Positions 1 to 64,000 of a stretch of DNA of 64,000 bases are shown piece by piece. The stretch lies in assembly GCA_027492035.1 (NCBI GenBank), contig JAOZFT010000020.1, positions 1 through 64,000 of the forward strand. Direction: 5' to 3'. This stretch comes from Thermoproteota archaeon. Lineage in GTDB: Archaea; Korarchaeota; JAOZGF01; JAOZFZ01. The position numbers and the translations under genes are program-made. Numbering within the stretch: the first letter of the stretch is position 1; each line of letters starts with the position of its first letter. The notes below the pieces were generated by a model that worked only from the letters and a program-made list of their open reading frames with translations, did not search any database and had not been told where the DNA came from.

Positions 1-473
1 GTTTCTTATCATTATTTCTAACTAGGTTTCGATCAACTTCATTTCCTATAGGTAGGGTTGTTATAGCTAGAATATATTATTATGATGCCATAGTTCCTGT
101 AGAAGAAGATCCTAATGAGCATAAGAAACAGAAAGAATTCTTTAATAAACTTCAGCTTAAGATGGGTATGTGTGAAGTAAAGCTTGGGGATATAATTACT
201 ACCGATAAAGGTCGTAAGCAAAAGGGTGTAGATACTTTAATAGCTATCGACATGATAACTAAGGCATATTTAAATCACTATGATGTAGCTTATTTGGTAG
301 CGGGAGATAGGGATTTCGTAAATGTAGTTAAAGCTGTGAAGGACTATACGGGGAAGATAGTTGTCGGAGCATTTGAGCCTACAAGCATATCGGAGGAATT
401 ACTAAGAGTTTTCGATTGGAGGAGACCTATAAGGAAAGAAGAGTTAAGTAGAATTTGTGAAGAAGTTAGATAA
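1..473 (+). CDS. NYN-domain (PIN-like) protein, 5'-truncated by the window
   Basis: The frame is open from base 3 and has no ATG, GTG or TTG before the Met codon at 162, so the gene most likely starts upstream of the window. The last ~110 residues resemble the NYN/LabA-like (DUF88) branch of PIN-like nucleases: KGVDTLIAIDM is followed by the strand YLVAGDRDF, whose acidic residues would bind metal, and a closing VVGAF strand. Known relatives are metal-dependent RNases or RNA-binding proteins, often in accessory or defence regions. No target can be inferred. The domain call is fairly secure; the function is not. Confidence 0.75.
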   Translation, partial: FLSLFLTRFRSTSFPIGRVVIARIYYYDAIVPVEEDPNEHKKQKEFFNKLQLKMGMCEVKLGDIITTDKGRKQKGVDTLIAIDMITKAYLNHYDVAYLVAGDRDFVNVVKAVKDYTGKIVVGAFEPTSISEELLRVFDWRRPIRKEELSRICEEVR

Positions 474-521
474 AGCGCCACCTAAGTAATAAGTTAACCA
501 TAGTTACCCCTACCTTCTTCA

Positions 522-755
522 TTAATGCTTTCCCCCTGTTCTCTGAAGTAAGCGAAATATACCAAATATGACTAGACCGATGCCTCCAAAGAAAAGGAAA
601 TAGGCGAGGGGTGAAGGTATATGGATTGGGTGTGGATGTTCAATAAACCCCTCCTGCTTCCCTCCAATCATGATGGAGTGAGTTAAAACCCAAAGGATCA
701 CTAAGCCAACTGAGCCAATAATTACACATAAAATGCCTTGGCGCATCCTCCCCAC
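522..755 (-). CDS. small two-helix membrane protein
   Basis: Unrecognised 77-residue protein. Two hydrophobic segments (about residues 8-25 and 50-68) flank a polar loop containing HPHPIHIPSP, and the C terminus is short and basic. The start is ambiguous. GTG at 755 is the longest option; ATG at 746 lies directly after GTGGGGAGG. A TATA-like TTTAAATATTTA lies about 25-40 bases further upstream on the minus strand, so the gene may be transcribed alone with a short leader. It sits among other short, partly decayed genes. Confidence 0.5.
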   Translation of the reverse strand: MGRMRQGILCVIIGSVGLVILWVLTHSIMIGGKQEGFIEHPHPIHIPSPLAYFLFFGGIGLVIFGIFRLLQRTGGKH

Positions 756-842
756 TTTACTTCACTTCTCCTTTACTCTTAAATATTTAAAGTTCATGCT
801 TAAATAAATACAAGGACCCTTCTGGTTTAAAAAGCTATGCCT

Positions 843-871
843 TTGTACAGCCGTACAAGCCGTTTGTACAA
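843..871. promoter_or_regulatory. TTGTAC palindrome cluster
   Basis: TTGTAC-AGCC-GTACAA (843-858) is a perfect inverted repeat. After GCCGT comes a second, self-complementary TTGTACAA (864-871). The arrangement looks like paired operator sites, but no adjacent gene faces it closely: the nearest start is the minus-strand gene at 755, about 90 bases away. The rest of 760-1094 shows no intact gene, only the decayed tail of the next minus-strand gene. Confidence 0.3.
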
Positions 872-1094
872 GGGAAAAGTTGGTTTAGATTTAAAACTTC
901 AGCTAACCAGCTTTCCAGCTTATTACCCCCCTTTTCCTGCATGAGCTTTGCCATTTCCACTTCTCGCATGCTTTGGCCGCTGTTAGCGCTCTGCGAATCC
1001 CAAAGCTCCTAAGGCTAGTAACAAACTCATGGGAGCTTCAGGAACTCACACCTTTTTCCACCAAGCTAAAATCCCTGCAACTACTAAACGTATG

Positions 1095-1346
1095 CTAACC
1101 AAAGCTTCCTGCGCGTAAGATGATCCCAGCAATGCCAAAGATTATACTCACTACTGCCCCAATCTTTCTTGTTCTCTCAAAAATCAATAAAATTAGTGGA
1201 ATAACTCCCAGAGTAGAGGCTAGTAAAATAACGTACCCTACTATTGCTAGCGGAAAAGCACCCCATCCACCTGAGAGCAAAAAAGCTCCAAGGACAAATT
1301 GAATTACCATCCCGAGTAAGGCGACGTACCAGCTTTTGAGCTTCAT
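1095..1346 (-). CDS. three-helix membrane protein, probably frameshifted at its C terminus
   Basis: Unrecognised 83-residue protein with hydrophobic segments near residues 7-25, 30-55 and 63-78. The ATG at 1346 has a TATA-like GATATAAACG about 25 bases upstream, suggesting a leaderless transcript. The frame stops after LRAGSFG, but the next frame continues without a break as EALVSIRLVVAGILAWWKKV to a stop at 1046-1048. After that stop the same frame reads VPEAPMSLLLALGALGFAER to 983. The native protein was therefore probably longer and the reading frame is broken near 1100-1110. Confidence 0.5.
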   Translation of the reverse strand: MKLKSWYVALLGMVIQFVLGAFLLSGGWGAFPLAIVGYVILLASTLGVIPLILLIFERTRKIGAVVSIIFGIAGIILRAGSFG

Positions 1347-1435
1347 GGTTAATATTTAATTTAATCGTTTATATCTCTTAAATAAGTTTTGTTTGGCTTA
1401 CCCTAAGTGAGTTGCCTCAATAAACTCCTCAAGGG

Positions 1436-2053
1436 ATGGACATACCTAGCTGGAAGATACACGAAAAATGGTGTGAAGCTCTTGGAATAAGAAAGGAAGT
1501 GTGTCTGAAGGTTAACAGAATAATAGACTCTCCTCCCCATGACTCAGTGGATAGACTTCTCAAATGGGGATGGGCGAGGGAACTGTTTGAGTCAGGAGAG
1601 TTAAACATGCCTATTGGTGCTATTGGAAGGGATGATTACTACAAGGTTACTTCGAAGCTGGCTGAGATAACAAATAAATTCGGCCAGGAAGGTGTTAAAG
1701 CAACTCTCAGCCATGTTGCATTGAATAGAATTGCTGAGTTAGTCGAGTTGGGGTTTGACAAGGAGGGAATAAGAAAGAAGCTTATTGAAGCTGATTTGAT
1801 GAAGTACATCCCGGAGTATGACCAAGCTTTTGCTGATGTATTTCATGAGGTTAAGCCAAGTGAGAGTAAAATTAAGAGGAGAAAAAAATTCGAAGAATTG
1901 GCAAGGAGCGAGGTATACGGAGTTTTCTACACAAGAGGGAGACTGTTTCCCGCTGTTCCAGGCTTAGTTTATGTAAAAAGTAAAATAAAGAAAGAAGAGA
2001 CTTTTATGTTAAGTGGGGTATCAATGCTTATGAGGCTCAGAGGGGAAGAATAA
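1436..2053 (+). CDS. hypothetical protein, reading frame probably broken near its end
   Basis: Unrecognised 205-residue, lysine/glutamate-rich soluble protein beginning MDIPSWKIHEKWCEALGI. It has no signal or membrane segment. Coding character shifts to another frame around 1990-2000, within a purine run (AAAGAAAGAAGAG). The last ~18 residues of this frame look out of place, while the alternative frame continues naturally to a TAG at 2113-2115. This suggests a frameshift mutation, an assembly error or recoding. The neighbours also look like accessory DNA, so a plasmid or virus origin is possible. Confidence 0.55.
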   Translation: MDIPSWKIHEKWCEALGIRKEVCLKVNRIIDSPPHDSVDRLLKWGWARELFESGELNMPIGAIGRDDYYKVTSKLAEITNKFGQEGVKATLSHVALNRIAELVELGFDKEGIRKKLIEADLMKYIPEYDQAFADVFHEVKPSESKIKRRKKFEELARSEVYGVFYTRGRLFPAVPGLVYVKSKIKKEETFMLSGVSMLMRLRGEE

Positions 2054-2259
2054 GAAAGTCTATTTCTAGTGAGGAAGAGTTGAAAGAGTTGATCAACGAA
2101 ATCAAAGACGCTTAGGATAACTTCACCCAGCAGCAAAAAGGCTTGCTACGCTTGGGTTATTTAGCCAATAGGCTGGAAGGGAAACATAGAATTGCTTACA
2201 TGCAAATTGAAGAAGCTAAGACTAGCCATCTCACCAGAGTTGCAGGAAGTGGTGCTTGA
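1993..2259 (+). pseudogene. continuation of the preceding gene in another frame, with an in-frame TAG
   Basis: The frame after the proposed shift reads RRDFYVKWGINAYEAQRG and then ISSEEELKELINEIKDA to TAG (2113-2115). Past the TAG it stays open as DNFTQQQKGLLRLGYLANR to a TGA at 2257-2259. TAG may be the true end of the preceding gene, or a mutated CAG inside a longer relic. I see no ribosome binding site that would make the downstream part a separate gene. Confidence 0.4.
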
Positions 2260-2311
2260 AGGTGAAAGGTTTAAATTTTTTTTAACTTATTAAACTATTT
2301 TTGGTGAGCGG

Positions 2312-3856
2312 ATGGACAAGGCCAGTAAAATTTTAAAGGAGTATGAGCGATTCAGTAGGGATGTAGGTAAGCATTCGGACGAGGTAGTAGAGTGCTTCCT
2401 GCATGAGCATGGGGAGAAGTACAAGGACCTTAGCTACGCAGATTTTATAAAAACTTTTAGGTCGATGGGCTACCTAATACCTCCGGAATGGGTGAATGGT
2501 TCGGAGCTTCGTAAGAAGCCAGTGGAAAAGTTAAAGGACTTTTTGATCAGAGCGGAGGAAGAGCGAACTCTCAAGTCAGTTAGGGAGGAATACAAACGAT
2601 TGATAAAATCTAGGCTTAACCAAAGGAATGAAGAGGAGCTGGAGCGTCTTTTGATTACTTTGATGGACGAAGGCGTGGATGATGAGTTGCTAGAGGCAGC
2701 AGAGGAGCTCAAAAATGAAGGCTGGATCGAAAGGGTTCCGACGACTCTCAACGATGGCTCGGCTGAATCAAGCTGCTGGGCTTACCAACAGAAAAGCTGG
2801 AGTGAAAGGCATCCAAGGCTGAGCAGTTGGCTGAAGAAGCTTGCAGCCATCTCCCTGCCAGCAATTTACCTGGGTGCCATGGCCGGTTGTGTCAATCTAC
2901 CAAAACAACCAATTGACAAGCCTCCTTCCATACACATGGTTAGGGTTAAGCAGGATAAGCCTATAATCGGTGTTATAAAGAAGTACAGGCATTTGCTCTT
3001 TAACGAAAGCGTTACTCTTAGTTTTTATGCGAACGCTAGCGATGACGTTGGAGTTAAAAGTGTGTGGGTAGAGATGCCTATTGCCAACTTAACCATGAGT
3101 CACCTAAAAAATGGGTTGTATGGTTGTAATCTGACACTGAAAGAGTTGAATCCAAGCAGGGCTTACTTGCCGTTCGTCGTTAAAGCTTTTGACGGCAGAA
3201 ACGTTGCTAGCATTACTGGCAAGTATTGGCTTGTTTTTAATGAAGTTGTTATAGAGGGTGTACCAGCTGGTCCCCCTCATCTCAATTGTGGCGTCTCTTC
3301 TGCAGTAAAAATACTACGATATTGGGGAATAAACATGACTGCTGAAGAGTTTATAAAGAAGTTCAACATCACGTTTCAGTATGGGGATGTGCTCCTTGAG
3401 GACATTTTTTCGCCGCATCCACCGAAAGAATTAAACATGATCTTGGTTAGAAACTATCACCAAGACGAATTACCGTTCTTTAATCCCTACAACTTGACAC
3501 ACATTATTTCGCTTGGATTCCCAGCAAGCATAGTTACTTGGAACTGTAACTTAACTAATGAGACTTTTTCCCACGCATTTACATGTAGCGGTTTTAAAAG
3601 GGTTAATGGAAGTCTGTACTTATACTTATCGAACTGGGTTATTTCCGAGAATGGGAATTCAATTACAAAATACTGGGATGGCCCTGCCCCTTTCTTACGA
3701 AGATCGACTCCTTGCGTTCCTATTGTCTATGGGCTGCCTCACCGCGACGAAAAAACTGGCCAATTTCTTGGATTTACGCTCTATTCCAGAACAAACATGT
3801 TTAGCTATGACACTTACATACCCAAAAAGTATAAATATTTATTTGAGTCAAGATAA
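2312..3856 (+). CDS. membrane-anchored C39-like peptidase with internal anchor
   Basis: A 514-residue protein of unusual build. Residues 1-160 are a charged helical cytoplasmic-type region. A single hydrophobic anchor follows near 175-192, ending AGC. Next is an Ig-like segment (VTLSFYANASDDVGVKSVWV), then a C39-like papain-fold domain in which NCGVSSAVKILRYWG carries the candidate nucleophile Cys and FSHAFTCSGF the candidate His. About ten N-x-S/T sequons lie only after the anchor, which supports an outside, glycosylated C-terminal part. The catalytic call rests on motif shape. A lipobox-like end to the anchor is also visible. Confidence 0.6.
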   Translation: MDKASKILKEYERFSRDVGKHSDEVVECFLHEHGEKYKDLSYADFIKTFRSMGYLIPPEWVNGSELRKKPVEKLKDFLIRAEEERTLKSVREEYKRLIKSRLNQRNEEELERLLITLMDEGVDDELLEAAEELKNEGWIERVPTTLNDGSAESSCWAYQQKSWSERHPRLSSWLKKLAAISLPAIYLGAMAGCVNLPKQPIDKPPSIHMVRVKQDKPIIGVIKKYRHLLFNESVTLSFYANASDDVGVKSVWVEMPIANLTMSHLKNGLYGCNLTLKELNPSRAYLPFVVKAFDGRNVASITGKYWLVFNEVVIEGVPAGPPHLNCGVSSAVKILRYWGINMTAEEFIKKFNITFQYGDVLLEDIFSPHPPKELNMILVRNYHQDELPFFNPYNLTHIISLGFPASIVTWNCNLTNETFSHAFTCSGFKRVNGSLYLYLSNWVISENGNSITKYWDGPAPFLRRSTPCVPIVYGLPHRDEKTGQFLGFTLYSRTNMFSYDTYIPKKYKYLFESR

Positions 3857-4301
3857 ATATTATTTCATGGAACGAATTTTCTTTTTTGTAGGGTTTATCA
3901 TTCTAGCTATAATCCTCCCCTCCTCCCCCTCCTCAACGTTGCTTGGAAGGTAGGCTTTAACACCTCTCTGTACCGGAGAGAAATAAGATAAGATTTAAAA
4001 TTTTGCCCTTTATTCTAGCTAAAACTAGATATATAACCCCATCAAATAGGATTCACTTAATTATTTAATTGTATACTTAAAAACTTCATTAAAAATTAAA
4101 GACTTTAAATTATCACTTTTAATAAATCCAGCTTCATAACCGTAAATAGGTCAAAACAATTTTAGGTTCAATATTTAAGGATTAAGCGATGGCTAGGTAG
4201 GAAATTACTGTTCCACGAAAAAATAGAAGAAGATTAAAACAACCTTAAATGTTAAAAAGCATAAAAGTTTTTGCAATTTAAATGAAAACAGTGAAGCAAG
4301 C
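3857..4301. other. 445-base AT-rich intergenic stretch
   Basis: No coding frame with a plausible start, no RNA gene and no clear repeat was recognised here. The last ~60 bases hold the promoter and leader region of the thioesterase gene at 4302. Confidence 0.5.
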
Positions 4302-4688
4302 ATGTTTTTAAAGACTCATTTAAAAATAAATAAGAAATTATGCGGTGAACCTTTAAAAATTGGGAATGGTTCAGCTGAAGTTAAACTTGTCACAAGTCAA
4401 GAAATGGTTGTTGATAGGTACGGCCTTATACATGGAGGCTTCATTTTTGGGTTAGCAGATTACTCCGCCATGTTGGCAGTGAACCATCCAAACGTGGTCT
4501 TAGCAAGCGCTGAAGTTAAGTTTTTGAAACCGGTAAAAATAGGTGAAGTGTTACTTGCTAAAGCTGAAATAAAAGCTTCACGTGGAAGAAGGAAAGTTGT
4601 AAAGGTTGAAGTTGAACGAGGAAACGAGAAAGTGTTTGAGGGAGAGTTTATTTGCATCGTTACAAAAAAACATGTACTGAAAAATTAA
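4302..4688 (+). CDS. hotdog-fold thioesterase (PaaI-like)
   Basis: A 128-residue single-domain protein with the hotdog signature GLIHGGFIFGLADYSAMLAV around residues 45-65, whose HGG loop and Asp belong to the active-site region of PaaI/YbgC-type acyl-CoA thioesterases. Length is normal for the family. The substrate is not predictable. Other acyl-CoA genes (CoA-transferase at 10406, 3-hydroxyacyl-CoA dehydrogenase at 11948) lie in the window but not adjacent. The 3' end overlaps the convergent gene at 4685 by four bases. Confidence 0.75.
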   Translation: MFLKTHLKINKKLCGEPLKIGNGSAEVKLVTSQEMVVDRYGLIHGGFIFGLADYSAMLAVNHPNVVLASAEVKFLKPVKIGEVLLAKAEIKASRGRRKVVKVEVERGNEKVFEGEFICIVTKKHVLKN

Positions 4689-6235
4689 GGTCTGATTTTG
4701 TAAATTTTCACTGAACCATAACTATACACTTTAAACCAATAGGTTGTGTTCTCGAATTTATTAGGTCCATCAAAGTAAGAGTAGGGATCAGTTGCTTTGA
4801 AACTGTAAGGTGAAACAACCCAATAAACTCCATTAATTATTCTGTCAGAAATTACCACATAAGTTACATTATACTTCTTCATTAAATTGTAGGCTTGTAA
4901 AGGATTTTTAAGAAAAATTATTCTTTCTGCGTCCCAGCATCTCTGAGCATAATCCCTGCACATCTCCCAACATCCTCCATACATCACTACTCTTGCAGCT
5001 CTACCTATTACTGCTTCTGAAAAAACATGGTCAGCTAAAAATGTAGAATTTTCTTCAGTATTTTGGCTTATCCACTCTAAAGCTTTTATTTCGTCAGGAT
5101 TAAGCAGCACCCTATATTTTGGATTAGTGGATCTAATAGATGAAGGGTACATTGAGTAAAAACCAATAATGAACAAAGTGATAAGTGATAAGGTTTTTAA
5201 GTACTTATTACCCAATCTTTCTGTTAAGTACTTTACGCCATATCCTATCGAAAAAGCAAGGGGCACTGCTAAAAAAGGGACATATCTCCACCACTCTAAA
5301 GGTTTTACAGGATTGTATGTAGAGAAAAATAAGAGAATGCAGGTCCAAGTGTAAATCAAAGAAGTTAACTTTTTCTTTTTTTTCCTTTCTAAGAAAAGAG
5401 TTACTAAACCAAAAACCGACAAAATAATAAATGGTTCGCTGTAGTGGTTAACAAAATCCTGTATAGAAGGGTATTTACCCATCTCTGAAATCATAGAGTT
5501 AGCAGGGCCATACTTCAAAAATAAAGGTGCAAAATAAAGTAAGGCGGGGATTGTAGAGAGAAGAAGCCACTTTACAGTTTTCAACCCGTTTTCATTATTC
5601 CAGTAAAAAATAACTAGGGGAATAAGTGTTAACACAAATATAACTTCAATGAATGCATTTAAAAAAACTAGGATGGCATTAATAAGGAAAAGAAGAATCA
5701 GGTTCTTACCTGCCTTCTCCAATGAATTCTTAACTGAAATTAGCCCTAAAGGAAGAAGGGTGATACCTATCGTTACAGGAGCCATGTAATATGTTTCATT
5801 CATAAAGGAATAAGTAAAGCAAAGGTAACTTACAGCTAAGAAGGCACTTTCTTTACTCTCCAAAAACTGTTTAAACAAAAAATAAAAAGTTACACAAGAC
5901 AATGCACCTACAGAAGGGGCAAAGTACCTTGACACTATCTCTACAGGTACTTTAAAAACTAAGGAAAAGAAAGCTAGGCAAATATGGTACAGTGGAGGAT
6001 AAGTATAAGGAACCCCTCCATAACTTAAGTCGAGTTCAGGCCTCCAACCATGTTTAATCCACATTTTAGCCATGCCAACGTGATAATATGATTGATAATA
6101 CCAAGTCAATGTCAGATCAGGCAGTTGTGAAAGATAAAAAAGCCTGGGAGTTAAAAGCAGAACAAATAAAGCAACCAAAATAAAAAACTCAATTAAATTT
6201 TCTGTGTTGAAGTTTCCTGTTTTCTCATTTGCCAA
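4685..6235 (-). CDS. polytopic GT-C-like glycosyltransferase
   Basis: A 516-residue membrane protein with about ten or eleven hydrophobic helices across residues 15-390, followed by a soluble C-terminal region of ~120 residues. The segment EIKALEWISQNTEENSTFLADH just after the last helix is typical of STT3/GT39-like GT-C enzymes, which move sugars from polyprenyl carriers outside the membrane. The first loop (YYQSYYHVGMAKMWIKHGW) is where the family places its catalytic acidic site, but I cannot fix the catalytic residue. Substrate unknown; a related non-enzymatic membrane protein is possible. Confidence 0.6.
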   Translation of the reverse strand: MANEKTGNFNTENLIEFFILVALFVLLLTPRLFYLSQLPDLTLTWYYQSYYHVGMAKMWIKHGWRPELDLSYGGVPYTYPPLYHICLAFFSLVFKVPVEIVSRYFAPSVGALSCVTFYFLFKQFLESKESAFLAVSYLCFTYSFMNETYYMAPVTIGITLLPLGLISVKNSLEKAGKNLILLFLINAILVFLNAFIEVIFVLTLIPLVIFYWNNENGLKTVKWLLLSTIPALLYFAPLFLKYGPANSMISEMGKYPSIQDFVNHYSEPFIILSVFGLVTLFLERKKKKKLTSLIYTWTCILLFFSTYNPVKPLEWWRYVPFLAVPLAFSIGYGVKYLTERLGNKYLKTLSLITLFIIGFYSMYPSSIRSTNPKYRVLLNPDEIKALEWISQNTEENSTFLADHVFSEAVIGRAARVVMYGGCWEMCRDYAQRCWDAERIIFLKNPLQAYNLMKKYNVTYVVISDRIINGVYWVVSPYSFKATDPYSYFDGPNKFENTTYWFKVYSYGSVKIYKIRP

Positions 6236-6472
6236 TTACATCCTCTCTCAAGTCAAGAAAATCCTTGAATTTTTTCAATGAAAAAAGAAATTTTTTTAAA
6301 TTTTTTCCAGATAAAAAATTTGTCCAGCCTTGCAAACCTTCACTCTTTAAAGTTATTTTTCAGAAAGGAAGTTTTCAAAAAATTTTTAATTGTTACTCTA
6401 AGACCTTTCTTCACAAATCTAAACCAATTTATTTAAAAATTTTTTAATCTAAAAACGGAGGAGAATGGATAA

Positions 6473-6754
6473 ATGGAGAAGGATAAAGTAATTGGGGCAT
6501 TATTAGTTTTGGTTTGCTTAGTAGTGGCAGCTTTCTATACCTGGGGAATATTTTTAGCTCCTGAAATAATTCAAGTTTGGTTAACAAGGGTTACAGTATA
6601 TATTGCAGTGTTAATTTTAATGGTGCTAGGTATATGGATCGGCTACACTTTAGCTACTACACCTTCAGCGGAAGAAATAGAAAAAGAGCTTGGCGAAATA
6701 GAGGAAAAAACTGGTGAAGAATCTGAAAAAAACTTGAAAAAAGAAGCGAAGTAA
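6473..6754 (+). CDS. small membrane protein with acidic C-terminal helix
   Basis: A 93-residue protein with two hydrophobic helices (about residues 7-26 and 38-60), followed by a charged tail rich in E and K that should form a helix. The start is supported by GGAGGAG eight bases upstream of the ATG. The family was not recognised. It stands alone between two minus-strand genes, so it is probably transcribed by itself. Confidence 0.6.
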   Translation: MEKDKVIGALLVLVCLVVAAFYTWGIFLAPEIIQVWLTRVTVYIAVLILMVLGIWIGYTLATTPSAEEIEKELGEIEEKTGEESEKNLKKEAK

Positions 6755-6829
6755 TTAATTCTTCTTCCCTGCAACATTCCCTTAATTCGCTGTAACTCCT
6801 GAATTTAAATTCACCTTTTAAAAACTTCT

Positions 6830-7687
6830 TTAAGTTTTCTTCGGAATTGTTATAATGAGAGCTGTAAGTATCAAGAAGTATCCTGTTACTTGCCTTAAAC
6901 TATAGGTTTCTCCCAACCAAATTATTGCAAAGAAACTGGCAAAAATAGGTTCTAAAAGATAAATTATTGCCGCTTTAGTTGCAGATACTCCTCTCTGGCC
7001 AAGTATTTGAAGAGAAAGCGCTAAAGAAGTAGCTATAACTGCTAAATAAATCATCAAAACAGTTGGGAAAAACATAAATTTACCTTTCTCTTCACCCATC
7101 AATAAACCTGTAACTAAACTCAAAAGTGAAGTAGTTAATATTTCGACGAAAGTTAAGGGCAACACCTCAAATTTTTTTGAAAAAAAGCTTATTGTAACAA
7201 CTTGAAAAGCGCATGCAATTGAACAAATAAAAATCAATATGTCTCCGAAACCAAATGTCAAGTTTTCAGTTAAAGAAGATAAGGCAGTACCTGTTAAAGC
7301 AAACAAAACTGCTAAAGTTAATCTCTTTGAAGGTTTTTCTCTTAACGTAAAGTGTTCAATCAAGTAAACAAACACGACGTTTAAACTTGTTATAAAAGCT
7401 GCATTCGAAGCTGAAGTGAATTTTAACCCTATTGTCTGCAAAACAAAAGCTAGGAAATTAGTGAATCCGATTACAAAACCTGCTAACAAAGAGTTTCTAT
7501 TTAGCGAACTCTTAAATTTACCTATTAAAGGCATGAATACCAATGAAGCAATTAAAAAACGGTAACCAACAAAAAGAACAGGAGAAAAATAAGTTAAACA
7601 AATTTTAATAGCTGAAAAAGTAGTTCCCCAGATCAAAGTTAAAAGAAGCAAAATTAGGCTACTTCTTAACTCTTCATCTAATTTCAT
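6830..7687 (-). CDS. EamA/DMT-family transporter
   Basis: A 285-residue protein with ten predicted helices in two homologous halves. The first half begins LILLLLTLIWGTTFSAIKI, the usual EamA start motif. The second half has IYLLEPIFASFFAIIWLGE, the matching EamA repeat signature. Members of the drug/metabolite transporter superfamily export amino acids or other small metabolites. The substrate cannot be inferred and no partner gene lies next to it. Confidence 0.85.
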   Translation of the reverse strand: MKLDEELRSSLILLLLTLIWGTTFSAIKICLTYFSPVLFVGYRFLIASLVFMPLIGKFKSSLNRNSLLAGFVIGFTNFLAFVLQTIGLKFTSASNAAFITSLNVVFVYLIEHFTLREKPSKRLTLAVLFALTGTALSSLTENLTFGFGDILIFICSIACAFQVVTISFFSKKFEVLPLTFVEILTTSLLSLVTGLLMGEEKGKFMFFPTVLMIYLAVIATSLALSLQILGQRGVSATKAAIIYLLEPIFASFFAIIWLGETYSLRQVTGYFLILTALIITIPKKT

Positions 7688-7849
7688 GAATTAAGATCTC
7701 CCTCCCTTTTTCTTGGAAAATAGCAATTTTTTAAAAGAAACCTGGCGAATGTCTTTAACATCTCACCTCCCCTTTTTAAATATGAAAGTTTAAAGTAGAA
7801 GCACTAGAATTTTACAAATTTCTTTAAAGGAAAGAAGTTGTGAAAAACT

Positions 7850-9067
7850 ATGGAGTTAATTAGTCCTTTTCTTTTGCTAGGGATAGCTGCTTTTGTTGGT
7901 TTGCTTGGTGGGAAATTTGTTGAAAAAATAGGTCTACCAGAAGTAGTAGGGCTGATAGTGATAGGTTTAATTCTTGGTGAATCATTTCTGAACATTCTTC
8001 CCCAAAACAAACTTGGAACTTTCAAACCTATTACAGATTTAGCTTTGGCCTTTTTCGGTTTCTTTGTAGGAGCTGAATTAATGCTTGAAAAATTGAGTAA
8101 GTTCAAAAACAACATTTTAACTATATTGCTTTTTGAAACCCTTGTAACTTTCGGCCTTGTTACTTCAACTATTTACCTTTACTCTTCAAGTTTCTCTGTA
8201 GCTTTTCTTCTAGGTGCTCTAGCTGTTTCTACAGCTCCAGCAGCTACTGCAGACGTACTGTGGGAATACAAAGCTGAAGGGTCTTTAACAACAACAATTT
8301 TTGCATTAATAGGTTTAGATGACGTTATAGCTATTTTGCTTTTCTCTATAGCAAGTAGCTATGCAAAATCAATGTTCCTAAACCTAACTTTTTCCTTTTT
8401 CGACGCATTTAAACTTTTTATTCATGAAACCGGTGGAGCTGTTCTTTTAGGTTTACTTTTGGGGGGATTGTTAGTGCTTATAAGTAGAGAAATGAATAGG
8501 AAGAGAGACCTTCTAGTATTAGCAGTAGGGATCGTTATTCTTTGTAGTGGTGTTTCAGAGTACTTCGGTTTCTCAGAAGTGTTGTCCAACCTAGTTTTAG
8601 GGTTTATTTTCGTTAATAATTGCAAAAAAGCCCAGAAGTCGCTGGAATTTGTTAGGGAAATAACTTCTCCCCTCTTTGTCTTGTTTTTTGTCTTAACAGG
8701 TGCAAGATTAAACATAAAACTCCTCCCTGAACTAGGAGTAGTAGGGTTGCTTTACCTTTTCATGAGAATACTTGGAAAAACAGCCGGTTCCACCGTAGGC
8801 GCTAAAATCTCAAATGCTTCCTCTGAAGTGCAGCAAAACATTGGCTTTTGCCTTTACTCCCAAGCAGGTGTAACTGTAGGATTAGCAACACTTTTTTACC
8901 AAGAAATAACAAAGTTAAACCCATCCATGGCTGTAACTGCTTTACATATACTAAATACCGTAATAGTAACTACCCTAATACTGCTCTTTTTCGGGCCTTC
9001 AGTAACGAAGTATGCAATTGCAAAAGCTGGAGAAATAAACAAAAGGAAAGTGCAAATTGAGGAATAA
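7850..9067 (+). CDS. CPA2-type Na+(K+)/H+ antiporter
   Basis: A 405-residue protein with about twelve helices and no cytoplasmic regulatory domain. It opens with GLLGGKFVEKIGLPEVVGLIV, the usual CPA2 start with a conserved Pro. IGLDDVIAILLFSIASS in the sixth-helix region supplies the paired acidic residues used for ion/proton exchange. Expected role: monovalent cation/proton exchange for pH or salt balance. Single gene, with the sirtuin gene following after a 70-base gap. Confidence 0.85.
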   Translation: MELISPFLLLGIAAFVGLLGGKFVEKIGLPEVVGLIVIGLILGESFLNILPQNKLGTFKPITDLALAFFGFFVGAELMLEKLSKFKNNILTILLFETLVTFGLVTSTIYLYSSSFSVAFLLGALAVSTAPAATADVLWEYKAEGSLTTTIFALIGLDDVIAILLFSIASSYAKSMFLNLTFSFFDAFKLFIHETGGAVLLGLLLGGLLVLISREMNRKRDLLVLAVGIVILCSGVSEYFGFSEVLSNLVLGFIFVNNCKKAQKSLEFVREITSPLFVLFFVLTGARLNIKLLPELGVVGLLYLFMRILGKTAGSTVGAKISNASSEVQQNIGFCLYSQAGVTVGLATLFYQEITKLNPSMAVTALHILNTVIVTTLILLFFGPSVTKYAIAKAGEINKRKVQIEE

Positions 9068-9140
9068 CTTTTCAAAAATTATTAAGTAGTTTAAAATATT
9101 AAAAATACTGGGTAAAAAATTCTAACACTGTAAAGATAGG

Positions 9141-9881
9141 TTGGGTTTTATGGGTTCTATATCCTCCTTTATCAACCTTTTATTTAGCTCAAAATATACC
9201 GTAGCATTTACAGGATCCGGTGTTTCAGCTGAAAGTGGAATACCTACCTTCAGGGGAAAAAAAGGTATTTGGAAGAGAATAAACCCTGACACAGTAGCTA
9301 CTAGGGAGGGCTTCCTTAAAAACCCTGTATTTGTTTGGAAGTGGTACCTGGAAAGGTTTAAAACATTAGAAGGAGCTAAAGTGAATTATGCTCATATTGC
9401 TTTAGCTAAATTAGAGAAAAAGGGGCTCCTAAAAGCAGTTATAACTCAAAACATTGATGGTTTACATCAGAAAGCAGGATCCAAAAAAGTAATAGAGTTA
9501 CATGGAACAGTTAAAAAAGTCAAATGTTTGAAATGTGGGAAAAAATTCAGTTCATCAATAGTCTCAAATACTTTACCTCCAACATGTCCAAAATGTGGCG
9601 GGTTACTTAGACCAGATGTTGTATGGTTCGGTGAACCTCTCCCTGAAAAAACCTTAAATGAAGCATTTCAGGAAGTTTCAAAAACCGATTTACTTATAGT
9701 TATCGGAACAAGTGGAACAGTCATGCCTGCTGCAATGATTCCGTATTTAGCTAAACAGAAAGGAGCTAAAATTGTTGAGGTAAATACTGAAGAGACCCCA
9801 ATTACTGCAATAGCTGACCTTTTTTTCAAAGAACCGTGCAGCATCCTCTTCCGCAAATTAATGGAAGAAGCAAAAATATAA
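9141..9881 (+). CDS. NAD-dependent protein deacylase, Sir2 family
   Basis: A 246-residue sirtuin with the full motif set: GSGVSAESGIPTFRG for NAD, TQNIDGLHQKAG, the catalytic His in ELHGTVKK, and a four-cysteine zinc module (CLKC...CPKC). Length fits the single-domain archaeal/bacterial class. It probably removes acyl groups from lysines, for example on chromatin proteins. TTG at 9141 gives the longest product; ATG at 9150 is equally plausible because no strong ribosome binding site separates them. Confidence 0.92.
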   Translation: MGFMGSISSFINLLFSSKYTVAFTGSGVSAESGIPTFRGKKGIWKRINPDTVATREGFLKNPVFVWKWYLERFKTLEGAKVNYAHIALAKLEKKGLLKAVITQNIDGLHQKAGSKKVIELHGTVKKVKCLKCGKKFSSSIVSNTLPPTCPKCGGLLRPDVVWFGEPLPEKTLNEAFQEVSKTDLLIVIGTSGTVMPAAMIPYLAKQKGAKIVEVNTEETPITAIADLFFKEPCSILFRKLMEEAKI

Positions 9882-9962
9882 TTAAAAAATACCAACAAAA
9901 GAAAAATTTTTTAAGTAAAATTTAAAAATAAACACTGCATTTTATTTTAGTGGTGAAGGATA

Positions 9963-10160
9963 ATGCGAAAAACAATGCTTTTTCTGCTCTTAGCAATAGT
10001 ACTTCTAGGCTTTATGTTTCTAGCAGTGTCAGGTACATCACCAGCATACTGCCCACCAGGTAGTGGTGGAGGGGGAGGTGTACCCTTCGGTGCACCAGGA
10101 GACGGAGTTACCCCAGATCAACCTGGTAGTGGTGGAGGGGGAGGTGTACCCTTCGGCTAA
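9963..10160 (+). CDS. small secreted glycine-rich peptide with internal repeat
   Basis: A 65-residue protein. A basic start and hydrophobic core (residues 1-23) form a signal peptide likely cleaved near AVSG. The mature part is about 40 residues of Gly, Pro, Val and Phe with one Cys. PGSGGGGGVPFG occurs twice and the second copy is the C terminus. A GGTGAAGGATA site precedes the ATG and a T-run follows, so it is a complete monocistronic gene. Family not recognised; roles as an adhesive, structural or signalling peptide are all open. Confidence 0.6.
   Translation: MRKTMLFLLLAIVLLGFMFLAVSGTSPAYCPPGSGGGGGVPFGAPGDGVTPDQPGSGGGGGVPFG
10059..10156 (+). repeat. 32-base direct repeat inside the glycine-rich peptide gene
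   Basis: Bases 10059-10090 and 10125-10156 are identical over 32 bases at a 66-base (22-codon) period. They encode GSGGGGGVPFG twice. The perfect identity, including synonymous positions, points to a recent duplication or repeat homogenisation. Confidence 0.85.
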
Positions 10161-10178
10161 ACCTCCTCAACCATTTCC

Positions 10179-10186
10179 TTTTTTTT
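10179..10186 (+). terminator. T-tract terminator
   Basis: Eight consecutive T about 20 bases after the glycine-rich peptide gene, without a hairpin. T-tracts on the non-template strand are sufficient for termination by archaeal RNA polymerase. Confidence 0.4.
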
Positions 10187-10405
10187 AGCCATAAATTTCA
10201 TTTAACTCCTGCGTCCTGTCTAAGTTATAGAGTAAATTTCTTCTTTGATTTTATAAATTGTTTAGTTCTACTTATTCTTAAAAGTGTGCTATTTTAAATA
10301 AAAAGTTTTAAGGAACTAAAAGTTCATTTACTCATTCCCTTCATACTTTGCCTCCTTGTTAATTTTTGTTTCAATTTTTGAGGGGAAGGGTGTTTATTTT
10401 TGCAC

Positions 10406-11596
10406 ATGGATAATCCGCCTTTGGAAGGTGTAAAAGTTTTAGATTTAACCCATGTACTAGCAGGTCCATTTGCTACAATGATTCTTGCAGACTTAGGAGC
10501 TGAAATAGTTAAAATTGAGAAGCCTGGTGTGGGAGATGATTCAAGGACGTTTGGCCCTTTCATAAAAAATGAAAGTGTCTACTTTATGAGTTTAAACAGA
10601 AACAAGAAAAGTGTTACTTTAAATTTGAAAACTGAAAAAGGGAGAAATATTTTCCTTAAACTTGTTGAGAAATTTGATGTGGTAGTGGAAAATTTCAGGC
10701 CGGGTGTAATGGAGAAGCTAGGTTTAGGGTACGACGTGTTAAGAAGAGTTAATTCCTCAATCATTTATGTATCCTGTTCAGGTTTCGGTTCTTACGGTCC
10801 ATACGCAAATAAACCTGCTTATGACATAATTATTCAAGGAATGGGGGGAATAATGAGTATTACGGGGGAACCGGGTAGGCCTCCTGTTAGAGTAGGAACT
10901 TCAATTTCTGATATAGTGGCAGGTTTATTTACAGCTATAAGCATTATTTCAGCTTTATACAAAAGAAACTTAACAGGTGAAGGGTGCAGAATAGATGTTT
11001 CAATGCTTGACTGTCAAGTGGCCATTCTTGAAAATGCCTTAGCGAGGTATTTAGCTACAGGTAAAGTTCCGGAGCCTTTAGGTTCAAGACACCCGTCTAT
11101 CACTCCCTTTGAGGCCTTTAAAACCAAGAATGGATATGTCATAGTGGCTGTAGGAAACAATAAATTATGGAAGAAATTTTGTGAAGCAATTAAAAAAACT
11201 GAACTAATTTCAGATCAAAGGTTCAAAAATAACGAATTAAGGACGAAAAATTATAATTCGTTAAAGAAAATTTTGTCAAAAATTTTAGCTGAGAAAACTA
11301 CAGAGGAATGGATTAAAATTTTCGAGGAGAAAGGAATACCTTGCGGGCCAATAAATACAGTAGATAAATTATTGAATGACCCTCAAATAAAAGCTCGTCA
11401 AATGATTGTGGAAATCTTCAAACCTAAAACGGGAAAAATTAAGGCCCCTGCTTCACCTATAAAATTTTCAAATTTTGAATATCGGGTGAGGTTTCCACCT
11501 CCAAACTTGGGTGAACACACAGCAGAAATACTTAAGAAGTTCCTTTCTTTGACAGATCAACAAATTAAAAAGCTTAGAGAGGAAAAAGTAATATAG
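10406..11596 (+). CDS. class III CoA-transferase (CaiB/BaiF family)
   Basis: A 396-residue protein (from the ATG at 10406) with the family start LEGVKVLDLTHVLAGPFA and ADLGAEIVKIEKP. The catalytic Asp is expected in IDVSMLDCQVAILEN near residue 200, the position that forms the acyl-aspartyl intermediate in formyl-CoA transferase. A C-terminal LGEHTAEILKK follows. It moves CoA between organic acids; the substrate pair is unknown. TTG at 10400 would add two residues. The next gene is a 3-hydroxyacyl-CoA dehydrogenase, so both may serve acyl-CoA metabolism. Confidence 0.9.
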   Translation: MDNPPLEGVKVLDLTHVLAGPFATMILADLGAEIVKIEKPGVGDDSRTFGPFIKNESVYFMSLNRNKKSVTLNLKTEKGRNIFLKLVEKFDVVVENFRPGVMEKLGLGYDVLRRVNSSIIYVSCSGFGSYGPYANKPAYDIIIQGMGGIMSITGEPGRPPVRVGTSISDIVAGLFTAISIISALYKRNLTGEGCRIDVSMLDCQVAILENALARYLATGKVPEPLGSRHPSITPFEAFKTKNGYVIVAVGNNKLWKKFCEAIKKTELISDQRFKNNELRTKNYNSLKKILSKILAEKTTEEWIKIFEEKGIPCGPINTVDKLLNDPQIKARQMIVEIFKPKTGKIKAPASPIKFSNFEYRVRFPPPNLGEHTAEILKKFLSLTDQQIKKLREEKVI

Positions 11597-11947
11597 AGAA
11601 ATTAATTTCAGACCCTTTCGTTCCACAAAATTAAATATAAATAACTGTGCATAGTTATTGGGATTCTTTAAGGCGCTTCTTAATCTATTTCCTAATCAAA
11701 ACATTTCTGAGTATCAATTCTATACTTTCAAATTCCATAAAAGAAATTGGTTGAACATAGCGTGGATGGAAAATAAGAGTTTGATAAAGTCTTCTTAAGG
11801 TTTTCTCAAATTACCTAAAGTTTCCACGCTAAATGTTTTAAAAGAAGTTTTTTCTAAAAACTATTGAAATAAAAAGAAAAAATTAAAATTTACTCCTTCT
11901 TTTCTTTTTTGCAGGTATTTTGTCGTAAATTGAAGGGGTGATGTTTT
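11597..11947. other. intergenic stretch with a 9-base inverted repeat
   Basis: No gene was recognised. TAGCGTGGA (11758-11766) and TCCACGCTA (11823-11831) are perfectly complementary across a 56-base loop and could form a stem in a transcript leader or separate RNA. The downstream gene at 11948 has its own ribosome binding site (GGGGTGATG). Confidence 0.3.
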
Positions 11948-12811
11948 TTGGAAATCAAGAAAGTAACTGTTGTAGGTGCCGGTTTGATGGGGCATGGAAT
12001 TGCACAAGTTCTTTCTCAAGTAGGGAAGTTTAATGTTGCTCTGTTGGATGTAAAACAAGAATTTCTTGATAGGGGAGTGAATTGGATAAAGAAAAGTTTA
12101 GGCAAATTCGTTGAAAAGGGGGTTTTGTCTAATGAAGAAGCTGAAAAAGTTATGGAGAGGATTCACCCAACCTTAAACGTTGAAGAAGCTTATAAAGATA
12201 CTGATTTTGTAATTGAAGCAGCTCCCGAGAAAATAGCAATAAAAAAAGAAGTTTTTAAAGCAGCTGACAAATTAACAAGGCCAGAAACAATACTTGCTAC
12301 AAACACAAGCTCAATAAGTATAACTTTACTTTCTTCTTTCACTTCTAAACCTGACAAAGTTGTTGGGATGCATTTCTTTAACCCTCCTCAACTGATGAAA
12401 CTGGTTGAAATAATTAAAGGTAAATTAACAAGTGACGAAACAATTTCGGCAGTAAAAGACTTAATTGAAAAAATAGGTAAAGAGGCTGTTCTTGTCAAAA
12501 AAGACGCACCAGGTTTCATTGTAAATAGAATCCTTATGCCAGCTTTAAATGAAGCATTGTTTCTTGTGTGGGAAGGAATAGCTGAACCTAAAGATATAGA
12601 TAAAGCCATAAAACTCGGTTTAAACTGGCCCATGGGGCCGCTTACACTACTAGATTATGTAGGCTTGGATACTGCTCTATCCGTCATTGACGTACTTTAT
12701 AACGAATTTAAAGACTCCAAATATAGAGCCTGCCCTTTACTGGTTCAAATGGTTAGGGCAGGTTTACTTGGTAGAAAAACAGGGAAAGGATTCTATGACT
12801 GGAAACACTAA
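11948..12811 (+). CDS. 3-hydroxyacyl-CoA (3-hydroxybutyryl-CoA) dehydrogenase
   Basis: A 287-residue protein of normal length for the short form. The N-terminal Rossmann motif is VVGAGLMGHGIAQ. ETILATNTSSISIT and GMHFFNPPQLMKLVEII carry the catalytic Ser/Asn and His region, and GFIVNRILMPALNEA begins the C-terminal helical domain. It oxidises 3-hydroxyacyl-CoA with NAD+. TTG is the start, placed six to eight bases after GGTGATG. No hydratase or thiolase lies next to it. Direction (degradation or synthesis) cannot be told. Confidence 0.92.
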   Translation: MEIKKVTVVGAGLMGHGIAQVLSQVGKFNVALLDVKQEFLDRGVNWIKKSLGKFVEKGVLSNEEAEKVMERIHPTLNVEEAYKDTDFVIEAAPEKIAIKKEVFKAADKLTRPETILATNTSSISITLLSSFTSKPDKVVGMHFFNPPQLMKLVEIIKGKLTSDETISAVKDLIEKIGKEAVLVKKDAPGFIVNRILMPALNEALFLVWEGIAEPKDIDKAIKLGLNWPMGPLTLLDYVGLDTALSVIDVLYNEFKDSKYRACPLLVQMVRAGLLGRKTGKGFYDWKH

Positions 12812-12871
12812 CCCTTACTCATTTTTTGAAAAAAGGGTAAGAAAACAAGTTTAAAGAGGTGGAAACGTTTC

Positions 12872-13279
12872 TTGACGAAAATTTTCCAACAAGAAATAAC
12901 TTTCTCAACTAAAGGTGAGCTACAATTCTTAAACTTAACCGACGAAGTAAAGGAAGTCGTTAAAGAATCTAAAATTAAAAATGGCTTGGTTTCCCTCTTT
13001 GCTCCACATGCTACAGGCTTAATAATCTTAAACGAAGATGAATCGGGTCTAAGAAGAGACATTAAGGAATTTATGGAGAGAATCATTCCAAAAGAAGGAA
13101 ATTACATTCACTCTTTAAATGCCCATTCACATCTTCGTTCATTAACTTTCGGGGTTTCGCAATGTATTCCTGTTGTCAATGGCGAATTAAAACTAGGAAC
13201 TTGGCAAGAAATACTTTGGGTTGAAGTGGATGTATCAGCACGGAAAAGGAAGTTAATTGTGACAGTTATAGGTGATTAA
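12872..13279 (+). CDS. YjbQ/UPF0047 family protein
   Basis: A 135-residue protein matching the UPF0047 family over its full length: a central APHATGLIILNEDESGL, then NAHSHLRSLTFGVSQCIPV, then TWQEILWVEVD. The conserved His/Glu residues cluster into a likely metal or active site. A weak thiamin-phosphate synthase activity has been reported for bacterial members, but the true role is unsettled. The TTG start follows GAGGTGG by about seven bases. Confidence 0.85.
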   Translation: MTKIFQQEITFSTKGELQFLNLTDEVKEVVKESKIKNGLVSLFAPHATGLIILNEDESGLRRDIKEFMERIIPKEGNYIHSLNAHSHLRSLTFGVSQCIPVVNGELKLGTWQEILWVEVDVSARKRKLIVTVIGD

Positions 13280-13438
13280 TTTTTTCACCTCTTTAATTTA
13301 AGGAATCAGTAGGCCTTCTCAACTTTCCCTATTGACTTAACCCTACTGATTTAAAAATGTTCCCCCCTTTTTTCTTCTTCACCTTTTCCCAATTTTTTAT
13401 CCTTCTTCAAATGTATTTTCTCTCTGTGGTGAAGAATA

Positions 13439-14140
13439 TTGAAGAGAGTGGACAAATTTCTTGTGGTGTTTTCCGTTTCTCTCTTATCTCTCATGTTTAA
13501 TTTTTCAGTGGTTTCTTTTTGTCAAAACCAAGTTTCTAGAATAATCACTTTGAACATTAACTCTGAAGGTGAATGCTCAATAACTTACCTCTACACTCCT
13601 TTAAACTACACTAAAACTAGGGCAGAAGATATAAATGAAACAGCTTGGGAAGCATTATTTGCCACTCTCTTCTCGCCTGGCGGTAACAAAACAAAAATTA
13701 AAGAATTACATCATGAATTCATTGATGACAAGAAACAGGTGAAATTCACGTTTAAGGTTTTAAGTTTTGTTGAGAAACAAAACAAAACAAGGATTATTTC
13801 CGCCAACAAAATAGGGGTTTTAAAAACTCTCAAAGCTAAAAAGGCCAGTTACAAATTGGATGATAACGTAGTGCACTTTACTTTCAACTCTACAGAGTTC
13901 TGGGACGTAACATTCAAACTTGAAGGTGCAACAAACGTTACAGTTAACTCTGCCACTTACAGCATCAAATATGACCAAGCCAGTGGTTTCGGTTTCCCTT
14001 TCTTCCCCCCATTTAACTGGAAACCTAAAGAAAAAATTGTTCTACCTCCCTCCTTACCTCTCGCACTTATTGTTCCCTTAGTTGTTTTGATGGCTTTAAT
14101 GTTAGGGGTCATTGTTAAGACCGCAATGAGTGAAGAGTAG
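13439..14140 (+). CDS. secreted, membrane-anchored glycoprotein-like protein
   Basis: A 233-residue protein: a signal peptide or N-terminal anchor (residues 8-29), an extracytoplasmic beta-rich part with about six N-x-S/T sequons, a proline/aromatic-rich linker (GFGFPFFPPFNWKP), and a C-terminal helix (about 207-228) ending in a short cytoplasmic tail. Surface location is well supported by this layout. No family was recognised. TTG start after TGGTGAAG. Confidence 0.6.
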   Translation: MKRVDKFLVVFSVSLLSLMFNFSVVSFCQNQVSRIITLNINSEGECSITYLYTPLNYTKTRAEDINETAWEALFATLFSPGGNKTKIKELHHEFIDDKKQVKFTFKVLSFVEKQNKTRIISANKIGVLKTLKAKKASYKLDDNVVHFTFNSTEFWDVTFKLEGATNVTVNSATYSIKYDQASGFGFPFFPPFNWKPKEKIVLPPSLPLALIVPLVVLMALMLGVIVKTAMSEE

Positions 14141-14163
14141 AGAAGCGTGGGGCCTGAGCCCTT

Positions 14164-15012
14164 TTGAAACAATTCAATAAACTATTGTTCGGAGTTGCTG
14201 GAGTACCTTTAGCCTCGGAGAAAAGAACGATACTTGAAGGCGTAAAAAAGGTTAAAGAGTTAAATTTAGATGCAATGGAACTTGAGTTCGTGAGGAGAGT
14301 TAATGTTACAGTGGATAAAGCAATAGATATAAGAGTTGTTTCCAAAAGAGAAAACATAGCTTTGACTTCACATGCACCCTACTATATAAACTTTAACTCT
14401 TTCGAAAATGAAAAACTGAAGATGAGTAAGAAGAGGTTGCTTGAAACCTGTAAAATAACTTATTTCTGTGGAGGCTGGAGTGTTTGTTTCCATGCAGCTT
14501 ATTACATGAATAAACCGGTAAATGAAGTTTATTCAAAAGTTAAGAATGCTTTGAAGGAGTTGATGGAGGAGCTGATGACTCAGAAATACATTGTTTGGGT
14601 TAGACCTGAAACAACAGGTAAACCAAGCCAATTTGGAAGCCTAGAAGAACTTATAAAGCTCAGTTTAGAAGTGGAAAATGTTCTGCCTGTCATCGACTTC
14701 GCTCACCTCCACGCTAGAGCTAAGGGTGGAAACAACAGCTATGAAGAATTCTGCAGCATACTTTCTTTAATTGAGAAAGAGTTGAGTGTAGAAGCGTTGA
14801 AAAATATGCATATCCATGTCTCAGGTATAGAATATGGCGAAAAAGGTGAAAAGAGACATTTAAATCTTTTAAATTCAGATTTTAACTACAAAGACTTAAT
14901 TAAAGCTTTAAAAAAGTTTGAAGTTAAAGGAGTACTCATTTGCGAATCCCCAAATAAGGAGGAGGACACCTTACTCCTGAAAAAAACTTATGAAAGTAAC
15001 GATCCACTTTAA
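14164..15012 (+). CDS. endonuclease IV-like TIM-barrel protein
   Basis: A 282-residue protein resembling AP endonuclease IV (Nfo) along its length. Candidate metal ligands appear in order: TSHAPYYINF, FHAAYY, RPETTGK, IDFAHLHAR, HIHVSGIEYGEKGEKRHLNL and ICESP. The family cleaves DNA 5' of abasic sites with a trinuclear zinc centre. It is close to the length of bacterial Nfo. It starts 24 bases after the preceding gene and its end overlaps the convergent Roadblock gene by four bases. Confidence 0.82.
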   Translation: MKQFNKLLFGVAGVPLASEKRTILEGVKKVKELNLDAMELEFVRRVNVTVDKAIDIRVVSKRENIALTSHAPYYINFNSFENEKLKMSKKRLLETCKITYFCGGWSVCFHAAYYMNKPVNEVYSKVKNALKELMEELMTQKYIVWVRPETTGKPSQFGSLEELIKLSLEVENVLPVIDFAHLHARAKGGNNSYEEFCSILSLIEKELSVEALKNMHIHVSGIEYGEKGEKRHLNLLNSDFNYKDLIKALKKFEVKGVLICESPNKEEDTLLLKKTYESNDPL

Positions 15013-15404
15013 ACTTTTGTTTTTTGTGCCTCCATATAGTACTCACTGATTTTTTTAGCTTTCTTCCTCAAGTAATTCAAAAGAAGTCCAGCTGCAGTCT
15101 TCCTTTTTGAGGCTACAAACAAAGCTAAATCTTGATTTATCATTTCAATAATTAACATTCCTCTATTTGTCTTAATCACTGCCTCCCTCAAGTTTTTTTG
15201 GAACAGAGAATTTAAAACTTTATCAATAGAAGCAGAAAGTATGGGAAACATAGCTGAAAGAGTTTCTGTTTGAGTTTCTGAAGGACCAAAAACCGGTAAC
15301 CCTTCATTTGTCGTTACTACACAGTTTGAAATGTTGAACTTGGTTGAAACCATTTTATTCATTGTTTCTTCTATTCTTTTGTATGGGTTAGACAAGTTAA
15401 TCAT
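15009..15404 (-). CDS. Roadblock/LC7 domain protein (copy 2)
   Basis: A 131-residue single-domain protein: an N-terminal helix, the strand ISNCVVTTNEGLPVFG, a long helix, then AVIKTNRGMLIIEMINQDLALFVAS, and a C-terminal helix. This is the Roadblock/MglB fold, which in other organisms forms dimers that regulate small GTPases. It lies directly downstream of a paralogue (15456-15848) in the same direction, so the two may form a heterodimer. No Ras-like GTPase is adjacent. Confidence 0.8.
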   Translation of the reverse strand: MINLSNPYKRIEETMNKMVSTKFNISNCVVTTNEGLPVFGPSETQTETLSAMFPILSASIDKVLNSLFQKNLREAVIKTNRGMLIIEMINQDLALFVASKRKTAAGLLLNYLRKKAKKISEYYMEAQKTKV

Positions 15405-15455
15405 TCACCTCTATATTGAAAGAGGCAACTCCTAAACCAAAAAATTAGTTGGCTT

Positions 15456-15848
15456 CTATATGCCCTTCTTAAGTATTTTTAATTTTTCACATTCTTTCTT
15501 GATTTTTTTAAGATAATACCTTAAGAAGTTCATTAATGAACCTGTTTTGCTTTCTCTAGCTGTAACCATTAAGTAAAGGGAGCCTGAAATCTTGAAAAGA
15601 ATTATTGACTCCTCATGTGTTTTAATCACTGCCTCGTCGCAGTTTTCAGAGAAAAGATTTTTAACGGCAGTACTTAAAGCATTAGCTAGGTCAGGGCAAA
15701 GTGACGCATGGACCTCTGGGTCGAAATCTCCCTTAGACCAAAACAAAGGCAAACCTTCATCTGAAGCAATAATGCAGCTTTTAACAGAATCTCTCCTCTC
15801 CCTTATATTATTTAATGTTTCTTCAATAATTTCAAAGCTGGATTTCAT
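15456..15848 (-). CDS. Roadblock/LC7 domain protein (copy 1)
   Basis: A 130-residue paralogue of the following gene with the same strand order: SCIIASDEGLPLF, then EAVIKTHEESIILFKISGSLYLMVTA, and a lysine-rich C-terminal helix. Conservation between the copies is highest in the I-x-T-x-EGLP strand and the VIKT strand. Gap to the downstream copy is 51 bases. Function is inferred only by family: small-GTPase regulation or a scaffold. Confidence 0.8.
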   Translation of the reverse strand: MKSSFEIIEETLNNIRERRDSVKSCIIASDEGLPLFWSKGDFDPEVHASLCPDLANALSTAVKNLFSENCDEAVIKTHEESIILFKISGSLYLMVTARESKTGSLMNFLRYYLKKIKKECEKLKILKKGI

Positions 15849-15932
15849 GTTAGATCTAAGAAAAGGTGTGGAAAATATTTTTAAATTTTTTCACATTTTA
15901 AGTTGAAAAACCACTTCATTTTCTTTATTTCT

Positions 15933-16823
15933 TTAAACAAAAAATTTTTCTTCCTTAACTGTTTTGTAACCGTAAGCCATTCGCGGTGTATTGTACGCTA
16001 CCCCTATTCTCCCCTTCATGTCAAGAACTATTATTCCACCGTGACCATTTACTCTTCTTTCTAAGTAGTTAATTACTTTCTCTGCAGCTTTTTGTGGATT
16101 TTTTGTTTTCTTTAAGAAGTAAATAGCTGTTTTAGCTAATGTAACCTTCATTAGGTCCTCACCATGTCCTGTAGCAGCTGCTGCACCTATTTCGTTGTCG
16201 GCATATGCTCCACAACCAATTAATGGTGTATCCCCCACTCTGCTGGGGAATTTATTTGGTATTCCGCCAGTGGATGTAGCAACTGCTATGTTTCTACTTG
16301 AATCCAACGCTATAGCCCCAACTGTGTCTTTTCTGGATTGAAATAGACTTTCAATTCTATTTCCCTCCTTTCTTATTTCAAACAGCCTCTTTCTTTCTCT
16401 TTCAACAATTAAATCACCTGTTTTGCATTCTTCAACCCCATTTTTTCTTGCAAACTTTAAGGCTCCTTCTCCAACAATGAAATTATGTTTTGACCTTTCC
16501 ATAACAAGTCTTGCAAGTGAAACTGGGTGTTTAATGTTTTTTACTGCAGCTACGGCCCCGAAACTAAGTGTTTTACCGTCCATTATTAAAGCATCCATTT
16601 CTATTTCTCCTTCCATGTTTAAAACAGACCCCTTCCCTGCATCAAAAACAGGATTATCTTCCATTGATTTAACAGCTGCTTCAACAGCGTCCAAAGCCGT
16701 CCCTCCATTGATTAGAATTTCCCAACCTACTAAAACAGCTTCTTTGCATCCTTTTCTATGTTTTTCTGTGAGGTCATATGGAATATTCCAAGCTCCTCCA
16801 TGAACAACTAAAACAGGATTCAT
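15933..16823 (-). CDS. isoaspartyl peptidase/L-asparaginase (Ntn hydrolase)
   Basis: A 296-residue plant-type asparaginase precursor. It starts with VVHGGAWNIP. A linker rich in charged residues is followed by DTVGAIALD, whose Thr (near residue 167) becomes the new N-terminal nucleophile after self-cleavage. TGHGEDL and HGGIIVLD follow in the beta subunit. It hydrolyses L-asparagine or isoaspartyl dipeptides. Its start overlaps the end of the upstream endonuclease III gene by four bases, so the two form an operon. Confidence 0.92.
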   Translation of the reverse strand: MNPVLVVHGGAWNIPYDLTEKHRKGCKEAVLVGWEILINGGTALDAVEAAVKSMEDNPVFDAGKGSVLNMEGEIEMDALIMDGKTLSFGAVAAVKNIKHPVSLARLVMERSKHNFIVGEGALKFARKNGVEECKTGDLIVERERKRLFEIRKEGNRIESLFQSRKDTVGAIALDSSRNIAVATSTGGIPNKFPSRVGDTPLIGCGAYADNEIGAAAATGHGEDLMKVTLAKTAIYFLKKTKNPQKAAEKVINYLERRVNGHGGIIVLDMKGRIGVAYNTPRMAYGYKTVKEEKFFV

Positions 16824-17536
16824 TTCCTTCCACTTTTTTCCCTAAAATATTTGCATTTATTTCTTATTGGACATTTTCCACATTTCGGTTTTCTTGTTTT
16901 ACAAATCTTTCTTCCAAAATTTATTAGGAGTAAATGAGCCTCCAAGTACTTGTCTGGAGGGAAAGTTTCCTCAAGTTTTTTCCTTATCTTTTCATATTTA
17001 GCTTTTTCATCTACTAAACCAAGTCTTTTAGTTATCCTTTCTATGTGGGTGTCAACAGGAAAAACTTTTTTATCTGTTAAACTTAACAAAACTACATCTG
17101 CAGTTTTAAACCCTACTCCAGGCAGTTTCAGAAGTTCTTTTCTGGCTTCTTTTAAAGGCTTATTTAAAATAATGTTCAAGTCGCCACCGAATTCTTTCAC
17201 TACTTTTCTAGAAAGGCTGATTATTTTTTCAGCTTTTAAATTATGCATTCCTCCTGGTTTTATTGTTTCAGCTAGCTCCTCCCTTTTAACTAAAGCTATT
17301 TCTTCAGGTTTCAAAATATACTTCTCTTTTAATTTTTTAAAAGCTCTTATTGAGTTGCGGTCATTTGTATTTTGCGACAAAACAGTGGCTAACAATATTT
17401 TAAAAGGGTCACGGTCTTCGATTAACGCTTTTAAGGAAGTGAATTCTTGAAAATTGAAGGTTCCAACACTTCTTAACTTGTTTAACAATTCGTAACCTAA
17501 CAATTTACTCAATTTCTCTTTCATTCCTCCCCTCAA
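16820..17536 (-). CDS. nth: endonuclease III-like DNA glycosylase/AP lyase
   Basis: A 238-residue HhH-GPD protein with all key parts. The helix-hairpin-helix LPGVGFKTADV carries the catalytic Lys and FPVDTHIERI the catalytic Asp. The C-terminal CX6CX2CX5C (CKTRKPKCGKCPIRNKC) binds a 4Fe-4S cluster. It removes oxidised pyrimidines in base-excision repair. It is the first gene of a two-gene operon with the asparaginase. Confidence 0.93.
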   Translation of the reverse strand: MRGGMKEKLSKLLGYELLNKLRSVGTFNFQEFTSLKALIEDRDPFKILLATVLSQNTNDRNSIRAFKKLKEKYILKPEEIALVKREELAETIKPGGMHNLKAEKIISLSRKVVKEFGGDLNIILNKPLKEARKELLKLPGVGFKTADVVLLSLTDKKVFPVDTHIERITKRLGLVDEKAKYEKIRKKLEETFPPDKYLEAHLLLINFGRKICKTRKPKCGKCPIRNKCKYFREKSGRK

Positions 17537-17702
17537 ATTTCCTTGTTTAAAAAATTAAACTAAGAACTTAGTAAATAAATCCTTAAACGAAAAGTTTCTC
17601 CATGGGAAACTTTAGTAAAGCCCTTGAAGTTCTGCATTTTCCAGAAATGCCTTTATGATTTTTATAGGGGAGATAAAAATCTTTTTCATGTTTTTTGGAA
17701 GG

Positions 17703-18344
17703 TTAGAGCGCCAATAAAATTTTATCCACAAAATATGGTTCAGGAACAGCGCCTTCAAAACTTATTTTCTCATTTATGACAACTTTTGGAACAGCCATAA
17801 CACCGTATTGCTGTGCTAGTTGCGGAAACTCCATTGACTCTATCATTTCAGATGTTACTTTATCATTTTCAATAGCTATTTGGTGAGCTTTTTCTACAGC
17901 TAAGGGGCAGTAAGGACATGTAGGTGTAATAAATACCTTTATGTGGACGTTTTTATTTATCTTTTTTAATTTTTCTTTTGATTCAGGTGTTAACTCAGAT
18001 TCTCCACGTGAAACCCTTATTATTGTTTTCACTAACGTTGTGAATTCGTAACCTGACGGTATACCGAAAAACCTTATTCCATAATCCTTTTTCCCCAGTA
18101 GAACTATAGCTGGGGTTTTATCTATTTTGTATTTGTTCGCTTTTTCTTTATTTTCTGTTAAACTGTAAAATTCAGTTTTTATTTTGTTTGAAAGAGAAGA
18201 CAGTTCCTCAATTATCTGTTTTGTTTCATTACAGTATTGGCAATCGGTTTCTTCAGTGAAAACCAAAATATTAATTTCTTCTTTCAGTTTTTCGTCGAAT
18301 TCTTTCCTTAAATATTCCTGATCTTCTTTATTTATGAAAGACAT
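17703..18344 (-). CDS. protein disulfide oxidoreductase (two thioredoxin folds)
   Basis: A 213-residue protein with two thioredoxin-like units, each with an active CXXC: CQYC near residue 36 and CPYC near residue 144 (motif TPTCPYCPL). This layout is the PDO/glutaredoxin-like protein of archaea, studied in Pyrococcus, which forms and exchanges disulfides in the cytoplasm. The second, CPYC site is normally the more active one. Monocistronic on the minus strand. Confidence 0.9.
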   Translation of the reverse strand: MSFINKEDQEYLRKEFDEKLKEEINILVFTEETDCQYCNETKQIIEELSSLSNKIKTEFYSLTENKEKANKYKIDKTPAIVLLGKKDYGIRFFGIPSGYEFTTLVKTIIRVSRGESELTPESKEKLKKINKNVHIKVFITPTCPYCPLAVEKAHQIAIENDKVTSEMIESMEFPQLAQQYGVMAVPKVVINEKISFEGAVPEPYFVDKILLAL

Positions 18345-18509
18345 CTTTATCTCCTACAAAAAATTTTTTGCTTTTAATCTTTTTAAGATTACCCTCTTTG
18401 TTTTTACTGTTTTGGAAGGGTTGTGGGGAAAATTATTTTTAAAAGTTTTTCATTCATATTTAATGAAAACAAAATGTTTAAAAGTACTCTGTAAGTGAGG
18501 TGAGGTATC

Positions 18510-18914
18510 TTGGCTAAGTTTCCTTCTGATGAGTGGGTGAAGGAGTTCTGTAAAACTCTTAATCAAAACAAGGCTTACGAGGAAGCTGCCAAAACTTGGG
18601 AGGGTGACTTTTTGTTCATAATAACTCCTGATGAAGATTTAGATAAAGAATATGTTTTCTATGTGGACCTGTGGCACGGTAAATGCAGAGAAGCTCGTTT
18701 ACTTTCAAACAGAGAAGAGAAAAGGACTGAATATATTTATGAAGGGAAGTACTCTAACTGGAAGAAACTAATTAAGGGAGAGATAGACCCAATTAAAGGT
18801 TTATTAACGAGAAAATTTAAATTGAAGGGGAACATGAGCAAAGTTATGAGAGCAACTAAAGCAGCTAAAGAACTGGTTAAAACAGCTAGTTTGGTTCCGA
18901 CAGATTTCATCTAG
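18510..18914 (+). CDS. SCP2 sterol-binding-like protein
   Basis: A 134-residue protein matching the small archaeal SCP2-like proteins: FLFIITPDEDLDKEYVFYVDLWHGKC, a WKKLIKGEIDPIKGLLTRKFKLKG segment split over two strands, and a final amphipathic helix. The fold has a hydrophobic pocket for lipids or acyl-CoA. TTG start after GAGGTGAGG. It precedes the alcohol dehydrogenase by 29 bases and the AOR after that, so all three may be co-transcribed. Confidence 0.75.
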   Translation: MAKFPSDEWVKEFCKTLNQNKAYEEAAKTWEGDFLFIITPDEDLDKEYVFYVDLWHGKCREARLLSNREEKRTEYIYEGKYSNWKKLIKGEIDPIKGLLTRKFKLKGNMSKVMRATKAAKELVKTASLVPTDFI

Positions 18915-18943
18915 AAACCCTTGAAAAATTAAGGGAGGGAAAA

Positions 18944-20113
18944 ATGTGGTATTTTTCTTCTCCTAAGTTAATTGTTTTTGGTGAAGATGCTCTTGAGTAT
19001 TTAGAGAGTGTAAAAGCTTCTAAAGTTTTCATAGTTACAGACAAGAACATTGCTTCATTCGGTTTACTTGAAAAGGTTTTAAAACATTTAGAGGTTTCAG
19101 GTGTAGAAGTAAAAGTTTTTGATGAAGTTGAACCTGAACCTCCGAAAGAAACTATTTTTAAAGGTGCCGAGTTAGCTTCACAGTTTAAGCCTGACTTAAT
19201 AATTGGGTTAGGTGGAGGCTCATGTATAGATTCAGCGAAAGCAATCCGTGTACTTTATGAAAGACCTGATGTACAAATTGAAGAAATATCCCCTCTTACT
19301 AACCTTGGTTTAGGAAAGAAAACAAAATTGATCTGCATACCTACGACTTCAGGGACAGGTGCAGAGGCAACATGGGCTGTCGTAATAACTGATAAAAGAA
19401 AAAAAGTTAAACTTGAACTTGCTTCTAGAGAGGTTATTTCCGATGTAGCTATTCTAGACCCTGAACTTGTCAAAAAATTACCTAAAAAATTAACGGTTGA
19501 ACCTGCCTTAGACGCATTAGCCCAAGCTATTGAAGCCTATATTTCACAGTGGAAAAACGACTTCAGTGATGCCTTAGCAGTTAAGGCTGTACAGTTAATT
19601 TTCAAGTACCTACCTAGAGCTTACAAGAAAGGGTCAAGTGACATTGAGGCAAGGGAGAAAATGCATATTGCAGCAACTCTTTCAGGTTTAGCTTTCTCAA
19701 ATTCCCAAGTAACAATTTTACATGCCTTAGCTCACAGTGCAGGTGCTATTTTCAGAATTCCACACGGCAGGGCAGTAGCTCTTTTTACTCCTTACAGTCT
19801 AAGGTTTAATTTTAGTAAATCATGGAAACTCTATGCTGAATTAGCTGAAACAATTGGTTTGAAAGCTGTAAGTAAAAAAGAACTTGCTGTGAAATTTTTG
19901 AATGAAATAGAGAAGCTCTTGAAAGAATTAAAAGTTGCAACTGCAGTTAAAGACTTAAGGATAGAGAGGGAGGAGTATCTCTCGAAAATAAATGAGTTAG
20001 TTGAAAGAACAATGGAATCCACTGGTTTAATAGCTAATCCACGGGAAGTAACAGAAGATGACGTTAAAAAACTCTTCATTTACGCATATGAAGGAAAAAA
20101 TGTAGATTTCTGA
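18944..20113 (+). CDS. iron-containing (group III) alcohol dehydrogenase
   Basis: A 389-residue enzyme with the NAD(P) motif GLGGGSCIDSAKAI, TSGTGAEATWAVVI, and the metal region. The ligands Asp (LDALAQAIEAYIS) and two His (LHALAHSAGAIFRIPHG) are present, but the usual DALxH histidine is Gln (DALAQ). It interconverts alcohols and aldehydes. With the downstream AOR it could form an alcohol-aldehyde-acid route. Start ATG after GGGAGGG. Confidence 0.9.
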   Translation: MWYFSSPKLIVFGEDALEYLESVKASKVFIVTDKNIASFGLLEKVLKHLEVSGVEVKVFDEVEPEPPKETIFKGAELASQFKPDLIIGLGGGSCIDSAKAIRVLYERPDVQIEEISPLTNLGLGKKTKLICIPTTSGTGAEATWAVVITDKRKKVKLELASREVISDVAILDPELVKKLPKKLTVEPALDALAQAIEAYISQWKNDFSDALAVKAVQLIFKYLPRAYKKGSSDIEAREKMHIAATLSGLAFSNSQVTILHALAHSAGAIFRIPHGRAVALFTPYSLRFNFSKSWKLYAELAETIGLKAVSKKELAVKFLNEIEKLLKELKVATAVKDLRIEREEYLSKINELVERTMESTGLIANPREVTEDDVKKLFIYAYEGKNVDF

Positions 20114-20174
20114 AGGAAAAAGTAAATAATGGCATGTAAACCCACTAAAAAGGTTTCTTTTTTTCTAGAAAAAG

Positions 20175-21983
20175 GTGTTGAAGAAGTTGTACAGTTACGC
20201 AGGTAAAATAGCAAAAATAGATTTAAGCAAAAGAAAAGTTGTTTTAGAGGAAACTCCTAAAGAATACCTAAAAAACTACATAGGAGGTTCAGGTTTAGCT
20301 GCACGCATACTCCGTAACAAAATATCAAAGGAAACAAACCCTCTAGGTTCTGAAAATGTTTTGCTCTTCATGACAGGTCCATTAACTGGAACACCTGCAC
20401 CCTCCTGTGGAAGATACTGTGTCTGCTCTAAATCCCCACTGACCAGTATTTGGGGAGAATCTAATTCAGGTGGAAAATTTGGCCCATTCCTTAAATTTGC
20501 AGGTTATGATGGGGTCTATATAAAAGGAAGAGCAGATAAACTTGTCTACCTCTCAATAATTGATGGAGAAATAGAAATTCGAAATGCTGGTTACTTGAAA
20601 GGCATGAACACTTATGAAACACAGAAAGTATTAACTGAAGAAATTGGGTTGAAGAATTTAAGCATTGCATGTATAGGGTTAGCTGGAGAAAATCTTGTCA
20701 AGTACGCCTCAATAATGAATGATGGAGGAAGAGCGGCAGGAAGGACAGGGATGGGTGCAGTTATGGGAGCCAAGAATTTAAAAGCGGTAATTGTATCTGG
20801 GCATAAAGAAATGAAACTGGCTAAACCTAAAAAGTTTAAGGAAGTAGTTGAAAAAGCTGTAGAGGAAATAAAAGAAAATTTATTGACTTCACTTTACTAC
20901 AATGTAGGAACAGCGGGAGGGGTAGATATGCTCCAAGAGTTAGGTGACATGCCAAATAAGTACTTCACAGAAGGAATTTTTTCTGAAGCTTCGAAAATAA
21001 GCGGTGCAGAAATAAGTGAAAAAATACTGGTGCGCAATCAACACTGCTATGGATGTCCAATAGGGTGCGGAAAAATAATCAAGATCCCTAAAGGAAGATA
21101 TAAACTGCCAGAAACAGATGGTCCCGAATATGAAACAGTAGCAGCTTTTGGCTCCTTAATTTTGAATAATAGCTTGGAAGGGTTAGCTTACGCCAATTAC
21201 CTATGCAACAGTTACGGCTTAGACACGATCTCTTGTGGTTCCACGATAGCATTCGCTATTTATCTTTACCAGCAGAATAAATTGTCTAAAGAAGAAACTG
21301 AAGGGTTAGAACTGGAATGGGGGAATATAGGCCAGGTTATTGAATTAATTAAACTTATTGCTGAAAGGAAAGGGTTTGGAAAAATTTTAGCTGAAGGGAG
21401 CAGGTATATAGCTGAAAAGAAAGGGTTAAAAGGGTTTGCAGCTGAAGTGAAAGGGTTAGAGGTGCCCTACCATGATCCCAGAGCGTTTTTTGGAATGGCA
21501 ATTTGTTATGCAACATCCCCACGAGGAGCATGCCACCTACAAGGCGACATGTATCTTATAGATCTGGGACAGGAAATACCTGAACTTAATATTTTTTCAG
21601 GTGACCGTTTCAATTTAAAAGGAAGAATAGAAACCGTTATAAAAGCTCAAAATTGGAGATCTATCTACAACTCCTTGATAATGTGTCAATTCTCTAACCC
21701 TAACCCGAAACTAATTGTTTCTATGCTTAATTACGCAACAGGTTTCAGTTACAGTTTAAAGGGGCTTCTATCTGCTGGTTCAAAAATTTTTAACCTGAAA
21801 CGGTTAATAAACTTCAATTTAGGGATTTCAGCCAAAGATGATTATTTACCGGAAATATTTAAGCAGCCTTTACAAGGGGGTACACAGGGAAAGACACCTA
21901 AAATAGAGGAGCATTTAAAAAATTATTACAGACTCAGGAAATGGGATCCTAAAACAGGGAAGCCCCTTGAAGAACAACCCTAG
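20175..21983 (+). CDS. tungsten-dependent aldehyde:ferredoxin oxidoreductase (AOR family)
   Basis: A 602-residue AOR-family protein. N-terminal YAGKIAKIDLSKRKV and IGGSGLAARIL start domain 1. HCYGCPIGCG supplies three cluster cysteines, and a fourth is likely in SLIMCQF. GRTGMGAVMGAKNLKAV binds the pterin cofactor. These enzymes oxidise aldehydes to acids and reduce ferredoxin. GTG at 20175 is the longest start; TTG at 20187, nine bases after GGTG, fits the family start better. It directly follows the alcohol dehydrogenase. Confidence 0.92.
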   Translation: MLKKLYSYAGKIAKIDLSKRKVVLEETPKEYLKNYIGGSGLAARILRNKISKETNPLGSENVLLFMTGPLTGTPAPSCGRYCVCSKSPLTSIWGESNSGGKFGPFLKFAGYDGVYIKGRADKLVYLSIIDGEIEIRNAGYLKGMNTYETQKVLTEEIGLKNLSIACIGLAGENLVKYASIMNDGGRAAGRTGMGAVMGAKNLKAVIVSGHKEMKLAKPKKFKEVVEKAVEEIKENLLTSLYYNVGTAGGVDMLQELGDMPNKYFTEGIFSEASKISGAEISEKILVRNQHCYGCPIGCGKIIKIPKGRYKLPETDGPEYETVAAFGSLILNNSLEGLAYANYLCNSYGLDTISCGSTIAFAIYLYQQNKLSKEETEGLELEWGNIGQVIELIKLIAERKGFGKILAEGSRYIAEKKGLKGFAAEVKGLEVPYHDPRAFFGMAICYATSPRGACHLQGDMYLIDLGQEIPELNIFSGDRFNLKGRIETVIKAQNWRSIYNSLIMCQFSNPNPKLIVSMLNYATGFSYSLKGLLSAGSKIFNLKRLINFNLGISAKDDYLPEIFKQPLQGGTQGKTPKIEEHLKNYYRLRKWDPKTGKPLEEQP

Positions 21984-22054
21984 CAACTAAAAACTTAGTT
22001 ATAAAACTTATTTAAGTTTTAAACCTAAAAATTTATAAGGTAAGCCGTAAAGAA

Positions 22055-22636
22055 ATGTTTCCCTCTGAAAAAGAAAAAATTAAACTTAGTAAACTCCTCT
22101 CCCTAATTCTACGCCATAAACCTCAACTTTTAAACCTTAAACTTGACAGTGAAGGATTCGTAAACGTAACGGTTGAGGAATTAACTAAGAGAATAAGAAA
22201 AAAGTTTAAAGGATTCAGTTGGATTCAACCAATCCATATTTATAAACTTGAGGAATTGAACAATAAAGGTAGGTTTCAAATAAGGAATGGAAGGATCAGG
22301 GCTTTGTATGGGCATTCAATTAGCCATGTAACCCCTTCATTTACACCAAATGTTGAGATTCCTTCATTTCTTTACCATGGCACAAGCTTATCTAATGTAA
22401 AAAAGATTTTAAGGGAGGGTTTAAAGCCGATGAAAAGAAATTTCGTTCATTTAACCGACAATTTCAAGGATGCTGCGGAAACAGGTAAAAAGAGAAGTGG
22501 AAAAGTAGCTGTTTTAATTGTGGATGCTGAAAAAGCCTTAAAAAACAATGTGGAAATTTGGAAAGCTGGAAAAACTGTTTATTGCGCAAAGGAAATACCT
22601 CCTGCCTACATCGTTAAGGTGGAGATTGTCTCTTAA
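22055..22636 (+). CDS. kptA: RNA 2'-phosphotransferase (KptA/Tpt1)
   Basis: A 193-residue protein with the Tpt1/KptA order: LSKLLSLILRHKP at the start, a winged-helix-like middle ending RNGRIRALYGHS, then FLYHGTS and NFVHLTDN of the ADP-ribosyltransferase-like half. It removes a 2'-phosphate from RNA using NAD+. In archaea the natural substrate is unclear because tRNA splicing does not leave that phosphate. It lies 15 bases before the GPN GTPase gene. Confidence 0.9.
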   Translation: MFPSEKEKIKLSKLLSLILRHKPQLLNLKLDSEGFVNVTVEELTKRIRKKFKGFSWIQPIHIYKLEELNNKGRFQIRNGRIRALYGHSISHVTPSFTPNVEIPSFLYHGTSLSNVKKILREGLKPMKRNFVHLTDNFKDAAETGKKRSGKVAVLIVDAEKALKNNVEIWKAGKTVYCAKEIPPAYIVKVEIVS

Positions 22637-22651
22637 GTAGAGGTGTAGAAG

Positions 22652-23410
22652 TTGAATGCATTAATAATCATGGGTTTGGCAGGGGTCGGTAAAACATTGT
22701 TAACTAAAAACTTTGGAGAGTGGTTGAAAGAGGAGGGTTCGTTAAAGATTTCTCGTGTAAATTTAGACCCTGGAGTTAAATGGCTCCCTTATAAACCGGA
22801 TATAGACATTAGAAGCTACGTTTCTGTTGAGGAAGTGATGGTTAGGGACCATTTAGGAACTAATTCGGCTCTTTTGAAGGCTGTTTCAGAAATTGAGAAA
22901 AAGTGGTTGAAGAAGGTTTTGTCGCAGTTAAACGGGAGGGATTTATATGTCTTTGACACGCCAGGTTTGTTTGAATTATTTGCTTTCAGGCCTTTAGGTG
23001 AAAAACTTATCCAAAGAATAAGTAACTTAAATCCTGTAGGTGTGCATGTAGTTGATGCTTCTAAGAAAATGAGGCCTGGGAATGTGCTTATTCAGGTTTT
23101 TATTGCTTTCTTGAGCAGTTTACACCTGGAAATACCTACTGTTATTTGTTTAAACAAAATTGACTTGCTTCCAGTTAAAGAAAAGGATCAATTAATAAAT
23201 GTAGTGAATAACTTTGACTTAGCACTCGAAAATATTAAAGGTAAAGAGTCAGGGTTAAGAAGGGAGTTCCTAGAAGGAATGTTGGAAGTTTTGCAGAGTA
23301 TTGGTTTGAAAACAAGAATTGCCCTTATCTCCTCTAAAACAGGTGAAGGCTTCTTTGAATTATTTGACTTAATTAATGAAGTGGAATGTGCATGTGGAGA
23401 CATTTTCTAA
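22652..23410 (+). CDS. GPN-loop GTPase-like protein with GTN instead of GPN
   Basis: A 252-residue P-loop NTPase with the GPN family layout: GLAGVGKTLL (G1), NLDPGVKWLPYKPDIDIR, FDTPGLFELFAFRP (G3), LNKIDLLP (G4) and SSKTGEG (G5). The defining loop reads LGTNSALL where family members have GPN. The family acts as dimers and, in eukaryotes, helps assemble RNA polymerase II; archaeal roles are less clear. TTG start after GAGGTG, probably co-transcribed with kptA. Confidence 0.82.
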   Translation: MNALIIMGLAGVGKTLLTKNFGEWLKEEGSLKISRVNLDPGVKWLPYKPDIDIRSYVSVEEVMVRDHLGTNSALLKAVSEIEKKWLKKVLSQLNGRDLYVFDTPGLFELFAFRPLGEKLIQRISNLNPVGVHVVDASKKMRPGNVLIQVFIAFLSSLHLEIPTVICLNKIDLLPVKEKDQLINVVNNFDLALENIKGKESGLRREFLEGMLEVLQSIGLKTRIALISSKTGEGFFELFDLINEVECACGDIF

Positions 23411-23418
23411 AAATTTTT

Positions 23419-23874
23419 CTAAAATATTTCAAGACTTCCTTTCACTTTTTCAAGAAGTAGCTTCTTTATTTTTAAAGGGTTCCTATCTATTTCTTCACTT
23501 TTAATCCTTAAAACTTGGAAGCCTAAGTTGTTCAGCCATTTATCCCTTTCTAGATCCTTTTCTTTTACACCGTCAAGGTATTCATGCCACAAGGAACCAT
23601 TGATTTCAATTACTAGTCTCTGTTTAGGCAGAAGGAAATCTAAGGAGTAGTAACCTGTCTGGTTACTGTTTTGGAGTTTATAGTTATGAAAGAAATCTTT
23701 CTTCAGTTTTAACCCTAAATTTTCCAGTATCTTCCTCAGTTTTATTTCTTGTGAAGTCCACTTTCCCTTTTTCACGTATTCCTCCATGACTTTTGACACA
23801 AACTTACTGAAGTTCCTTTTCTGTTTCTTGCTTACTTTTCTACTCCTTAAGTTTTTACTTCTCCCCTTAACCAA
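23419..23874 (-). CDS. DUF559/Vsr-like PD-(D/E)XK endonuclease-fold protein
   Basis: A 151-residue protein with a very basic first ~30 residues and a DUF559/Vsr-like core: LRKILENLGL, then YYSLDFLLPKQRLVIEINGSLWH, giving Asp and E-x-N of a PD-(D/E)XK site, then ERDKWLNNLGFQVLRI. Vsr relatives nick DNA at mismatches, but DUF559 members are mostly uncharacterised. It is 18 bases after the flavoprotein gene on the same strand, an unexpected partner for a redox operon. TTG start. Confidence 0.7.
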   Translation of the reverse strand: MVKGRSKNLRSRKVSKKQKRNFSKFVSKVMEEYVKKGKWTSQEIKLRKILENLGLKLKKDFFHNYKLQNSNQTGYYSLDFLLPKQRLVIEINGSLWHEYLDGVKEKDLERDKWLNNLGFQVLRIKSEEIDRNPLKIKKLLLEKVKGSLEIF

Positions 23875-23892
23875 CTTTTTCTCCTCTCCAGG

Positions 23893-25521
23893 CTATTTTT
23901 TAACCACTTTTAGGACAGGTTCTGTTTCTCCTTTTCCCTGGTAAATGATTATATTCGCCAGCCATTTCTTCCTTTCTTTCGGGAAATCTTCTCTGTAATG
24001 TGCACCTCTACTTTCTTCTCTTTTCAAGGCCGAGAAGGCAATTAAAACAGCTGTTGTAACCATGTTCTCTGTTTCAAAAACTCTGTAGGGCTTCTCATCC
24101 CTGTATTCCTCAACTTCATCCAGCAATTCTTTCAAAATTTTCAAAGCTTTCTCAAGTCCTTCCTTATTCCTCATTATCCCTATTTTGCTCCATGAAACTT
24201 CTTTCAAAACTTTCCTTATATTTCCAGTTTCCACAGTCCCTTTTAATGAGTTTTTCACTTTTTCTCTTATAAGTTCAACTTGTTCCTCTGTTGAGGGATA
24301 CTTCTCAACTGTTTCTGTGTACTTTGCTGCTTGTTTACCTGCTAAGGCTCCGAAAACTTGACATTCAGTTAAAGCATTATTAGGCAGCCTGTTTGCTCCA
24401 TGAACCCCGCCAACTACTTCGCCAGCTGCAAATAACCCTTTAATTCCTGTTTCACATTTCTCGTTTATTTGCACTCCTCCCATGAAGAAGTGGGTTGTTG
24501 GGTAAACCATTATTTCATGTTTTTGAGGGTTTAACTTTCTTTCGCTGAAGTATCTATATAGTACAGGTGTAAAATCCTTTATTACTTCTTCATTTACGTT
24601 TTTAAGGGAGAGAACAACTCCTTTCTTAACTCCTCTCCCTTCCTTGACTTCTTTATAGATTGCTCTTGAAAGCAAATCACGAGTAGTATCCTCAAGTTCT
24701 TTAGGAGAATACTTACGCATAAACCTTTCATTTTCTGAATTTAAAAGTGTAGCTCCTGCTCTAAAAACAGGGGGAGGAACAATTATGTTTCTGATAGGGT
24801 GAAGGGTGGCTGTAGGAAAGAACTGTACGAATTCCATGTCAACTAACTCAGCTCCAGCTTTAAAAGCTAAACAGTAACCATCTCCTGTAGCGCCAGACAC
24901 GTTATCTGTAAACTTATAGATTTGACCTGCCCCACCTGTTGCTAACACTACAGATTTGGATTCAAAAACAAAGATTTTATTTGAGGATTTACTTAAACCT
25001 ATCGCTCCCTTGCATACCCCATCTTCAACTATTAAACTTGTTATGAACATGTCTTCTATAAACTTTACCCCCATTCTTTCAGCTTCTCTCTTTAAGGGAT
25101 TCATCAAGTAAATCCCCTTCTTGCGTTTACAGTAGCATCCTCTAGGATAAGTATGTCCTCCAGCTCCATGCTGCACAAACTCGTCATTCCTCTTACTGAA
25201 TTTAACACCCATTTGTTCAAGTTCCAAAATTCTTTCACATGCGTCCCTAGCCATTACCCAAACCAGTTTTTTATCGTTTATGTAACGTCCCGCTTTTAAA
25301 GTGTCCCTGTAAAAGACTTGAGGTGAGTCTAAACGGTTTGAATGACCGAAAGGGGCACTATGCCCTGTTTTAGCAATAACTGAATTACCATCCACTCCTT
25401 TCTTACCTTTAGAAACAACCACAACTTTCCCAACCCCATTTTTCCTGGCTTCAATAGCTGCTCTCAACCCTGCAGCTCCACTCCCAATCACTAAAACATC
25501 TATTCCTCCCACTCCCTTCAA
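23893..25521 (-). CDS. fumarate reductase/aspartate oxidase-type flavoprotein
   Basis: A ~542-residue FAD enzyme: DVLVIGSGAAGLRAAIEA binds FAD, HGAGGHTYPR and TTHFFMGGV line the dicarboxylate site, and GEVVGGVHGANRLPNNALTE is the second FAD motif. A helical C-terminal domain follows. The start is set at TTG 25521: GGTGG lies six bases upstream and the FAD motif then falls ten residues in. An upstream ATG-like start at 25560 would add 13 residues of poor fit. No iron-sulfur or membrane subunit of a classic complex is adjacent; the Fe-S protein upstream is a different type. Confidence 0.85.
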   Translation of the reverse strand: MKGVGGIDVLVIGSGAAGLRAAIEARKNGVGKVVVVSKGKKGVDGNSVIAKTGHSAPFGHSNRLDSPQVFYRDTLKAGRYINDKKLVWVMARDACERILELEQMGVKFSKRNDEFVQHGAGGHTYPRGCYCKRKKGIYLMNPLKREAERMGVKFIEDMFITSLIVEDGVCKGAIGLSKSSNKIFVFESKSVVLATGGAGQIYKFTDNVSGATGDGYCLAFKAGAELVDMEFVQFFPTATLHPIRNIIVPPPVFRAGATLLNSENERFMRKYSPKELEDTTRDLLSRAIYKEVKEGRGVKKGVVLSLKNVNEEVIKDFTPVLYRYFSERKLNPQKHEIMVYPTTHFFMGGVQINEKCETGIKGLFAAGEVVGGVHGANRLPNNALTECQVFGALAGKQAAKYTETVEKYPSTEEQVELIREKVKNSLKGTVETGNIRKVLKEVSWSKIGIMRNKEGLEKALKILKELLDEVEEYRDEKPYRVFETENMVTTAVLIAFSALKREESRGAHYREDFPKERKKWLANIIIYQGKGETEPVLKVVKK

Positions 25522-25576
25522 CACATGCCACCTGCAAAATTTCATCCTTTTCGCAAGCAAACCTTTTTTATTGACT

Positions 25577-26380
25577 TTATTTCTCCCTACCTATAGGGCA
25601 TGCTTTTAAACATTTGCCGCAAAGCTGTGCAGCGGGTGACCTATAATTAGGTGGAACAATTAGTTTTCGTATGCGAGGAGGAATTTTCTGGAGTTTCACT
25701 ATTTCCTTAAAGTAATTCATGGTATAAATTTGTGGGCCTCTATATTTCCTACACTTATAATGGTCAACTGTTCCGTTTCCGGGTAAAGCCTTAACAGGAC
25801 ACGCCTTTATGCATGCGTAACCGCATTTCTCTGGTTTACAGATTAATCCCCATGTGAATTCATTTTTTAAAGGCGGGTCAGGTTCTAAAGGAGCTGAAGT
25901 AATTACTGAAGCAAACCTAACCCTTGGACCTAACTCTGGAACAACTACATAAGATGCAGGAGTGAATTCACCTAAACCAGCTAACACGGCAGCATGTCTA
26001 TGAGATAAACTTGCAAACATTTTAATTTTAAAAGTTTCTCCCTCCTCCAGAACCTTTACATCTCTTAAGTAATCAGGTTCATCTGGGTCAATCGGGAAAG
26101 CATCAAAGCCCTCCCTTTCTAAATAGGAAGCAACTCTATACACTAAAGAGCTGAGTTCCTCGTTTACTCTATCGTACATTGCTTCATAAAAGGGGCTTGG
26201 AATTGTCTCAACAATTGCTAAAGGGACTCTTAAACCAACCACTATTACGCTTTTTGAGTTTGGGAGAAAATCAGAAGGTCTATGTCCTTTAGGAGCATTC
26301 CTGAAGTGGTTAACTGAAGCTATACCCACTAAATGAGCCCCCATCTCCTTAATCTTTTCCTTAACTTCTTCACTTTCCAA
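25577..26380 (-). CDS. QueG/reductive-dehalogenase-like 4Fe-4S protein
   Basis: A 267-residue protein. Residues 1-165 resemble the N-terminal domain shared by epoxyqueuosine reductase-like proteins (SVIVVGLRVPLA; SHRHAAVLAGLGEF). Then come cysteines for two 4Fe-4S clusters: GLICKPEKCGYACIKACPVKALP and QLCGKCLKACPIG. The first is spaced Cx4Cx3Cx3CP, not the ferredoxin Cx2Cx2Cx3CP. It is shorter than QueG and lacks the HEAT repeats. It probably passes electrons to the flavoprotein encoded after it. TTG start after GGTGAGGG. Confidence 0.75.
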   Translation of the reverse strand: MESEEVKEKIKEMGAHLVGIASVNHFRNAPKGHRPSDFLPNSKSVIVVGLRVPLAIVETIPSPFYEAMYDRVNEELSSLVYRVASYLEREGFDAFPIDPDEPDYLRDVKVLEEGETFKIKMFASLSHRHAAVLAGLGEFTPASYVVVPELGPRVRFASVITSAPLEPDPPLKNEFTWGLICKPEKCGYACIKACPVKALPGNGTVDHYKCRKYRGPQIYTMNYFKEIVKLQKIPPRIRKLIVPPNYRSPAAQLCGKCLKACPIGREK

Positions 26381-26421
26381 AAAGGAACCCTCACCTTTAA
26401 TGAAAGACTATTAAAAATTTT

Positions 26422-26994
26422 TTATTTTTCAAAGTTGAGTTCTTTCTCCAGTTCTTCAATGAATTTTTCCATGAACTCTATTCTACCTCTACCCACTTGC
26501 TCCCCCTTTCTCGTGTAAAACTTGCTGATTTTATTCTTTTCACTTCTTAAAAAGTAAGGAACTTCCTCCAGTTTCTTAAACGAATTTCCTATGTATCCCC
26601 TAATTAAAGCTCTAACGATCCCTATAGCCCCTAAAGAATCCAGTGAGTCAGCATCATACAGAACTTTTTCTTCAATTGTTACTGGTTCTGGCCCACCGAA
26701 CCTGCTGTGAGCTCTTATTACGTTAGAAACTTTTGAAATTTTTTCTTCAGGATATTCCGCTTTTTTAAGGAATGTTTCAGCCATTTTAGCACCCTCTTCA
26801 AAATGCCTCTCCCTCCCAACAACAGGCACTGCAACATCATGTAAAATAGATGCAACTTCAAGAATTTCCTTGTCTGCTTTCTCTCTTTCTCCTATTTTTA
26901 AACACCACTTAAGAACCCTCTCAGAATGATCAATCCCCGAAACAAATTCTTTCCCCAAATACTTTTTTGCGTAACTCCATACTTCCTTACTCAA
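26422..26994 (-). CDS. HD-domain phosphohydrolase
   Basis: A 190-residue HD-superfamily protein with the ligands in order: DHSERVLKW (His), ILHDVAVP (His-Asp), IRAHSRFGGPEP (His) and YDADSLDSLG (Asp). This order resembles the YedJ/RNase Y-type HD branch. The substrate is probably a phosphorylated small molecule or nucleotide but cannot be named. It lies 41 bases upstream of the Fe-S gene and might be the first gene of that operon. Confidence 0.85.
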   Translation of the reverse strand: MSKEVWSYAKKYLGKEFVSGIDHSERVLKWCLKIGEREKADKEILEVASILHDVAVPVVGRERHFEEGAKMAETFLKKAEYPEEKISKVSNVIRAHSRFGGPEPVTIEEKVLYDADSLDSLGAIGIVRALIRGYIGNSFKKLEEVPYFLRSEKNKISKFYTRKGEQVGRGRIEFMEKFIEELEKELNFEK

Positions 26995-27060
26995 TAAATT
27001 TCACCTGATTTTTTGTGTGAAAAACTATGAAGGGAAGGACATATTTAAATATTGCAAGTA

Positions 27061-27084
27061 GTATTTAATACAAATTAATACAAA
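27061..27084 (+). promoter_or_regulatory. tandem operator of the vapBC-like pair
   Basis: TTAATACAAA occurs twice with no gap (27065-27074 and 27075-27084), so the copies sit one helical turn apart. The first overlaps the near-palindrome GTATTTAATAC (27061-27071). A TATA-like ATTTAAATATT lies about 15 bases further upstream, and GGTGG follows directly. Ribbon-helix-helix antitoxins typically bind such phased repeats to repress their own operon. Confidence 0.6.
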
Positions 27085-27095
27085 CGGTGGCTCTT

Positions 27096-27371
27096 ATGGG
27101 AAGCAAGGTTACTAGTATTAGGATTAGAGAAGATCTTTGGAAAGAAGCTAAAATTTTAGCTGTCAAGGAAGGGGTTTCGTTAAAAAGCCTTATTGAAGCA
27201 TTGTTAGAAAGTGTAGTTCAAGGGGCTAAATTAACTGAAAAATTTCAACAAAAAATTCAGAACGATGCCCTAAATATTTTGGAAAAGAAGAGAATGGAGG
27301 GTGAAACCCCATTCTCTATAATCCATGAAAAAACTGCTGTTGAACTTGTGAGGGAAGGCAGAGGCGAATAA
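27096..27371 (+). CDS. ribbon-helix-helix antitoxin (VapB-like)
   Basis: A 91-residue protein. The first ~45 residues (KVTSIRIREDLWKEAKILAVKEGVSLKSLIEALL) form a ribbon-helix-helix DNA-binding domain, and the rest is a charged helix and tail that would bind the toxin. ATG at 27096 is preferred over GTG at 27087 because GGTGG lies five bases before it. It is followed after three bases by the PIN toxin gene and preceded by phased repeats, consistent with autorepression. Confidence 0.82.
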   Translation: MGSKVTSIRIREDLWKEAKILAVKEGVSLKSLIEALLESVVQGAKLTEKFQQKIQNDALNILEKKRMEGETPFSIIHEKTAVELVREGRGE

Positions 27372-27374
27372 AAC

Positions 27375-27878
27375 TTGGAAACTCTATATCTTGACACCAA
27401 CATAATAATTGCTAGGTACAAACCTGGCGACCCTTTACATGAATTGTCAGAGAAATTGGTAAATGATAAAAGCTTTAAATTGTTTATTTCTCCAGTGACT
27501 TTGTTTGAACTTTATGCAGTTATTTCTAGGATATCTCCTTACTTGCTTTTACCTAATGAACTGAACCATACCTCCTTAGCTACGCTTATCCACTTCATCA
27601 TTAAAGATTGTAATTTAAATTTTAAATCAAGAACACTACTTACCTTCATCAATTTTAAGGGATTTAAAGCAACCTTACCTTTTGAATACTTGATGTCTTC
27701 TTTTTTAGCTGAAAAATTGAGGTTAAGAGCTTTAGATTTGCTTCATATTTCATACGCAGCCATGCTGAGGGATGAAGTAAAATTGTTTATAACCGGTGAC
27801 GAGGAAATTTTAGAGAAAAAAGAAGCTATAAAGGAATTCACGGAAGTGGAAGTGCGTCATCCTAAAGAAATGTATTAG
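27375..27878 (+). CDS. PIN-domain toxin (VapC-like ribonuclease)
   Basis: A 167-residue PIN-domain protein. Acidic metal ligands appear in LYLDTNIIIARY near the N terminus, SPVTLFELYAV, LRALDLLHISYAAML and FITGDEEIL. It is somewhat longer than common VapC (about 130), with an inserted helical middle. VapC toxins cut tRNA or rRNA under stress. TTG start three bases after the antitoxin stop; the pair is a complete, apparently intact module. Confidence 0.85.
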   Translation: METLYLDTNIIIARYKPGDPLHELSEKLVNDKSFKLFISPVTLFELYAVISRISPYLLLPNELNHTSLATLIHFIIKDCNLNFKSRTLLTFINFKGFKATLPFEYLMSSFLAEKLRLRALDLLHISYAAMLRDEVKLFITGDEEILEKKEAIKEFTEVEVRHPKEMY

Positions 27879-28077
27879 CTTGAAAAAAAGACATTGAGTC
27901 CCTCTTCGCAATAAAATTTTGTGAAAGCATAGAACCTCTTAAGTTTTTGAATGGGAAAACATCATCATACATGCCTCCTTTCAGTTTGGGAAGGTAATAA
28001 TAAAAATTTGGTATAAGTGAAGAGAAGGTCATCTGAAGATTCAAAATATTTAAACATTTCTTAAAGTGAAAACAATT

Positions 28078-28818
28078 ATGATTGAAACGAAATGGTATAA
28101 CCTTTTCATAATTTTATTTCTCTTGTTTCTTCCTTTTATGTACACTATTTTCCATGGAGCCTCTTTAAAAACTACTGTTAACTCAGAAGAGAAAGTAATA
28201 ACACTAAATAAGCCCAGTGAAGTACTTTCATGGGCTGTTCTTTTTTCGCTTGTAGGCTCAGGTTCAATAGGTGCCATAATAGCTGCTACAGGAATTGTGG
28301 AGTTCACTTCCTCTAGACTATATCCCAATATACTTCCCGTCCCCCGGGATGAATTAGAAAGAAGGCTTGAAGAACTGAATGACCCAGAAAAACCTTGGAG
28401 TATTCAACATGGTGAAGACACTGATTTCGTGGCTGAGTGGAGAATTGTAGATGCGAAATGGTGGGAAATATTTGCCAGGGCCGGTTTAAAAAGTTATTAT
28501 AAAGCAAGGATGCTCTTAGATGAAGTTAGACATAGGGTATTGTATCATGAAGAAACAGGGGAGATAGAGTGGAAAACTGGAATCTGGCCGCCTTTCCAGC
28601 TTCATATAAGCAAATTCAGTGGACGTATATTCTTCAGCAAGAAAAAAGCAGTCCTATTTGCCTTTAAATCATTTAAACCGATAGATTGGGGTAAAGTCTA
28701 CTCTTACAATTTCGATGTCAACATGATACGCGGCCCCATAGTTGAAACGGTAGAAAGAGCTGGATGGCTTTTCATGCCAGTAACAGCAAAAAGACATGTA
28801 ACTTACAAAGGAAAATGA
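28078..28818 (+). CDS. membrane protein of unknown function
   Basis: A protein of ~246 residues. Two hydrophobic helices (near residues 8-26 and 50-75 of the product) flank a short extracytoplasmic loop. The C-terminal ~170 residues are soluble, with many Trp and charged residues. No family was recognised. ATG at 28078 is chosen because AAATATTTAAA lies about 25 bases upstream, as for a leaderless transcript. GTG at 28066 is the alternative. Confidence 0.6.
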   Translation: MIETKWYNLFIILFLLFLPFMYTIFHGASLKTTVNSEEKVITLNKPSEVLSWAVLFSLVGSGSIGAIIAATGIVEFTSSRLYPNILPVPRDELERRLEELNDPEKPWSIQHGEDTDFVAEWRIVDAKWWEIFARAGLKSYYKARMLLDEVRHRVLYHEETGEIEWKTGIWPPFQLHISKFSGRIFFSKKKAVLFAFKSFKPIDWGKVYSYNFDVNMIRGPIVETVERAGWLFMPVTAKRHVTYKGK

Positions 28819-28883
28819 AACAAAATACTTTACTACTTTTTTCTTTATGGTTTAAAGAAAGGAATAGGAAATGTATTTTATTG

Positions 28884-29873
28884 TTACAGTTCGTAAACTA
28901 TTCCAGGCACCCTTGGAAACAACTGAGTTTCCCCAATATGTTTAGCTCCCACAATCCAACTGACTAATCTCTCCAACCCTATTCCTGCACCTGCAGAAGG
29001 CTTAATCCTCTTCTCCTTTGCAAGTTTCAACAGTGTGGAGTAGTTCTCCTTTCTCACGTGGTCTCTTTCCATCTTAATAATTATTTTACTATATTCCCAT
29101 TCCCTCTTTGCACCTGATAAAACTTCTCCATAACCAGGAAGCAATAAATCGTAGTTGTCCCAGTAATTATTCTCAAAATCTTCAAAATCATAGAATTCCC
29201 GTGGAATATTAACAACCCAAACAGGTTCACTTATCTCAAGTGGAAGTTGTTTATCCCATTCACCTCCATATTTTTCCTCAAGTTCAACCCTGTTCAAAAC
29301 CTTAAATGGAGGGTTAGGAATCTGTAAACAACTGTATCTGTCAAGATAAACCAGTTCATCCCTCATAAACTTTTTCAACTCCTTCATTAACCCAACAAAT
29401 AAATCTTCAACTAGAGACCTTATATCACTAGATGAAGCGTTTCTAGCTTCAAAATCTAGTTGAGTAAACTCATAAGCATGAACCCCAGTCAAAGCCCTAT
29501 CTCTCCTTTCAATTCTTACATTTGGAGATAAAGTAAACAGTTTTGGATGAATCAAGGAACATGCCATTATTTTATGGACAATCATACTCAGGGTCGCTCT
29601 AACTTTTTTACCATAGATTTCAACTTCAATGCGTTTCTCGATGGATGCTCCGGGGTCAGGCCATAAAGGATCTGTTGAAGCAGAAAAAATCACAGGCAAT
29701 AACCATTCAAAGCCTCTGTTTACGAACTCTTTAGTAAAATACTTCAAAACAAAAGTCATCACTTTACTTATGCACTTTCTTCTTTGAATCTCATCTCCAG
29801 AAAGTTGATGTAGGGGTTTGGGTAGATCATTTATAGATAAACTTTTCCAACCAATTATTTTTTCTTCCGTCAC
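28884..29873 (-). CDS. archaeal asparagine synthetase A (AsnRS paralogue)
   Basis: A 329-residue class II aminoacyl-tRNA-synthetase core with no anticodon-binding domain. Motif 2 region VRIERRDRALTGVHAYEFTQLDFE and motif 3 AGAGIGLERLVSWI are clear. This is the layout of the archaeal AsnRS-derived enzyme shown in Pyrococcus abyssi to make asparagine from aspartate and ammonia. It is too short for a true AsnRS or AspRS. Single gene, convergent with 28078-28818. Confidence 0.85.
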   Translation of the reverse strand: MTEEKIIGWKSLSINDLPKPLHQLSGDEIQRRKCISKVMTFVLKYFTKEFVNRGFEWLLPVIFSASTDPLWPDPGASIEKRIEVEIYGKKVRATLSMIVHKIMACSLIHPKLFTLSPNVRIERRDRALTGVHAYEFTQLDFEARNASSSDIRSLVEDLFVGLMKELKKFMRDELVYLDRYSCLQIPNPPFKVLNRVELEEKYGGEWDKQLPLEISEPVWVVNIPREFYDFEDFENNYWDNYDLLLPGYGEVLSGAKREWEYSKIIIKMERDHVRKENYSTLLKLAKEKRIKPSAGAGIGLERLVSWIVGAKHIGETQLFPRVPGIVYEL

Positions 29874-30051
29874 TGGTTTTCACCTTTTTCAAAGTTTTTC
29901 AAAAGTAACAAGAAAGAAATTTCTCAGTTCAGTTGGATGATTCTTTTTAAATTTAATCAACAAAACAACTAAAAGATATTAGTAAAAAAGTTTTTTTGTC
30001 CATAAAGAAGTACATACACAACCAAAAAGTTTTTGAGAATAGGTAATATAA

Positions 30052-30180
30052 ATGAAATTTGACTGCAACTCAGCTGTATTACGTCCATCAATAGAAGACT
30101 TCACAGCATTTCTAGATTTTTAAGCAAACTTAATTGAACTTGCTTTAACAGGGAAAGTATCCACCCAAAAAACTGTATAA
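30052..30180 (+). pseudogene. short coding relic with an in-frame TAA
   Basis: The 400-base gap 29874-30274 holds no intact gene. From ATG 30052 a frame reads MKFDCNSAVLRPSIEDFTAF to TAA at 30121 and continues open after it as ANLIELALTGKVSTQKTV to TAA 30178-30180. The even amino-acid content on both sides suggests one decayed coding fragment. Origin unknown. Confidence 0.25.
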
Positions 30181-30274
30181 GTCAAAATGAAGCCTTCCTC
30201 TTCAAACCCTTTCCTTGATTATTTTCCTTCCTGAAAAGTGGAAACACCCTAAAAACTTTTGAAACTTTTTTCAA

Positions 30275-32197
30275 CTATGAAAAGATTTGAAGTAATGTAA
30301 CTATCTCCTTTGAAGTAAAAGCTATAAAGGTTGCTACAATCAATGTCAAGATGGTTACGAAGAAAGTTTTCTTGATTCCAAGCTCCCTCTCTAAGGCAGC
30401 TATCGTTGCTATGCAGGGGACATAGAAAAGAGTGAAAAGTGTAAAAGTTAAGATTTGGGTTTTGCTCATAACTGTTAAAACATTTGTGGTTTCAAGCGCT
30501 TGCATAAGCATTACTAGTGCCAGTTCTTTCCTTAAAACTCCGAAAATTAAAGTTACGCCTACTGGTTGTGGTAAATCTAAAACTTTAGTTAGGGGGGAGA
30601 CAAATAAGTTTAACAAGTTGTTTAGTGAATAGTATTCAAGCAAGCTAAGGACTATACTACCTAGGATAAGTAAAGGCCAAGCTACCACCACGAAATCCTT
30701 TATTCTTAACCAAGTTTTAGATAGCACCACTTTTATTGATGGGATTTGATATGGAGGAACCTCCATAACCATCCCAATGGGTATAGCCTCAGGTGTCACT
30801 TTAGAAAGAAGTTTCCCCAAGGCGGCTACCACTAAAATGTTCAGAAGGTAAATAAGTAGGGCGGCGTTTGGCCCTATATAAAAAGCCACTAACCCAAAAA
30901 TTATTGTTGTCCTAGCTGCACAGGGAATAAATGTTGAAAGAGTTGCTGTTAAGAACCTGTCTCTTTCAGATTCAAGAATCCTAGTTGACATTATAGCTGG
31001 AACGTTGCAGCCATAACCAAGAATCAAAGGAACCACTGATTTACCGTGCAACCCCACTCTGTGAAGGAAAGTATCCATTAAGAAAGCTATGCGGGGAAGG
31101 TAGCCCATATCCTCCACAACAGCTAACCCTATAAGGAAGGGCACTAGGTAAGGGAGAACTATTCCTATTCCTCCAGCTAACCCCTCTAATAATCCCTTCA
31201 ATACTTGTTTAAACAAGGTGTTAATAGGTAGAAAACTTACCTCTGGAATCAAGAAATCTTCAAAGAAAGAGATAAGAGGCTCTTCCAAGTATTTTCCAAA
31301 CGTAAAAACAATGTTGAAGAAACCGTAAAGGAAAATGAACAAGAACACGTAACCCAAATGTTTGTGCATAAGTAAGGAGTCAATTTTATCCCTTAACAAA
31401 ACCTTAGCCACACCTACTTTAACAGCTTCCTCAAAAATGTTTAAAGCTGAAGCATGTCTTTCAGCTGAAATAACTAAGTAAGAAGGTTTTCCATGCCTTT
31501 TACTTAACCTGTCTTGCAAAATTTTAACTTCAGCAATTAACTCCTCATCCTTAACTGCAGAAATAAATTCGTCATCGTTTTCTAACAACTTTATGGCAAG
31601 AAATCTCGCTGGAACTTTTAATTTGGAAGAAAGAGTTAAAACTTTAGTTTCCAGCTCCTCAATTACATCCTCTACATCTTTACTGTAAAGGATTTCTCTC
31701 CCTTTCTTTTTCACTTTTCCCATCTTCAATGCAGTAAGAAATAATTTATTTATTCCAATCCCCTTCACAGCTATGCACTCAACCACAGGAACGCCTAGGA
31801 TACTTGAAAGTTTAGAACTGTCTATGTTTAAGCCCTTTCTAGCCGCTTCATCCATGAAATTTAAACACAAAACCAAGGGAATACCGAACTCTAAAAGCTG
31901 GATAGTAAGTTCAAGGCTTCTAGACAAGATGGATGCGTCAACAACATTTATCACCACATCAGCTTCCCCTTTCAAAAGATAATTTCTAGAAACCAACTCA
32001 GCCAAGTCTAAAGAGGTCAGGGAATATGTTCCTGGAAGATCCACTATTTCAAAAATTTCCCCTACGAAATTCACTTTTCCCTTCAAGTATTTAACGGTTG
32101 TGCCTGGGAAATTAGAAGTGACAGCTTTGTACCCTGCTACTTGGTTAAAAATTGTGCTTTTACCAGAATTAGGCTGTCCTACCAAAACAATTCTCAT
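30275..32197 (-). CDS. feoB: ferrous iron transporter FeoB (full length)
   Basis: A 640-residue FeoB: N-terminal G domain with GQPNSGKSTIFNQV (G1), FPGTT (G2), DLPGTYSL (G3) and LNFMD (G4), a helical GDI-like domain to ~residue 265, then the membrane part with two Gate motifs (ILGYGCNVPAIMSTR and TFIPCAARTTI). It imports Fe2+. Its start overlaps the feoA stop by four bases. This is the second, independent feo locus in the window. Confidence 0.95.
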   Translation of the reverse strand: MRIVLVGQPNSGKSTIFNQVAGYKAVTSNFPGTTVKYLKGKVNFVGEIFEIVDLPGTYSLTSLDLAELVSRNYLLKGEADVVINVVDASILSRSLELTIQLLEFGIPLVLCLNFMDEAARKGLNIDSSKLSSILGVPVVECIAVKGIGINKLFLTALKMGKVKKKGREILYSKDVEDVIEELETKVLTLSSKLKVPARFLAIKLLENDDEFISAVKDEELIAEVKILQDRLSKRHGKPSYLVISAERHASALNIFEEAVKVGVAKVLLRDKIDSLLMHKHLGYVFLFIFLYGFFNIVFTFGKYLEEPLISFFEDFLIPEVSFLPINTLFKQVLKGLLEGLAGGIGIVLPYLVPFLIGLAVVEDMGYLPRIAFLMDTFLHRVGLHGKSVVPLILGYGCNVPAIMSTRILESERDRFLTATLSTFIPCAARTTIIFGLVAFYIGPNAALLIYLLNILVVAALGKLLSKVTPEAIPIGMVMEVPPYQIPSIKVVLSKTWLRIKDFVVVAWPLLILGSIVLSLLEYYSLNNLLNLFVSPLTKVLDLPQPVGVTLIFGVLRKELALVMLMQALETTNVLTVMSKTQILTFTLFTLFYVPCIATIAALERELGIKKTFFVTILTLIVATFIAFTSKEIVTLLQIFS

Positions 32198-32424
32198 TTA
32201 TACACCTCAACAATAATCTTTTTAGCCACCCCCCTGCTCAAAGCAACATTTCTTCCACCAACTGAAACAAGTAAAGGTCCTCTCAATATGCCTGACTGTA
32301 AAACAGTGACGCAGGTTCCAGGAAAAATACCTAACTCATTTAAACGCTGAATTATTCCTTTACCACCTAAAATATCAACAACTTTAACTTTAACGCCTAA
32401 AGGAGCCTTATCTAAAGAAACCAT
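32194..32424 (-). CDS. feoA: FeoA-domain protein
   Basis: A 76-residue SH3-like FeoA protein (GVKVKVVDILGGKGIIQRLNE split over two strands, LGIFPGTCVTVLQ, and a closing GRNVALSRGVAKKIIVEV). FeoA binds and modulates FeoB. It is translationally coupled to feoB by a four-base overlap. A TATA-like CTTTTAAAGG is present upstream on this strand near 32482-32495. Confidence 0.9.
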   Translation of the reverse strand: MVSLDKAPLGVKVKVVDILGGKGIIQRLNELGIFPGTCVTVLQSGILRGPLLVSVGGRNVALSRGVAKKIIVEVYK

Positions 32425-32556
32425 TTTGTACTCCTCTTTACTTTAAGGTGGAGATAAATTCAATAAAACAAGTTTTTGCCTTTAAAAGAATCTTTTAAGG
32501 AGAGATAACCTACTACTTCCAACAAAGTAAATAAAGCATTTAGGAAAAGAGTATGC

Positions 32557-32629
32557 GTAGGTTGAGGAGTTTAATGACGCAATTATGACGCAATTAATTT
32601 TTCATTACTTTAACCCCTCTTCAACCTAC
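32557..32629. repeat. inverted repeat enclosing tandem 11-base repeats
   Basis: GTAGGTTGA (32557-32565) is perfectly complementary to TCAACCTAC (32621-32629); with mismatches the pairing may extend inward (GGAGTTTAA against TTTAACCCCTC). Inside, TGACGCAATTA occurs twice in tandem (32575-32585, 32586-32596). It lies between the two feo operons, after the end of one and about 150 bases before the feoA at 32424. It could be a terminator/processing hairpin, an operator array or a small mobile remnant. Confidence 0.5.
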
Positions 32630-32688
32630 AGTACATAAATCCTTTTCTGTGCTTTAATTAGCTTTCGAAAATTTTTTAAAGTTTATTC

Positions 32689-33192
32689 TCAAGCTTTTCC
32701 AGGTAACAGTTCTTTTAAGAGGTCTTTAACTGACCAATACATCGGTGAAGCTATTACCCCTATTATAAAGTGAGGGGCTATCCCCCAAGTGTCACCAGCT
32801 AATGACCAACTCTTCTCTATACTTCCACCCCAAAGTAGGGGGTAATATGTATCTAAAATATCTGCAAATAAGACGGTGAGGTTTAATAGTAACATCAGCA
32901 TTGAAAGCAACCACCCTACAAAAAGGAATCCTCTATATTCTCTCTCTCCTTTAGAGTATAGGTAAAGTGCTTTTGTGAATACTGCGCCAATTATTATCAA
33001 GAATACTCCAGAGAAAGCTTCTGGAAAAGTGTTAGGTATGTATGTGCCGGCAAATTTGAAGCCTAACTGTATAATTGACAAACCTGTCCAGCTGAACCAC
33101 CATTCAATTAATCCATTGTAGAACTGTATTGAACCGTAAAGAAAATAAAGAATACTCACCACCAACGTGAGTAAATATGTTTTATCTTTCAT
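32689..33192 (-). CDS. four-helix membrane protein of the feo operon
   Basis: A 167-residue protein with four hydrophobic segments (near residues 7-25, 55-75, 87-112 and 137-155) and aromatic-rich loops. It starts six bases after the split FeoB membrane subunit, so it belongs to that operon. Family not recognised. It could be an accessory subunit of the split transporter, replacing FeoC or a stabilising part. That role is inferred from position only. Confidence 0.65.
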   Translation of the reverse strand: MKDKTYLLTLVVSILYFLYGSIQFYNGLIEWWFSWTGLSIIQLGFKFAGTYIPNTFPEAFSGVFLIIIGAVFTKALYLYSKGEREYRGFLFVGWLLSMLMLLLNLTVLFADILDTYYPLLWGGSIEKSWSLAGDTWGIAPHFIIGVIASPMYWSVKDLLKELLPGKA

Positions 33193-33198
33193 GTTTCA

Positions 33199-34695
33199 TC
33201 ACCTCACTAATACATGTCCCATAACCAAGATTAACCAGTTAACTAAATATGCTAAAATTATTCCGTAGATTACCGCGAACCCTGTCCATTTCCATGAGCC
33301 AGTCTCTTGCTTTATTGCCCCAATAGTAACAATGCATGGAATGTATATTTGTATGAACGCCATGTAACCATACATATCTACTGGGTTGTAAAGAGAGGCC
33401 ATTTTTCCAGCTATTTCCTCCTCCCCTACGCCATAAAGCATTGCAGAAGCTCCTAATACTATTTCTTTAGCTACAAACCCAAATATTGCGGCGACTACGA
33501 GCCTCCAATCCCAGTTAAGTGGTGAAAAAACAGGTTGAAAGAATTTTCCGATGGCACAAATAATTGCGTTTTGAGGTTCCGGTGTAAAAGTGAATGTAGT
33601 GGCGTCCGTAATAGTAAGAACCCCTATTATTATAAGGCCTGCAAGTATTATTGTCCCAGCTTTTTTGAAGAACAATGAACCTCTATCCCACATACGTACC
33701 ACGGCAACCCGGAGAGAAGGTTTCTGGTAAACTGGGAACTCTATCATGAAGGGGGAAACTCTTCCTCTAAACAATGTTTTTCTTAACATTATCGCAACTA
33801 TGAAGACAAGTACAATCCCTAAGATGTACAGTGACAGAATTACGTCTCCTGCATAGGCTCCAAAGAAAGCAGCAGCAATTGCTGAAAAGAAAACAAGCCT
33901 AGCCCCACACATTATTAAGGGGTTTGTTAAAATGGCAATCATTCTATCATTTTCGTCAGGTATTATCCTGGTCGCATACTCTGCTGGGACGTTGCAACCT
34001 ACGCCCATTATTAAGGGCAATATAGTGCGCCCAGATAACCCGACTTTCCTCATTACTCTATCCATTACAAATGCCGCCCTAGCCATGTACCCACTGTCCT
34101 CAAAAAGAGATAAAGCAAAGTATAAAGCCATTATTAGTGGGACAAAACTTAAAATAACCCCAACACCTTGTATAACCCCATATTCCCCAAACAAAAGGTA
34201 ATCGATGAATGGCTGGCCTGTAACGCCTGTCAATTTTTCTCCAAGATAAGCGAATAAGTCCCCAAGGAAGTTGCAGAATGGTGTGGAAATTGTGAACGCA
34301 AACTGGAGAAGCCACCAAAGCAAAGTCAAAAAAACTGGGATGCCCAAAAACTTGTCAAGTAAAACTTTATCAAGTAAGTCAGAGGCAGTTAGTCTTCCTA
34401 TTCCTTTGACTGTCTTCGAAACTATCTCCTTTATTAAAGCATATCTAGCATTGGCTATTGCAACTTCAGGATCACCTAACTCCTTTTCCATTCTCTTTTT
34501 TATTTCTGAAGCTTTTTCAAGAATTCTCTTCCCTTCATTACCCATCATAAATACTTTATTCACCACATCACTGTCACTTTCAAGGAGTTTTATAGCTACC
34601 CACCTTGGTCTGAAAACATTTTTTATTAAACTAGCGGAGTGTATAACTTTCTCCAATTCTTCAATATATTTTTCAACTTTTAATGAATACTTCAT
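33199..34695 (-). CDS. FeoB membrane subunit (split FeoB, C-terminal part)
   Basis: A 498-residue protein with the FeoB GDI-like helical region (RPRWVAIKLLESDSDV) and then the membrane domain with both Gate motifs (MGVGCNVPAEYATR and PLIMCGARLVFF). It lacks a G domain, which is encoded separately just upstream. The start overlaps the G-domain gene by 23 bases in a different frame and has its own GGGGGA site three bases before the ATG. The split is therefore probably real, not a sequencing frameshift. Confidence 0.88.
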   Translation of the reverse strand: MKYSLKVEKYIEELEKVIHSASLIKNVFRPRWVAIKLLESDSDVVNKVFMMGNEGKRILEKASEIKKRMEKELGDPEVAIANARYALIKEIVSKTVKGIGRLTASDLLDKVLLDKFLGIPVFLTLLWWLLQFAFTISTPFCNFLGDLFAYLGEKLTGVTGQPFIDYLLFGEYGVIQGVGVILSFVPLIMALYFALSLFEDSGYMARAAFVMDRVMRKVGLSGRTILPLIMGVGCNVPAEYATRIIPDENDRMIAILTNPLIMCGARLVFFSAIAAAFFGAYAGDVILSLYILGIVLVFIVAIMLRKTLFRGRVSPFMIEFPVYQKPSLRVAVVRMWDRGSLFFKKAGTIILAGLIIIGVLTITDATTFTFTPEPQNAIICAIGKFFQPVFSPLNWDWRLVVAAIFGFVAKEIVLGASAMLYGVGEEEIAGKMASLYNPVDMYGYMAFIQIYIPCIVTIGAIKQETGSWKWTGFAVIYGIILAYLVNWLILVMGHVLVR

Positions 34696-35218
34696 ATCTC
34701 CCCCTCTTATCCGTGGCTTCTACCACTGCTCTAATAAGTTCTTTCATACCTTCCTTCTTAGGAGCCACTGTGGGAATGACAGGGACTCCTAACTCCTCCT
34801 GCAATCTCTTTACATTTATCTCTATTCCCTCTTTCTTTCCCAAATCCATTTTGTTCAATGCGATAACTACGTTTGCGTCAAGTTCTAGCAGTTGAAGAGT
34901 AAGGTAAAGATTCCTCTCAAGATTTGAAGCATCGACTATGTTAACCACTACGTCTGGTTTCTCATATATAATGAAGTCCCTGGCAATTTTTTCTTCGATA
35001 GAAAGGGCGCTTAAACTGTAAGTTCCAGGTAAATCAACTACATGTAGCTCCTTGTTACCATACCTAAGGAAGCCTTCCTTCTTATCAACTGTTTTACCTG
35101 GCCAATTCCCCACATGCTGCCTTGAACCTGTTAAATTATTGAAAATAACAGATTTTCCTACATTTGGGTTACCTACCAAGGCAACAAGTATCAAGTTTCT
35201 TGAAGAAGCAAAACCCAT
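34673..35218 (-). CDS. FeoB GTPase subunit (split FeoB, N-terminal part)
   Basis: A 181-residue stand-alone FeoB G domain: GNPNVGKSVIFNNLTG (G1), WPGKTV (G2), DLPGTYSLSAL (G3), LNKMD (G4) and PTVAPKKEG near the G5 position. It ends where the helical GDI region would begin. It would gate iron transport through the separately encoded membrane subunit. It lies three bases after the FeoA gene at 35222. Confidence 0.9.
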   Translation of the reverse strand: MGFASSRNLILVALVGNPNVGKSVIFNNLTGSRQHVGNWPGKTVDKKEGFLRYGNKELHVVDLPGTYSLSALSIEEKIARDFIIYEKPDVVVNIVDASNLERNLYLTLQLLELDANVVIALNKMDLGKKEGIEINVKRLQEELGVPVIPTVAPKKEGMKELIRAVVEATDKRGRYEVFIKS

Positions 35219-35221
35219 GCT

Positions 35222-35458
35222 CTAACTACCTCCATTATCCACGTCAACAAAAATTTTGGCCGCCACTCCTCTACCTATTGCTAACCTGCTCCCCCTTACT
35301 TCAATAAGCATTGGCCCATATCCTGTTTCTTTTAAAACCTTTATTCTAGTGCCTTGAGTTAAACCCAGCTCTGCAAGCCTCCTAACAAGGCCTCTTCCAC
35401 CCTTCACATGTATAATAATTCCTGAACTTCCTTCAGGTTGAAAAATCAACGGTATCAA
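35222..35458 (-). CDS. FeoA-domain protein
   Basis: A 78-residue SH3-like FeoA protein (GSSGIIIHVKGGRGLVRRLAE split over two strands, LGLTQGTRIKVLKE, GSRLAIGRGVAAKIFV). It overlaps the end of the preceding FeoA gene by four bases and leads into the FeoB G domain, so all five feo genes look co-translated. Two FeoA proteins in one operon may contact the split transporter as a pair. Confidence 0.88.
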   Translation of the reverse strand: MIPLIFQPEGSSGIIIHVKGGRGLVRRLAELGLTQGTRIKVLKETGYGPMLIEVRGSRLAIGRGVAAKIFVDVDNGGS

Positions 35459-35700
35459 CTCTCCTTCTCCACCCTCACTACCACATACCTTGCTTCATCT
35501 TTCCTTAAACAAAGATCATACCCTAACGCTCGGAACTCTACAGGGTCTCCTAAGGGTGCATTTCTAATGACTTCTATTTCCGTGTTTCTAACTAAACCCA
35601 TATCTAATATCCTTTTCTTTAATGAAGGTGGACCCCCTACCACAGTTACTATTATTCCCTTCTCTCTAGGTTTCATTTCACTTAATCTTTTCTCAACCAC
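35455..35700 (-). CDS. FeoA-domain protein, first gene of the split feo operon
   Basis: An 81-residue FeoA protein (LSEMKPREKGIIVTVVGG, KKRILDMGLVRNTEIEVI, LCLRKDEARYVVVRV). GTG at 35700 is chosen as the start because GGTG lies six bases upstream and the product then begins like other FeoA proteins. A longer frame from 35742 would add an atypical aromatic leader. The promoter and a perfect palindrome lie about 100 bases upstream. Confidence 0.85.
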   Translation of the reverse strand: MVEKRLSEMKPREKGIIVTVVGGPPSLKKRILDMGLVRNTEIEVIRNAPLGDPVEFRALGYDLCLRKDEARYVVVRVEKES

Positions 35701-35802
35701 TCTCCACACCTTTTTTTCTGGCCAGAAGTAACAAAACAGCAAATACCACTTCCTACAAAATACTTCACGCAGATGGAAAACAAATGGAAAATTTTCTAAA
35801 AA

Positions 35803-35820
35803 AATACGACAAGTCGTATT
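35803..35820. promoter_or_regulatory. palindromic operator at the split feo promoter
   Basis: AATACGAC-AA-GTCGTATT is a perfect 8-base inverted repeat. Read on the minus strand, a TATA-like TTTTTAAATA overlaps its edge (35817-35826), so a bound repressor would block transcription of the feo operon. Further half-sites TCGTATTT occur at ~35835 and at 36050-36057, the latter in front of the divergent permease gene. A DtxR/MntR-type metal repressor would fit, but none is encoded here. The rest of 35743-36302 shows no gene. Confidence 0.6.
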
Positions 35821-36302
35821 TAAAAATTTTACTATTCGTATTTATTGCCCAACAAAAAGAGAAGATGTTCCCTTATCTCCTAAAGACTTGATTAAACATT
35901 AACTTTTGAATTCAATATTGCATTACTATGTTTTAGCCTTAAATAAGCAAAGTTTAACCCTTAACAAGCACGTTAAAAGCTTTGAATGTCTGAGAGACGT
36001 TTAAGGTAAAATTTTAGGGTTACTTGTCTTTACCTCAATTTTTCCTATGTCGTATTTTTGGTTGCATTTTGCCGAAAAATTTAAATATACCTCAATGAAG
36101 AGTAAAACTTTTCAAAAAAAAGTAAGGTTTTAGGAAATAGTTGAAATTTTCCCCCCTTTACAGCAGCTAATGCATTCCTCACAAAACGAAACCTTTTCTA
36201 GAAAAAATTTTCACTATAAGGACTCGCAAAACAGGGAAAGAAAGGGGGAGGCTCGTTTAAAGAAAAAAATCAATCAGACCCTAAGATTTTTGGTGGAATG
36301 AA

Positions 36303-37892
36303 ATGAGTAAAGTTTTTGCGAGGAAAGTAAGTGGACTTGTAAGAGAAGCCAACTTGTTTGACACCTTTGCTACAGGTTTCATGAATAACGGAGTCGGTGT
36401 AGGCCTCTGGTCCATGACAGGATGGGGTCTCTCGCTTTTTCCTAGTGGAGACATGGTAATAGCTTCAGTTCTGACCTTAATTCTAACAACTTTCGGAGTG
36501 GGATTAACTTGGGGAATACTTGGAGGGTCAATGCCTAGAAGTGGCGGGAGCTACGTTTACAACTCAAGAATTATTCACCCAGCCATAGGCACTGCTGTAA
36601 GTATGGCAAATGCAGGTTTCGTTATGACAGCTTGGATTTACCTTTTAGCTCCTTGGATTTCCGACCCGGGAATGACTTTTCTGCTTGGAACAATGAGATC
36701 CGAAGCTGCTGCTTGGTTCGCTACCCCTGCAGCTTTATTCATTATAGGTACTATTGCGAGTTTCATAGGGTTCCTAATATTATTGTTTGGTTTAAGAAGT
36801 TATTTCACAATTCAAAGGATTTTCTTCACACTGGGAATAATAGGAGTACTCATAGCAGGAATATTCTTCACGTTTAATGGCCAACAACAATTCATAAATG
36901 CTTGGAACGCTATTTCCGCAAGATACAACTCCTTAGATTATCAAGGTTTCATTAACGCAGTGAAGGCTCAAGGCGTTGAAATACCTCAAACCACTGATTG
37001 GGTTTCAACACTTGGACTTATGCCTGAAGTAGCCTGGGCTGCAGCCTATGGGTACCTAATAACTTTCATTTGCGGCGAAGTTAAAAGACCTGAAAAGAAC
37101 ATAATTTTAGGTCAAGCATTAGCTAACTTTATTCCATCCCTAATTTGTATATGGTTCGCTTGGGCTCTGCCTCATGCTGTGGGTCACGACTTCTCTATAG
37201 CTGCTGCAATGTATGAAGAAGGAGTGGTGGATGTACAAGGGTATAATTTACCTTTCGCGCCTCATTACGTAGGTATGGCTTCCGTATTTACTGAAAACCC
37301 TGTCTTATTGTTCTTAATGGGTTTCAACTTTATAGCTTTCGACTTTATTTGGGTACCTATCTCTTACTTAGCTTTCAGCAGAGCAGCTTTTGCCTGGGGC
37401 ATGGACAGGTTAGGCCCTGACTGGTTCACAGACATAAACCCAAGATTCGCTTCACCAGTCAAAGATTTAGTTGTAGAATTCATACTTGGAGAAATAGGTA
37501 TTGCTTTGTACGCTGCTTGGCCAGAGGTACTTGGCGGTTTAGCTGTTACAGGGTTGCAAGCTATTTCTGTTTGGGGAATCACCGGTATAAGCTGTTTAAT
37601 ACTCCCATTTGTTAAGAAAGCTAAACATATATGGGAAGCTTCACCTTACAAATGGAAAATTATAGGGATTCCGTTAGCTACCCTTGCAGGTGTATTGAAC
37701 ACCATCTACATGATACTGATACTGTACGGACTATACGCCTCAGAAGGACTCACTTTCCTAATGAACATTTGGACACCTATTTACATAGCTGTTTGGATCT
37801 TCGGTTTACTTTGGTACTTCATTTGGAGGGCTTATAGAGCTAGACAGGGAATAGATGTAACTTTAGCCTTTAAAGAACTGCCCCCAGAGTAA
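36303..37892 (+). CDS. APC-superfamily amino-acid permease
   Basis: A 529-residue protein with about twelve hydrophobic helices. LGGSMPRSGGSYVYNSRIIHP is the APC helix-1/2 signature split around the Pro-Arg-Ser-Gly-Gly turn, and EVAWAAAYGYLITFICGEVKRPEKNII matches the conserved helix-6 E-x-K-x-P loop of amino-acid permeases. Substrate unknown. The start follows GGTGGAA. It is transcribed divergently from the feo operon, and a copy of the feo half-site lies before its TATA-like AATTTAAATATA. Confidence 0.85.
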   Translation: MSKVFARKVSGLVREANLFDTFATGFMNNGVGVGLWSMTGWGLSLFPSGDMVIASVLTLILTTFGVGLTWGILGGSMPRSGGSYVYNSRIIHPAIGTAVSMANAGFVMTAWIYLLAPWISDPGMTFLLGTMRSEAAAWFATPAALFIIGTIASFIGFLILLFGLRSYFTIQRIFFTLGIIGVLIAGIFFTFNGQQQFINAWNAISARYNSLDYQGFINAVKAQGVEIPQTTDWVSTLGLMPEVAWAAAYGYLITFICGEVKRPEKNIILGQALANFIPSLICIWFAWALPHAVGHDFSIAAAMYEEGVVDVQGYNLPFAPHYVGMASVFTENPVLLFLMGFNFIAFDFIWVPISYLAFSRAAFAWGMDRLGPDWFTDINPRFASPVKDLVVEFILGEIGIALYAAWPEVLGGLAVTGLQAISVWGITGISCLILPFVKKAKHIWEASPYKWKIIGIPLATLAGVLNTIYMILILYGLYASEGLTFLMNIWTPIYIAVWIFGLLWYFIWRAYRARQGIDVTLAFKELPPE

Positions 37893-37908
37893 AAACTTCA
37901 CCCTTCCA

Positions 37909-37922
37909 TTTTTCTTTTTTTT
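37909..37922 (+). terminator. T-rich terminator
   Basis: TTTTCTTTTTTTT 17 bases after the permease stop, with no stem. It fits archaeal T-tract termination. Confidence 0.4.
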
Positions 37923-38015
37923 GAAATCTTTTTCGGGGAAACTTTAAATTCACCCTTTCCCTCTTCTTCTCTCAGTTTTATGAATATTTTAAATTTTTAA
38001 GAGGTCTAGAAAGGA

Positions 38016-38954
38016 ATGAAAAGGATAAAAATTTTTTTTGTAACCGATATTCACGGCTCAGAAACCTGTTTTAAAAAATTCTTGAATGCATTAAAAATCT
38101 ACAACGTAGACGTGGGGATACTACTTGGTGACTTAAGCGGAAAATATGTTATACCCATCGTTAAACAAAAGAATGAAACTTATGAATCTGAGTTTCTAGG
38201 CCAAAAATTAATTCTTAAAACAAAAAAGGAAGTTGAAGACTTGCAAAGGAAAATAAAAGCAATTGGGTACTACCCCTACTTTTTAACACCTGAAGAAATG
38301 CAGGAACTAAATGAAAAGAAAGAAAAAGCTGATCAAGTTTTTTTGAACTTGATCCTAGAAAGATGGAGGGAATGGATTAAATTACTAGATGAAAGATTAA
38401 AAAACAGCAAAGTAAAGGTATTTATAGCTCCAGGCAATGACGATCCCTTAGATTTAGATGAAATACTTGACTCTTCAAAGGTGGCAGTTAATGTGGATAA
38501 CAAAAAAGTTTTTGTTGATGAACATGAAATGATAACACTTTCTTACTCTAACCCCACCCCATGGAATACTGCAAGGGAATGCAGTGAGAAGGAACTTGCC
38601 CAGAAAATAGATACTTTAGTTTCTCAAATTGAGGACATGAAGAGCGCCATCTTCAATTTTCATGTGCCACCTTATGGCACAATGCTTGACCAAGCCCCTA
38701 AAATTTCCAGCGACCTTGTTCAATCTGCAGGTGTAATGGTTAGCGTAGGGAGTAAAGCTGTCTTGGAAGCGATAAAGAAGTATCAACCCCTTCTAGGTTT
38801 ACACGGCCACATACATGAATCGAGGGGAGTTCAAAAAATTGGAAGAACTGTTTGTGTTAACCCTGGAAGTGAATATTCAGAAGGAATATTGAGAGGAGTA
38901 ATTCTTACACTGGAAAAATATAAAGTCAAAAGTTATATGTTTACTTCAGGTTAA
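38016..38954 (+). CDS. metallophosphoesterase
   Basis: A 312-residue calcineurin-like phosphoesterase with motifs in order: DIHG (residues 10-13), GDLSG, APGNDDP in place of GNHD, FNFHVPP and LHGHIHES. A coiled, charged insert lies at residues ~50-125, between the second and third motif. It hydrolyses phosphomono- or diesters with two metals; the substrate is unknown. It leads a three-gene run with a nucleotidyltransferase-fold protein and a membrane protein, spaced 33 and 7 bases. Confidence 0.85.
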   Translation: MKRIKIFFVTDIHGSETCFKKFLNALKIYNVDVGILLGDLSGKYVIPIVKQKNETYESEFLGQKLILKTKKEVEDLQRKIKAIGYYPYFLTPEEMQELNEKKEKADQVFLNLILERWREWIKLLDERLKNSKVKVFIAPGNDDPLDLDEILDSSKVAVNVDNKKVFVDEHEMITLSYSNPTPWNTARECSEKELAQKIDTLVSQIEDMKSAIFNFHVPPYGTMLDQAPKISSDLVQSAGVMVSVGSKAVLEAIKKYQPLLGLHGHIHESRGVQKIGRTVCVNPGSEYSEGILRGVILTLEKYKVKSYMFTSG

Positions 38955-38987
38955 GTCTCTGCATTTTTAGACTTTATAAATTAAGAG

Positions 38988-39830
38988 GTGATATTTCGTT
39001 TGAAGTACAGGTTACCAAGTGAAATTCCTCTAGAGGAATACCCTAAACCTGAGGAATTCATTGAAGAAGCTAAGAAATTAGTAGAAGACGCTGAAAAGGA
39101 CGGAATAATATTAAGAGTGATGGGGGGTTTAGGCATATATCTCCACCTTGAAGAGGAGGAACATAAAAAACTATGGAAGAAACTAGGTAGATTAGGAGGT
39201 AAATTCTTTACAGACATAGATTTAGCAAGTTATAGTAAATACAGAGAAAAAATGATTCAGTTCTTAACCAGAAAAGGATACGGTTTTGACCCCCGCCTCC
39301 TTTATAGATATGGGAAAAAGAGGCAAATATTTTTCGGAACCAAAATTCCAATGGTTGAAGTGTTTTTTGATAAACTTGAAATGTGTCACACTATTAGCTT
39401 CAAAGGTAGGTTAGAAGCTGAAAAAATAACTTTACCTTTAGCTGAACTGCTCCTTGAAAAACTTCAAATAGTTAAAATTAATGAAAAAGATATTAAAGAC
39501 ATAATCGTTCTTTTACGTTCCCATGAAATTGGAGAAACCGACAAAGAAACAGTAAACCTAAAAATTTTTGAACGTGCAGGCTTAAATAAGGATTGGGGTT
39601 TCTACTATACAGTAACTACCAACTTTGGGAAAATAAAGAGTTTACTTGACAAATACAGTGTATTATCCGATGAAGATAGGGGAGTGGTGAGTGAAAGAAT
39701 AGATAAAATCCTTAACTACTTGGAAAAACTGCCTAAAACTTCCGGTTGGAAATTCAGGGCAAAAATAGGGACAAAGAAGAAGTGGTATAACGACGTAGAG
39801 GATTGGACATACCTCAAGGCAGAGGAGTAG
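38988..39830 (+). CDS. nucleotidyltransferase-fold protein of a conserved family
   Basis: A 280-residue protein. VMGGLGIYLHL and, about 30 residues on, FTDIDLASYSK give the GG...DxD signature of the nucleotidyltransferase fold, with a third acidic site in PMVEVFFDKLEM. LLLEKLQIVKINEKDIKDI is a hallmark of a widespread uncharacterised family, and AbiEii-type proteins share the same minimal fold. GTG start after GAGGTG. It lies between a phosphoesterase and a membrane protein; a transfer/hydrolysis pair is possible but unproven. Confidence 0.7.
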   Translation: MIFRLKYRLPSEIPLEEYPKPEEFIEEAKKLVEDAEKDGIILRVMGGLGIYLHLEEEEHKKLWKKLGRLGGKFFTDIDLASYSKYREKMIQFLTRKGYGFDPRLLYRYGKKRQIFFGTKIPMVEVFFDKLEMCHTISFKGRLEAEKITLPLAELLLEKLQIVKINEKDIKDIIVLLRSHEIGETDKETVNLKIFERAGLNKDWGFYYTVTTNFGKIKSLLDKYSVLSDEDRGVVSERIDKILNYLEKLPKTSGWKFRAKIGTKKKWYNDVEDWTYLKAEE

Positions 39831-39837
39831 CTAAGGA

Positions 39838-40554
39838 ATGGGAAAAAAATTTAGTAAGGCTGTTGAGGAAAAAACAAAGAAGAAGGTAGGTGAAGAAAGA
39901 TTTGAAGACCTTGTTCAAATAATCTCCTTACTTGATGGTATAAGAGCTTTTAGGAGAACAGATCCTGAAAAAATAGAGCAGCATTTCAAAAACTTAAAAT
40001 CTAAGGAGTTATCTAAGGAATGGGGGAAAATAAAAAGAGATGTTGAAAAAATAGTTTACTTGCCTCAAAAAATCCCTGGAGCCATAAAATACATGCAAAC
40101 CACTGCTGTTTTGAAAATGGTGTATCCACTAATTGTAGGTTTACTGCTTGTTGCGATAGGTGCATCTTTAAGGCGCAGTTTCTTTAAAAGCGAAATTCTG
40201 AAGTTTTTAAGCAGCTTCCCTTTTGTAACTACAATGGTTATTTTATCAGTAGCTTTAGCTAATATTTACGTCTTTTTTGACTATCGTTTAAGGAAAAAAA
40301 TAGTTAGGTATGAGGAATCACATAAAGAAAAGTTTGCGATGGGGAGAAGAAGAATAAAAACAGTTATTCAGAAAACAATCAACATTTTAAACCGTGAACT
40401 TATGAAAACAGATTATCCACGGGAAAACTATAAAATAACGCTTTTCTTTTCAGATTATGAGGGGTTAGAAATTAAACCCAAAAAGAAAGGGCTATTCTCG
40501 AAAAGAAAGTATGAATTATTTGAAGGTATACCTTCAGTTGAGGCTCCGCAATGA
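39838..40554 (+). CDS. two-helix membrane protein of the phosphoesterase operon
   Basis: A 238-residue protein: charged helical N-terminal region (1-90), two hydrophobic helices (about 92-110 and 127-148), then a basic coiled segment and a small beta-rich tail with FFSDYEGLEI. Both termini are probably cytoplasmic. No family was recognised. It starts seven bases after the nucleotidyltransferase gene, so it is very likely co-transcribed with it. Confidence 0.65.
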   Translation: MGKKFSKAVEEKTKKKVGEERFEDLVQIISLLDGIRAFRRTDPEKIEQHFKNLKSKELSKEWGKIKRDVEKIVYLPQKIPGAIKYMQTTAVLKMVYPLIVGLLLVAIGASLRRSFFKSEILKFLSSFPFVTTMVILSVALANIYVFFDYRLRKKIVRYEESHKEKFAMGRRRIKTVIQKTINILNRELMKTDYPRENYKITLFFSDYEGLEIKPKKKGLFSKRKYELFEGIPSVEAPQ

Positions 40555-40612
40555 AAAAAAGGGAAACAGAGACATTGACTTGTTTTTATTCCTTGAGAAA
40601 TGTGATTTGGAT

Positions 40613-40788
40613 TTAATTTCTTTTCATGGCCTGAAAAGCCCAGCCCAATTCCTATCCATTCTGTAAATGTACCCAAAGCCCTTTTAACTGGCCAGCTTTA
40701 AATTCAGCTTTAAGAGATTCGTGATAAATTTCTCTTCATTTTCCTCAATAGGATCTTGTCCCCGTGGATCCAGCCTCACTGCACTCAT
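40613..40788 (-). pseudogene. decayed small protein gene
   Basis: The gap 40555-41049 has no intact long gene. On the minus strand ATG 40788, preceded by AAGGAG, opens MSAVRLDPRGQDPIEENEEK. That frame ends at 40684, but another frame carries on as HESLKAEFKAGQLKGLWVHL, is broken once by TAG, and ends ELGWAFQAMKRN at 40613. One shift and one stop would restore a protein of roughly 65 residues. Family unknown. A 34-residue intact product is the alternative reading. Confidence 0.35.
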
Positions 40789-41049
40789 TACAATCAGCTC
40801 CTTTTTAAAACTGTGCTTTCACGTAAGAAGGGTTTCTTATTTTTCTTAGGAAAGCTGTTTTCAAATATCCTATAAATGCTGCTTTTCGGGGAAACATAGG
40901 TAAAAGGATTGTTTAGTTTTCTCAGGCTTTAGCTGCTGCACTAAATTTCCCTCTACTTAACCTAGACATTATATGCCAAAAAGGATTTAAAAGGTGCATA
41001 CACAAGTTTTTTAAGTAAGAACTACTTAATATCTTCAGAAAATGTTTTC

Positions 41050-41433
41050 TTGGGTTTTTTGCTTAAATTGCTTGGAGGGAAATCTCCCTTGAAAATTGAA
41101 GAATATAGTTTCGGAGAAATTGTGGTTAATGGTAAAAAGTACACAAGTGACTTAATAATTCTCCCAAACAAAGTAGTTGAAAACTGGTGGAGGAAAGAGG
41201 GGCATAAACTGCGCATTGAAGACTTGAAAGAAGTCTTGGAGGAGAAAGGAATTGAAACATTAATTGTTGGAACAGGTTACTCAGGCTATATGGAAATCCT
41301 GCCTGAAACAAGAAATTACTTAGAAAAGAAGGGAGTAAAAGTTGTTTCAGCTAAAACAGGTGAAGCAGTTAAGTTTTTCAATAAGCTTTCAAAGAAAGGG
41401 AAAACAGCAGCAGCTTTACACTTGACTTGTTGA
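41050..41433 (+). CDS. Mth938/DUF498-domain protein
   Basis: A 127-residue protein matching the Mth938-like (DUF498) fold: IEEYSFGEIVVNGKKYTSDLII split over two strands, KVVENWWRKEGHKLRIEDL, then LIVGTGYSGYMEILPETRNYLEKKG. Human relatives help assemble respiratory complex I; archaeal function is unknown. TTG start. Thirteen bases separate it from the site-2 protease gene. Confidence 0.85.
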   Translation: MGFLLKLLGGKSPLKIEEYSFGEIVVNGKKYTSDLIILPNKVVENWWRKEGHKLRIEDLKEVLEEKGIETLIVGTGYSGYMEILPETRNYLEKKGVKVVSAKTGEAVKFFNKLSKKGKTAAALHLTC

Positions 41434-41446
41434 AAGGCTTTAACAC

Positions 41447-42592
41447 ATGTATGAAGAAATAATTACTTACTTCTTCCTCCTTTGGATTTTGTTGACAGCT
41501 TTAGCTTATTTCCTACATAAAAAGGGTAAAAAAGTAGAGGTAGGTTTCTTCATTTTCATTTGGCGAATAAAGGAAGCCTCAGCCTTCAAGGTTCCGGAAA
41601 AAATAAAAAATAAATTATCGAAAGGAGCAACTGCTTTAATCCCTGTCGGGATAGGAGCGTCTATTTTCTCTTGTTACTTCATTTCCATGAACATAGTGAA
41701 TTTTTTCGTTTCAAGGAAGGAAATACCTGTAGCTGTACCTTTTCTAGGTGTCACTTTACCTTTTTTCCATGGTTTACTTGCTATAATCACAGCTTTAGTT
41801 ATTCATGAACTAATGCATGGCCTGCTTTGCAGCGTCGAAGGAATAAAGATGAAGTCTATAGGATTCATCCTTTTCTTTTTCTTCCCTGCAGCCTTTGTTG
41901 AAATAGATCCAGAAAGTTTCGAAAAAGCTGATCCGGTTAAAAAACTCAAAGTTCTTTCAGCCGGGTCTGCAGGAAACATAGCCTTAGCCCTAATCACTTT
42001 ATTGATTGGGTTCATTCTCTTCACAGGTTACTTATCAAACCCTGCAGGAGTTATTATAGTTTCTATAACAAAAGGAACTCCAGCCTCTGCAGCAGGAATA
42101 AAACCGTATTGCGTAATTAAAGAAATAAACGGGACAAAAATAAACACGATATATGATTTCTTCAATTACATGAACAACACAAAACCCCACCAAAAAATCA
42201 ACATTTCAACAGATAAAGGAAATTACGTTCTTGTTTTAGTTGCTCACCCTAAAAAATCAAGCAAAGGATTCATAGGAGTTATGGTTGACACCTTCCCTTA
42301 CTTTAACCCTAGAATACCGCTGTCAACGCATCTCTCACTAGAAATAAACAAACTCATTTTCTGGGTCTTCAACATAAACTTAGTAGGAACGCTGAATATG
42401 ATGCCTGCCCCCTTCCTTGACGGTGAAAAATTCTTTAACGAACTTTATAATCTTTTATCTGTAAAGTTGAAATCTGAAAGCGGAAAAGAAAAATTGAAAA
42501 TTGCTTTTTCAGTTTGGGGGGCATTCAACAAAGTAATTTTAGCTTTTATATTGGCTTTTGCAGTGGCTAACTTTGTTAAATTCCTAATTTGA
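41447..42592 (+). CDS. site-2 protease family (M50) intramembrane metalloprotease with PDZ
   Basis: A 381-residue protein. An early helix pair leads to the zinc motif HELMH (in ALVIHELMHGLLC). Residues ~190-270 form a PDZ domain (GVIIVSITKGTPASAAGIKP). A later helix carries NMMPAPFLDGEKFF, the NxxPxxxLDG motif whose Asp is the third zinc ligand. It cleaves membrane-embedded substrates, usually in signalling. The substrate is unknown; the upstream Mth938-like gene is probably co-transcribed. Confidence 0.9.
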   Translation: MYEEIITYFFLLWILLTALAYFLHKKGKKVEVGFFIFIWRIKEASAFKVPEKIKNKLSKGATALIPVGIGASIFSCYFISMNIVNFFVSRKEIPVAVPFLGVTLPFFHGLLAIITALVIHELMHGLLCSVEGIKMKSIGFILFFFFPAAFVEIDPESFEKADPVKKLKVLSAGSAGNIALALITLLIGFILFTGYLSNPAGVIIVSITKGTPASAAGIKPYCVIKEINGTKINTIYDFFNYMNNTKPHQKINISTDKGNYVLVLVAHPKKSSKGFIGVMVDTFPYFNPRIPLSTHLSLEINKLIFWVFNINLVGTLNMMPAPFLDGEKFFNELYNLLSVKLKSESGKEKLKIAFSVWGAFNKVILAFILAFAVANFVKFLI

Positions 42593-42595
42593 GGC

Positions 42596-43144
42596 TTATG
42601 TTCCCTGTTTCATTGTTGAAACAATTTGGTTAGGTTTTAAAACAGATAAACCTGTTTTTTCACCAACTACTTCCACAAGCAAAACTTTATCAGGTTTCTT
42701 TAAATCCACCTTCCTCGGTATAAGTTCAGCCAGTGAAAGAATAATTTCTCTACTGTGTAAATTGGTTCTTCTCTTTTCAACTGTGACACGGAAAGTTTCG
42801 TTTTCAAGGAACTGAATAGATAACTTTTTCACTGCCTCCTTCATGGCTTCCAAATTTGTAGGAACAACTTTCTGAATAGGTATATACCTTAAAGTGAAAA
42901 CAAAAGGAAGCTTCCCTTCCTTAACTAAGTCACTTATTTTTTCTGCAGCGTTTAACGGGTTCAGTTTCGTTTTAACTTTCAATAACCCCCTAACACTAGC
43001 CCTTTTAACCTTAACTTCATCATCTCCTAACGCATGAAATACATTACGCACCTCTAGTGCTGCTTGAAACTCTTCCCCCCTTCTAGAAGTCACTAAAAAA
43101 TTGAAGTCACTTCTTACTTTTTTTATTTCATTCTCTCTTGACAT
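42596..43144 (-). CDS. THUMP-domain protein (Tan1-like)
   Basis: A 182-residue protein. The N-terminal ~70 residues form a ferredoxin-like domain (DFNFLVTSRRGEEFQAALEV) and the rest is a THUMP domain (FVFTLRYIPIQKVVPTNLEA, TFRVTVEKRRTNLHSREII). This is the layout of Tan1/THUMPD1, a tRNA-binding partner for N4-acetylcytidine formation. No acetyltransferase lies nearby. It is convergent with the site-2 protease gene, three bases apart. Confidence 0.85.
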   Translation of the reverse strand: MSRENEIKKVRSDFNFLVTSRRGEEFQAALEVRNVFHALGDDEVKVKRASVRGLLKVKTKLNPLNAAEKISDLVKEGKLPFVFTLRYIPIQKVVPTNLEAMKEAVKKLSIQFLENETFRVTVEKRRTNLHSREIILSLAELIPRKVDLKKPDKVLLVEVVGEKTGLSVLKPNQIVSTMKQGT

Positions 43145-43362
43145 GTTTTTCCACTTCCAAACCTGTGCAAGTGCTTAAAAAGGATATTTAAACTTAAGTT
43201 GGCCCTATTATCTCCTCAATTAAATCTATTCCGGGAAAACTGGGGATTTCTTTTTGGAAATTTATGTTCCTTTATTTTTACTAAAACTTATTCTTTTAGA
43301 GAAACAATATTTAATTACTAAATTTTTCTTATTTTTTTAAAAGAAAAGGGGAGGATTTAGAG

Positions 43363-44742
43363 GTGGCTGAAATAAGTCCTGTAGTTTTAACTAAGGAAGA
43401 AATTTACTCCTTATTAAATATACTGGAAGATAGGGAAGTAACGGAGGCTAAAGCGAAGTCGTTAACTCCGTTGAAGGAAACAATTCTTTTTGAGGGAAAA
43501 CCTATGACAGCCATAGTGAAAGATGTAAATGGGAAGGAGTACATAGACATGACAGCTCAAGCTTGGACCCTTAACTTAGGTTATGTACATCCAGACATCC
43601 TTTACAGTGTGTATTTACAGATGCAGAAGCTTACACATGTAAGGTACGGCTTCCCCACAATCCCAAGAATAAAATTAATAAATAAATTGACTCAGTTAGC
43701 TCCTGGAAAACTGAAAAGGGTTTCTTTCAACAATGAAGGAGGAGGTTTAGCAGTTGAAGCCTCCATTAAACTTGCACTAGTGAATAAACCGGAAGGAAGA
43801 ACCTTCATAACTTTCTGGAGAGGGTACCACGGAAGTACTTTAACCACTATTTCAGCAAGCAATTATTTACCCTTTATAATAAGGTTTTCCGGCTTCGGTT
43901 TAGACAGATTTGTAAAGGTTCCTTTCCCTTACTGTTACAGGTGTCCCTTCAATTTCGAGTACCCTAACTGTAACTTGGAATGTTTGAATGTCCTTGAATC
44001 AACTTTAAAAAGGGGGGTGAATGAACCTGTAGCTGGAGTAATTATGGAACCTATACAGGGGCCTGGTGGACAAATACCTGCTCCAAAAGAATACATTAAG
44101 GGTGTAAGGCAAGTTTGTGATGAAAACAATGTTTACTTGATCTGGGATGAATCTCAAACCGCCTTTGGTAGAGTTGGCGAAATGTTCGCCGCTGACCTTT
44201 ACAGTACAACACCTGACATCATGGCTTTAACCAAAGCTTTAGGCGGAGGGTTCCCAATTGGTGCCTTGCTTGCTAGGGAGGATTTGAAAGGGTTTAGTGA
44301 AGGGGAGGAGCACACAACTTTCGGAAGCAACCCGGTAATGTTTGCAGCTGCTTTAGTGAATTTAGAAGTGATTCAAAGGCTTAATTTGGCGAAAAAGGCC
44401 AAGGAGACAGGTAAATACATAACTAAAAGACTTGAAGAAATGAAGGAAGATTATGAGTTAATTGGCGACGTAAGGGGGCCAGGGTTATTTATAGGGGTTG
44501 AGCTTGTGAAGGATAAGGAAACAAAGGAGCCTGCCACAGAAGAAGCTGACAATTTAGTTGCAGAGGCAATGAAGAGGGGAGTTATTTTTGATTTAAGCAT
44601 GCCTGAAATAACTTTTACAAACGAATTTATTCGAAACGTGATCAAATTTAAGCCTCCCTTGACAATAACACAGGAGGAAGTTGATAAGGCGCTGAATGTT
44701 TTTGAGGAAAGTTTAAAAGAAACTATTGAAGAGTATCTTTAA
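43363..44742 (+). CDS. class III PLP-dependent aminotransferase
   Basis: A 459-residue fold-type I aminotransferase. NNEGGGLAVEASIKLA precedes the active site, IWDESQTAFGRVGEMFA contains the PLP-ring Asp, and ALTKALGGGFPIGALL the Schiff-base Lys. It is closest in shape to 4-aminobutyrate/acetylornithine-type enzymes; substrate not determinable. A cysteine cluster (CYRCPFNFEYPNC) in the middle is unusual and could bind metal. GTG start after GGGGAGG. Confidence 0.88.
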   Translation: MAEISPVVLTKEEIYSLLNILEDREVTEAKAKSLTPLKETILFEGKPMTAIVKDVNGKEYIDMTAQAWTLNLGYVHPDILYSVYLQMQKLTHVRYGFPTIPRIKLINKLTQLAPGKLKRVSFNNEGGGLAVEASIKLALVNKPEGRTFITFWRGYHGSTLTTISASNYLPFIIRFSGFGLDRFVKVPFPYCYRCPFNFEYPNCNLECLNVLESTLKRGVNEPVAGVIMEPIQGPGGQIPAPKEYIKGVRQVCDENNVYLIWDESQTAFGRVGEMFAADLYSTTPDIMALTKALGGGFPIGALLAREDLKGFSEGEEHTTFGSNPVMFAAALVNLEVIQRLNLAKKAKETGKYITKRLEEMKEDYELIGDVRGPGLFIGVELVKDKETKEPATEEADNLVAEAMKRGVIFDLSMPEITFTNEFIRNVIKFKPPLTITQEEVDKALNVFEESLKETIEEYL

Positions 44743-44792
44743 GTAGTGACTCCATAAGTTAATGACCTTTTCTTAACAACTTTGGTGGGTGT

Positions 44793-45968
44793 TTGTTTAT
44801 GGAGAACTGGAGATTAATAGATTTAGGTTACGCTGAACCCTACATGGCTCAAACTTTTTATGAAGCCGTTGCAGAAGCTTTAAATAGAGGTTTTTCCATG
44901 AATACATTGATTCTTGTCCAGCCTTCCAGTCCGTACGTCTGTCTCGGCTACCACCAAGTGTTAGAGAAAGAAATAGATGTCAACTACTGTAAAGAAAGGG
45001 GGTTACCAATAATTAGGAGAACACAGGGTGGAGGAGCAACTTACCTTGACTCAAACCAAATCTTTTACCAAGTAATTGTTGATGAAAAAAGTGAAACTGT
45101 ACCTAAAACTGTTAATGATTTTTTCAAAAAGCTTCTTGAAGTGACAGTGTATGTTTATAGGAAACTTGGCTTAAATGCTGAGTTTAAACCAATAAACGAT
45201 GTCATGGTGCAAGGTAGGAAAATATCAGGTAATGGAGCAAGTAAGACAGGTAAAGCAATGATTCTTGTCGGAAACATAATTTTAGATCTCGACTACGGTT
45301 CAATGGCTAAAGTGTTAAAGGTTCCCAGTGAAAAATTCAGAGATAAAATGGCTAAAAGCATTAAGCAATGGGTTACTTCTTTAAAAAGGGAATTAGGGTA
45401 TGTTCCATCAGTTAAAGAAATAAAGAAACATATAGTGGAGGGTTACGAAAAAATCCTCAATATAAAACTTAACCCTTCAAAGCCTTCAGGGGAAGAACTT
45501 AAAATTTGGAGGGAAGAAATAAAGCCGAGACATATGTCGGAAGAATGGCTCCACTTACCTTTGTTTACTCACAAAAAAATCCTTAGTGACAGGGCTGTTA
45601 AAATAGCTGACGGAGTGAAGGTTGTAGAGGTTGATTACAAAGCAAAGAAACTGATAAGGGTCACAGCCGAAGTTATTGGTGATAAAATAATTGATTTAAT
45701 GATCACCGGTGACTTCTTCATGATGTCTCCTAATGGCGTTGAAAAACTTGAGAAATCCCTTAAGGGAGCATCGTTGAAGGAGGGGGAGTTGAGGAAAAAA
45801 ATAACAGAAACTTTCAGAAAAGAAACAATTCAAGCCCCGGGTTTAGAGCCTGAAGACCTGGTAAATGCAATAATGAAAATCAAAAAATATACAGTAAAGT
45901 ATCCACCTGACATTTACCCCTTTACACACCCGGAAAGAAGTAATTCCAATAACGAAAGAACACGTTAA
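44793..45968 (+). CDS. lipoate-protein ligase (LplA type)
   Basis: A 391-residue protein. The catalytic domain has RRTQGGGATYLDSNQIFYQ for lipoyl-AMP, then NDVMVQGRKISGNGASKTG with the catalytic Lys. A C-terminal accessory domain (RHMSEEWLHLPLFTHKK onward) resembles the E2-type C domain, so both parts are fused, while some archaea encode them separately. It attaches lipoate to carrier proteins. No lipoylated complex is in the window. TTG 44793 or ATG 44799 may be the start. Confidence 0.88.
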   Translation: MFMENWRLIDLGYAEPYMAQTFYEAVAEALNRGFSMNTLILVQPSSPYVCLGYHQVLEKEIDVNYCKERGLPIIRRTQGGGATYLDSNQIFYQVIVDEKSETVPKTVNDFFKKLLEVTVYVYRKLGLNAEFKPINDVMVQGRKISGNGASKTGKAMILVGNIILDLDYGSMAKVLKVPSEKFRDKMAKSIKQWVTSLKRELGYVPSVKEIKKHIVEGYEKILNIKLNPSKPSGEELKIWREEIKPRHMSEEWLHLPLFTHKKILSDRAVKIADGVKVVEVDYKAKKLIRVTAEVIGDKIIDLMITGDFFMMSPNGVEKLEKSLKGASLKEGELRKKITETFRKETIQAPGLEPEDLVNAIMKIKKYTVKYPPDIYPFTHPERSNSNNERTR

Positions 45969-46084
45969 TACGCAAATCCATCTATAAACTTTAACCTCAC
46001 CACTTTCATTTTTTAAAAAAGAAAGTATGGATATTATACTTAACGAACGACATAATTAACAAAAAGGAAAGGGTTTCTCTGATC

Positions 46085-47560
46085 ATGGCTACATTATTGG
46101 CTAGAATGGATGAAATAATCCTCAAAAAAAAGAATACAAGAAAATTTTTCGTAAGAAAATTAATAAGGAATGTTAAGAAGGCATTAGAAACTTGTAGCTT
46201 GACAGAGGGTTCAGTTTCTCAAGATCAAGGTAGGTTACTCATTAGTGTACCTGAAGAAAAGGTTTCTGAAACAGTGAACGTTTTGAAAAGAGTATTTGGC
46301 ATTGTTTCAATTTCTCAAGTTGAAACAGCAACGTTTTCAACATTTAATGAGATAATTTCAAAAGCTGAAGCTCTTTTCAAAAACAAAATAGAGGGCAAAA
46401 CATTTTCAGTTAAAGTTAAAAGAGTTGGGAAACATGACTTCACTTCATTGTCCCTCACAAAAAGTATAGGAGCTGCACTTAGTAAATATGGTAAGGTAAA
46501 TCTGAAAAAACCACAAGTTACAGTTTACGTTGAAGTTAGAGATAAAACCCTCCTCTTCTATGGTGAAAAAATAAAGGGGAGTGGAGGGTTACCCATCGGA
46601 ACCAATGGAAAAGTTGTGGCATTAATTTCAGGCGGGTTCGATTCAACTGTTGCAGCATGGTACCTGTTAAAAAGAGGGGCTGAAGTTTATTATGTATTCT
46701 GCAACCTGGGAGGAGAAATCCATAAAGAAAAAACGTTAAAGGTTGTGAATGTTTTAGTTAAAAACTGGAGTTATGGTTACAAACCGAAGATGTACATTTT
46801 CAATTTTCAACCCCTTTTAGAGGAAATAAGGAGAAACTGCCTCCAAAATTACTGGAACATAGTTTTAAAAAGGTTTATGTACAGGGCAGCTGAAAAAGTA
46901 GCCTTGGAAATAAAAGCTGAAGGGATAGTTACCGGTGAATCCTTGGGACAGGTTTCTTCCCAAACATTAACTAACCTTTATGTTTCATCAGAAGCGGTAA
47001 ACACCCAAATCTTGAGGCCCTTAATAGGGTTTGATAAAAAAGAAATAATTGAGAAAACACGTCTCATAGGTTCCTATGAGAAATCCAGTCAAGTTAAAGA
47101 ATATTGTAGAATGGTTCCTAGGCACCCTAAAACAAAAGCGAAACTTGAGCAGGTTAAAAAGGAGGAAGCGAAAATTAATAAAAAAATAATTCATGAAATA
47201 TTTTCTCAAGTAGAAGTTGTAGAGCTTAGAAAGGAAAAAGAAGGGGTTACTGAGGCTGAATACGGAGTCGAGGTCAGTGAAATACCTGAAAATGCAGTGT
47301 TAATCGATTTAAGGAATAAAGAGGAATTCAATCAATGGAGCTACCCTGGTTCATTAAATATTCCTCTGGAAAACTTCTTACAAGGGAGAGTTAACTTGGA
47401 GAAAAACAAAACTTACCTCCTTTTATGTAAAGAGGGGGTTGTAAGCAAGGAAATTGCTTTTAATCTTAAACTTGAAGGGTTCAAAGTTTATAGCTTAAGA
47501 GGAGGAATAGAGAAACTAAGGAATAAAGGGAAAAGACCAGTTTGTTCAAAAAAATTGTGA
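46085..47560 (+). CDS. thiI: tRNA 4-thiouridine synthase ThiI with rhodanese domain
   Basis: A 491-residue ThiI: N-terminal ferredoxin-like and THUMP domains (to ~165), PP-loop ATPase motif ISGGFDSTVAAW near residue 181, a conserved Cys in EYCRMVPRHPKTKA (~341), and a C-terminal rhodanese domain with LLLCKEGVVSKEIA (Cys ~448) as persulfide carrier. It adds sulfur to U8 of tRNA. Many archaeal ThiI proteins lack the rhodanese part; here it is present and looks intact. Confidence 0.93.
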   Translation: MATLLARMDEIILKKKNTRKFFVRKLIRNVKKALETCSLTEGSVSQDQGRLLISVPEEKVSETVNVLKRVFGIVSISQVETATFSTFNEIISKAEALFKNKIEGKTFSVKVKRVGKHDFTSLSLTKSIGAALSKYGKVNLKKPQVTVYVEVRDKTLLFYGEKIKGSGGLPIGTNGKVVALISGGFDSTVAAWYLLKRGAEVYYVFCNLGGEIHKEKTLKVVNVLVKNWSYGYKPKMYIFNFQPLLEEIRRNCLQNYWNIVLKRFMYRAAEKVALEIKAEGIVTGESLGQVSSQTLTNLYVSSEAVNTQILRPLIGFDKKEIIEKTRLIGSYEKSSQVKEYCRMVPRHPKTKAKLEQVKKEEAKINKKIIHEIFSQVEVVELRKEKEGVTEAEYGVEVSEIPENAVLIDLRNKEEFNQWSYPGSLNIPLENFLQGRVNLEKNKTYLLLCKEGVVSKEIAFNLKLEGFKVYSLRGGIEKLRNKGKRPVCSKKL

Positions 47561-47728
47561 GAATCGCCTTCCATCTTTCAAAATATTCTTAACAACCCTT
47601 TAATTTCTTAGCCATCCCTGAACCTTCCGATTCAATTAGTTTCTGTAAAGTGGGAAGGGAAGAATTTTTAACTGGGTTTATCCTTTTAAATGAAGAGAAA
47701 ATCTTTTTTTAACTTTTGGTGAAGAAAC

Positions 47729-49054
47729 ATGAGTAAACTGCAGGAGACGGGTTTGGAATCAGAACCTGAAGCCTTACTTGATGGAATAGATGAAGAGAAA
47801 TACATTGTTGCAACTTACTACATGGCCATGAAAAAGGACTGGAATGCTCATAAGGTTGCCAGGGCAGCAGCAATTGAGCAAAGTACAGGTACCTGGGTCC
47901 CTGTACCGGGGGAAACACCAGAAGTTAGGAGGGAGCATGTGGCAAAAGCAGTTGGGGTTTATGAAGTACCTAATTTTGAATTTGAAATCCCTGAAGAAAC
48001 TAAGGAAAGACACTACATTATCCAAATTGCTTATCCTTTCATTAACTTCGGTTTTCAGTTCCCTATGTTGTTCAGCACAATTGTAGGGAACCTTTCATTG
48101 GGAGGAAAAGTTAAGCTTTTGGATTTGAAGTTTCCAAAAGACTTCCTTAAAGAGTTTAAAGGCCCAAAGTTTGGTGTGAAAGGGGTTAGGGAAATACTTA
48201 AGGTGTCTGAGAGGCCTCTTGTCAATAACATGATAAAGCCTTGCACAGGTTTTCCGCCTGATGTAGGGGCTAAACTTGTTTATGCTGTAAGTAAAGGGGG
48301 AGTTGACCTTATAAAAGATGATGAACTCCTTGCAGACGCCCCATTTAATAAATTAGAGGAAAGAGTAACCAAGTACATGGAAGCTATCAACAAAGCAGAA
48401 GAAGAAACAGGAGAAAAAACAATCTACACAATAAACGTTACTGATAAACCTTCGAAAGTGTTAGAGAACGCTGAAAAAGTAATTGAGTTAGGGGCTAATG
48501 GGCTAATGATTAATTACTTAGCGGTGGGTTTGCCTATTTTAAGGGAGTTAACTGAAGACCCGTCTGTAAAAGTTCCAGTTCTAGGCCACATGGATGTATC
48601 AGGTGCAATGTATGAGTCTCATTTCTCAGGGGTTTCTTCAATTCTTTTACTTGGTAAATTACCTAGGTTGGCGGGTGCAGACATAATAGTTTACCCTGCC
48701 CCTTACGGAAAAGCCCCTATTTTGAAAGAGAAGTATATCCAAATAGCTAAAGCTCATTTGCTACCTTTTCAACACATTAAACAAACTTTTCCCATGCCTA
48801 GCGGAGGCTTAACTGTGACTCATTTACCGGAACTAATCAAGGATTTAGGTTACGAATTCATTGTAGGAGTAGGGGGGGCTATTCATGCCCATCCAATGGG
48901 GCCTGAAGCAGGGGCTAAAGCTTTCAGGCAAGCTTTAGATGTTTTAATGCAAGGTAAAAGCTTAGATGATGCATTAGATGAATATAAGGAATTAAGTGCA
49001 GCGGTTGAAGCTGCATTTAAAGCAATTAAGGAATGGAAAGAAATTGTTTCATAA
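47729..49054 (+). CDS. RuBisCO-like protein (form IV)
   Basis: A 441-residue RuBisCO large-subunit homologue. It keeps the positions of E60/T65 (IEQSTGTW), N123 (VGNL), K175 (NNMIKPCTG) and the carbamate/Mg motif K201-D-D-E (GGVDLIKDDELL), plus SGG and a final GG...HPMG phosphate region. The positions of K177 (Cys), R295 (LGHMD) and H327 are changed, so it should not fix CO2. Form IV proteins act on other enolates, for example in sulfur salvage. Similarity to archaeal (Archaeoglobus-type) members is my impression only. Confidence 0.85.
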   Translation: MSKLQETGLESEPEALLDGIDEEKYIVATYYMAMKKDWNAHKVARAAAIEQSTGTWVPVPGETPEVRREHVAKAVGVYEVPNFEFEIPEETKERHYIIQIAYPFINFGFQFPMLFSTIVGNLSLGGKVKLLDLKFPKDFLKEFKGPKFGVKGVREILKVSERPLVNNMIKPCTGFPPDVGAKLVYAVSKGGVDLIKDDELLADAPFNKLEERVTKYMEAINKAEEETGEKTIYTINVTDKPSKVLENAEKVIELGANGLMINYLAVGLPILRELTEDPSVKVPVLGHMDVSGAMYESHFSGVSSILLLGKLPRLAGADIIVYPAPYGKAPILKEKYIQIAKAHLLPFQHIKQTFPMPSGGLTVTHLPELIKDLGYEFIVGVGGAIHAHPMGPEAGAKAFRQALDVLMQGKSLDDALDEYKELSAAVEAAFKAIKEWKEIVS

Positions 49055-49101
49055 ACTTTTTTAAACTTTTAATGGAGAAAGAAGAAGGAGGTGTTGTTTA
49101 A

Positions 49102-49464
49102 ATGCCTAAGGTTCCGTCCTTTATTTTAAAGAAGTTATATGTAAAAAACTCTCTTAAGAACTTGGAGGATGGCTTCCAATTTGAAATAAAAAACGTTTTA
49201 GCGGATGCTACAATAAACGCACCTATCGAATTAACTGTAGACAATAAACCTGTGGAAAAGGAGAAAGTGACTTTAGTTATAGGGGGTAAGGAAATACCTT
49301 CTGGACAGGTTTCTTCCTCTAGTCCTTTAAAGTTCCCTGTTCAAACTTTAGTGCAAGTAAAAATCGAGGATAAACCTCTAAGTTCAGGAAAACATAAAAT
49401 TGAAATAAAGACGAATTCTCAAGAGTACGGGGAAATTTCTTTCTCGGTAAAGGGAGAAATCTAA
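49102..49464 (+). CDS. small beta-rich protein next to the RuBisCO-like gene
   Basis: A 120-residue soluble protein beginning PSFILKKLYVKNSLKN, with alternating strands and a lysine/valine-rich pattern suggesting an immunoglobulin-like or similar beta sandwich. No signal and no cysteines. It follows the RuBisCO-like gene by 47 bases in the same direction with its own GGAGGTG site, so they are probably co-transcribed. Family not named; function unknown. Confidence 0.65.
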   Translation: MPKVPSFILKKLYVKNSLKNLEDGFQFEIKNVLADATINAPIELTVDNKPVEKEKVTLVIGGKEIPSGQVSSSSPLKFPVQTLVQVKIEDKPLSSGKHKIEIKTNSQEYGEISFSVKGEI

Positions 49465-49498
49465 AGTTTAACTTTAGCAAAATCTCCCTCTTTTTTTT
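49451..49498 (+). terminator. hairpin plus T8 terminator
   Basis: AGGGAGA (49451-49457) pairs with TCTCCCT (49483-49489); inside, CTAAAG (49461-49466) pairs with CTTTAG (49472-49477). Eight T follow at 49491-49498. The stem overlaps the last codons of the upstream gene. It looks like a bacterial intrinsic terminator, unusual beside the plain T-tracts elsewhere here. Confidence 0.65.
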
Positions 49499-49575
49499 CA
49501 ATTGCACTCTCTAAAACTGTTAAACCATTAAAAGTTGAATTTTTCCAGAAAAGTACTTGAATAATTTAAGGTGTT

Positions 49576-50331
49576 TTAAATTAACCCTATTCTTTTACAG
49601 ATTTCTTTCACTGACACAAAGGCAGGGGAGTCGCTGGGCAAATCCAGTAATGATTTACCTTCCATTAAATAAGTCATTACGTTTTCATCTACAGGCACTA
49701 TACCCGCCACTTTTAAACCTATTTTTTCAGCCTCTCTCTTCAACATATCCTCAACTTCTGGAGGGAATTTGTTCCCTATCAAAAGAATTTTTCCAACTTT
49801 TATGTGCACCTCTTTAGTTAACTCCTTTATTCTTCTAGCTGTTTCTAACCCTGTTTTTGAAGTATCTGTTATAACTAGTAAGAGATCTACATCATGATCT
49901 GTTCTTCTGCTTAAGTGCTCAAGTCCTGCTTCCATATCTAACAAAACTATGTCGTAGTTTTTCTCTATTTTATCTATAATGGAGGCTAGGACAGAATTAA
50001 CGTAACAGTAGCACCCTTCACCCTCTGTCCTCCCCATCGCTAATACATCAAACCTCGTTGTTTCTTTAAGTGTTTCATAGATCCATCCTTCCAACAAGCT
50101 GTCCTTTGCTACGTACGCTAAGGACCCGTCTTCCAAGCCTTTACGGAATTTGTTAACTACCTCACCTACTGTTTTTTCCAGGTTTAGGCCTAGTACGAGT
50201 GGTACATTTGTTGACGGGTCTGCATCTATTAAAAGGATTGCTTTATCTGTGTTTTCAACAAGCGCTTTCAAAATGAGGCTTGTTACTGTGGTTTTTCCTG
50301 TTCCTCCTTTACCTGAAACCGAAATAATCAT
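49576..50331 (-). CDS. CooC-like nickel-insertion ATPase (MinD/ParA class)
   Basis: A 251-residue deviant-Walker ATPase. SGKGGTGKTTV is the signature P-loop, LLIDADPSTNVPLVLGL follows, and EGEGCYCYVN contains the CXC pair that binds nickel in CooC dimers. LLDMEAGLEHLSRRT matches CooC rather than MinD. CooC helps insert Ni into carbon monoxide dehydrogenase, but no CODH gene is in the window. It lies downstream of the AOR gene on the same strand, 169 bases away. Confidence 0.85.
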   Translation of the reverse strand: MIISVSGKGGTGKTTVTSLILKALVENTDKAILLIDADPSTNVPLVLGLNLEKTVGEVVNKFRKGLEDGSLAYVAKDSLLEGWIYETLKETTRFDVLAMGRTEGEGCYCYVNSVLASIIDKIEKNYDIVLLDMEAGLEHLSRRTDHDVDLLLVITDTSKTGLETARRIKELTKEVHIKVGKILLIGNKFPPEVEDMLKREAEKIGLKVAGIVPVDENVMTYLMEGKSLLDLPSDSPAFVSVKEICKRIGLI

Positions 50332-50500
50332 TTCTCCGTCACTTCCTTTAGTTTTTAACTGAAACCTTACTCTTTAAGAGCTTCGTGGGGAAGGGCACTT
50401 TAAAGAGGTAGGTTTATTTCTAATTTTATGTTTTGTTACATAAAGTTAAAAATTTTATGTTTTTGGTTACATTTTTTAAAAAGAACTTGAACATCACCAT

Positions 50501-52444
50501 TTAAACAACTACTTCCATTTCATCTTGTTTATTTTTTAATGCATTCTCTAAATCTTCAGCAGCAAAGTCTAAACCTAATTTTCTCAATGTTTCTGGTTTA
50601 GGTATACCTTCTAACGTCCAACCGTGGATTTTATAGTTTCTGTCAAGCATCTGATCAAACTTGTCCCTGTGAAGTTTTTCTCCCTTATAAGGACCTGATT
50701 TGATAGGTTCATTGAAGAACCTTTCTGGTGGATAATCATCCTTCCTTGTAAAACCCGCATGCAAGAAATTATAGGTTCTTTCAAGGTTGTGAATTCTCTC
50801 CCCTATCTGCATCAATTCTTCTGAACTTATATCCCAATTTAACGCAGCTGAAACTAGGTCTGCGAGGTCTTGGGGAGTAAGGAGGTCAACGTCATACCAT
50901 ACAGTTGAAAAGAAACAAATTCCCAAACTGTTCAGTACCGCATGTAATTTTTCATGATAAGCAACCAATTCAGCCTTTCCCTTATAAGTGCTTGGGTTAG
51001 TGGCTGTTGCAACTCCATATATTTTTAAAGCAGTCTCAGGAGATATTTTTTCATAAGTGTGCTCCACTATAGGTGAACCGCTGCAGTGTCCTCCTCCTCT
51101 AGTAGATAAGGCAGCTCCTAAAGCCCATCCTTTAGGCATACGCATTGTTTCGTAAAGGTCTTGTTTTTTCATGGCAATAGCGTATTTCTGTGACTTTCTC
51201 CCTACCTTTTCAGCTGCTCTCTTCACCCCTTCAGCCAAAACGTTTCCGAACCCTTCCCTGAAAGCAATCTTCCTTATAAGCTCCATTAATGTTTCATGAT
51301 TTCCCCAAACAAGTTTTAACCCATCTGTATCCTTTTCTGTCAGTATTCCTTTTTCATAGCATTCGTAAGCCCAGGCAATTGACTCCGCAGCTGTATCTAT
51401 ATCTATTCCGTACTGGTTGCAGAGGATGTGGGCTTTTATTACAGCTGGTACATAGTAAATTTCAAGTTTACTTGCGAAGTCAGCTACAGAATTTGCTTCA
51501 ACAGCTTCTCCTTCTGTACCTGTATACGGTCCCTCATTTATTTTGTAATAGGCTCTGCACCCTATAGGGCAGGAGCTACAGCTTAATTTTTTCACTTCAT
51601 ACTTTCTGAATTCTTCAGGGCTGACTTTTTCCAGTTTTTCAGGTTCTACGTATCCATTTTGGAAATGCTTTACTGGGTTGCTGCAAAGTTCATTCTTTCT
51701 TTTCATGGCGGAAATCGTGCGAAGTTCGTGGAGTCTCTTGGTTGTCCGTGACTTTTCAACCTTTTTCCATGCTTTTTTAACTAGTTTGTTGAATTTCTCC
51801 GGGTTTGCAACCTCCACTTCACCTGTGCCTTTGACAGCTACTGCTTTCAAGTTTTTAGACCCCATAATTGAACCTAGTCCGCATTTGGCTGCTGCTCTAG
51901 CTTTATTGACTATTACAGCAGCTCCTCTTACCAGTTTTTCCCCAGCAGGGCCTATTGAAGCAACTTGTACATTTCTGCCCAGTTTCTTGCGTAAAGTATC
52001 AACTGTTTTCCATGTTGTTTTGCCCCATAGTTTCGTTGCATCTCTTATTTCCACTTGTTCGTTTTCAATCCATAGAAAGACGGGTTTGTTTGCTCTACCT
52101 TTAATTATAATGTTTCCAAAGCCTGCTGCTTTCAGTGCTGGCGCAAATTCCCCTGCAGCGTTTGCTGATCCAACTCCGTTGTTGAAATAATTTTTTGAGT
52201 CAACATTGAGCCTTACAGCTCCTGGAGCCCTTGTACCCACTAAGGTTCCTGCACCTAAAAGCAACGGGTTTTTAGGATCTAAAGGATTTGTTTGGGGTGT
52301 TGTTTCTCTGTAAAGGAAATACTGATTTAAGCCCCTTCCTCCAAGGAATTTTCTGTAATATTTAACTGTTTCATTGGTTACATAAACTTTTTCTTTTCCA
52401 AGATCCACCCTCAAAACTTTCCCAAGTACATTTTCTAGGCTCAA
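50501..52444 (-). CDS. tungsten aldehyde:ferredoxin oxidoreductase (second copy)
   Basis: A 647-residue AOR-family enzyme. Start GKVLRVDLGKEKVYV, FLGGRGLNQYFLYR, pterin-binding CGLGSIMGSKNLKAVAVKG, cluster cysteines LSCSSCPIGCRA plus SLGICFF. It clearly differs from the 20175 copy, so the two probably take different aldehydes. It reduces ferredoxin while making acids. TTG start with GGAG about eleven bases upstream. Confidence 0.93.
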   Translation of the reverse strand: MSLENVLGKVLRVDLGKEKVYVTNETVKYYRKFLGGRGLNQYFLYRETTPQTNPLDPKNPLLLGAGTLVGTRAPGAVRLNVDSKNYFNNGVGSANAAGEFAPALKAAGFGNIIIKGRANKPVFLWIENEQVEIRDATKLWGKTTWKTVDTLRKKLGRNVQVASIGPAGEKLVRGAAVIVNKARAAAKCGLGSIMGSKNLKAVAVKGTGEVEVANPEKFNKLVKKAWKKVEKSRTTKRLHELRTISAMKRKNELCSNPVKHFQNGYVEPEKLEKVSPEEFRKYEVKKLSCSSCPIGCRAYYKINEGPYTGTEGEAVEANSVADFASKLEIYYVPAVIKAHILCNQYGIDIDTAAESIAWAYECYEKGILTEKDTDGLKLVWGNHETLMELIRKIAFREGFGNVLAEGVKRAAEKVGRKSQKYAIAMKKQDLYETMRMPKGWALGAALSTRGGGHCSGSPIVEHTYEKISPETALKIYGVATATNPSTYKGKAELVAYHEKLHAVLNSLGICFFSTVWYDVDLLTPQDLADLVSAALNWDISSEELMQIGERIHNLERTYNFLHAGFTRKDDYPPERFFNEPIKSGPYKGEKLHRDKFDQMLDRNYKIHGWTLEGIPKPETLRKLGLDFAAEDLENALKNKQDEMEVVV

Positions 52445-52549
52445 TAAAGTTTCATCTCCGGAAAAATTTCTGAGAAAACCTGTAGATTTATGGACTCGTT
52501 AAAAAGCCTTTGTTAGGATTTTAGATAATCCCCTTGTTAAACTTGATTT

Positions 52550-53062
52550 TCACCACTGGTTTAAATGCAGAATTTCATTTAGCGGCTTTCTTTCATTTAC
52601 TTCTCCCTTTTTCTCAGCTGGGTAACCTATGGGTAACATTGCAAGTACCCTTATATGTTTCGGAATCCCTAAAGCCTTTTTGATTTTTTCTTCATTAAAT
52701 GAGCAAACCCAGCAAGATGCTAACCCTTCATTAGCAGCTGCTAATACAATATGTTCAGTTATTATTGCTCCATCGACTTTCCAGAAAGATTCACCGTCGC
52801 TTCTTGTCCAGCTTTTTGAAGGGTCGACGCAAACAACAATTATTACAGGAACCTTTTTTAACCATTCATTTGCGTAGATATCTCCCAACTGAGTAATTTT
52901 CTCCTTATCTTTAACAACTATTAAATGCCATGGTTGGTAATTGTAAGCTGAAGGAGCCAAACGCCCCGCTTCAAGAATCCTTTTTAACTTGTCTTCCTTG
53001 ACATCCTTTTTTTCATAACTTCTTATGCTTCTCCTTTTCCTTATTACTTCATAAAAATCCAT
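52550..53062 (-). CDS. nitroreductase-family flavoprotein
   Basis: A 170-residue FMN protein: YEVIRKRRSIRSYEKKDV at the start, APSAYNYQPWHLIVVKD, and GLASCWVCSFNEEKIKKALG. Short single-domain nitroreductase fold acting as a dimer with NAD(P)H. Substrate unknown. ATG at 53062 is chosen because GGGAGG lies eight bases upstream; a longer frame from 53092 would add ten poorly fitting residues. Confidence 0.88.
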   Translation of the reverse strand: MDFYEVIRKRRSIRSYEKKDVKEDKLKRILEAGRLAPSAYNYQPWHLIVVKDKEKITQLGDIYANEWLKKVPVIIVVCVDPSKSWTRSDGESFWKVDGAIITEHIVLAAANEGLASCWVCSFNEEKIKKALGIPKHIRVLAMLPIGYPAEKKGEVNERKPLNEILHLNQW

Positions 53063-53165
53063 TTCGCAAAACCTCCCGGAATAAAGGGGCATATTCCCTA
53101 AAAAATCTTTCTTTTCTTAAGAAAGGTTTCTACTTCAAATTTATTTGTGTGTTCCATTAAAGGAT

Positions 53166-56078
53166 TTACTCAAGGTAAAGAGCAGGTTTTCCAGGCAGGG
53201 CTCTGCTGCTTTTTTTTGCAGGGTCATAAATTGGTTGTTCAGCTTTCTGGATATTAAGCCTTAGATTAGTTTGTTTTTCAATGTAGCTCTTTGTTTCTTT
53301 CAAGGTTTTGACTTCTTTTTCTTGTGTAGATAGCCAAATCCACTGCCCAGTTTTTGCTATTGTTTGAATTATTTTCACAACTTCTTTTCCATGCTTTTTT
53401 ATTTCTTCCTTCTTCATAAGTTCCTTAGTTAAGGTTTTGGGGTCAAGTTTCCTGGTTTCCATATAGATCTTCTTTATTTCATTCATTAACTTAAACTTCC
53501 AAGACTCTGCCACGTAGACATAAACATTGTTTGGTTTCTTCCCTAGAAGCTTGCTTATGGCATTGATGTCATCAATTAAGCTGTCAACGAACCCCATAGA
53601 CTCTTCCACTTCTTCATTAATGAATTCTTTTTTTGCCTCAGGCCAAGAGGAAACTGAAACAAGTTCTTTATGTCCAAGTTTCTCCCAAATTTCTTCAGCC
53701 ATGTGTGGAGCAAATGGAGCCAAAAGTTTAGCCCAAACATTTAGTACATTCCACATTACGGGATTGGTTGCTTCTTCGTTTTTCCTTTCCGAAACAGCTG
53801 CAAGGTATTTAGAGACTTCAAGGTCGAAAAGGTAAAAAACGTGATGAAGAGCTTCTCTCACTCTACACTCTTCCAAAGCTTTTGTTGACGCTTCTATATG
53901 TTTTTGAACCCTTGAAAGCAACCATTTGTCCCACATGGCTAAGTTACTAGGTATTTCTTTATTTTTAACCTTTGAAAACTTCTTTGTTAATTCATAAATT
54001 TTTTTAAGTCTTGAAATAGTTGATTTAGCTACTGTTTCGCTGAAGTCAGCGTCTGATAAGAGTTCAGCTGAACCTAGGATTGATAATCTTAAAGTATCTG
54101 CACCATAAGTTTTAATTGCTTCCTTTATCGGGATTATGTTGCCTAAAGTTTTGCTCATTTTCTTCCCGTTCATAGTAACTGAACCATTAACCACTATTTG
54201 TTTAGGCCAGTGTTCCCGTTTGAAAATTGCTAAATGGTTGAAAATGAAAAATGTTAAATGGTTCCAGATGAGATCTCTTCCGCTATTTCTTGAATCTAAA
54301 GGGTACCAGTACTCGAATTCTTTCCTCATTCCAGAAAGAATCTCTTGTGGAATCCCTGTTTCTTCAGAAATCTTTTCAGGGTTACCTTTTCCAAGGAAAA
54401 CATAATCAAATACTTTGTTATTGAAGAGTTTCCCTTCCAGCTTGAACTTGTTTATGTATTTAGCTATAGTGTAATAAGCCATGTAAATTGTTGAATCGCT
54501 TAAACTTTCAATTATCCAATCTGGATCCCAGGGGAAACGTGTACCTAAACCGCTCCTTCTTGCGCAAGCTCTTTCCTTAAGCCAATCAACGCAATCATAG
54601 AATTCACGCTTCACTTCATTAGGGATAATTCTCAATTCACCTAAGTAATCCTTTACCATTTTTTTCCATTCAAGGTTTCCGTAATCTATAAACCATTGAT
54701 CCTCCACCACTTTTACAATTACTTCTGTTCCGCATCTACAGTAAACAGGTGCATTCGTCAATTCATAAAACTTTATAGCTTCTTTCTTTTTTTCAAGATC
54801 TTCTTTAATTTTCTCCTTTGCTTCTTGAACCTTTAACCCTGCGTATTTACCGGTGTTGCTTTTCATCACTCCAGCATGGAATTCTTTACTGTAAATTAAT
54901 TTAGTGGCTTCCTCCAGTTTAGGGTCGCCTTGATCCTTTATTTTAAATTTTTCAACTGCATCACGGGCTGGAAACTCAGAAAATCCTTCAATTTTAATCA
55001 GTGAGATAGGTTTTATGGCTTGCACTTCATCCATGTTCAAGTTAAACTTTTTCATTTCCTTTATTTTTTTCTTTAAATCTTCCAAGGCTACGTAGTCGTA
55101 AGGGGCATGGCCGGGTACAGACATAACTAATCCTGAGCCGTAGTTGGGATCAACAAACGAAGCTGGCAAAACTAAAACTTTATCTCTAGTTAAGGGGTTA
55201 ATAACTTTCTTTCCTACAAGTTCATTGCCTTGAACATCAGAAATCGGTTTTACTTGGTGAGTTTGAGACTTAAGCTTTAAAACAGCCCTTTCAGAAGTTA
55301 TCCACTTTTCACCGTCAACTTCAACTAGTTTATAAGTAACTTCTGGATTAACCCAAATGTTAGTGACTCCTAAAGTTGTTTCAGGCCGGTAAGTAACCAC
55401 TGGAATGAAAACATTCTCGTTTTCAATTTTAAATTTTATAAGTGTGGTTTCCTCTATTTCAGGCTCCACATCCCCTATTGTGTCGTGCTGCCCCACAGCG
55501 TTTAAGCAAGAGGGACACCACCCTACAGGGTGCTTTCCTTTAACAATGTATCCTTTCTCTTTCAACTTATGAAATTGCCAAGTAATGAATTTACTGTAGA
55601 CGGAATCGATTGTTGTGAACTCCCTTCTCCAATCAATGGAGAAACCCATTAGTTTCATTCCTTCCTTTATTTCGTCCCTGAAATAATTTGCCACGTTCAA
55701 TGGTTCAGTGAAAGTTTTTATTTTGTCCTCAGGCACATGGTAAAGTTCACGGAAAGTCTTTATCAGTTCTTTATCCCCTTTCCTTACTCTTTTAGCCATT
55801 GCTAAAACAGGGGTTCCTGTAAAATGGAAAGCCATAGGCAGCAAAACATTAAACCCTTCCATTCTCTTAAATCTGGCATATACGTCCGTTAAAGAATAAG
55901 TTCTGCCATGTCCTATATGTTGAGGGCTGTTAGGGTAAGGATAAGCTACAGTGATGAAAAACTTAGGTTTATTTGACACCGGGTCTGCCTCAAAAATTTT
56001 TTTCTCAACCCAAACCCTCTGCCACTTAGTTTCAATTTCCCTCATTAACTTAACAAAATCTTTACTCAAAAGGAACAC
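53166..56078 (-). CDS. leuS: leucyl-tRNA synthetase, archaeal type
   Basis: A 970-residue class I synthetase. HIGH appears as PYPNSPQHIGHG near residue 60 and KMSKS as MNGKKMSKTLGN near 650. A long CP1 editing domain (TTLGVTNIWVNPEVTY) and C-terminal anticodon and archaeal-specific domains are present. The length and order are archaeal/eukaryotic rather than bacterial. It charges tRNA-Leu. Single gene on the minus strand. Confidence 0.96.
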   Translation of the reverse strand: MFLLSKDFVKLMREIETKWQRVWVEKKIFEADPVSNKPKFFITVAYPYPNSPQHIGHGRTYSLTDVYARFKRMEGFNVLLPMAFHFTGTPVLAMAKRVRKGDKELIKTFRELYHVPEDKIKTFTEPLNVANYFRDEIKEGMKLMGFSIDWRREFTTIDSVYSKFITWQFHKLKEKGYIVKGKHPVGWCPSCLNAVGQHDTIGDVEPEIEETTLIKFKIENENVFIPVVTYRPETTLGVTNIWVNPEVTYKLVEVDGEKWITSERAVLKLKSQTHQVKPISDVQGNELVGKKVINPLTRDKVLVLPASFVDPNYGSGLVMSVPGHAPYDYVALEDLKKKIKEMKKFNLNMDEVQAIKPISLIKIEGFSEFPARDAVEKFKIKDQGDPKLEEATKLIYSKEFHAGVMKSNTGKYAGLKVQEAKEKIKEDLEKKKEAIKFYELTNAPVYCRCGTEVIVKVVEDQWFIDYGNLEWKKMVKDYLGELRIIPNEVKREFYDCVDWLKERACARRSGLGTRFPWDPDWIIESLSDSTIYMAYYTIAKYINKFKLEGKLFNNKVFDYVFLGKGNPEKISEETGIPQEILSGMRKEFEYWYPLDSRNSGRDLIWNHLTFFIFNHLAIFKREHWPKQIVVNGSVTMNGKKMSKTLGNIIPIKEAIKTYGADTLRLSILGSAELLSDADFSETVAKSTISRLKKIYELTKKFSKVKNKEIPSNLAMWDKWLLSRVQKHIEASTKALEECRVREALHHVFYLFDLEVSKYLAAVSERKNEEATNPVMWNVLNVWAKLLAPFAPHMAEEIWEKLGHKELVSVSSWPEAKKEFINEEVEESMGFVDSLIDDINAISKLLGKKPNNVYVYVAESWKFKLMNEIKKIYMETRKLDPKTLTKELMKKEEIKKHGKEVVKIIQTIAKTGQWIWLSTQEKEVKTLKETKSYIEKQTNLRLNIQKAEQPIYDPAKKSSRALPGKPALYLE

Positions 56079-56348
56079 CTAAAAGAGAGGAATAGGGATG
56101 TATTTCATTAAAAACAGAAGGAGAATGTATAGTTTAAATATATGAAAGGGAAAATTAAAAGGTTCCTTGTTTAAAACAATTCCGGCAAGTCAAGCCCCTC
56201 CTTTAAAAAGTTAAGGAGGTAAGGTTCCCATCAATGCTTATTTAAATTTTTTGTTTCCTATACAGTTATTAATTAGGAAAAATTTCAGCAGAGGAGGACA
56301 GAGTAGCTAGGAGAGAAGGAAAATTGATGATTAAGGAAAAAGAGGAAC

Positions 56349-57149
56349 TTATTGCAGAGAAAAATGTTTTAATTTTTCGTTTAAGTAATCAACTAAACTG
56401 TTTGTTTTTTTCACTGCGTGAAAGTTCAAATCTAAACCTGTCACAGCTATCTTCCCCTCCCTTTTTATGACATATACATCTGTGCCAGGTTCACCTTCAT
56501 AGAAATCCATTCTCCAACTCTTTAGAGTGTAAATGTTCTCCCATGCCTCCCTAAAAATGTCTTTGTAAACAGTATCAGCTATTTCAGCAAATACGGCCTC
56601 TGCTTTCTTCAATTTTGAGGGTACATTGATAGAAATAATTTTAACCTTAGGAGGCATTCCATTCCTAAAGACATAATTAACGGTATGTTCCAAAACAAAG
56701 GATGCAGCTTTGAACGCAACTTTGCTCCTAACCTTTACGTCACAATACGAAACAGCTATTGAAGGTATTTCGTGAAGAGCAGCTTCCAAGGCAGCGCCTA
56801 TAGTGCCTGAATTCAAGTAGTCCTCCAATCCAAGATTAGGGCCCAAATTAATGCCTGAAACTACCAAGTCAGGCCTAAATTTAAGTAATTTATAAAGGGC
56901 AAGTAATACGCAGTCGGCAGGTGTTCCATCAACACAAAAACCGTCGTTTATTTTCACTACTTTAATTGGTTTTGTAAGGGTTAAGGCTTTACCCATTCCA
57001 CTTTTAGGGTTGAAAGGAGCAACCCAAGCAAGTTTAACTAATTTTTTAAGGGTTTCCTTAGCTAACTCTAAACCTACAGATCCTACACCGTCATCGTTAA
57101 CCAACAAAACCTTTCTCAAACTCATCAACTCTTCAACAGACAGAAACAA
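56349..57149 (-). CDS. surE: 5'/3'-nucleotidase SurE
   Basis: A 266-residue SurE protein with LLVNDDGVGSVGL (metal-binding Asp pair), PFNPKSGMGKALTLTKP, VDGTPADCVLLAL, VSGINLGPNLG and SGTIGAALEAA. It removes phosphate from nucleotides and polyphosphate. ATG at 57125 would start the protein at MSLRKVLLVNDDG, which fits the family better than the longest start at 57149. Bases 56079-56348 before LeuRS show no gene. Confidence 0.92.
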   Translation of the reverse strand: MFLSVEELMSLRKVLLVNDDGVGSVGLELAKETLKKLVKLAWVAPFNPKSGMGKALTLTKPIKVVKINDGFCVDGTPADCVLLALYKLLKFRPDLVVSGINLGPNLGLEDYLNSGTIGAALEAALHEIPSIAVSYCDVKVRSKVAFKAASFVLEHTVNYVFRNGMPPKVKIISINVPSKLKKAEAVFAEIADTVYKDIFREAWENIYTLKSWRMDFYEGEPGTDVYVIKREGKIAVTGLDLNFHAVKKTNSLVDYLNEKLKHFSLQ

Positions 57150-57337
57150 CGTGTCTTTTTACTTCAGCGTCTTCAAAAACCAGAAAAGCAACTCTCTTTT
57201 TCATGGAACCGGTTCTGTTAACTTATTGTTGGTGAAGTGAAAGAATAAAAAAATTATTGAATTTCTCCCCTACTTCATTGGAAATAAACTTTGATAAACT
57301 TAATTTGATAACACATTGGTTCTCTTATTAAATCCCT

Positions 57338-57523
57338 TTACCATTTTCCAATCTCAAATTGATTCCGCAAGCTTCGGCAGGTGTTTTTACAAGATTTCAG
57401 AAATCTCTTCGCAACAGAAATGTAAGCCTTAACCATTTGGTAGAAATACTTTCTCAGTTTAATTTCTTTGATGAACTTGCCTATTAACTCACAGCGTCCT
57501 TGCGGCGTAAGCTTCTTTAATAT
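57338..57523 (-). pseudogene. recombinase- or transposase-like coding relic
   Basis: Bases 57150-57710 hold no intact gene. On the minus strand a 60-codon open stretch (57523 to TAA 57338) includes ELIGKFIKEIKLRKYFY and VKAYISVAKRFLKS. This looks like the SAM-like core-binding domain at the N terminus of tyrosine recombinases. In the next frame KTPAEACGINLRLENGKG follows, which instead recalls the C-terminal end of DDE transposases. The relic has no start and is frameshifted. It points away from the adjacent cassette region. Confidence 0.3.
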
Positions 57524-57688
57524 TCAGGCCAATAACTGATTATGTGAGTATTAAAAAATTTTATAAGAAGAACTTTATAAAAGTTCGTTTTAACCTCTAA
57601 ATTTAGAAGATTATGTGAATAAAGGTTTGTGAAATAATTGTTGTCCGAAATTGCGGCGACGGGAGAAAAAATTAAAAATAGATTACAT

Positions 57689-57700
57689 ACATTAAGTGAG
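57689..57700. repeat. left copy of 12-base direct repeat ACATTAAGTGAG
   Basis: ACATTAAGTGAG occurs here, just before hicB, and again at 59430-59441 at the end of the last cassette-like unit; the next three bases are GTG here and ATG there. The two copies enclose 1.74 kb of accessory genes and could be attachment-site or insertion-end sequences. Confidence 0.5.
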
Positions 57701-57710
57701 GTGATCAGGG

Positions 57711-57941
57711 ATGGTCATATTAACGGCGATAATTCACAAAGAAGAAGATATGTATGTTGCTGAGTGCCCAGAAGTTGGAACTGTAAGTCAGGGTAAAACT
57801 ATAGAAGAGGCAATTTACAACCTGAAAGAAGCAACAGAATTGTATCTTGAAGAATTCCCCCTGGAAGAGAAAGAACATCCGATTCTTACGACTTTTGAGG
57901 TATCTAAAGTTATGGGAGCAGAGAAAATTGCCAAAGCTTAG
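57711..57941 (+). CDS. hicB: HicB-like antitoxin
   Basis: A 76-residue protein with the short HicB/UPF0150 domain: LTAIIHKEEDMYVAECPEVGT, then SQGKTIEEAIYNLKEATELY. It is a partial RNase-H-like fold that inhibits HicA. GAGGTG lies upstream of the ATG. The stop overlaps the start of hicA by 14 bases. The order hicB-hicA is one of the two usual arrangements. Confidence 0.88.
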   Translation: MVILTAIIHKEEDMYVAECPEVGTVSQGKTIEEAIYNLKEATELYLEEFPLEEKEHPILTTFEVSKVMGAEKIAKA

Positions 57942-58158
57942 AAAGATTTCTGGGGAAGACGTAGTTAAGATATTACATAACAAATTTGGCTTTCAAATAA
58001 CAGGGAGAAAAGGTAGTCATGTTAGATTATCCAAAATGACGCCTAGTGGAAAAGTTGGGACTGTGGTTCCAATGCATAAAGAACTAAAGATAGGAACCCT
58101 CAGGGGTATCTTGAAGCTTGCAAAGGTAGATATTGATGAATTCTCTAAGTATCTATAA
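57928..58158 (+). CDS. hicA: HicA-like mRNA interferase toxin
   Basis: A 76-residue dsRBD-fold toxin: KISGEDVVKILHNKFGFQ, GRKGSHVRLSK with the catalytic His, VVPMHKELKIGTLRGILKLA. HicA cleaves mRNA. The start is set at TTG 57928, with GGGAG about nine bases upstream, giving the normal family length; a longer frame from 57847 runs through hicB and is not supported. It is the first unit of the cassette-like region. Confidence 0.88.
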   Translation: MPKLRKISGEDVVKILHNKFGFQITGRKGSHVRLSKMTPSGKVGTVVPMHKELKIGTLRGILKLAKVDIDEFSKYL

Positions 58159-58203
58159 GATTATGTCGTCACCCGCAAATTTCAGCTCCGCTCCGGTGCT
58201 AGC

Positions 58204-58303
58204 GCACTAGGACAATAGGGAGATATGTGGCTTCGCCTTCGACTATGCCCCAATCTGCTCCATTACTGTCCCGCAAACTTCACATATCCTCAAAACGTTA
58301 GGC
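58204..58303 (+). repeat. attC-like site A
   Basis: After hicA, an imperfect palindrome: GAGATATGTG (58220-58229) against CACATATCCTC (58281-58291), with one unpaired extra G, then the 5-base spacer AAAAC and GTTAGGC (58297-58303), which fits the R' consensus GTTRRRY. The expected left end is degenerate (CTAGGAC). About 100 bases long with a GC-richer centre. These are the hallmarks of an integron attC site. Confidence 0.5.
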
Positions 58304-58365
58304 GTAATTCCTGCGCGCCTCAAAGATCGAAAGCTTTATAAATATTTTTTAGATTGGCAAATATT

Positions 58366-58590
58366 ATGATAGTAGAAATTGTATTAAAAAACGAACCAAG
58401 TTTGGAACTTGAAGGCTATGAAAAAATAGAGCTTCCGAACGGAGCAATTTTTGCAAACCCAGTAGAAAAGAGGGTAGAGATAGTTGTGAAGAAACATCCA
58501 GATGGTAGAGTTAGTATATTTACAGACAAATCAGAAGTGATAAAATCAGTAGTGCAACTTGGAGAAGTTGTTGATATTCACGCAAAATAG
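58366..58590 (+). CDS. small hypothetical cassette protein
   Basis: A 74-residue soluble protein with alternating strands (IVEIVLKNEPSLELEGYEK, VEIVVKKHPDGRVSIFTD, VIKSVVQLGEVVDIHAK). No family recognised. ATG 58366 is chosen because CTTTATAAATAT ends about 25 bases upstream, as for a leaderless transcript; TTG 58354 is the alternative. It is the only gene between two attC-like sites whose ends GTTAGGC and GCCTAAC are exactly complementary. Confidence 0.55.
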   Translation: MIVEIVLKNEPSLELEGYEKIELPNGAIFANPVEKRVEIVVKKHPDGRVSIFTDKSEVIKSVVQLGEVVDIHAK

Positions 58591-58644
58591 GTCGGCGCGC
58601 TCGGAACTTCTCCGTTCGCTTTGCTCACTCCAATTCTTTGGGAT

Positions 58645-58739
58645 GCCTAACAGCGGTTACGAGGAAAATCTGTACTTCGTTTGATTTTTTCCCAAATCGC
58701 TCTTACGAGCAACTTCTCGTAACCACAATAATGTTCAGC
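58645..58739 (+). repeat. attC-like site B
   Basis: GCCTAAC (58645-58651) fits the attC R'' consensus and is the exact complement of GTTAGGC at 58297. GGTTACGAG (58655-58663) pairs with CTCGTAACC (58716-58724), and GTTCAGC (58733-58739) is a near R' match. A second inner hairpin TTACGAG/CTCGTAA (58703-58722) shares the right arm. Confidence 0.5.
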
Positions 58740-58762
58740 GGCAAGAATACCCAAATTTCGCC

Positions 58763-59005
58763 TTGCAGAATATAAAACTCCAAAATAATAACAACCCTCT
58801 AGAGCCCACGACACCCTTAAAATTTGTGCTTGGCGAAACTTCGCGCAACAGGAAATTAAGCGGTTTAACTTTGCTTCCAATTGTTGTTGGAATTTTGACA
58901 TTTGGAATAAAGCTTATTAGTAGTTCTAATTCAGAAATCTCAAGAGCGGGCTTCTGGTTGTTGCGATTTATAGTTGGTGGTATCTCATTTGCGGTTGCTA
59001 TGTAA
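58763..59005 (+). CDS. possible small two-helix membrane protein
   Basis: An 80-residue frame starting at TTG 58763, with an asparagine-rich N terminus and two hydrophobic stretches (LTLLPIVVGILTFGIKLI and FWLLRFIVGGISFAVAM). No ribosome binding site is convincing and no family is known. It would be the gene of the second cassette-like unit. The opposite strand is also open, so this call is weak. Confidence 0.35.
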   Translation: MQNIKLQNNNNPLEPTTPLKFVLGETSRNRKLSGLTLLPIVVGILTFGIKLISSSNSEISRAGFWLLRFIVGGISFAVAM

Positions 59006-59072
59006 CTTTTCGAATTGACTGTGTTATACGCGACGATTTGCTATCTTAAATACTTTAGAACGAGAGATGGGG

Positions 59073-59332
59073 ATGTTGAATGACGTATCACCGAAAAATC
59101 GCGTCAATTTACCTTTCTGAGGGGTTATCTTAGATTTAATTGGACATTAATAAAAAGCATTAGATTTCCGCCCGCTATCTTCTATTCTATCCTTGGAGGA
59201 TGTAGCATTATCCTGTTTACAGGAAATATTGCCTTTAAATCAATCATAATTGGCTTGTTGCTGGCATTATTTATTTTGCCTATTGTAATGCTGTTACCTA
59301 TCTCCCTTACAAAAGGGGTTTGGTTCAAATGA
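59073..59332 (+). pseudogene. frameshifted small membrane protein of a cassette-like unit
   Basis: ATG 59073 (or 59067) opens MLNDVSPKNRVNLPF and stops; a second frame continues LRGYLRFNWTLIKSIRFPP and two hydrophobic helices to TGA 59330-59332. One base change near 59115 (CCTTTCTGAGG) would join them into a ~86-residue membrane protein. A TATA-like CTTAAATAC lies about 25 bases before the ATG. The unit lies between GTTATAC (59023) and its exact complement GTATAAC (59351). Confidence 0.45.
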
Positions 59333-59350
59333 ACACGAATAACAAACGGC

Positions 59351-59438
59351 GTATAACAGAGTGTATCTGGCTCCATGCTTTAGAAACTTCGCCCAAACCC
59401 TGCTTCGCAGGACTTCAGATATGCTTGAAACATTAAGT
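59351..59438 (+). repeat. attC-like site C
   Basis: GTATAAC (59351-59357) is followed by an imperfect palindrome (GTGTATCTGG against TTCAGATATGC) with an inner hairpin CCTGC-TTC-GCAGG (59399-59411), ending ATTAAGT. Its right half, CTTCAGATATGCTTGAAACATTAAG, is a diverged copy of the right half of site A (CTTCACATATCC, then CAAAACGTTAGG). Confidence 0.45.
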
Positions 59439-59441
59439 GAG
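59430..59441. repeat. right copy of 12-base direct repeat ACATTAAGTGAG
   Basis: Identical to 57689-57700. It coincides with the right end of attC-like site C, so the repeat marks both borders of the hicBA-plus-cassettes segment. Confidence 0.5.
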
Positions 59442-59503
59442 ATGCCCTTCGTCTTTGAAAAGATTTAAAACTTAGAGTAGAATAGAACAATAAGTGCAAA
59501 AAA

Positions 59504-59790
59504 ATGAAAAAAATCACTGGGTGAGATAAGAACAATTATCAAAAACATAAAAAAGAACTTAAAGGAAAGCATGGAGTTAAAGAAATAGGAATCTTTTTTG
59601 GGGTGAGGGGAGAAGCAAAGAAAAATAGCGATATTGACATACTGGTTGAATTCGAAAAGTCTACGGGATTCTTTAAATTTCTCAAACTGAAGAGATATCT
59701 GGGTAATTTAATAGGTGGAAAAGTGGATCTTGTACCTAAAAAAGGCGCTTAAACCACATATTGGAAAAATATATTCTTGAGGAAGTTGTA
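59504..59790 (+). pseudogene. decayed MntA-type minimal nucleotidyltransferase
   Basis: From ATG 59504 the frame reads MKKITG, an in-frame TGA, then KEIGIFFGVRGEAKKNSDID and ILVEFEKSTGFFKF, KVDLVPKKGA to TAA 59750-59752. GVRGE...NSDIDILVEF is the MntA nucleotidyltransferase core, with the normal GSYxRGE shortened. After the stop another frame continues ALKPHIGK and YILEEVV, the usual MntA end. One stop, one small deletion and two shifts make this a pseudogene. Confidence 0.7.
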
Positions 59791-59795
59791 ACAGT

Positions 59796-59831
59796 GTGGA
59801 GAAAATATACAGGGATTACATACTGTTTTAG
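59796..59831 (+). pseudogene. fragment of a HepT-like (HEPN) toxin gene
   Basis: GTG 59796 opens MEKIYRDYILF and stops at once. This resembles the start of HepT, which normally overlaps or follows mntA. The rest is missing, so only the first eleven codons of the partner remain beside the decayed mntA. Confidence 0.4.
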
Positions 59832-59856
59832 ATCATCCTGTTCTGTAAAAAAGTTC

Positions 59857-60387
59857 TTAACCCTTTTTAACTTTCCACTTTCTAATTAATTTATTAGCTA
59901 AGAAAGAAATTATTAACATCACAACTAAAGAAAGGACCACTACAAAGTAAAGGTTTGAAGTGAAACGAAGGAAACCTAAAATAGAACTTGCTATTATGAA
60001 ATAGAAAAGACAATTCCCAACAACACCTGCAGCGTACACTTTCCGTCTTTTAACCCCCATCAAGGCCATTAAAGGAACTGATAAATAAACCCAAAGTGTG
60101 AAGCAAAGTAAGACTAAGCCTGTAAAAGACGCAGCTGAACCGTACTTCTCCTCAAAATCAATTCTCTTCCTTTTAAAATATTCACTAAACCTCATGCTTA
60201 CCTTACTAATTTCTAAACCAGCGAAGTAAGCAATAGTGATCGCTAAAATGAGGGATATAAACCAAAGGATTGTTCCCCCTGCTAAACCAATTTCTGAACT
60301 ATAAAGCACAGTTAATGCCGGAATAATGACAGCCGAAAACTGCACAAGAAGTAAAAGAAATAACAGAAATAAAGTAAGTAATTCCAT
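59857..60387 (-). CDS. polytopic membrane protein
   Basis: A 176-residue protein with about five hydrophobic helices and a charged loop (RFSEYFKRKRIDFEEKYG) after the second. It may belong with small multidrug-export/SNARE-associated-like membrane proteins, but no motif settles this. Single gene, divergent from the peptidase gene at 60497. Confidence 0.55.
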   Translation of the reverse strand: MELLTLFLLFLLLLVQFSAVIIPALTVLYSSEIGLAGGTILWFISLILAITIAYFAGLEISKVSMRFSEYFKRKRIDFEEKYGSAASFTGLVLLCFTLWVYLSVPLMALMGVKRRKVYAAGVVGNCLFYFIIASSILGFLRFTSNLYFVVVLSLVVMLIISFLANKLIRKWKVKKG

Positions 60388-60496
60388 TCTTCACCAACTC
60401 CCGTAAGAAGGTAAAAGGAGTCAAATTTTAAATTTAAATCTTCTCTTTTAATTTTTTTAAACCAAGTGAAGGAAAGGGTGAGAAAGGTAAGGGTAA

Positions 60497-61798
60497 ATGG
60501 GTGAAAAGGAAGTTTCTGAAATAGTTGATGAAGCAAAGGGGGAAATAATCTCTTTCTGCCGAGAATTAATTAAAACTGAGAGCTATAACCCTCCAGGTGG
60601 GGAAGAAAAGGTGGTGCAGGTAATAGCAAAGAAACTTGAGGAGGAAGAAGTACGGTATGAAATAATAAGTTCAGGAAATAAGAGAACCAATATATTAGCG
60701 GGGATAAAGAAAGGGAATGGGAGGAAACTTCTTTTCTGTGGACACATGGACACGGTTCCGCCAGGGGAGCTAGAAACTTGGAAGTTCCATCCCTTAAGTG
60801 CAGCGGTTGAGGATGGCAAAATCTACGGTAGAGGAGCATGTGATATGAAAAGTGGCTTAGCTTCGATGGTAATGGCTGCCATCCTATGTAAAAGACATGA
60901 GGAATGCATGAACAAAATCAATGGGGAAGTAATCTTGGCTATAGTTGCTGACGAAGAAATGGGAAGCGACTACGGCATGAAATTTTTAGTGAATAATTAT
61001 AGAGAAAAGTTAGGGGCTGATTACGCAGTTGTCTGTGAACCTTCAGGTTCGTCAACAACCGGGAAAGCTATTGTGATCGGTGAGAAAGGGGATTATGAAT
61101 TAAAGGTTACCTTCTTTGGAAAGAAAGGGCATTCAAGTGTCCCTTATCTAGCTGATAACGCGGTTGAAAAAGCCTGTAGATTCATTGCAAACCTTAACAA
61201 AATGAAAATTAGGAGAGTGAAACCTCCAATAACAAAGCTTCAATACCTTAAAATGTTTGTTGAAAAATATGGATGGGGAGAAATATTAAAGGGTTTGTTT
61301 TCAAAGCAGAAAAGTGCAGGAACAGCTGTGTTGAAGGCTTTAGTGAGCTGTGTATATTCTACAACAATTATAAATGGTGGATTCAAGTCCAACGTAATCC
61401 CTGACAAATGTGAAGCTACAATTGATTTCAGGGTGTTGCCTGGACAAACAGTTCAGGATGTGGAAGAAGCTGTTGAAAACTTAGCTGCAAAACTAGGGAT
61501 AAAGGTTTCAGTGGAAGTGCCTTTAGTAATTGAACCCTCGGTTCTCACTGATGGAGAAGAGTTGACAGGGACATTGGAGAAACTTGTGAATAAATTTTAT
61601 GGTGAAAAACCCTTAAAGATAATGATGCCAGGAGCTTCAGATGCTAGGTTCCTCAGAAACATATTAAAAATACCTACTGTTCAATTTGGTCCTGGAGAGG
61701 GAGAAACAGCTCATGCCAGTAACGAATACGTGGAAATAAATGATTTAATAAAGGCAACAAAAGTTTACATGTCTTTAATCGAGGAAATCTTCAAATAA
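60497..61798 (+). CDS. M20-family metallopeptidase/deacylase (ArgE/DapE-like)
   Basis: A 433-residue protein. FCGHMDTVPPG (His, Asp) and YGRGACDMKSGLA (bridging Asp), VADEEMGSDYG (Glu-Glu), CEPSGS and GEGETAHASNEYV (last His) give the two-zinc site. A dimerisation lid domain lies at ~185-320. It hydrolyses amide bonds of N-acyl amino acids or small peptides; substrate unknown. ATG after GGTAAGGG; single gene. Confidence 0.9.
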   Translation: MGEKEVSEIVDEAKGEIISFCRELIKTESYNPPGGEEKVVQVIAKKLEEEEVRYEIISSGNKRTNILAGIKKGNGRKLLFCGHMDTVPPGELETWKFHPLSAAVEDGKIYGRGACDMKSGLASMVMAAILCKRHEECMNKINGEVILAIVADEEMGSDYGMKFLVNNYREKLGADYAVVCEPSGSSTTGKAIVIGEKGDYELKVTFFGKKGHSSVPYLADNAVEKACRFIANLNKMKIRRVKPPITKLQYLKMFVEKYGWGEILKGLFSKQKSAGTAVLKALVSCVYSTTIINGGFKSNVIPDKCEATIDFRVLPGQTVQDVEEAVENLAAKLGIKVSVEVPLVIEPSVLTDGEELTGTLEKLVNKFYGEKPLKIMMPGASDARFLRNILKIPTVQFGPGEGETAHASNEYVEINDLIKATKVYMSLIEEIFK

Positions 61799-61963
61799 AA
61801 AGTTTTGAAGATAGAGAAATTGTTTTTAAACGGTTTCTTCCTAGTTTATAGCTTCAAATCTCTCAGCCACTTGATTCAACTTGAAAACTAAGAATAAAGG
61901 CAGTAAGATTTACATGTTCCTTAACTGATGAAATTAATTGGTGAAGCCCTTGAATAAAAACAG

Positions 61964-62962
61964 TTAAGTTTTAAAGTTTACTTCCTTCCTTTTTGAGACA
62001 AGGAAGCTTACAGAAAAAAATATTAAGCTGATAACTACAAGTGGAAACCCTATTACAAAAGCGTCTCGACTTAAAAATTCCTTTATTTCTGTAGAAGTAA
62101 CTACATTGATTGTGTGGTTCAAAGTGTTTTTAATCCTGAACAGGTATTGGGTGTTAGGTTGCAAATTTAAGGAGAAATTTATTTTGTTTGAGGTTAAATT
62201 GATTAAAGGCTCCTCAGCATTTTGTGTAAACACGAGAAAAGTAATTTCCTTCAAGGAAGGAGTGTAAATAAACCCTTTAAGGCTGCAGCGGCACCAAGGT
62301 TTGAAAACAAAATCAACGTAGAGAGGCAAAACTTTACTTTTCCCTTCTGCAGTTACAAAACGGTAAACTGGAGGAGCATTTATCTTTCTACTCATAAAAA
62401 GGGAATAAGTCCTCACGTAACTAAAACATGCAGAACCTAAAAGTATAAACGATAAACCTACAAAGAAAGTGACGCCACCAGCCACAACATACTTTCGTGG
62501 AAGCCTTACACCTCCCTTCCCAATGAATTTAAAAGTACGGGTTTTAAGCAGTAAACCTGAGAAGAAAAGAATAACTCCTGCTGCCGTCAACGGAAGCGAA
62601 AAACCTGCGTAAGGATGAATCATACCCCATCTAACTGTAGGAATCAAGCGAAAAGAACCCCCAAAAACTTGAGGCAAAACATCATAACGTAACATGCCAA
62701 TTTCTCCATACAACGAACACAGAGCAGCTGCTGTGAAACACATCACCGAAGTAAGAATCGCAAAAACACCGATTTTACCCAAGAAAGGTACATTAACCAA
62801 TTGATTTGTCCCAATAACCCAACTTAGAACCAAAAATAGTGGAACTAACATGAAAATCAGAGATGAAACAAGTTGACGCTCCTTGGTCCAAGTAAGCAAA
62901 CCAACAAAGAAGAGAACAACACTAACAACACCCAGCAATTTACTGGAATCAACCCTCAACAA
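61964..62962 (-). CDS. membrane protein with extracytoplasmic domain
   Basis: A 332-residue protein with five or six hydrophobic helices in residues 8-205, a beta-rich outside segment at ~215-300, and a final helix (about 302-322) with a short basic tail. Sequons (NLTSNK, NHT) occur in the outside part. No family recognised; no neighbour suggests a role. Confidence 0.6.
   Translation of the reverse strand: MLRVDSSKLLGVVSVVLFFVGLLTWTKERQLVSSLIFMLVPLFLVLSWVIGTNQLVNVPFLGKIGVFAILTSVMCFTAAALCSLYGEIGMLRYDVLPQVFGGSFRLIPTVRWGMIHPYAGFSLPLTAAGVILFFSGLLLKTRTFKFIGKGGVRLPRKYVVAGGVTFFVGLSFILLGSACFSYVRTYSLFMSRKINAPPVYRFVTAEGKSKVLPLYVDFVFKPWCRCSLKGFIYTPSLKEITFLVFTQNAEEPLINLTSNKINFSLNLQPNTQYLFRIKNTLNHTINVVTSTEIKEFLSRDAFVIGFPLVVISLIFFSVSFLVSKRKEVNFKT

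Positions 62963-64000
<1,038 letters not shown>

Follow-up and report, generated by a model that had tools for sequence, protein, structure and literature searches.

A RuBisCO-like protein (RLP) and a small protein encoded directly downstream of it lie in the window, the whole stretch of 64,000 nucleotides that was analysed. The RLP (positions 47729-49054, + strand, 441 aa) belongs to a form IV clade of its own, and the small protein (49102-49464, + strand, 120 aa) is homologous to the beta subunit found in C-glycoside deglycosidases (CGDs). Our main reading, which we give a probability of about 0.45, is that the RLP is a metal-dependent enzyme that enolises or cleaves a mono-phosphate made by a kinase, with the small protein as a CGD-beta-type accessory subunit shaping the active site.

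The Pfam scan of the RLP gave RuBisCO_large (PF00016) at 1.6e-46 and RuBisCO_large_N (PF02788) at 3.8e-11, both over the cut-off, and with these N- and C-terminal domains the protein has the domain content of the form IV RuBisCO superfamily. The residue alignment agrees with the initial annotation, which had K175 and the KDDE motif kept and K177, R295 and H327 lost. K175 corresponds to K170 in the window RLP and K201/D203/E204 to K196/D198/E199, the KDDE metal and carbamate site; H294 (H287) and K334 (K328) are also kept, and K177, R295 and H327 are replaced by C172, M288 and V321. The same replacements run through the family, with Cys for K177 in 38/38 tips, Met for R295 in 35/38 and Val or Ile for H327 in 38/38, and E60, T65, N123, K175, K201, D203, E204, H294 and K334 are invariant in all 38. 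Since K177, R295 and H327 are replaced, the alignment argues against carboxylation of RuBP, and the family-wide losses support the non-carboxylating role proposed earlier. A reaction of the enolase type is less certain, because the RLP family keeps K334 and N123 and MtnW, the 2,3-diketo-5-methylthiopentyl-1-phosphate enolase (form IV-YkrW), does not.

MtnW is the closest characterised relative. In the final tree, for which 38 of the 83 family rows were retained, the RLP family forms its own clade with a support of 100/99, the three MtnW rows form a separate group (100/100), and the two are sisters (99/84), with the window RLP beside and not inside MtnW; the deep joins are unsure owing to the long branches of the Agrobacterium RLP, 1ykw and form I. 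MtnW is thus the nearest clade, and it also shares the fold, the carbamate and metal site and the loss of the P2 site. The AF2 model of the RLP has a pLDDT of 88.7, and the best matches of the RLP in the PDB, including those by fold (Z 46.5-49.0), are of the MtnW type. There is at most a slim chance that the RLP works in methionine salvage as an MtnW-type enolase, with the small gene as an incidental neighbour. It scores below both MtnW models (369.5 against a cut-off of 409, and 315 against 513.6), and of E60, N123 and K334, all kept in the RLP family, every one is replaced in MtnW. The N123 position is Asn in 38/38 family rows and in 3/3 MtnW rows Lys, which we take to be the general base K98; the K334 position is Lys in 38/38 family rows and Ser in 3/3 MtnW rows. 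Membership in MtnW was rejected on the cut-offs, the tree and these two positions, and the phylogeny suggested in the initial annotation thus does not place the RLP inside this characterised form. A search for methionine-salvage genes, also suggested there, gave a divided answer: MtnA, on the same contig, scores above its cut-off (375.4 against 279), but MtnB fails (60.9 against 137). No mtn gene was recognised among the families common to at least four RLP loci and no Bacillus-type cluster was seen; the partners of the RLP family are instead an FGGY kinase and either a class III aminotransferase (AT3) or a saccharopine-dehydrogenase-like (SDH-like) protein.

Another candidate reaction is the 1,3-isomerisation of 5-methylthioribulose-1-P or 5-deoxyribulose-1-P, which the DeepYkr RLP1 from Rhodospirillum and Rhodopseudomonas catalyses (PMC5893883). 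The window RLP could in principle do the same, as MtnA is present, a class II aldolase-like match was found under the MtnB cut-off, and the lost P2 site suits a mono-phosphorylated ketose 1-phosphate. We nevertheless consider this unlikely. The 3qfw-like Agrobacterium RLP, taken as the stand-in for the DeepYkr type and the only one in the tree, lies far off at the end of a long branch, with His in place of E204 and Arg in place of K334, and a 1,3-isomerase of this kind leaves the FGGY kinase and the AT3 or SDH-like genes unexplained. OiaX and the RLPs found beside four-carbon-acid-sugar kinases resemble the family in that a sugar kinase lies beside or near the RLP in several records and that K334 is kept; they differ in that the kinase is annotated as a four-carbon acid sugar kinase and not as FGGY, that R295 is kept and that they form a separate clade.

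The RLP clade occurs widely, in many archaea, in Chloroflexota and in further lineages, and 387 related stretches were confirmed in one scan. The RLPs of two Archaeoglobales MAGs (L072 and L087), included in the tree without that of A. fulgidus itself, fall inside the clade, a likeness to the form IV-Aful group (the Archaeoglobus fulgidus RLPs), which a passage of PMC10173188 names without giving a function. In favour of the main reading, the window genome alone has the small gene among the 29 genomes of its phylum, and in the other members sampled the RuBisCO matches did not exceed 196 bits, as compared to 535-614 for the clade members G042, G084 and G080. The viral scan found no relatives, and no Rfam family reached its gathering score in the window. 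In a literature search that mostly excluded subscription journals, no description was found of the RLP clade, of its FGGY and aminotransferase context or of CGD-beta homologues. Most form IV RuBisCO-like groups are without a known function (PMC5575542). Because this clade is large and has consistent enzyme neighbours, its substrate can be searched for via the kinase and the amine enzyme.

The small gene starts 47 bp after the stop of the RLP gene, and its ATG is preceded by the Shine-Dalgarno sequence GGAGGTG (49087-49093, + strand). The beta-rich 120-residue gene with its own ribosome site, as first described, is thus there, and the partner that had been left without an assignment is a CGD beta-subunit homologue. 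The small protein is of the PF25653/CGDB family, with 30.6 bits for Pfam CGDB against a cut-off of 27.6, and 16/16 Foldseek matches in the PDB at E<=1e-3 were C-glycoside deglycosidases, which rules out a family without relatives. Two of six further scanned proteins with the domain, from L071 and L042, also passed the CGD beta cut-off. The AF2 model (pLDDT 91.5) predicts the beta-sandwich of CGD beta subunits, with Z 14.6 against DgpB in the fold comparison and 8.8 for the first unrelated row. The likeness to the known beta subunits (DgpB, DfgB; PF19906) thus includes a family match above the Pfam cut-off, the same fold over 108-118 of the 120 residues and a gene adjoining that of a TIM-barrel enzyme. 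The identity in the Foldseek rows is, however, only 8-21%, the neighbours are the RLP and a CooC-like protein, with a RuBisCO-like barrel in the place of the xylose-isomerase-like alpha subunit, and no link to C-glycosides was seen. The arrangement also resembles form I RuBisCO, in which the gene of a small partner directly follows that of the large barrel protein, but the small partner here has a predicted CGD beta fold, and Pfam gave no RuBisCO small-subunit match on it.

The small gene lies directly 3' of the RLP gene in five loci, the window and L047, L048, L063 and L071, which all belong to one weakly supported branch (90/42). It is quite possible that the small protein does not bind the RLP, and either serves another enzyme of the pathway or has simply been inherited along with its neighbour. 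The small gene of L174 stands beside AT3 and FGGY, at over 1 Mb from both RLPs in the genome, and in L207-L210 it is next to or near AT3, 6-9 kb from the RLP. Many members of the small family have no RLP adjoining them: they are fused to a UroD-like domain, form the C-terminal end of proteins of about 312 aa, occur alone in many Asgard genomes, or are found in G415 and G638. The Methanolliviera members of the same RLP branch are without an adjacent small gene, and their two genomes gave no match to the small family. Against such a non-binding role, the spacing between the RLP and the small gene is 12-13 bp in L047, L048, L063 and L071, and the closest upstream genes of the RLP in L047 have the opposite direction, so that the pair looks like a unit of its own. 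In the tree of the small proteins, moreover, the RLP-adjacent and cluster-adjacent copies are found in one part (SH-like 0.90), mixed with some copies placed otherwise.

The co-occurrence of the two families, proposed as a check, therefore has two sides, a direct link in one RLP branch and no association at the genome level in Asgard archaea (Fisher p=0.16). Among 227 Asgard genomes, 75 have the small family, 123 the RLP and 46 both, with the RLP list made at E<=1e-90 and the small list including fused and weak matches. Both families were present in 16 of 43 genomes searched, adjacent in only 4; these are the genomes of 43 of 80 loci, chosen to cover lineages and all loci with an adjacent small gene, and not a random sample. 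The Asgard table and the 43-genome search rule out that the two are obligate partners as a general rule.

The genes around the RLP loci, named by eye from the translations where no family search was made, point to a pathway. An FGGY kinase gene is near the RLP gene in 57/84 loci, often overlapping its start by 4 bp, and in the window genome the kinase (G000:C9:557891-559396, 47% identity) is on another contig, unlinked to the RLP; the loci are not fully independent, as L038/L061 and L039/L114, whose contigs are equal in length, look like duplicates. The window has an AT3 of 459 aa (43363-44742, + strand), an orthologue of the AT3 found beside the RLP and the FGGY kinase elsewhere, with 53.5-64.5% identity to the AT3 of 15 RLP loci and 47-48% to those of L174 and L207-L210. 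The first AT3 count was 26 loci, from a cluster that mixes subfamilies: besides the 15, L082 matches over only 116 residues, L053 and L059 have 28% and 32% identity, and none of the others matched at E<=1e-20. In the 54 loci that extend 2.5 kb or more to each side, SDH-like was found in 23, AT3 in 19, both in 0 and neither in 12, with L053 dropped from the AT3 set and the other subfamilies left in. Each of these two traits changes 14 times on the tree, and the independent-pairs test of replacement gave a median p of 0.125, above 0.05. A search of the window genome, run without a positive control, gave no match for the SDH-like gene. In L071 the order, in one direction, is AT3, FGGY, RLP, small gene and MFS transporter, and in L207-L210 the RLP, an aldehyde ferredoxin oxidoreductase (AOR), SCP2, Fe-ADH, small, AT3 and FGGY genes lie within about 12-13 kb. 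Three homologues of this last cluster are encoded on the + strand of the window, an SCP2-domain protein (18510-18914, 134 aa, 45-50% identity), an iron-containing alcohol dehydrogenase (18944-20113, 389 aa, 40-41%) and an AOR (20175-21983, 602 aa, 38-39%).

In the main reading, and judging by gene content, the core of the pathway besides the RLP would be an enzyme turning an amine into a carbonyl (AT3 here, SDH-like elsewhere) and the FGGY kinase. AT3 would turn an amine into a hydroxy-carbonyl compound, which the kinase would then phosphorylate at one end. The RLP could bind this single phosphate at the P1 site of RuBisCO, which retains T55, K328 and the glycine loops, and the P2 phosphate site is gone (M288, V321). 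Carbamylated K196 with Mg2+ would enolise the 2-keto phosphate. Because the K334 lysine is kept and is absent from MtnW, we favour a step beyond simple enolisation, which may be an isomerisation, a decarboxylation or a C-C cleavage. The small protein may cover the barrel mouth of the RLP, where it would aid substrate binding, as suggested by its fold, the gene adjacency and the analogy of the beta subunit on the TIM-barrel alpha subunit of C-glycoside deglycosidases. In these enzymes, the active site is formed between alpha and beta, with beta binding the substrate (PMC8563793, PMC12141560). Should the two proteins bind each other, the small one would be an accessory subunit of a RuBisCO-superfamily enzyme without relation to the small subunit of form I, and the CGD-beta fold might then be seen as a helper that TIM-barrel enzymes use in general. 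A more specific proposal, that the RLP is a two-subunit enzyme with an independently gained CGD-beta-type active-site subunit, catalysing a new step (isomerisation or C-C cleavage) on a ketose phosphate that comes from an amine and is phosphorylated by FGGY, in a pathway found across archaea and Chloroflexota, is less likely than not.

Convergent to the RLP and the small gene, on the - strand as first described, are a CooC-like ATPase (49576-50331, 251 aa), whose best PDB match is CooC1 3kje (4.8e-23), and a second AOR (50501-52444, 647 aa), the tungsten AOR of the initial annotation, with 34-36% identity to the AOR of L207-L210. The four genes adjoin in the window, and with an AOR in the L207-L210 clusters they might be read as one module linked to CO or aldehydes. 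This is very improbable; CooC and AOR are on the opposite strand, a CODH gene with a CooC-like ATPase of its own lies farther along the contig, and among the loci read, another CooC-like gene near an RLP occurs only in L037 and L038. The claim that no CODH is nearby holds inside the window, where none was found, but the gene of a CODH catalytic subunit (TIGR01702 749.9 bits, cut-off 478) lies on the same contig about 17 kb downstream, at approximately 67236-69116 in window coordinates. For this reason the window CooC is not clearly an orphan, as it had been called. A second CooC-like ATPase gene adjoins the CODH gene outside the window.

The gene for the RuBisCO-like protein (RLP; 441 aa, 47729-49054) has both RuBisCO domains above the Pfam cut-offs, and a gene of 120 aa (49102-49464) starts 47 bp past its stop, with GGAGGTG ahead of the ATG; the pair is present as the initial annotation described it. 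K175 and the metal site had been read as kept, and K177, R295 and H327 (RuBisCO numbering) as lost, and the same pattern runs through an alignment of 38 tips of the RLP family, the clade of this protein, with references. E60, T65, N123, K175, K201, D203, E204, H294 and K334 are identical in all 38, and W66 is kept in 37. In 38/38, Cys replaces K177, one of Ala, Ser and Thr replaces H298, and Val or Ile replaces H327; R295 is Met in 35/38. Beside the lost R295 every tip has an Asp (D289 in the window), a position that is Ala in the three MtnW (methionine-salvage enolase) and four form I/III rows compared. The P2 site is lost in the three MtnW rows too, but these have Gly, Lys and Ser where the RLP family keeps E60, N123 and K334. 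Read against the roles of the compared residues in RuBisCO, the pattern says that carbamate-metal chemistry would be kept and that one phosphate would be bound, not two.

In an IQ-TREE tree of 81 proteins the RLP family is one group (branch support 100/99) and adjoins MtnW (99/84). It probably includes IV-Aful, a group name used in passages of PMC10173188, because Archaeoglobales members fall inside it, in a tree built without the RLP of A. fulgidus itself. The structure predicted for the window RLP (pLDDT 88.7) is nearest to MtnW-type structures (Z 46.5-49.0), the lowest of which is on a par with the Chlorobium RLP (Z 46.4). A scan of species genomes that used an alignment of four sequences as query gave 428 candidate stretches, of which 387 were confirmed as relatives. 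The best 80 of the 387 come from Theionarchaea, Methanolliviera, Asgard lineages, Bathyarchaeota, Archaeoglobus, Chloroflexota, Cryosericum and others. An RLP match at E<=1e-90 was seen in 123 of 227 genomes of one Asgard phylum (that of genome G080). The RLP is a testable member of a widespread clade of unknown function. A true type III RuBisCO is encoded on a different contig of the window genome (L045 1241-2542, minus strand; TIGR03326, 644.8 vs 497.45). A different RLP group, with R295, H327 and K334 kept and K177 changed to Cys, adjoins a Fe-S-protein-like gene in two loci (L040 7743-8981, L041 7572-8816).

The putative small partner, earlier called unknown, is now identified by family and predicted fold. 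Pfam places its protein in PF25653 (7.8e-27) and in PF19906, the family of C-glycoside deglycosidase beta subunits (30.6 bits against a cut-off of 27.6). The AlphaFold2 model, built from five sequences, reaches a pLDDT of 91.5, all 16 Foldseek matches to it in the PDB at E<=1e-3 are C-glycoside deglycosidases, and a second structure aligner gave DgpB at Z 14.6, the first unrelated row being at 8.8. According to passages of two papers, in these enzymes the alpha barrel and the beta subunit form the active site between them, and the latter assists substrate binding (PMC8563793; PMC12141560). PF25653 members are also found fused to the UroD domain (PF01208). This domain is a TIM barrel, and it is possible that PF25653 serves there as accessory domain of another such barrel. 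The fusion is at the N-end of the UroD-like protein in L161 (2377-3882, minus), L169 (530-2035, minus) and L160 (1674-3173, plus), and in the first two it lies beside a corrinoid-protein-like gene. In Asgard-phylum genomes (L163, L164, L165, L167) some proteins of roughly 311-313 aa end in a PF25653 domain, and in a pair of genomes from one archaeal genus (L264 6550-7999, L265 6911-8336) a triosephosphate-isomerase-like gene is followed by one opposite gene and then, at a short distance, a small-family gene.

The two genes are directly adjacent in five loci, with gaps of 13 bp (L047, L048, L071), 12 bp (L063) and 47 bp (window), and these RLPs share one branch with Methanolliviera (90/42), both of whose genomes gave no match to the small family. 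The order in L071 is class III aminotransferase (AT3), FGGY kinase, RLP, small gene and MFS transporter, then an opposite-strand gene whose L063 counterpart is a regulator by Pfam. In the phylum that was sampled (29 genomes), no genome but that of the window gave a match to the small gene. RuBisCO matches of the other members sampled for it do not exceed 196 bits; the ones included in the tree (L017, L021, L025, L029, L031, G001) group with type III, and some weaker ones were left off it. This fits a joint gain of RLP and small gene as a two-gene cassette, one genome being thin evidence. The pairing is not a general rule, since adjacency is missing in 12 of the 16 genomes that have both genes (out of 43 searched), the Asgard table (46 genomes with both) gives no association (p=0.16), and in G415 and G638 no RLP was seen in 17 kb around the small gene. 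Lipoate-protein-ligase-like genes lie within a few kb of small or RLP genes (window 44793-45968, L047 12591-13697, L048 12630-13742, L042 2814-3632), which may be chance.

Neighbours were counted in 84 loci, the best 80 of the 387 relatives, three further loci and the window region, with at least two pairs that look duplicated. FGGY kinase is present in 57, often immediately upstream in the same direction, a saccharopine-dehydrogenase-like (SDH-like) gene in 29, and the AT3 cluster, which is mixed, in 26. Of the 54 loci that extend at least 2.5 kb to either side, 23 have SDH-like, 19 AT3, none both and 12 neither. Each changes 14 times on the tree, and independent pairs never change in the same direction, a test that is not significant (median p 0.125). 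We infer from this pattern that the two are unrelated enzymes for one amine-to-carbonyl step. The window AT3 (43363-44742) is 53.5-64.5% identical to aminotransferases of 15 other RLP loci, and the window genome gave no SDH-like match in a search without positive control, which is what replacement by AT3 would predict. The FGGY orthologue of this genome (47% identity) is on another contig, C9, and adjoins a HisC-type aminotransferase, a homologue of which (44%) sits between AT3 and FGGY in L051. A further class III aminotransferase subfamily, distinct from the first, lies soon 3' of the RLP in loci of Chloroflexota and Bacillota (L101, L106, L117, L119, L120), and Thorarchaeota-type loci (L091, L099, L107, L116, L118, L121, L125 and others) have Formate-THF-ligase-like, FolD-like and FtcD-like genes near it, mostly divergent.

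Four genomes of one genus, for which "Lokiarchaeia-like" is our own label, hold within about 12-13 kb (L207-L210) the RLP, cut by the contig end in L210, an acyl-CoA-ligase-type gene, an aldehyde ferredoxin oxidoreductase (AOR), an SCP2-domain protein, an iron alcohol dehydrogenase, the small gene, AT3 and FGGY. In the window, SCP2, alcohol dehydrogenase and AOR homologues lie at 18510-21983, which suggests that much of this set is present in the window genome, scattered over three places.

In a check for methionine salvage, a gene some 45 kb further downstream on this contig scored above the MtnA cut-off, but MtnB stayed below its own. CooC-like and AOR genes are convergent to the RLP and small gene. 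The CooC assignment stands (PDB match 3kje, 4.8e-23), but the gene is not clearly an orphan, as a CODH gene and a second CooC-like ATPase lie just beyond the window, about 17 kb downstream of it. That CODH region (L131 2619-8485, or about 66619-72485 in window coordinates) has ferredoxin-like, NAD(P)-oxidoreductase-like and CooC-like genes.

Follow-up and report, generated by a model that had tools for sequence, protein, structure and literature searches.

A cluster of attC sites without an integrase in an archaeal genome, and integron-type recombinases without the I2 insert beside the same attC family elsewhere

Integrons and clusters of attC sites without an integrase (CALINs) were described in archaea by Ghaly et al. 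in 2022, who recognised six IntIs by their IntI-specific domain and found attIs downstream of intI (PMC9668308). The CALINs of that study, found in archaeal MAGs from nine phyla, are attC clusters that lack IntI and whose cassettes are small and for the most part co-directional. IntegronFinder 2.0 and other surveys likewise recognise IntI by the additional domain (PMC9024848, PMC2426708, PMC8352920). According to Escudero et al., the I2 insert is unique to IntI, is needed for cassette capture and confers single-strand recombination, and intermediates are lacking (PMC7790495).

We analysed a stretch of 64,000 nucleotides, called the window below, from contig C21 of an archaeal MAG (93% complete, 42 contigs, 1.87 Mb). 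On its + strand, from 57640 to about 59438, it carries a cassette array with three attC-type sites (A, B and C; spacings 340 and 610 bp), which we interpret with high confidence as a decayed archaeal CALIN. Two CALIN criteria are fulfilled: two or more attC sites are separated by under 4 kb, and no integron integrase is found nearby. A first-pass annotation of the same DNA had proposed an integron-like array on an archaeal chromosome; the cassette array stands, but we use the label CALIN instead of integron because neither an IntI or any other PF00589 recombinase nor an attI of the family described below turned up in the assembly. CALINs in Archaea are an already reported kind (that annotation had mentioned recent archaeal examples of integrons), and the window is a well-anchored further case. 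It shares with the published archaeal CALINs the features listed above; unlike them, its genome carries archaeal marker genes on the contigs concerned, has its 11 sites spread over five contigs and one cassette type in two copies, and shows strong decay. The features are as follows (R1 is the covariance model described below).

57341 to 57523, - strand: possible remnant of a tyrosine recombinase's N-terminal domain (tentative; hmmsearch E 9e-4)
57640 to 57646, + strand: R' core GTTGTCC, left end of cassette 1, followed by GAAATTGC, as also in the cassettes on contigs C9 and C15
57711 to 57941, + strand: HicB-like antitoxin gene, cassette 1 (Pfam PF15919, E 4e-5, under the curated cut-off)
57928 to 58158, + strand: HicA toxin gene, cassette 1 (Pfam PF07927, 56 bits, E 4e-15; firm)
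58209 to 58304, + strand: attC site A (R1, 42.8 bits, E 2.6e-8), with R'' GGACAAT at 58210, L arms GATATGTG and CACATATC, and R' GTTAGGC at 58297
58366 to 58590, + strand: ORF of 74 aa, cassette 2, without a Pfam match
58644 to 58740, + strand: attC site B (R1, 31.8 bits, E 1.6e-5), with R'' GCCTAAC at 58645, L arms GGTTACGAG and CTCGTAACC, and R' GTTCAGC at 58733
58763 to 59005, + strand: hydrophobic ORF of 80 aa, cassette 3, whose own attC is unrecognisable
59023 to 59029, + strand: R' core GTTATAC, left end of cassette 4, exact complement of the R'' at 59351
59081 to 59332, + strand: small membrane protein gene, cassette 4, frameshifted (frames read directly)
59350 to 59439, + strand: attC site C (R1, 69.6 bits, E 3.9e-15), with R'' GTATAAC at 59351, L arms GTATCTG and CAGATAT, and a mutated R', ATTAAGT, at 59432
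59521 to 59760, + strand: frameshifted gene of an MNT-type nucleotidyltransferase, remnant of cassette 5 (Pfam PF01909, 30.9 bits, over the cut-off), with no attC behind it

Homologues of the MNT nucleotidyltransferase occur in other loci with attCs of the same family (L091, L106, L127 and L156). A HicBA pair that resembles the one in the window lies downstream of the remnant of an integrase without the I2 insert in Argoarchaeum (L227, 4367-7252). The cores deviate at two places: the R'' of site A ends in AAT, and the R' of site C reads ATT. A second ATTAAGT, at 57691, is probably a mere part of the ribosome-binding region of hicB. Direct reading shows three signs of decay, namely the mutation of the R' of site C to ATTAAGT, the absence of an attC before 59023, and the frameshifts in the genes of cassettes 4 and 5. 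The array is probably old, a suspicion that the first-pass annotation had based on degenerate arms; the degeneration is confirmed.

The ends of the cassettes match each other. GTTAGGC at 58297 and GCCTAAC at 58645 are exactly complementary, as are GTTATAC at 59023 and GTATAAC at 59351; both pairs had been pointed out in the first-pass annotation and were found where it placed them. It had missed a third pair, GTTGTCC at 57640 and GGACAAT at 58210, which agrees at 6 of 7 positions, the four variable bases being exact. Because of this match, we set the left edge of the array at 57640 and not at 57689 as previously proposed. The matching breaks only between B and C, where one attC has been lost. 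Across other genomes, 48 pairs of adjacent attCs matched at 4.10 of 5 variable positions, a value reached in none of 20,000 permutations, versus 2.73 for random pairs. The bases just after R' are also conserved in loci L064-L143 (GAAAT, up to 88% at one position), where the 5' ends of different cassettes are alike beyond the known R' core.

Sites of the same kind were collected with a pattern first taken from the right halves of this genome's own sites, which found further copies in the same genome and intact copies in relatives. The final pattern was designed on the sites of this genome and two of relatives; it fixed the GTT/AAC cores and the TAT core of the arms and left most of the covarying positions free. 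Scanning genome contigs with it, where we estimate from its information content that about 0.1 chance matches would be expected, gave at least 118 matching stretches in archaea and bacteria. Among the matches listed were ANME-1, Methanosarcinales, Thermoplasmatota, Bathyarchaeota, Asgard, Aenigmatarchaeota and Hadesarchaea on the archaeal side, and Spirochaetes, Chloroflexi, Aquificota, Marinimicrobia, Bacteroidota and others on the bacterial side. A stricter pattern found no match in viral contigs. In 46 sites from outside this genome, 95% of the cells were paired, and 129 double changes were counted versus 43.8 +/- 6 in shuffles; the signal collapsed once one side was slid against the other.

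MAFFT misaligned the left arms of the few sites of the genome itself, and the covariance model R1 was therefore built from these 46 outside sites, with no site of this genome included. Searched over both strands of the 64 kb, R1 returned only sites A, B and C as significant, all three aligned end to end, and the next best hit had an E value of 0.49. With R1 in the place of the published attC models, the covariance check suggested in the first-pass annotation came out far above background. R1 is a family model, since it failed to recognise the class 1 attCs of R388 and R46. Structure alone is weak evidence here, because a naive hairpin scanner gave about as many matches in shuffled sequence as in the window; it was dropped. 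With isolated DNA strands, no clean attC fold was obtained for site A or site C, and folding plays no part in the argument. The case is carried by the family model, by the R'/R'' matching and by a cassette that has moved within the genome.

Over the whole genome, R1 found 11 sites on five contigs (three each on C21 and C9, two each on C15 and C37, and one on C10), versus none to two in other members of the phylum. Two further two-site arrays, at 218059 and 219652 of C9 and at 7408 and 8232 of C15, enclose cassettes whose ends match at 4 of 5 variable positions; the other four sites in the genome either stand alone or have opposite orientations. One cassette type, starting with GTTGTCCGAAATTGC, stands behind different attCs on C9 and C15, and the encoded proteins are related (MKMKNKTL... 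and MEMKNKTL...). When the two regions are compared, identity jumps at GTTGTCC, from 43-55% before it to 84-90% from GTT on, as is predicted by the movement of a cassette and not by a fixed repeat. A third homologue of the protein (43% identity) is encoded on C21 at 76766-77929 (L007, 12766-13929), without an attC. On C37 (L005, 4741-18544), the two opposed sites of the family lie beside a type III CRISPR-Cas (Cmr/Csm-like) cluster, one of them directly behind a gene at the edge of that cluster.

We considered the possibility that the sites are ordinary dispersed palindromic repeats between genes, either REP- or MITE-like or representing RNA structures such as terminators. Their scatter over five contigs, some of them as single copies, would fit such repeats, and so would the failure of the naive hairpin scan to rise above background. 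Yet repeats of this kind do not account for the agreement of R' and R'' across the enclosed gene, which lies far above permutation, nor for homologous cassettes that switch context at GTT; the same sites also follow an integrase and an attI elsewhere, with matching ends of the first cassette (see below), and no Rfam family matched them. The 11 copies in 1.87 Mb are not ordinary repeats, since the pairs on C9 and C15 enclose cassettes with matching ends. This explanation, which the first-pass annotation had named as one that would undo its reading, is in the main refuted, and we consider it very improbable.

The data being a MAG and the attC family occurring also in bacteria, the contig could in principle be a bacterial contaminant. 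An archaeal-type LeuRS (leuS_arch, 1093 bits) is encoded on the window's contig less than 2 kb from the array, and the large subunit of archaeal PolD about 0.3 kb from a C9 site, on a contig of 666 kb. Because these archaeal genes neighbour the sites, contamination is disfavoured; an archaeal-type TATA box recognised by eye near 58333, in cassette 2, also speaks against it, and we find this explanation scarcely credible.

The search of the genome for an IntI-type integrase, suggested in the first-pass annotation, found none: profile searches of the whole assembly gave no match to TIGR02249 or to PF00589. A model of the attI of the family, R2, had no match in the same genome, which does not exclude an attI of an unrelated type. 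By eye, an attI seemed possible at the left edge of the array, but it found no support from nhmmer or R2 and was rejected. The possible relic at 57341 to 57523 was the best match, in all frames of about 167 kb of the genome's own DNA, to a profile of attC-associated integrases, and its reading seems to resume after a +1 shift as KTPAEA. In view of its E value, a tBLASTn hint that an integrase lies upstream of the array counts as tentative at most, and we give the possible relic little weight. No tyrosine recombinase at all was detected in the genome, yet nearly all its relatives have XerA-type enzymes; the absence may reflect incompleteness (93%), and the integrase could lie in the missing part of the MAG. 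With no integrase left, no activity can be claimed for the cassettes of the window.

Where a platform survives in other genomes, its order is a recombinase, a conserved attI 58-175 bp downstream, and a first cassette with matching ends. We compared 19 loci in which an attC follows a co-oriented gene of such a recombinase, of which often no more than the 3' end is present. In 15 of them, a GTT core 58-175 bp past the recombinase stop codon matched the R'' of the first attC at 7-8 of 8 bases, and the DNA before this core was conserved, with the consensus AGTTCGGATATAATnCCAAATTGGAnGGATATACGAA..TTCGGATATACCnAAGTTATnCG. Judged from its sequence, this conserved DNA is the putative attI; direct reading also shows a GATAT core common to it and to the attC arms. 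A profile of ten attIs found attIs in some 30 more loci, and where an attC came no more than 2.5 kb after the attI, all 8 of 8 bases of the ends agreed in 20 of 35 cases and 6 or 7 of them in the others. At L154 and L167, the integrase gene has an open frame and shares its locus with an attI and an attC.

The recombinases near attCs of the family align to IntI1 except over residues ~196-247, which correspond to the IntI-specific I2 insert; I2 was absent from every attC-associated member aligned. Their nearest PDB structure is that of IntI (2a3v), with residues 179-238 unaligned. These insert-less integrases fall under the TIGR02249 cut-off and score 200-244 bits with NF040815 (cut-off 220). 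In a tree of 27 rows, eight of the nine attC-associated recombinases form one clade, beside recombinases of Bacteroidota plasmids. This clade joins IntI at 93/84, a junction drawn open, and its grouping with IntI apart from Xer is tentative; XerC/XerD and most XerA are separated, with 100/99 support, from the wider group that also takes in two further archaeal recombinases.

Loci were also fetched by homology of the recombinase alone; they came from the window's phylum or from genomes in which one or more attCs of the family had been found before. Directly after the insert-less recombinases there was an attI in 11 of 14 cases (7 of 10 when the training loci were excluded), and an attC lay within 2.5 kb in 7 of 14, whereas none of about 20 other tyrosine recombinases, some with little flanking DNA, had such an attI or attC. 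On the plasmid of Rufibacter tibetensis (NZ_CP012644; L244, 7626-14826), about eight small genes, all in one direction, come after an insert-less IntI-like recombinase, and between most of them lie attC-like palindromes with CCGTTRG or CGTTAG at the end; it looks like an unrecognised integron array, a more distant version. A plasmid of Chryseobacterium SNU WT5 (L243, 7965-10520) carries a recombinase annotated 'integron integrase' and, behind a RidA gene, a weak attC of the family (10365-10498, E 0.98).

Alternatively, a canonical IntI, with I2, might have built the array, in trans or before being lost, in which case the insert-less recombinases would not be the enzymes of this attC family. 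IntI1 does recombine archaeal attCs in E. coli (PMC9668308), and Argoarchaeum combines attCs of the family with a canonical IntI of 325 bits. However, a canonical IntI exceeded the cut-off in just 1 of 30 attC-bearing genomes, chosen mainly as archaeal, and the frequencies of attI and attC given above attach to the insert-less recombinases and not to the others. We regard the involvement of a canonical IntI as unlikely, though still possible. In Argoarchaeum, a canonical IntI and an insert-less relative stand head to head, about 0.6 kb apart, on a contig stretch without an attC of the family (L216, 3452-5829).

We lean, with reserve, towards the other reading, that the attC family represents an integron type shared by archaea and bacteria whose working integrase is an I2-less relative of IntI, an activity that is inferred. 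By analogy with the surviving platforms, it is fairly probable that the enzyme of the window would have been such a relative, with a co-directional attI close behind its own gene as its site of action. Each cassette would once have been a circle with one attC, joined to the array when a tyrosine recombinase cleaved the folded attC between G and TT; in the genome, homologous cassettes do start at this G/TT crossover point behind different attCs. The platform (integrase and attI) would later have been lost, or would have acted from elsewhere, and the mutated R', the lost attC, the frameshifted genes and possibly the integrase relic at 57341-57523 would be the marks of decay since then.

These platforms share with canonical integrons, such as the class 1 integron of R388, the R''-L''...L'-R' architecture, the G/TT crossover, the matching of ends, an attI, and an integrase for which IntI (2a3v) is the nearest solved structure. 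They differ in that the integrase lacks I2 (IntI1 residues ~196-247) and is encoded upstream of the array and co-directional with it, and in that the attI has the GATAT core of the attC arms. An orientation of intI reverse to class 1 is also found in the co-directional integrons of spirochaetes (Treponema and relatives), and attCs of the family occur in Spirochaetes. The known co-directional spirochaete integrons have the IntI-specific domain, unlike the Alkalispirochaeta locus L109, which lacks it and is frameshifted. The insert-less integrases score around the cut-off of the NCBIfam family NF040815, 'site-specific tyrosine recombinase/integron integrase' (XerA_Arch), but in the tree the attC-associated clade is distinct from the XerA copies found in the window's phylum and falls in with IntI, at the junction drawn open.

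In the literature searched, which did not extend to preprints, supplements or most subscription journals, no account of an attI/attC platform with an insert-less integrase came up. Their novelty is provisional; the platforms of this attC family are a probable integron variant so far undescribed. Surveys built on the I2 insert would probably label them CALINs and, if this is true, many CALINs would be complete or decayed integrons of the insert-less type, and nature would hold relatives of the intermediates that are missing in the origin of integron integrases. Should cassettes be moved by insert-less integrases, natural enzymes would make it possible to test how integrons arose, and the puzzle of attC clusters without an integrase would be partly explained.
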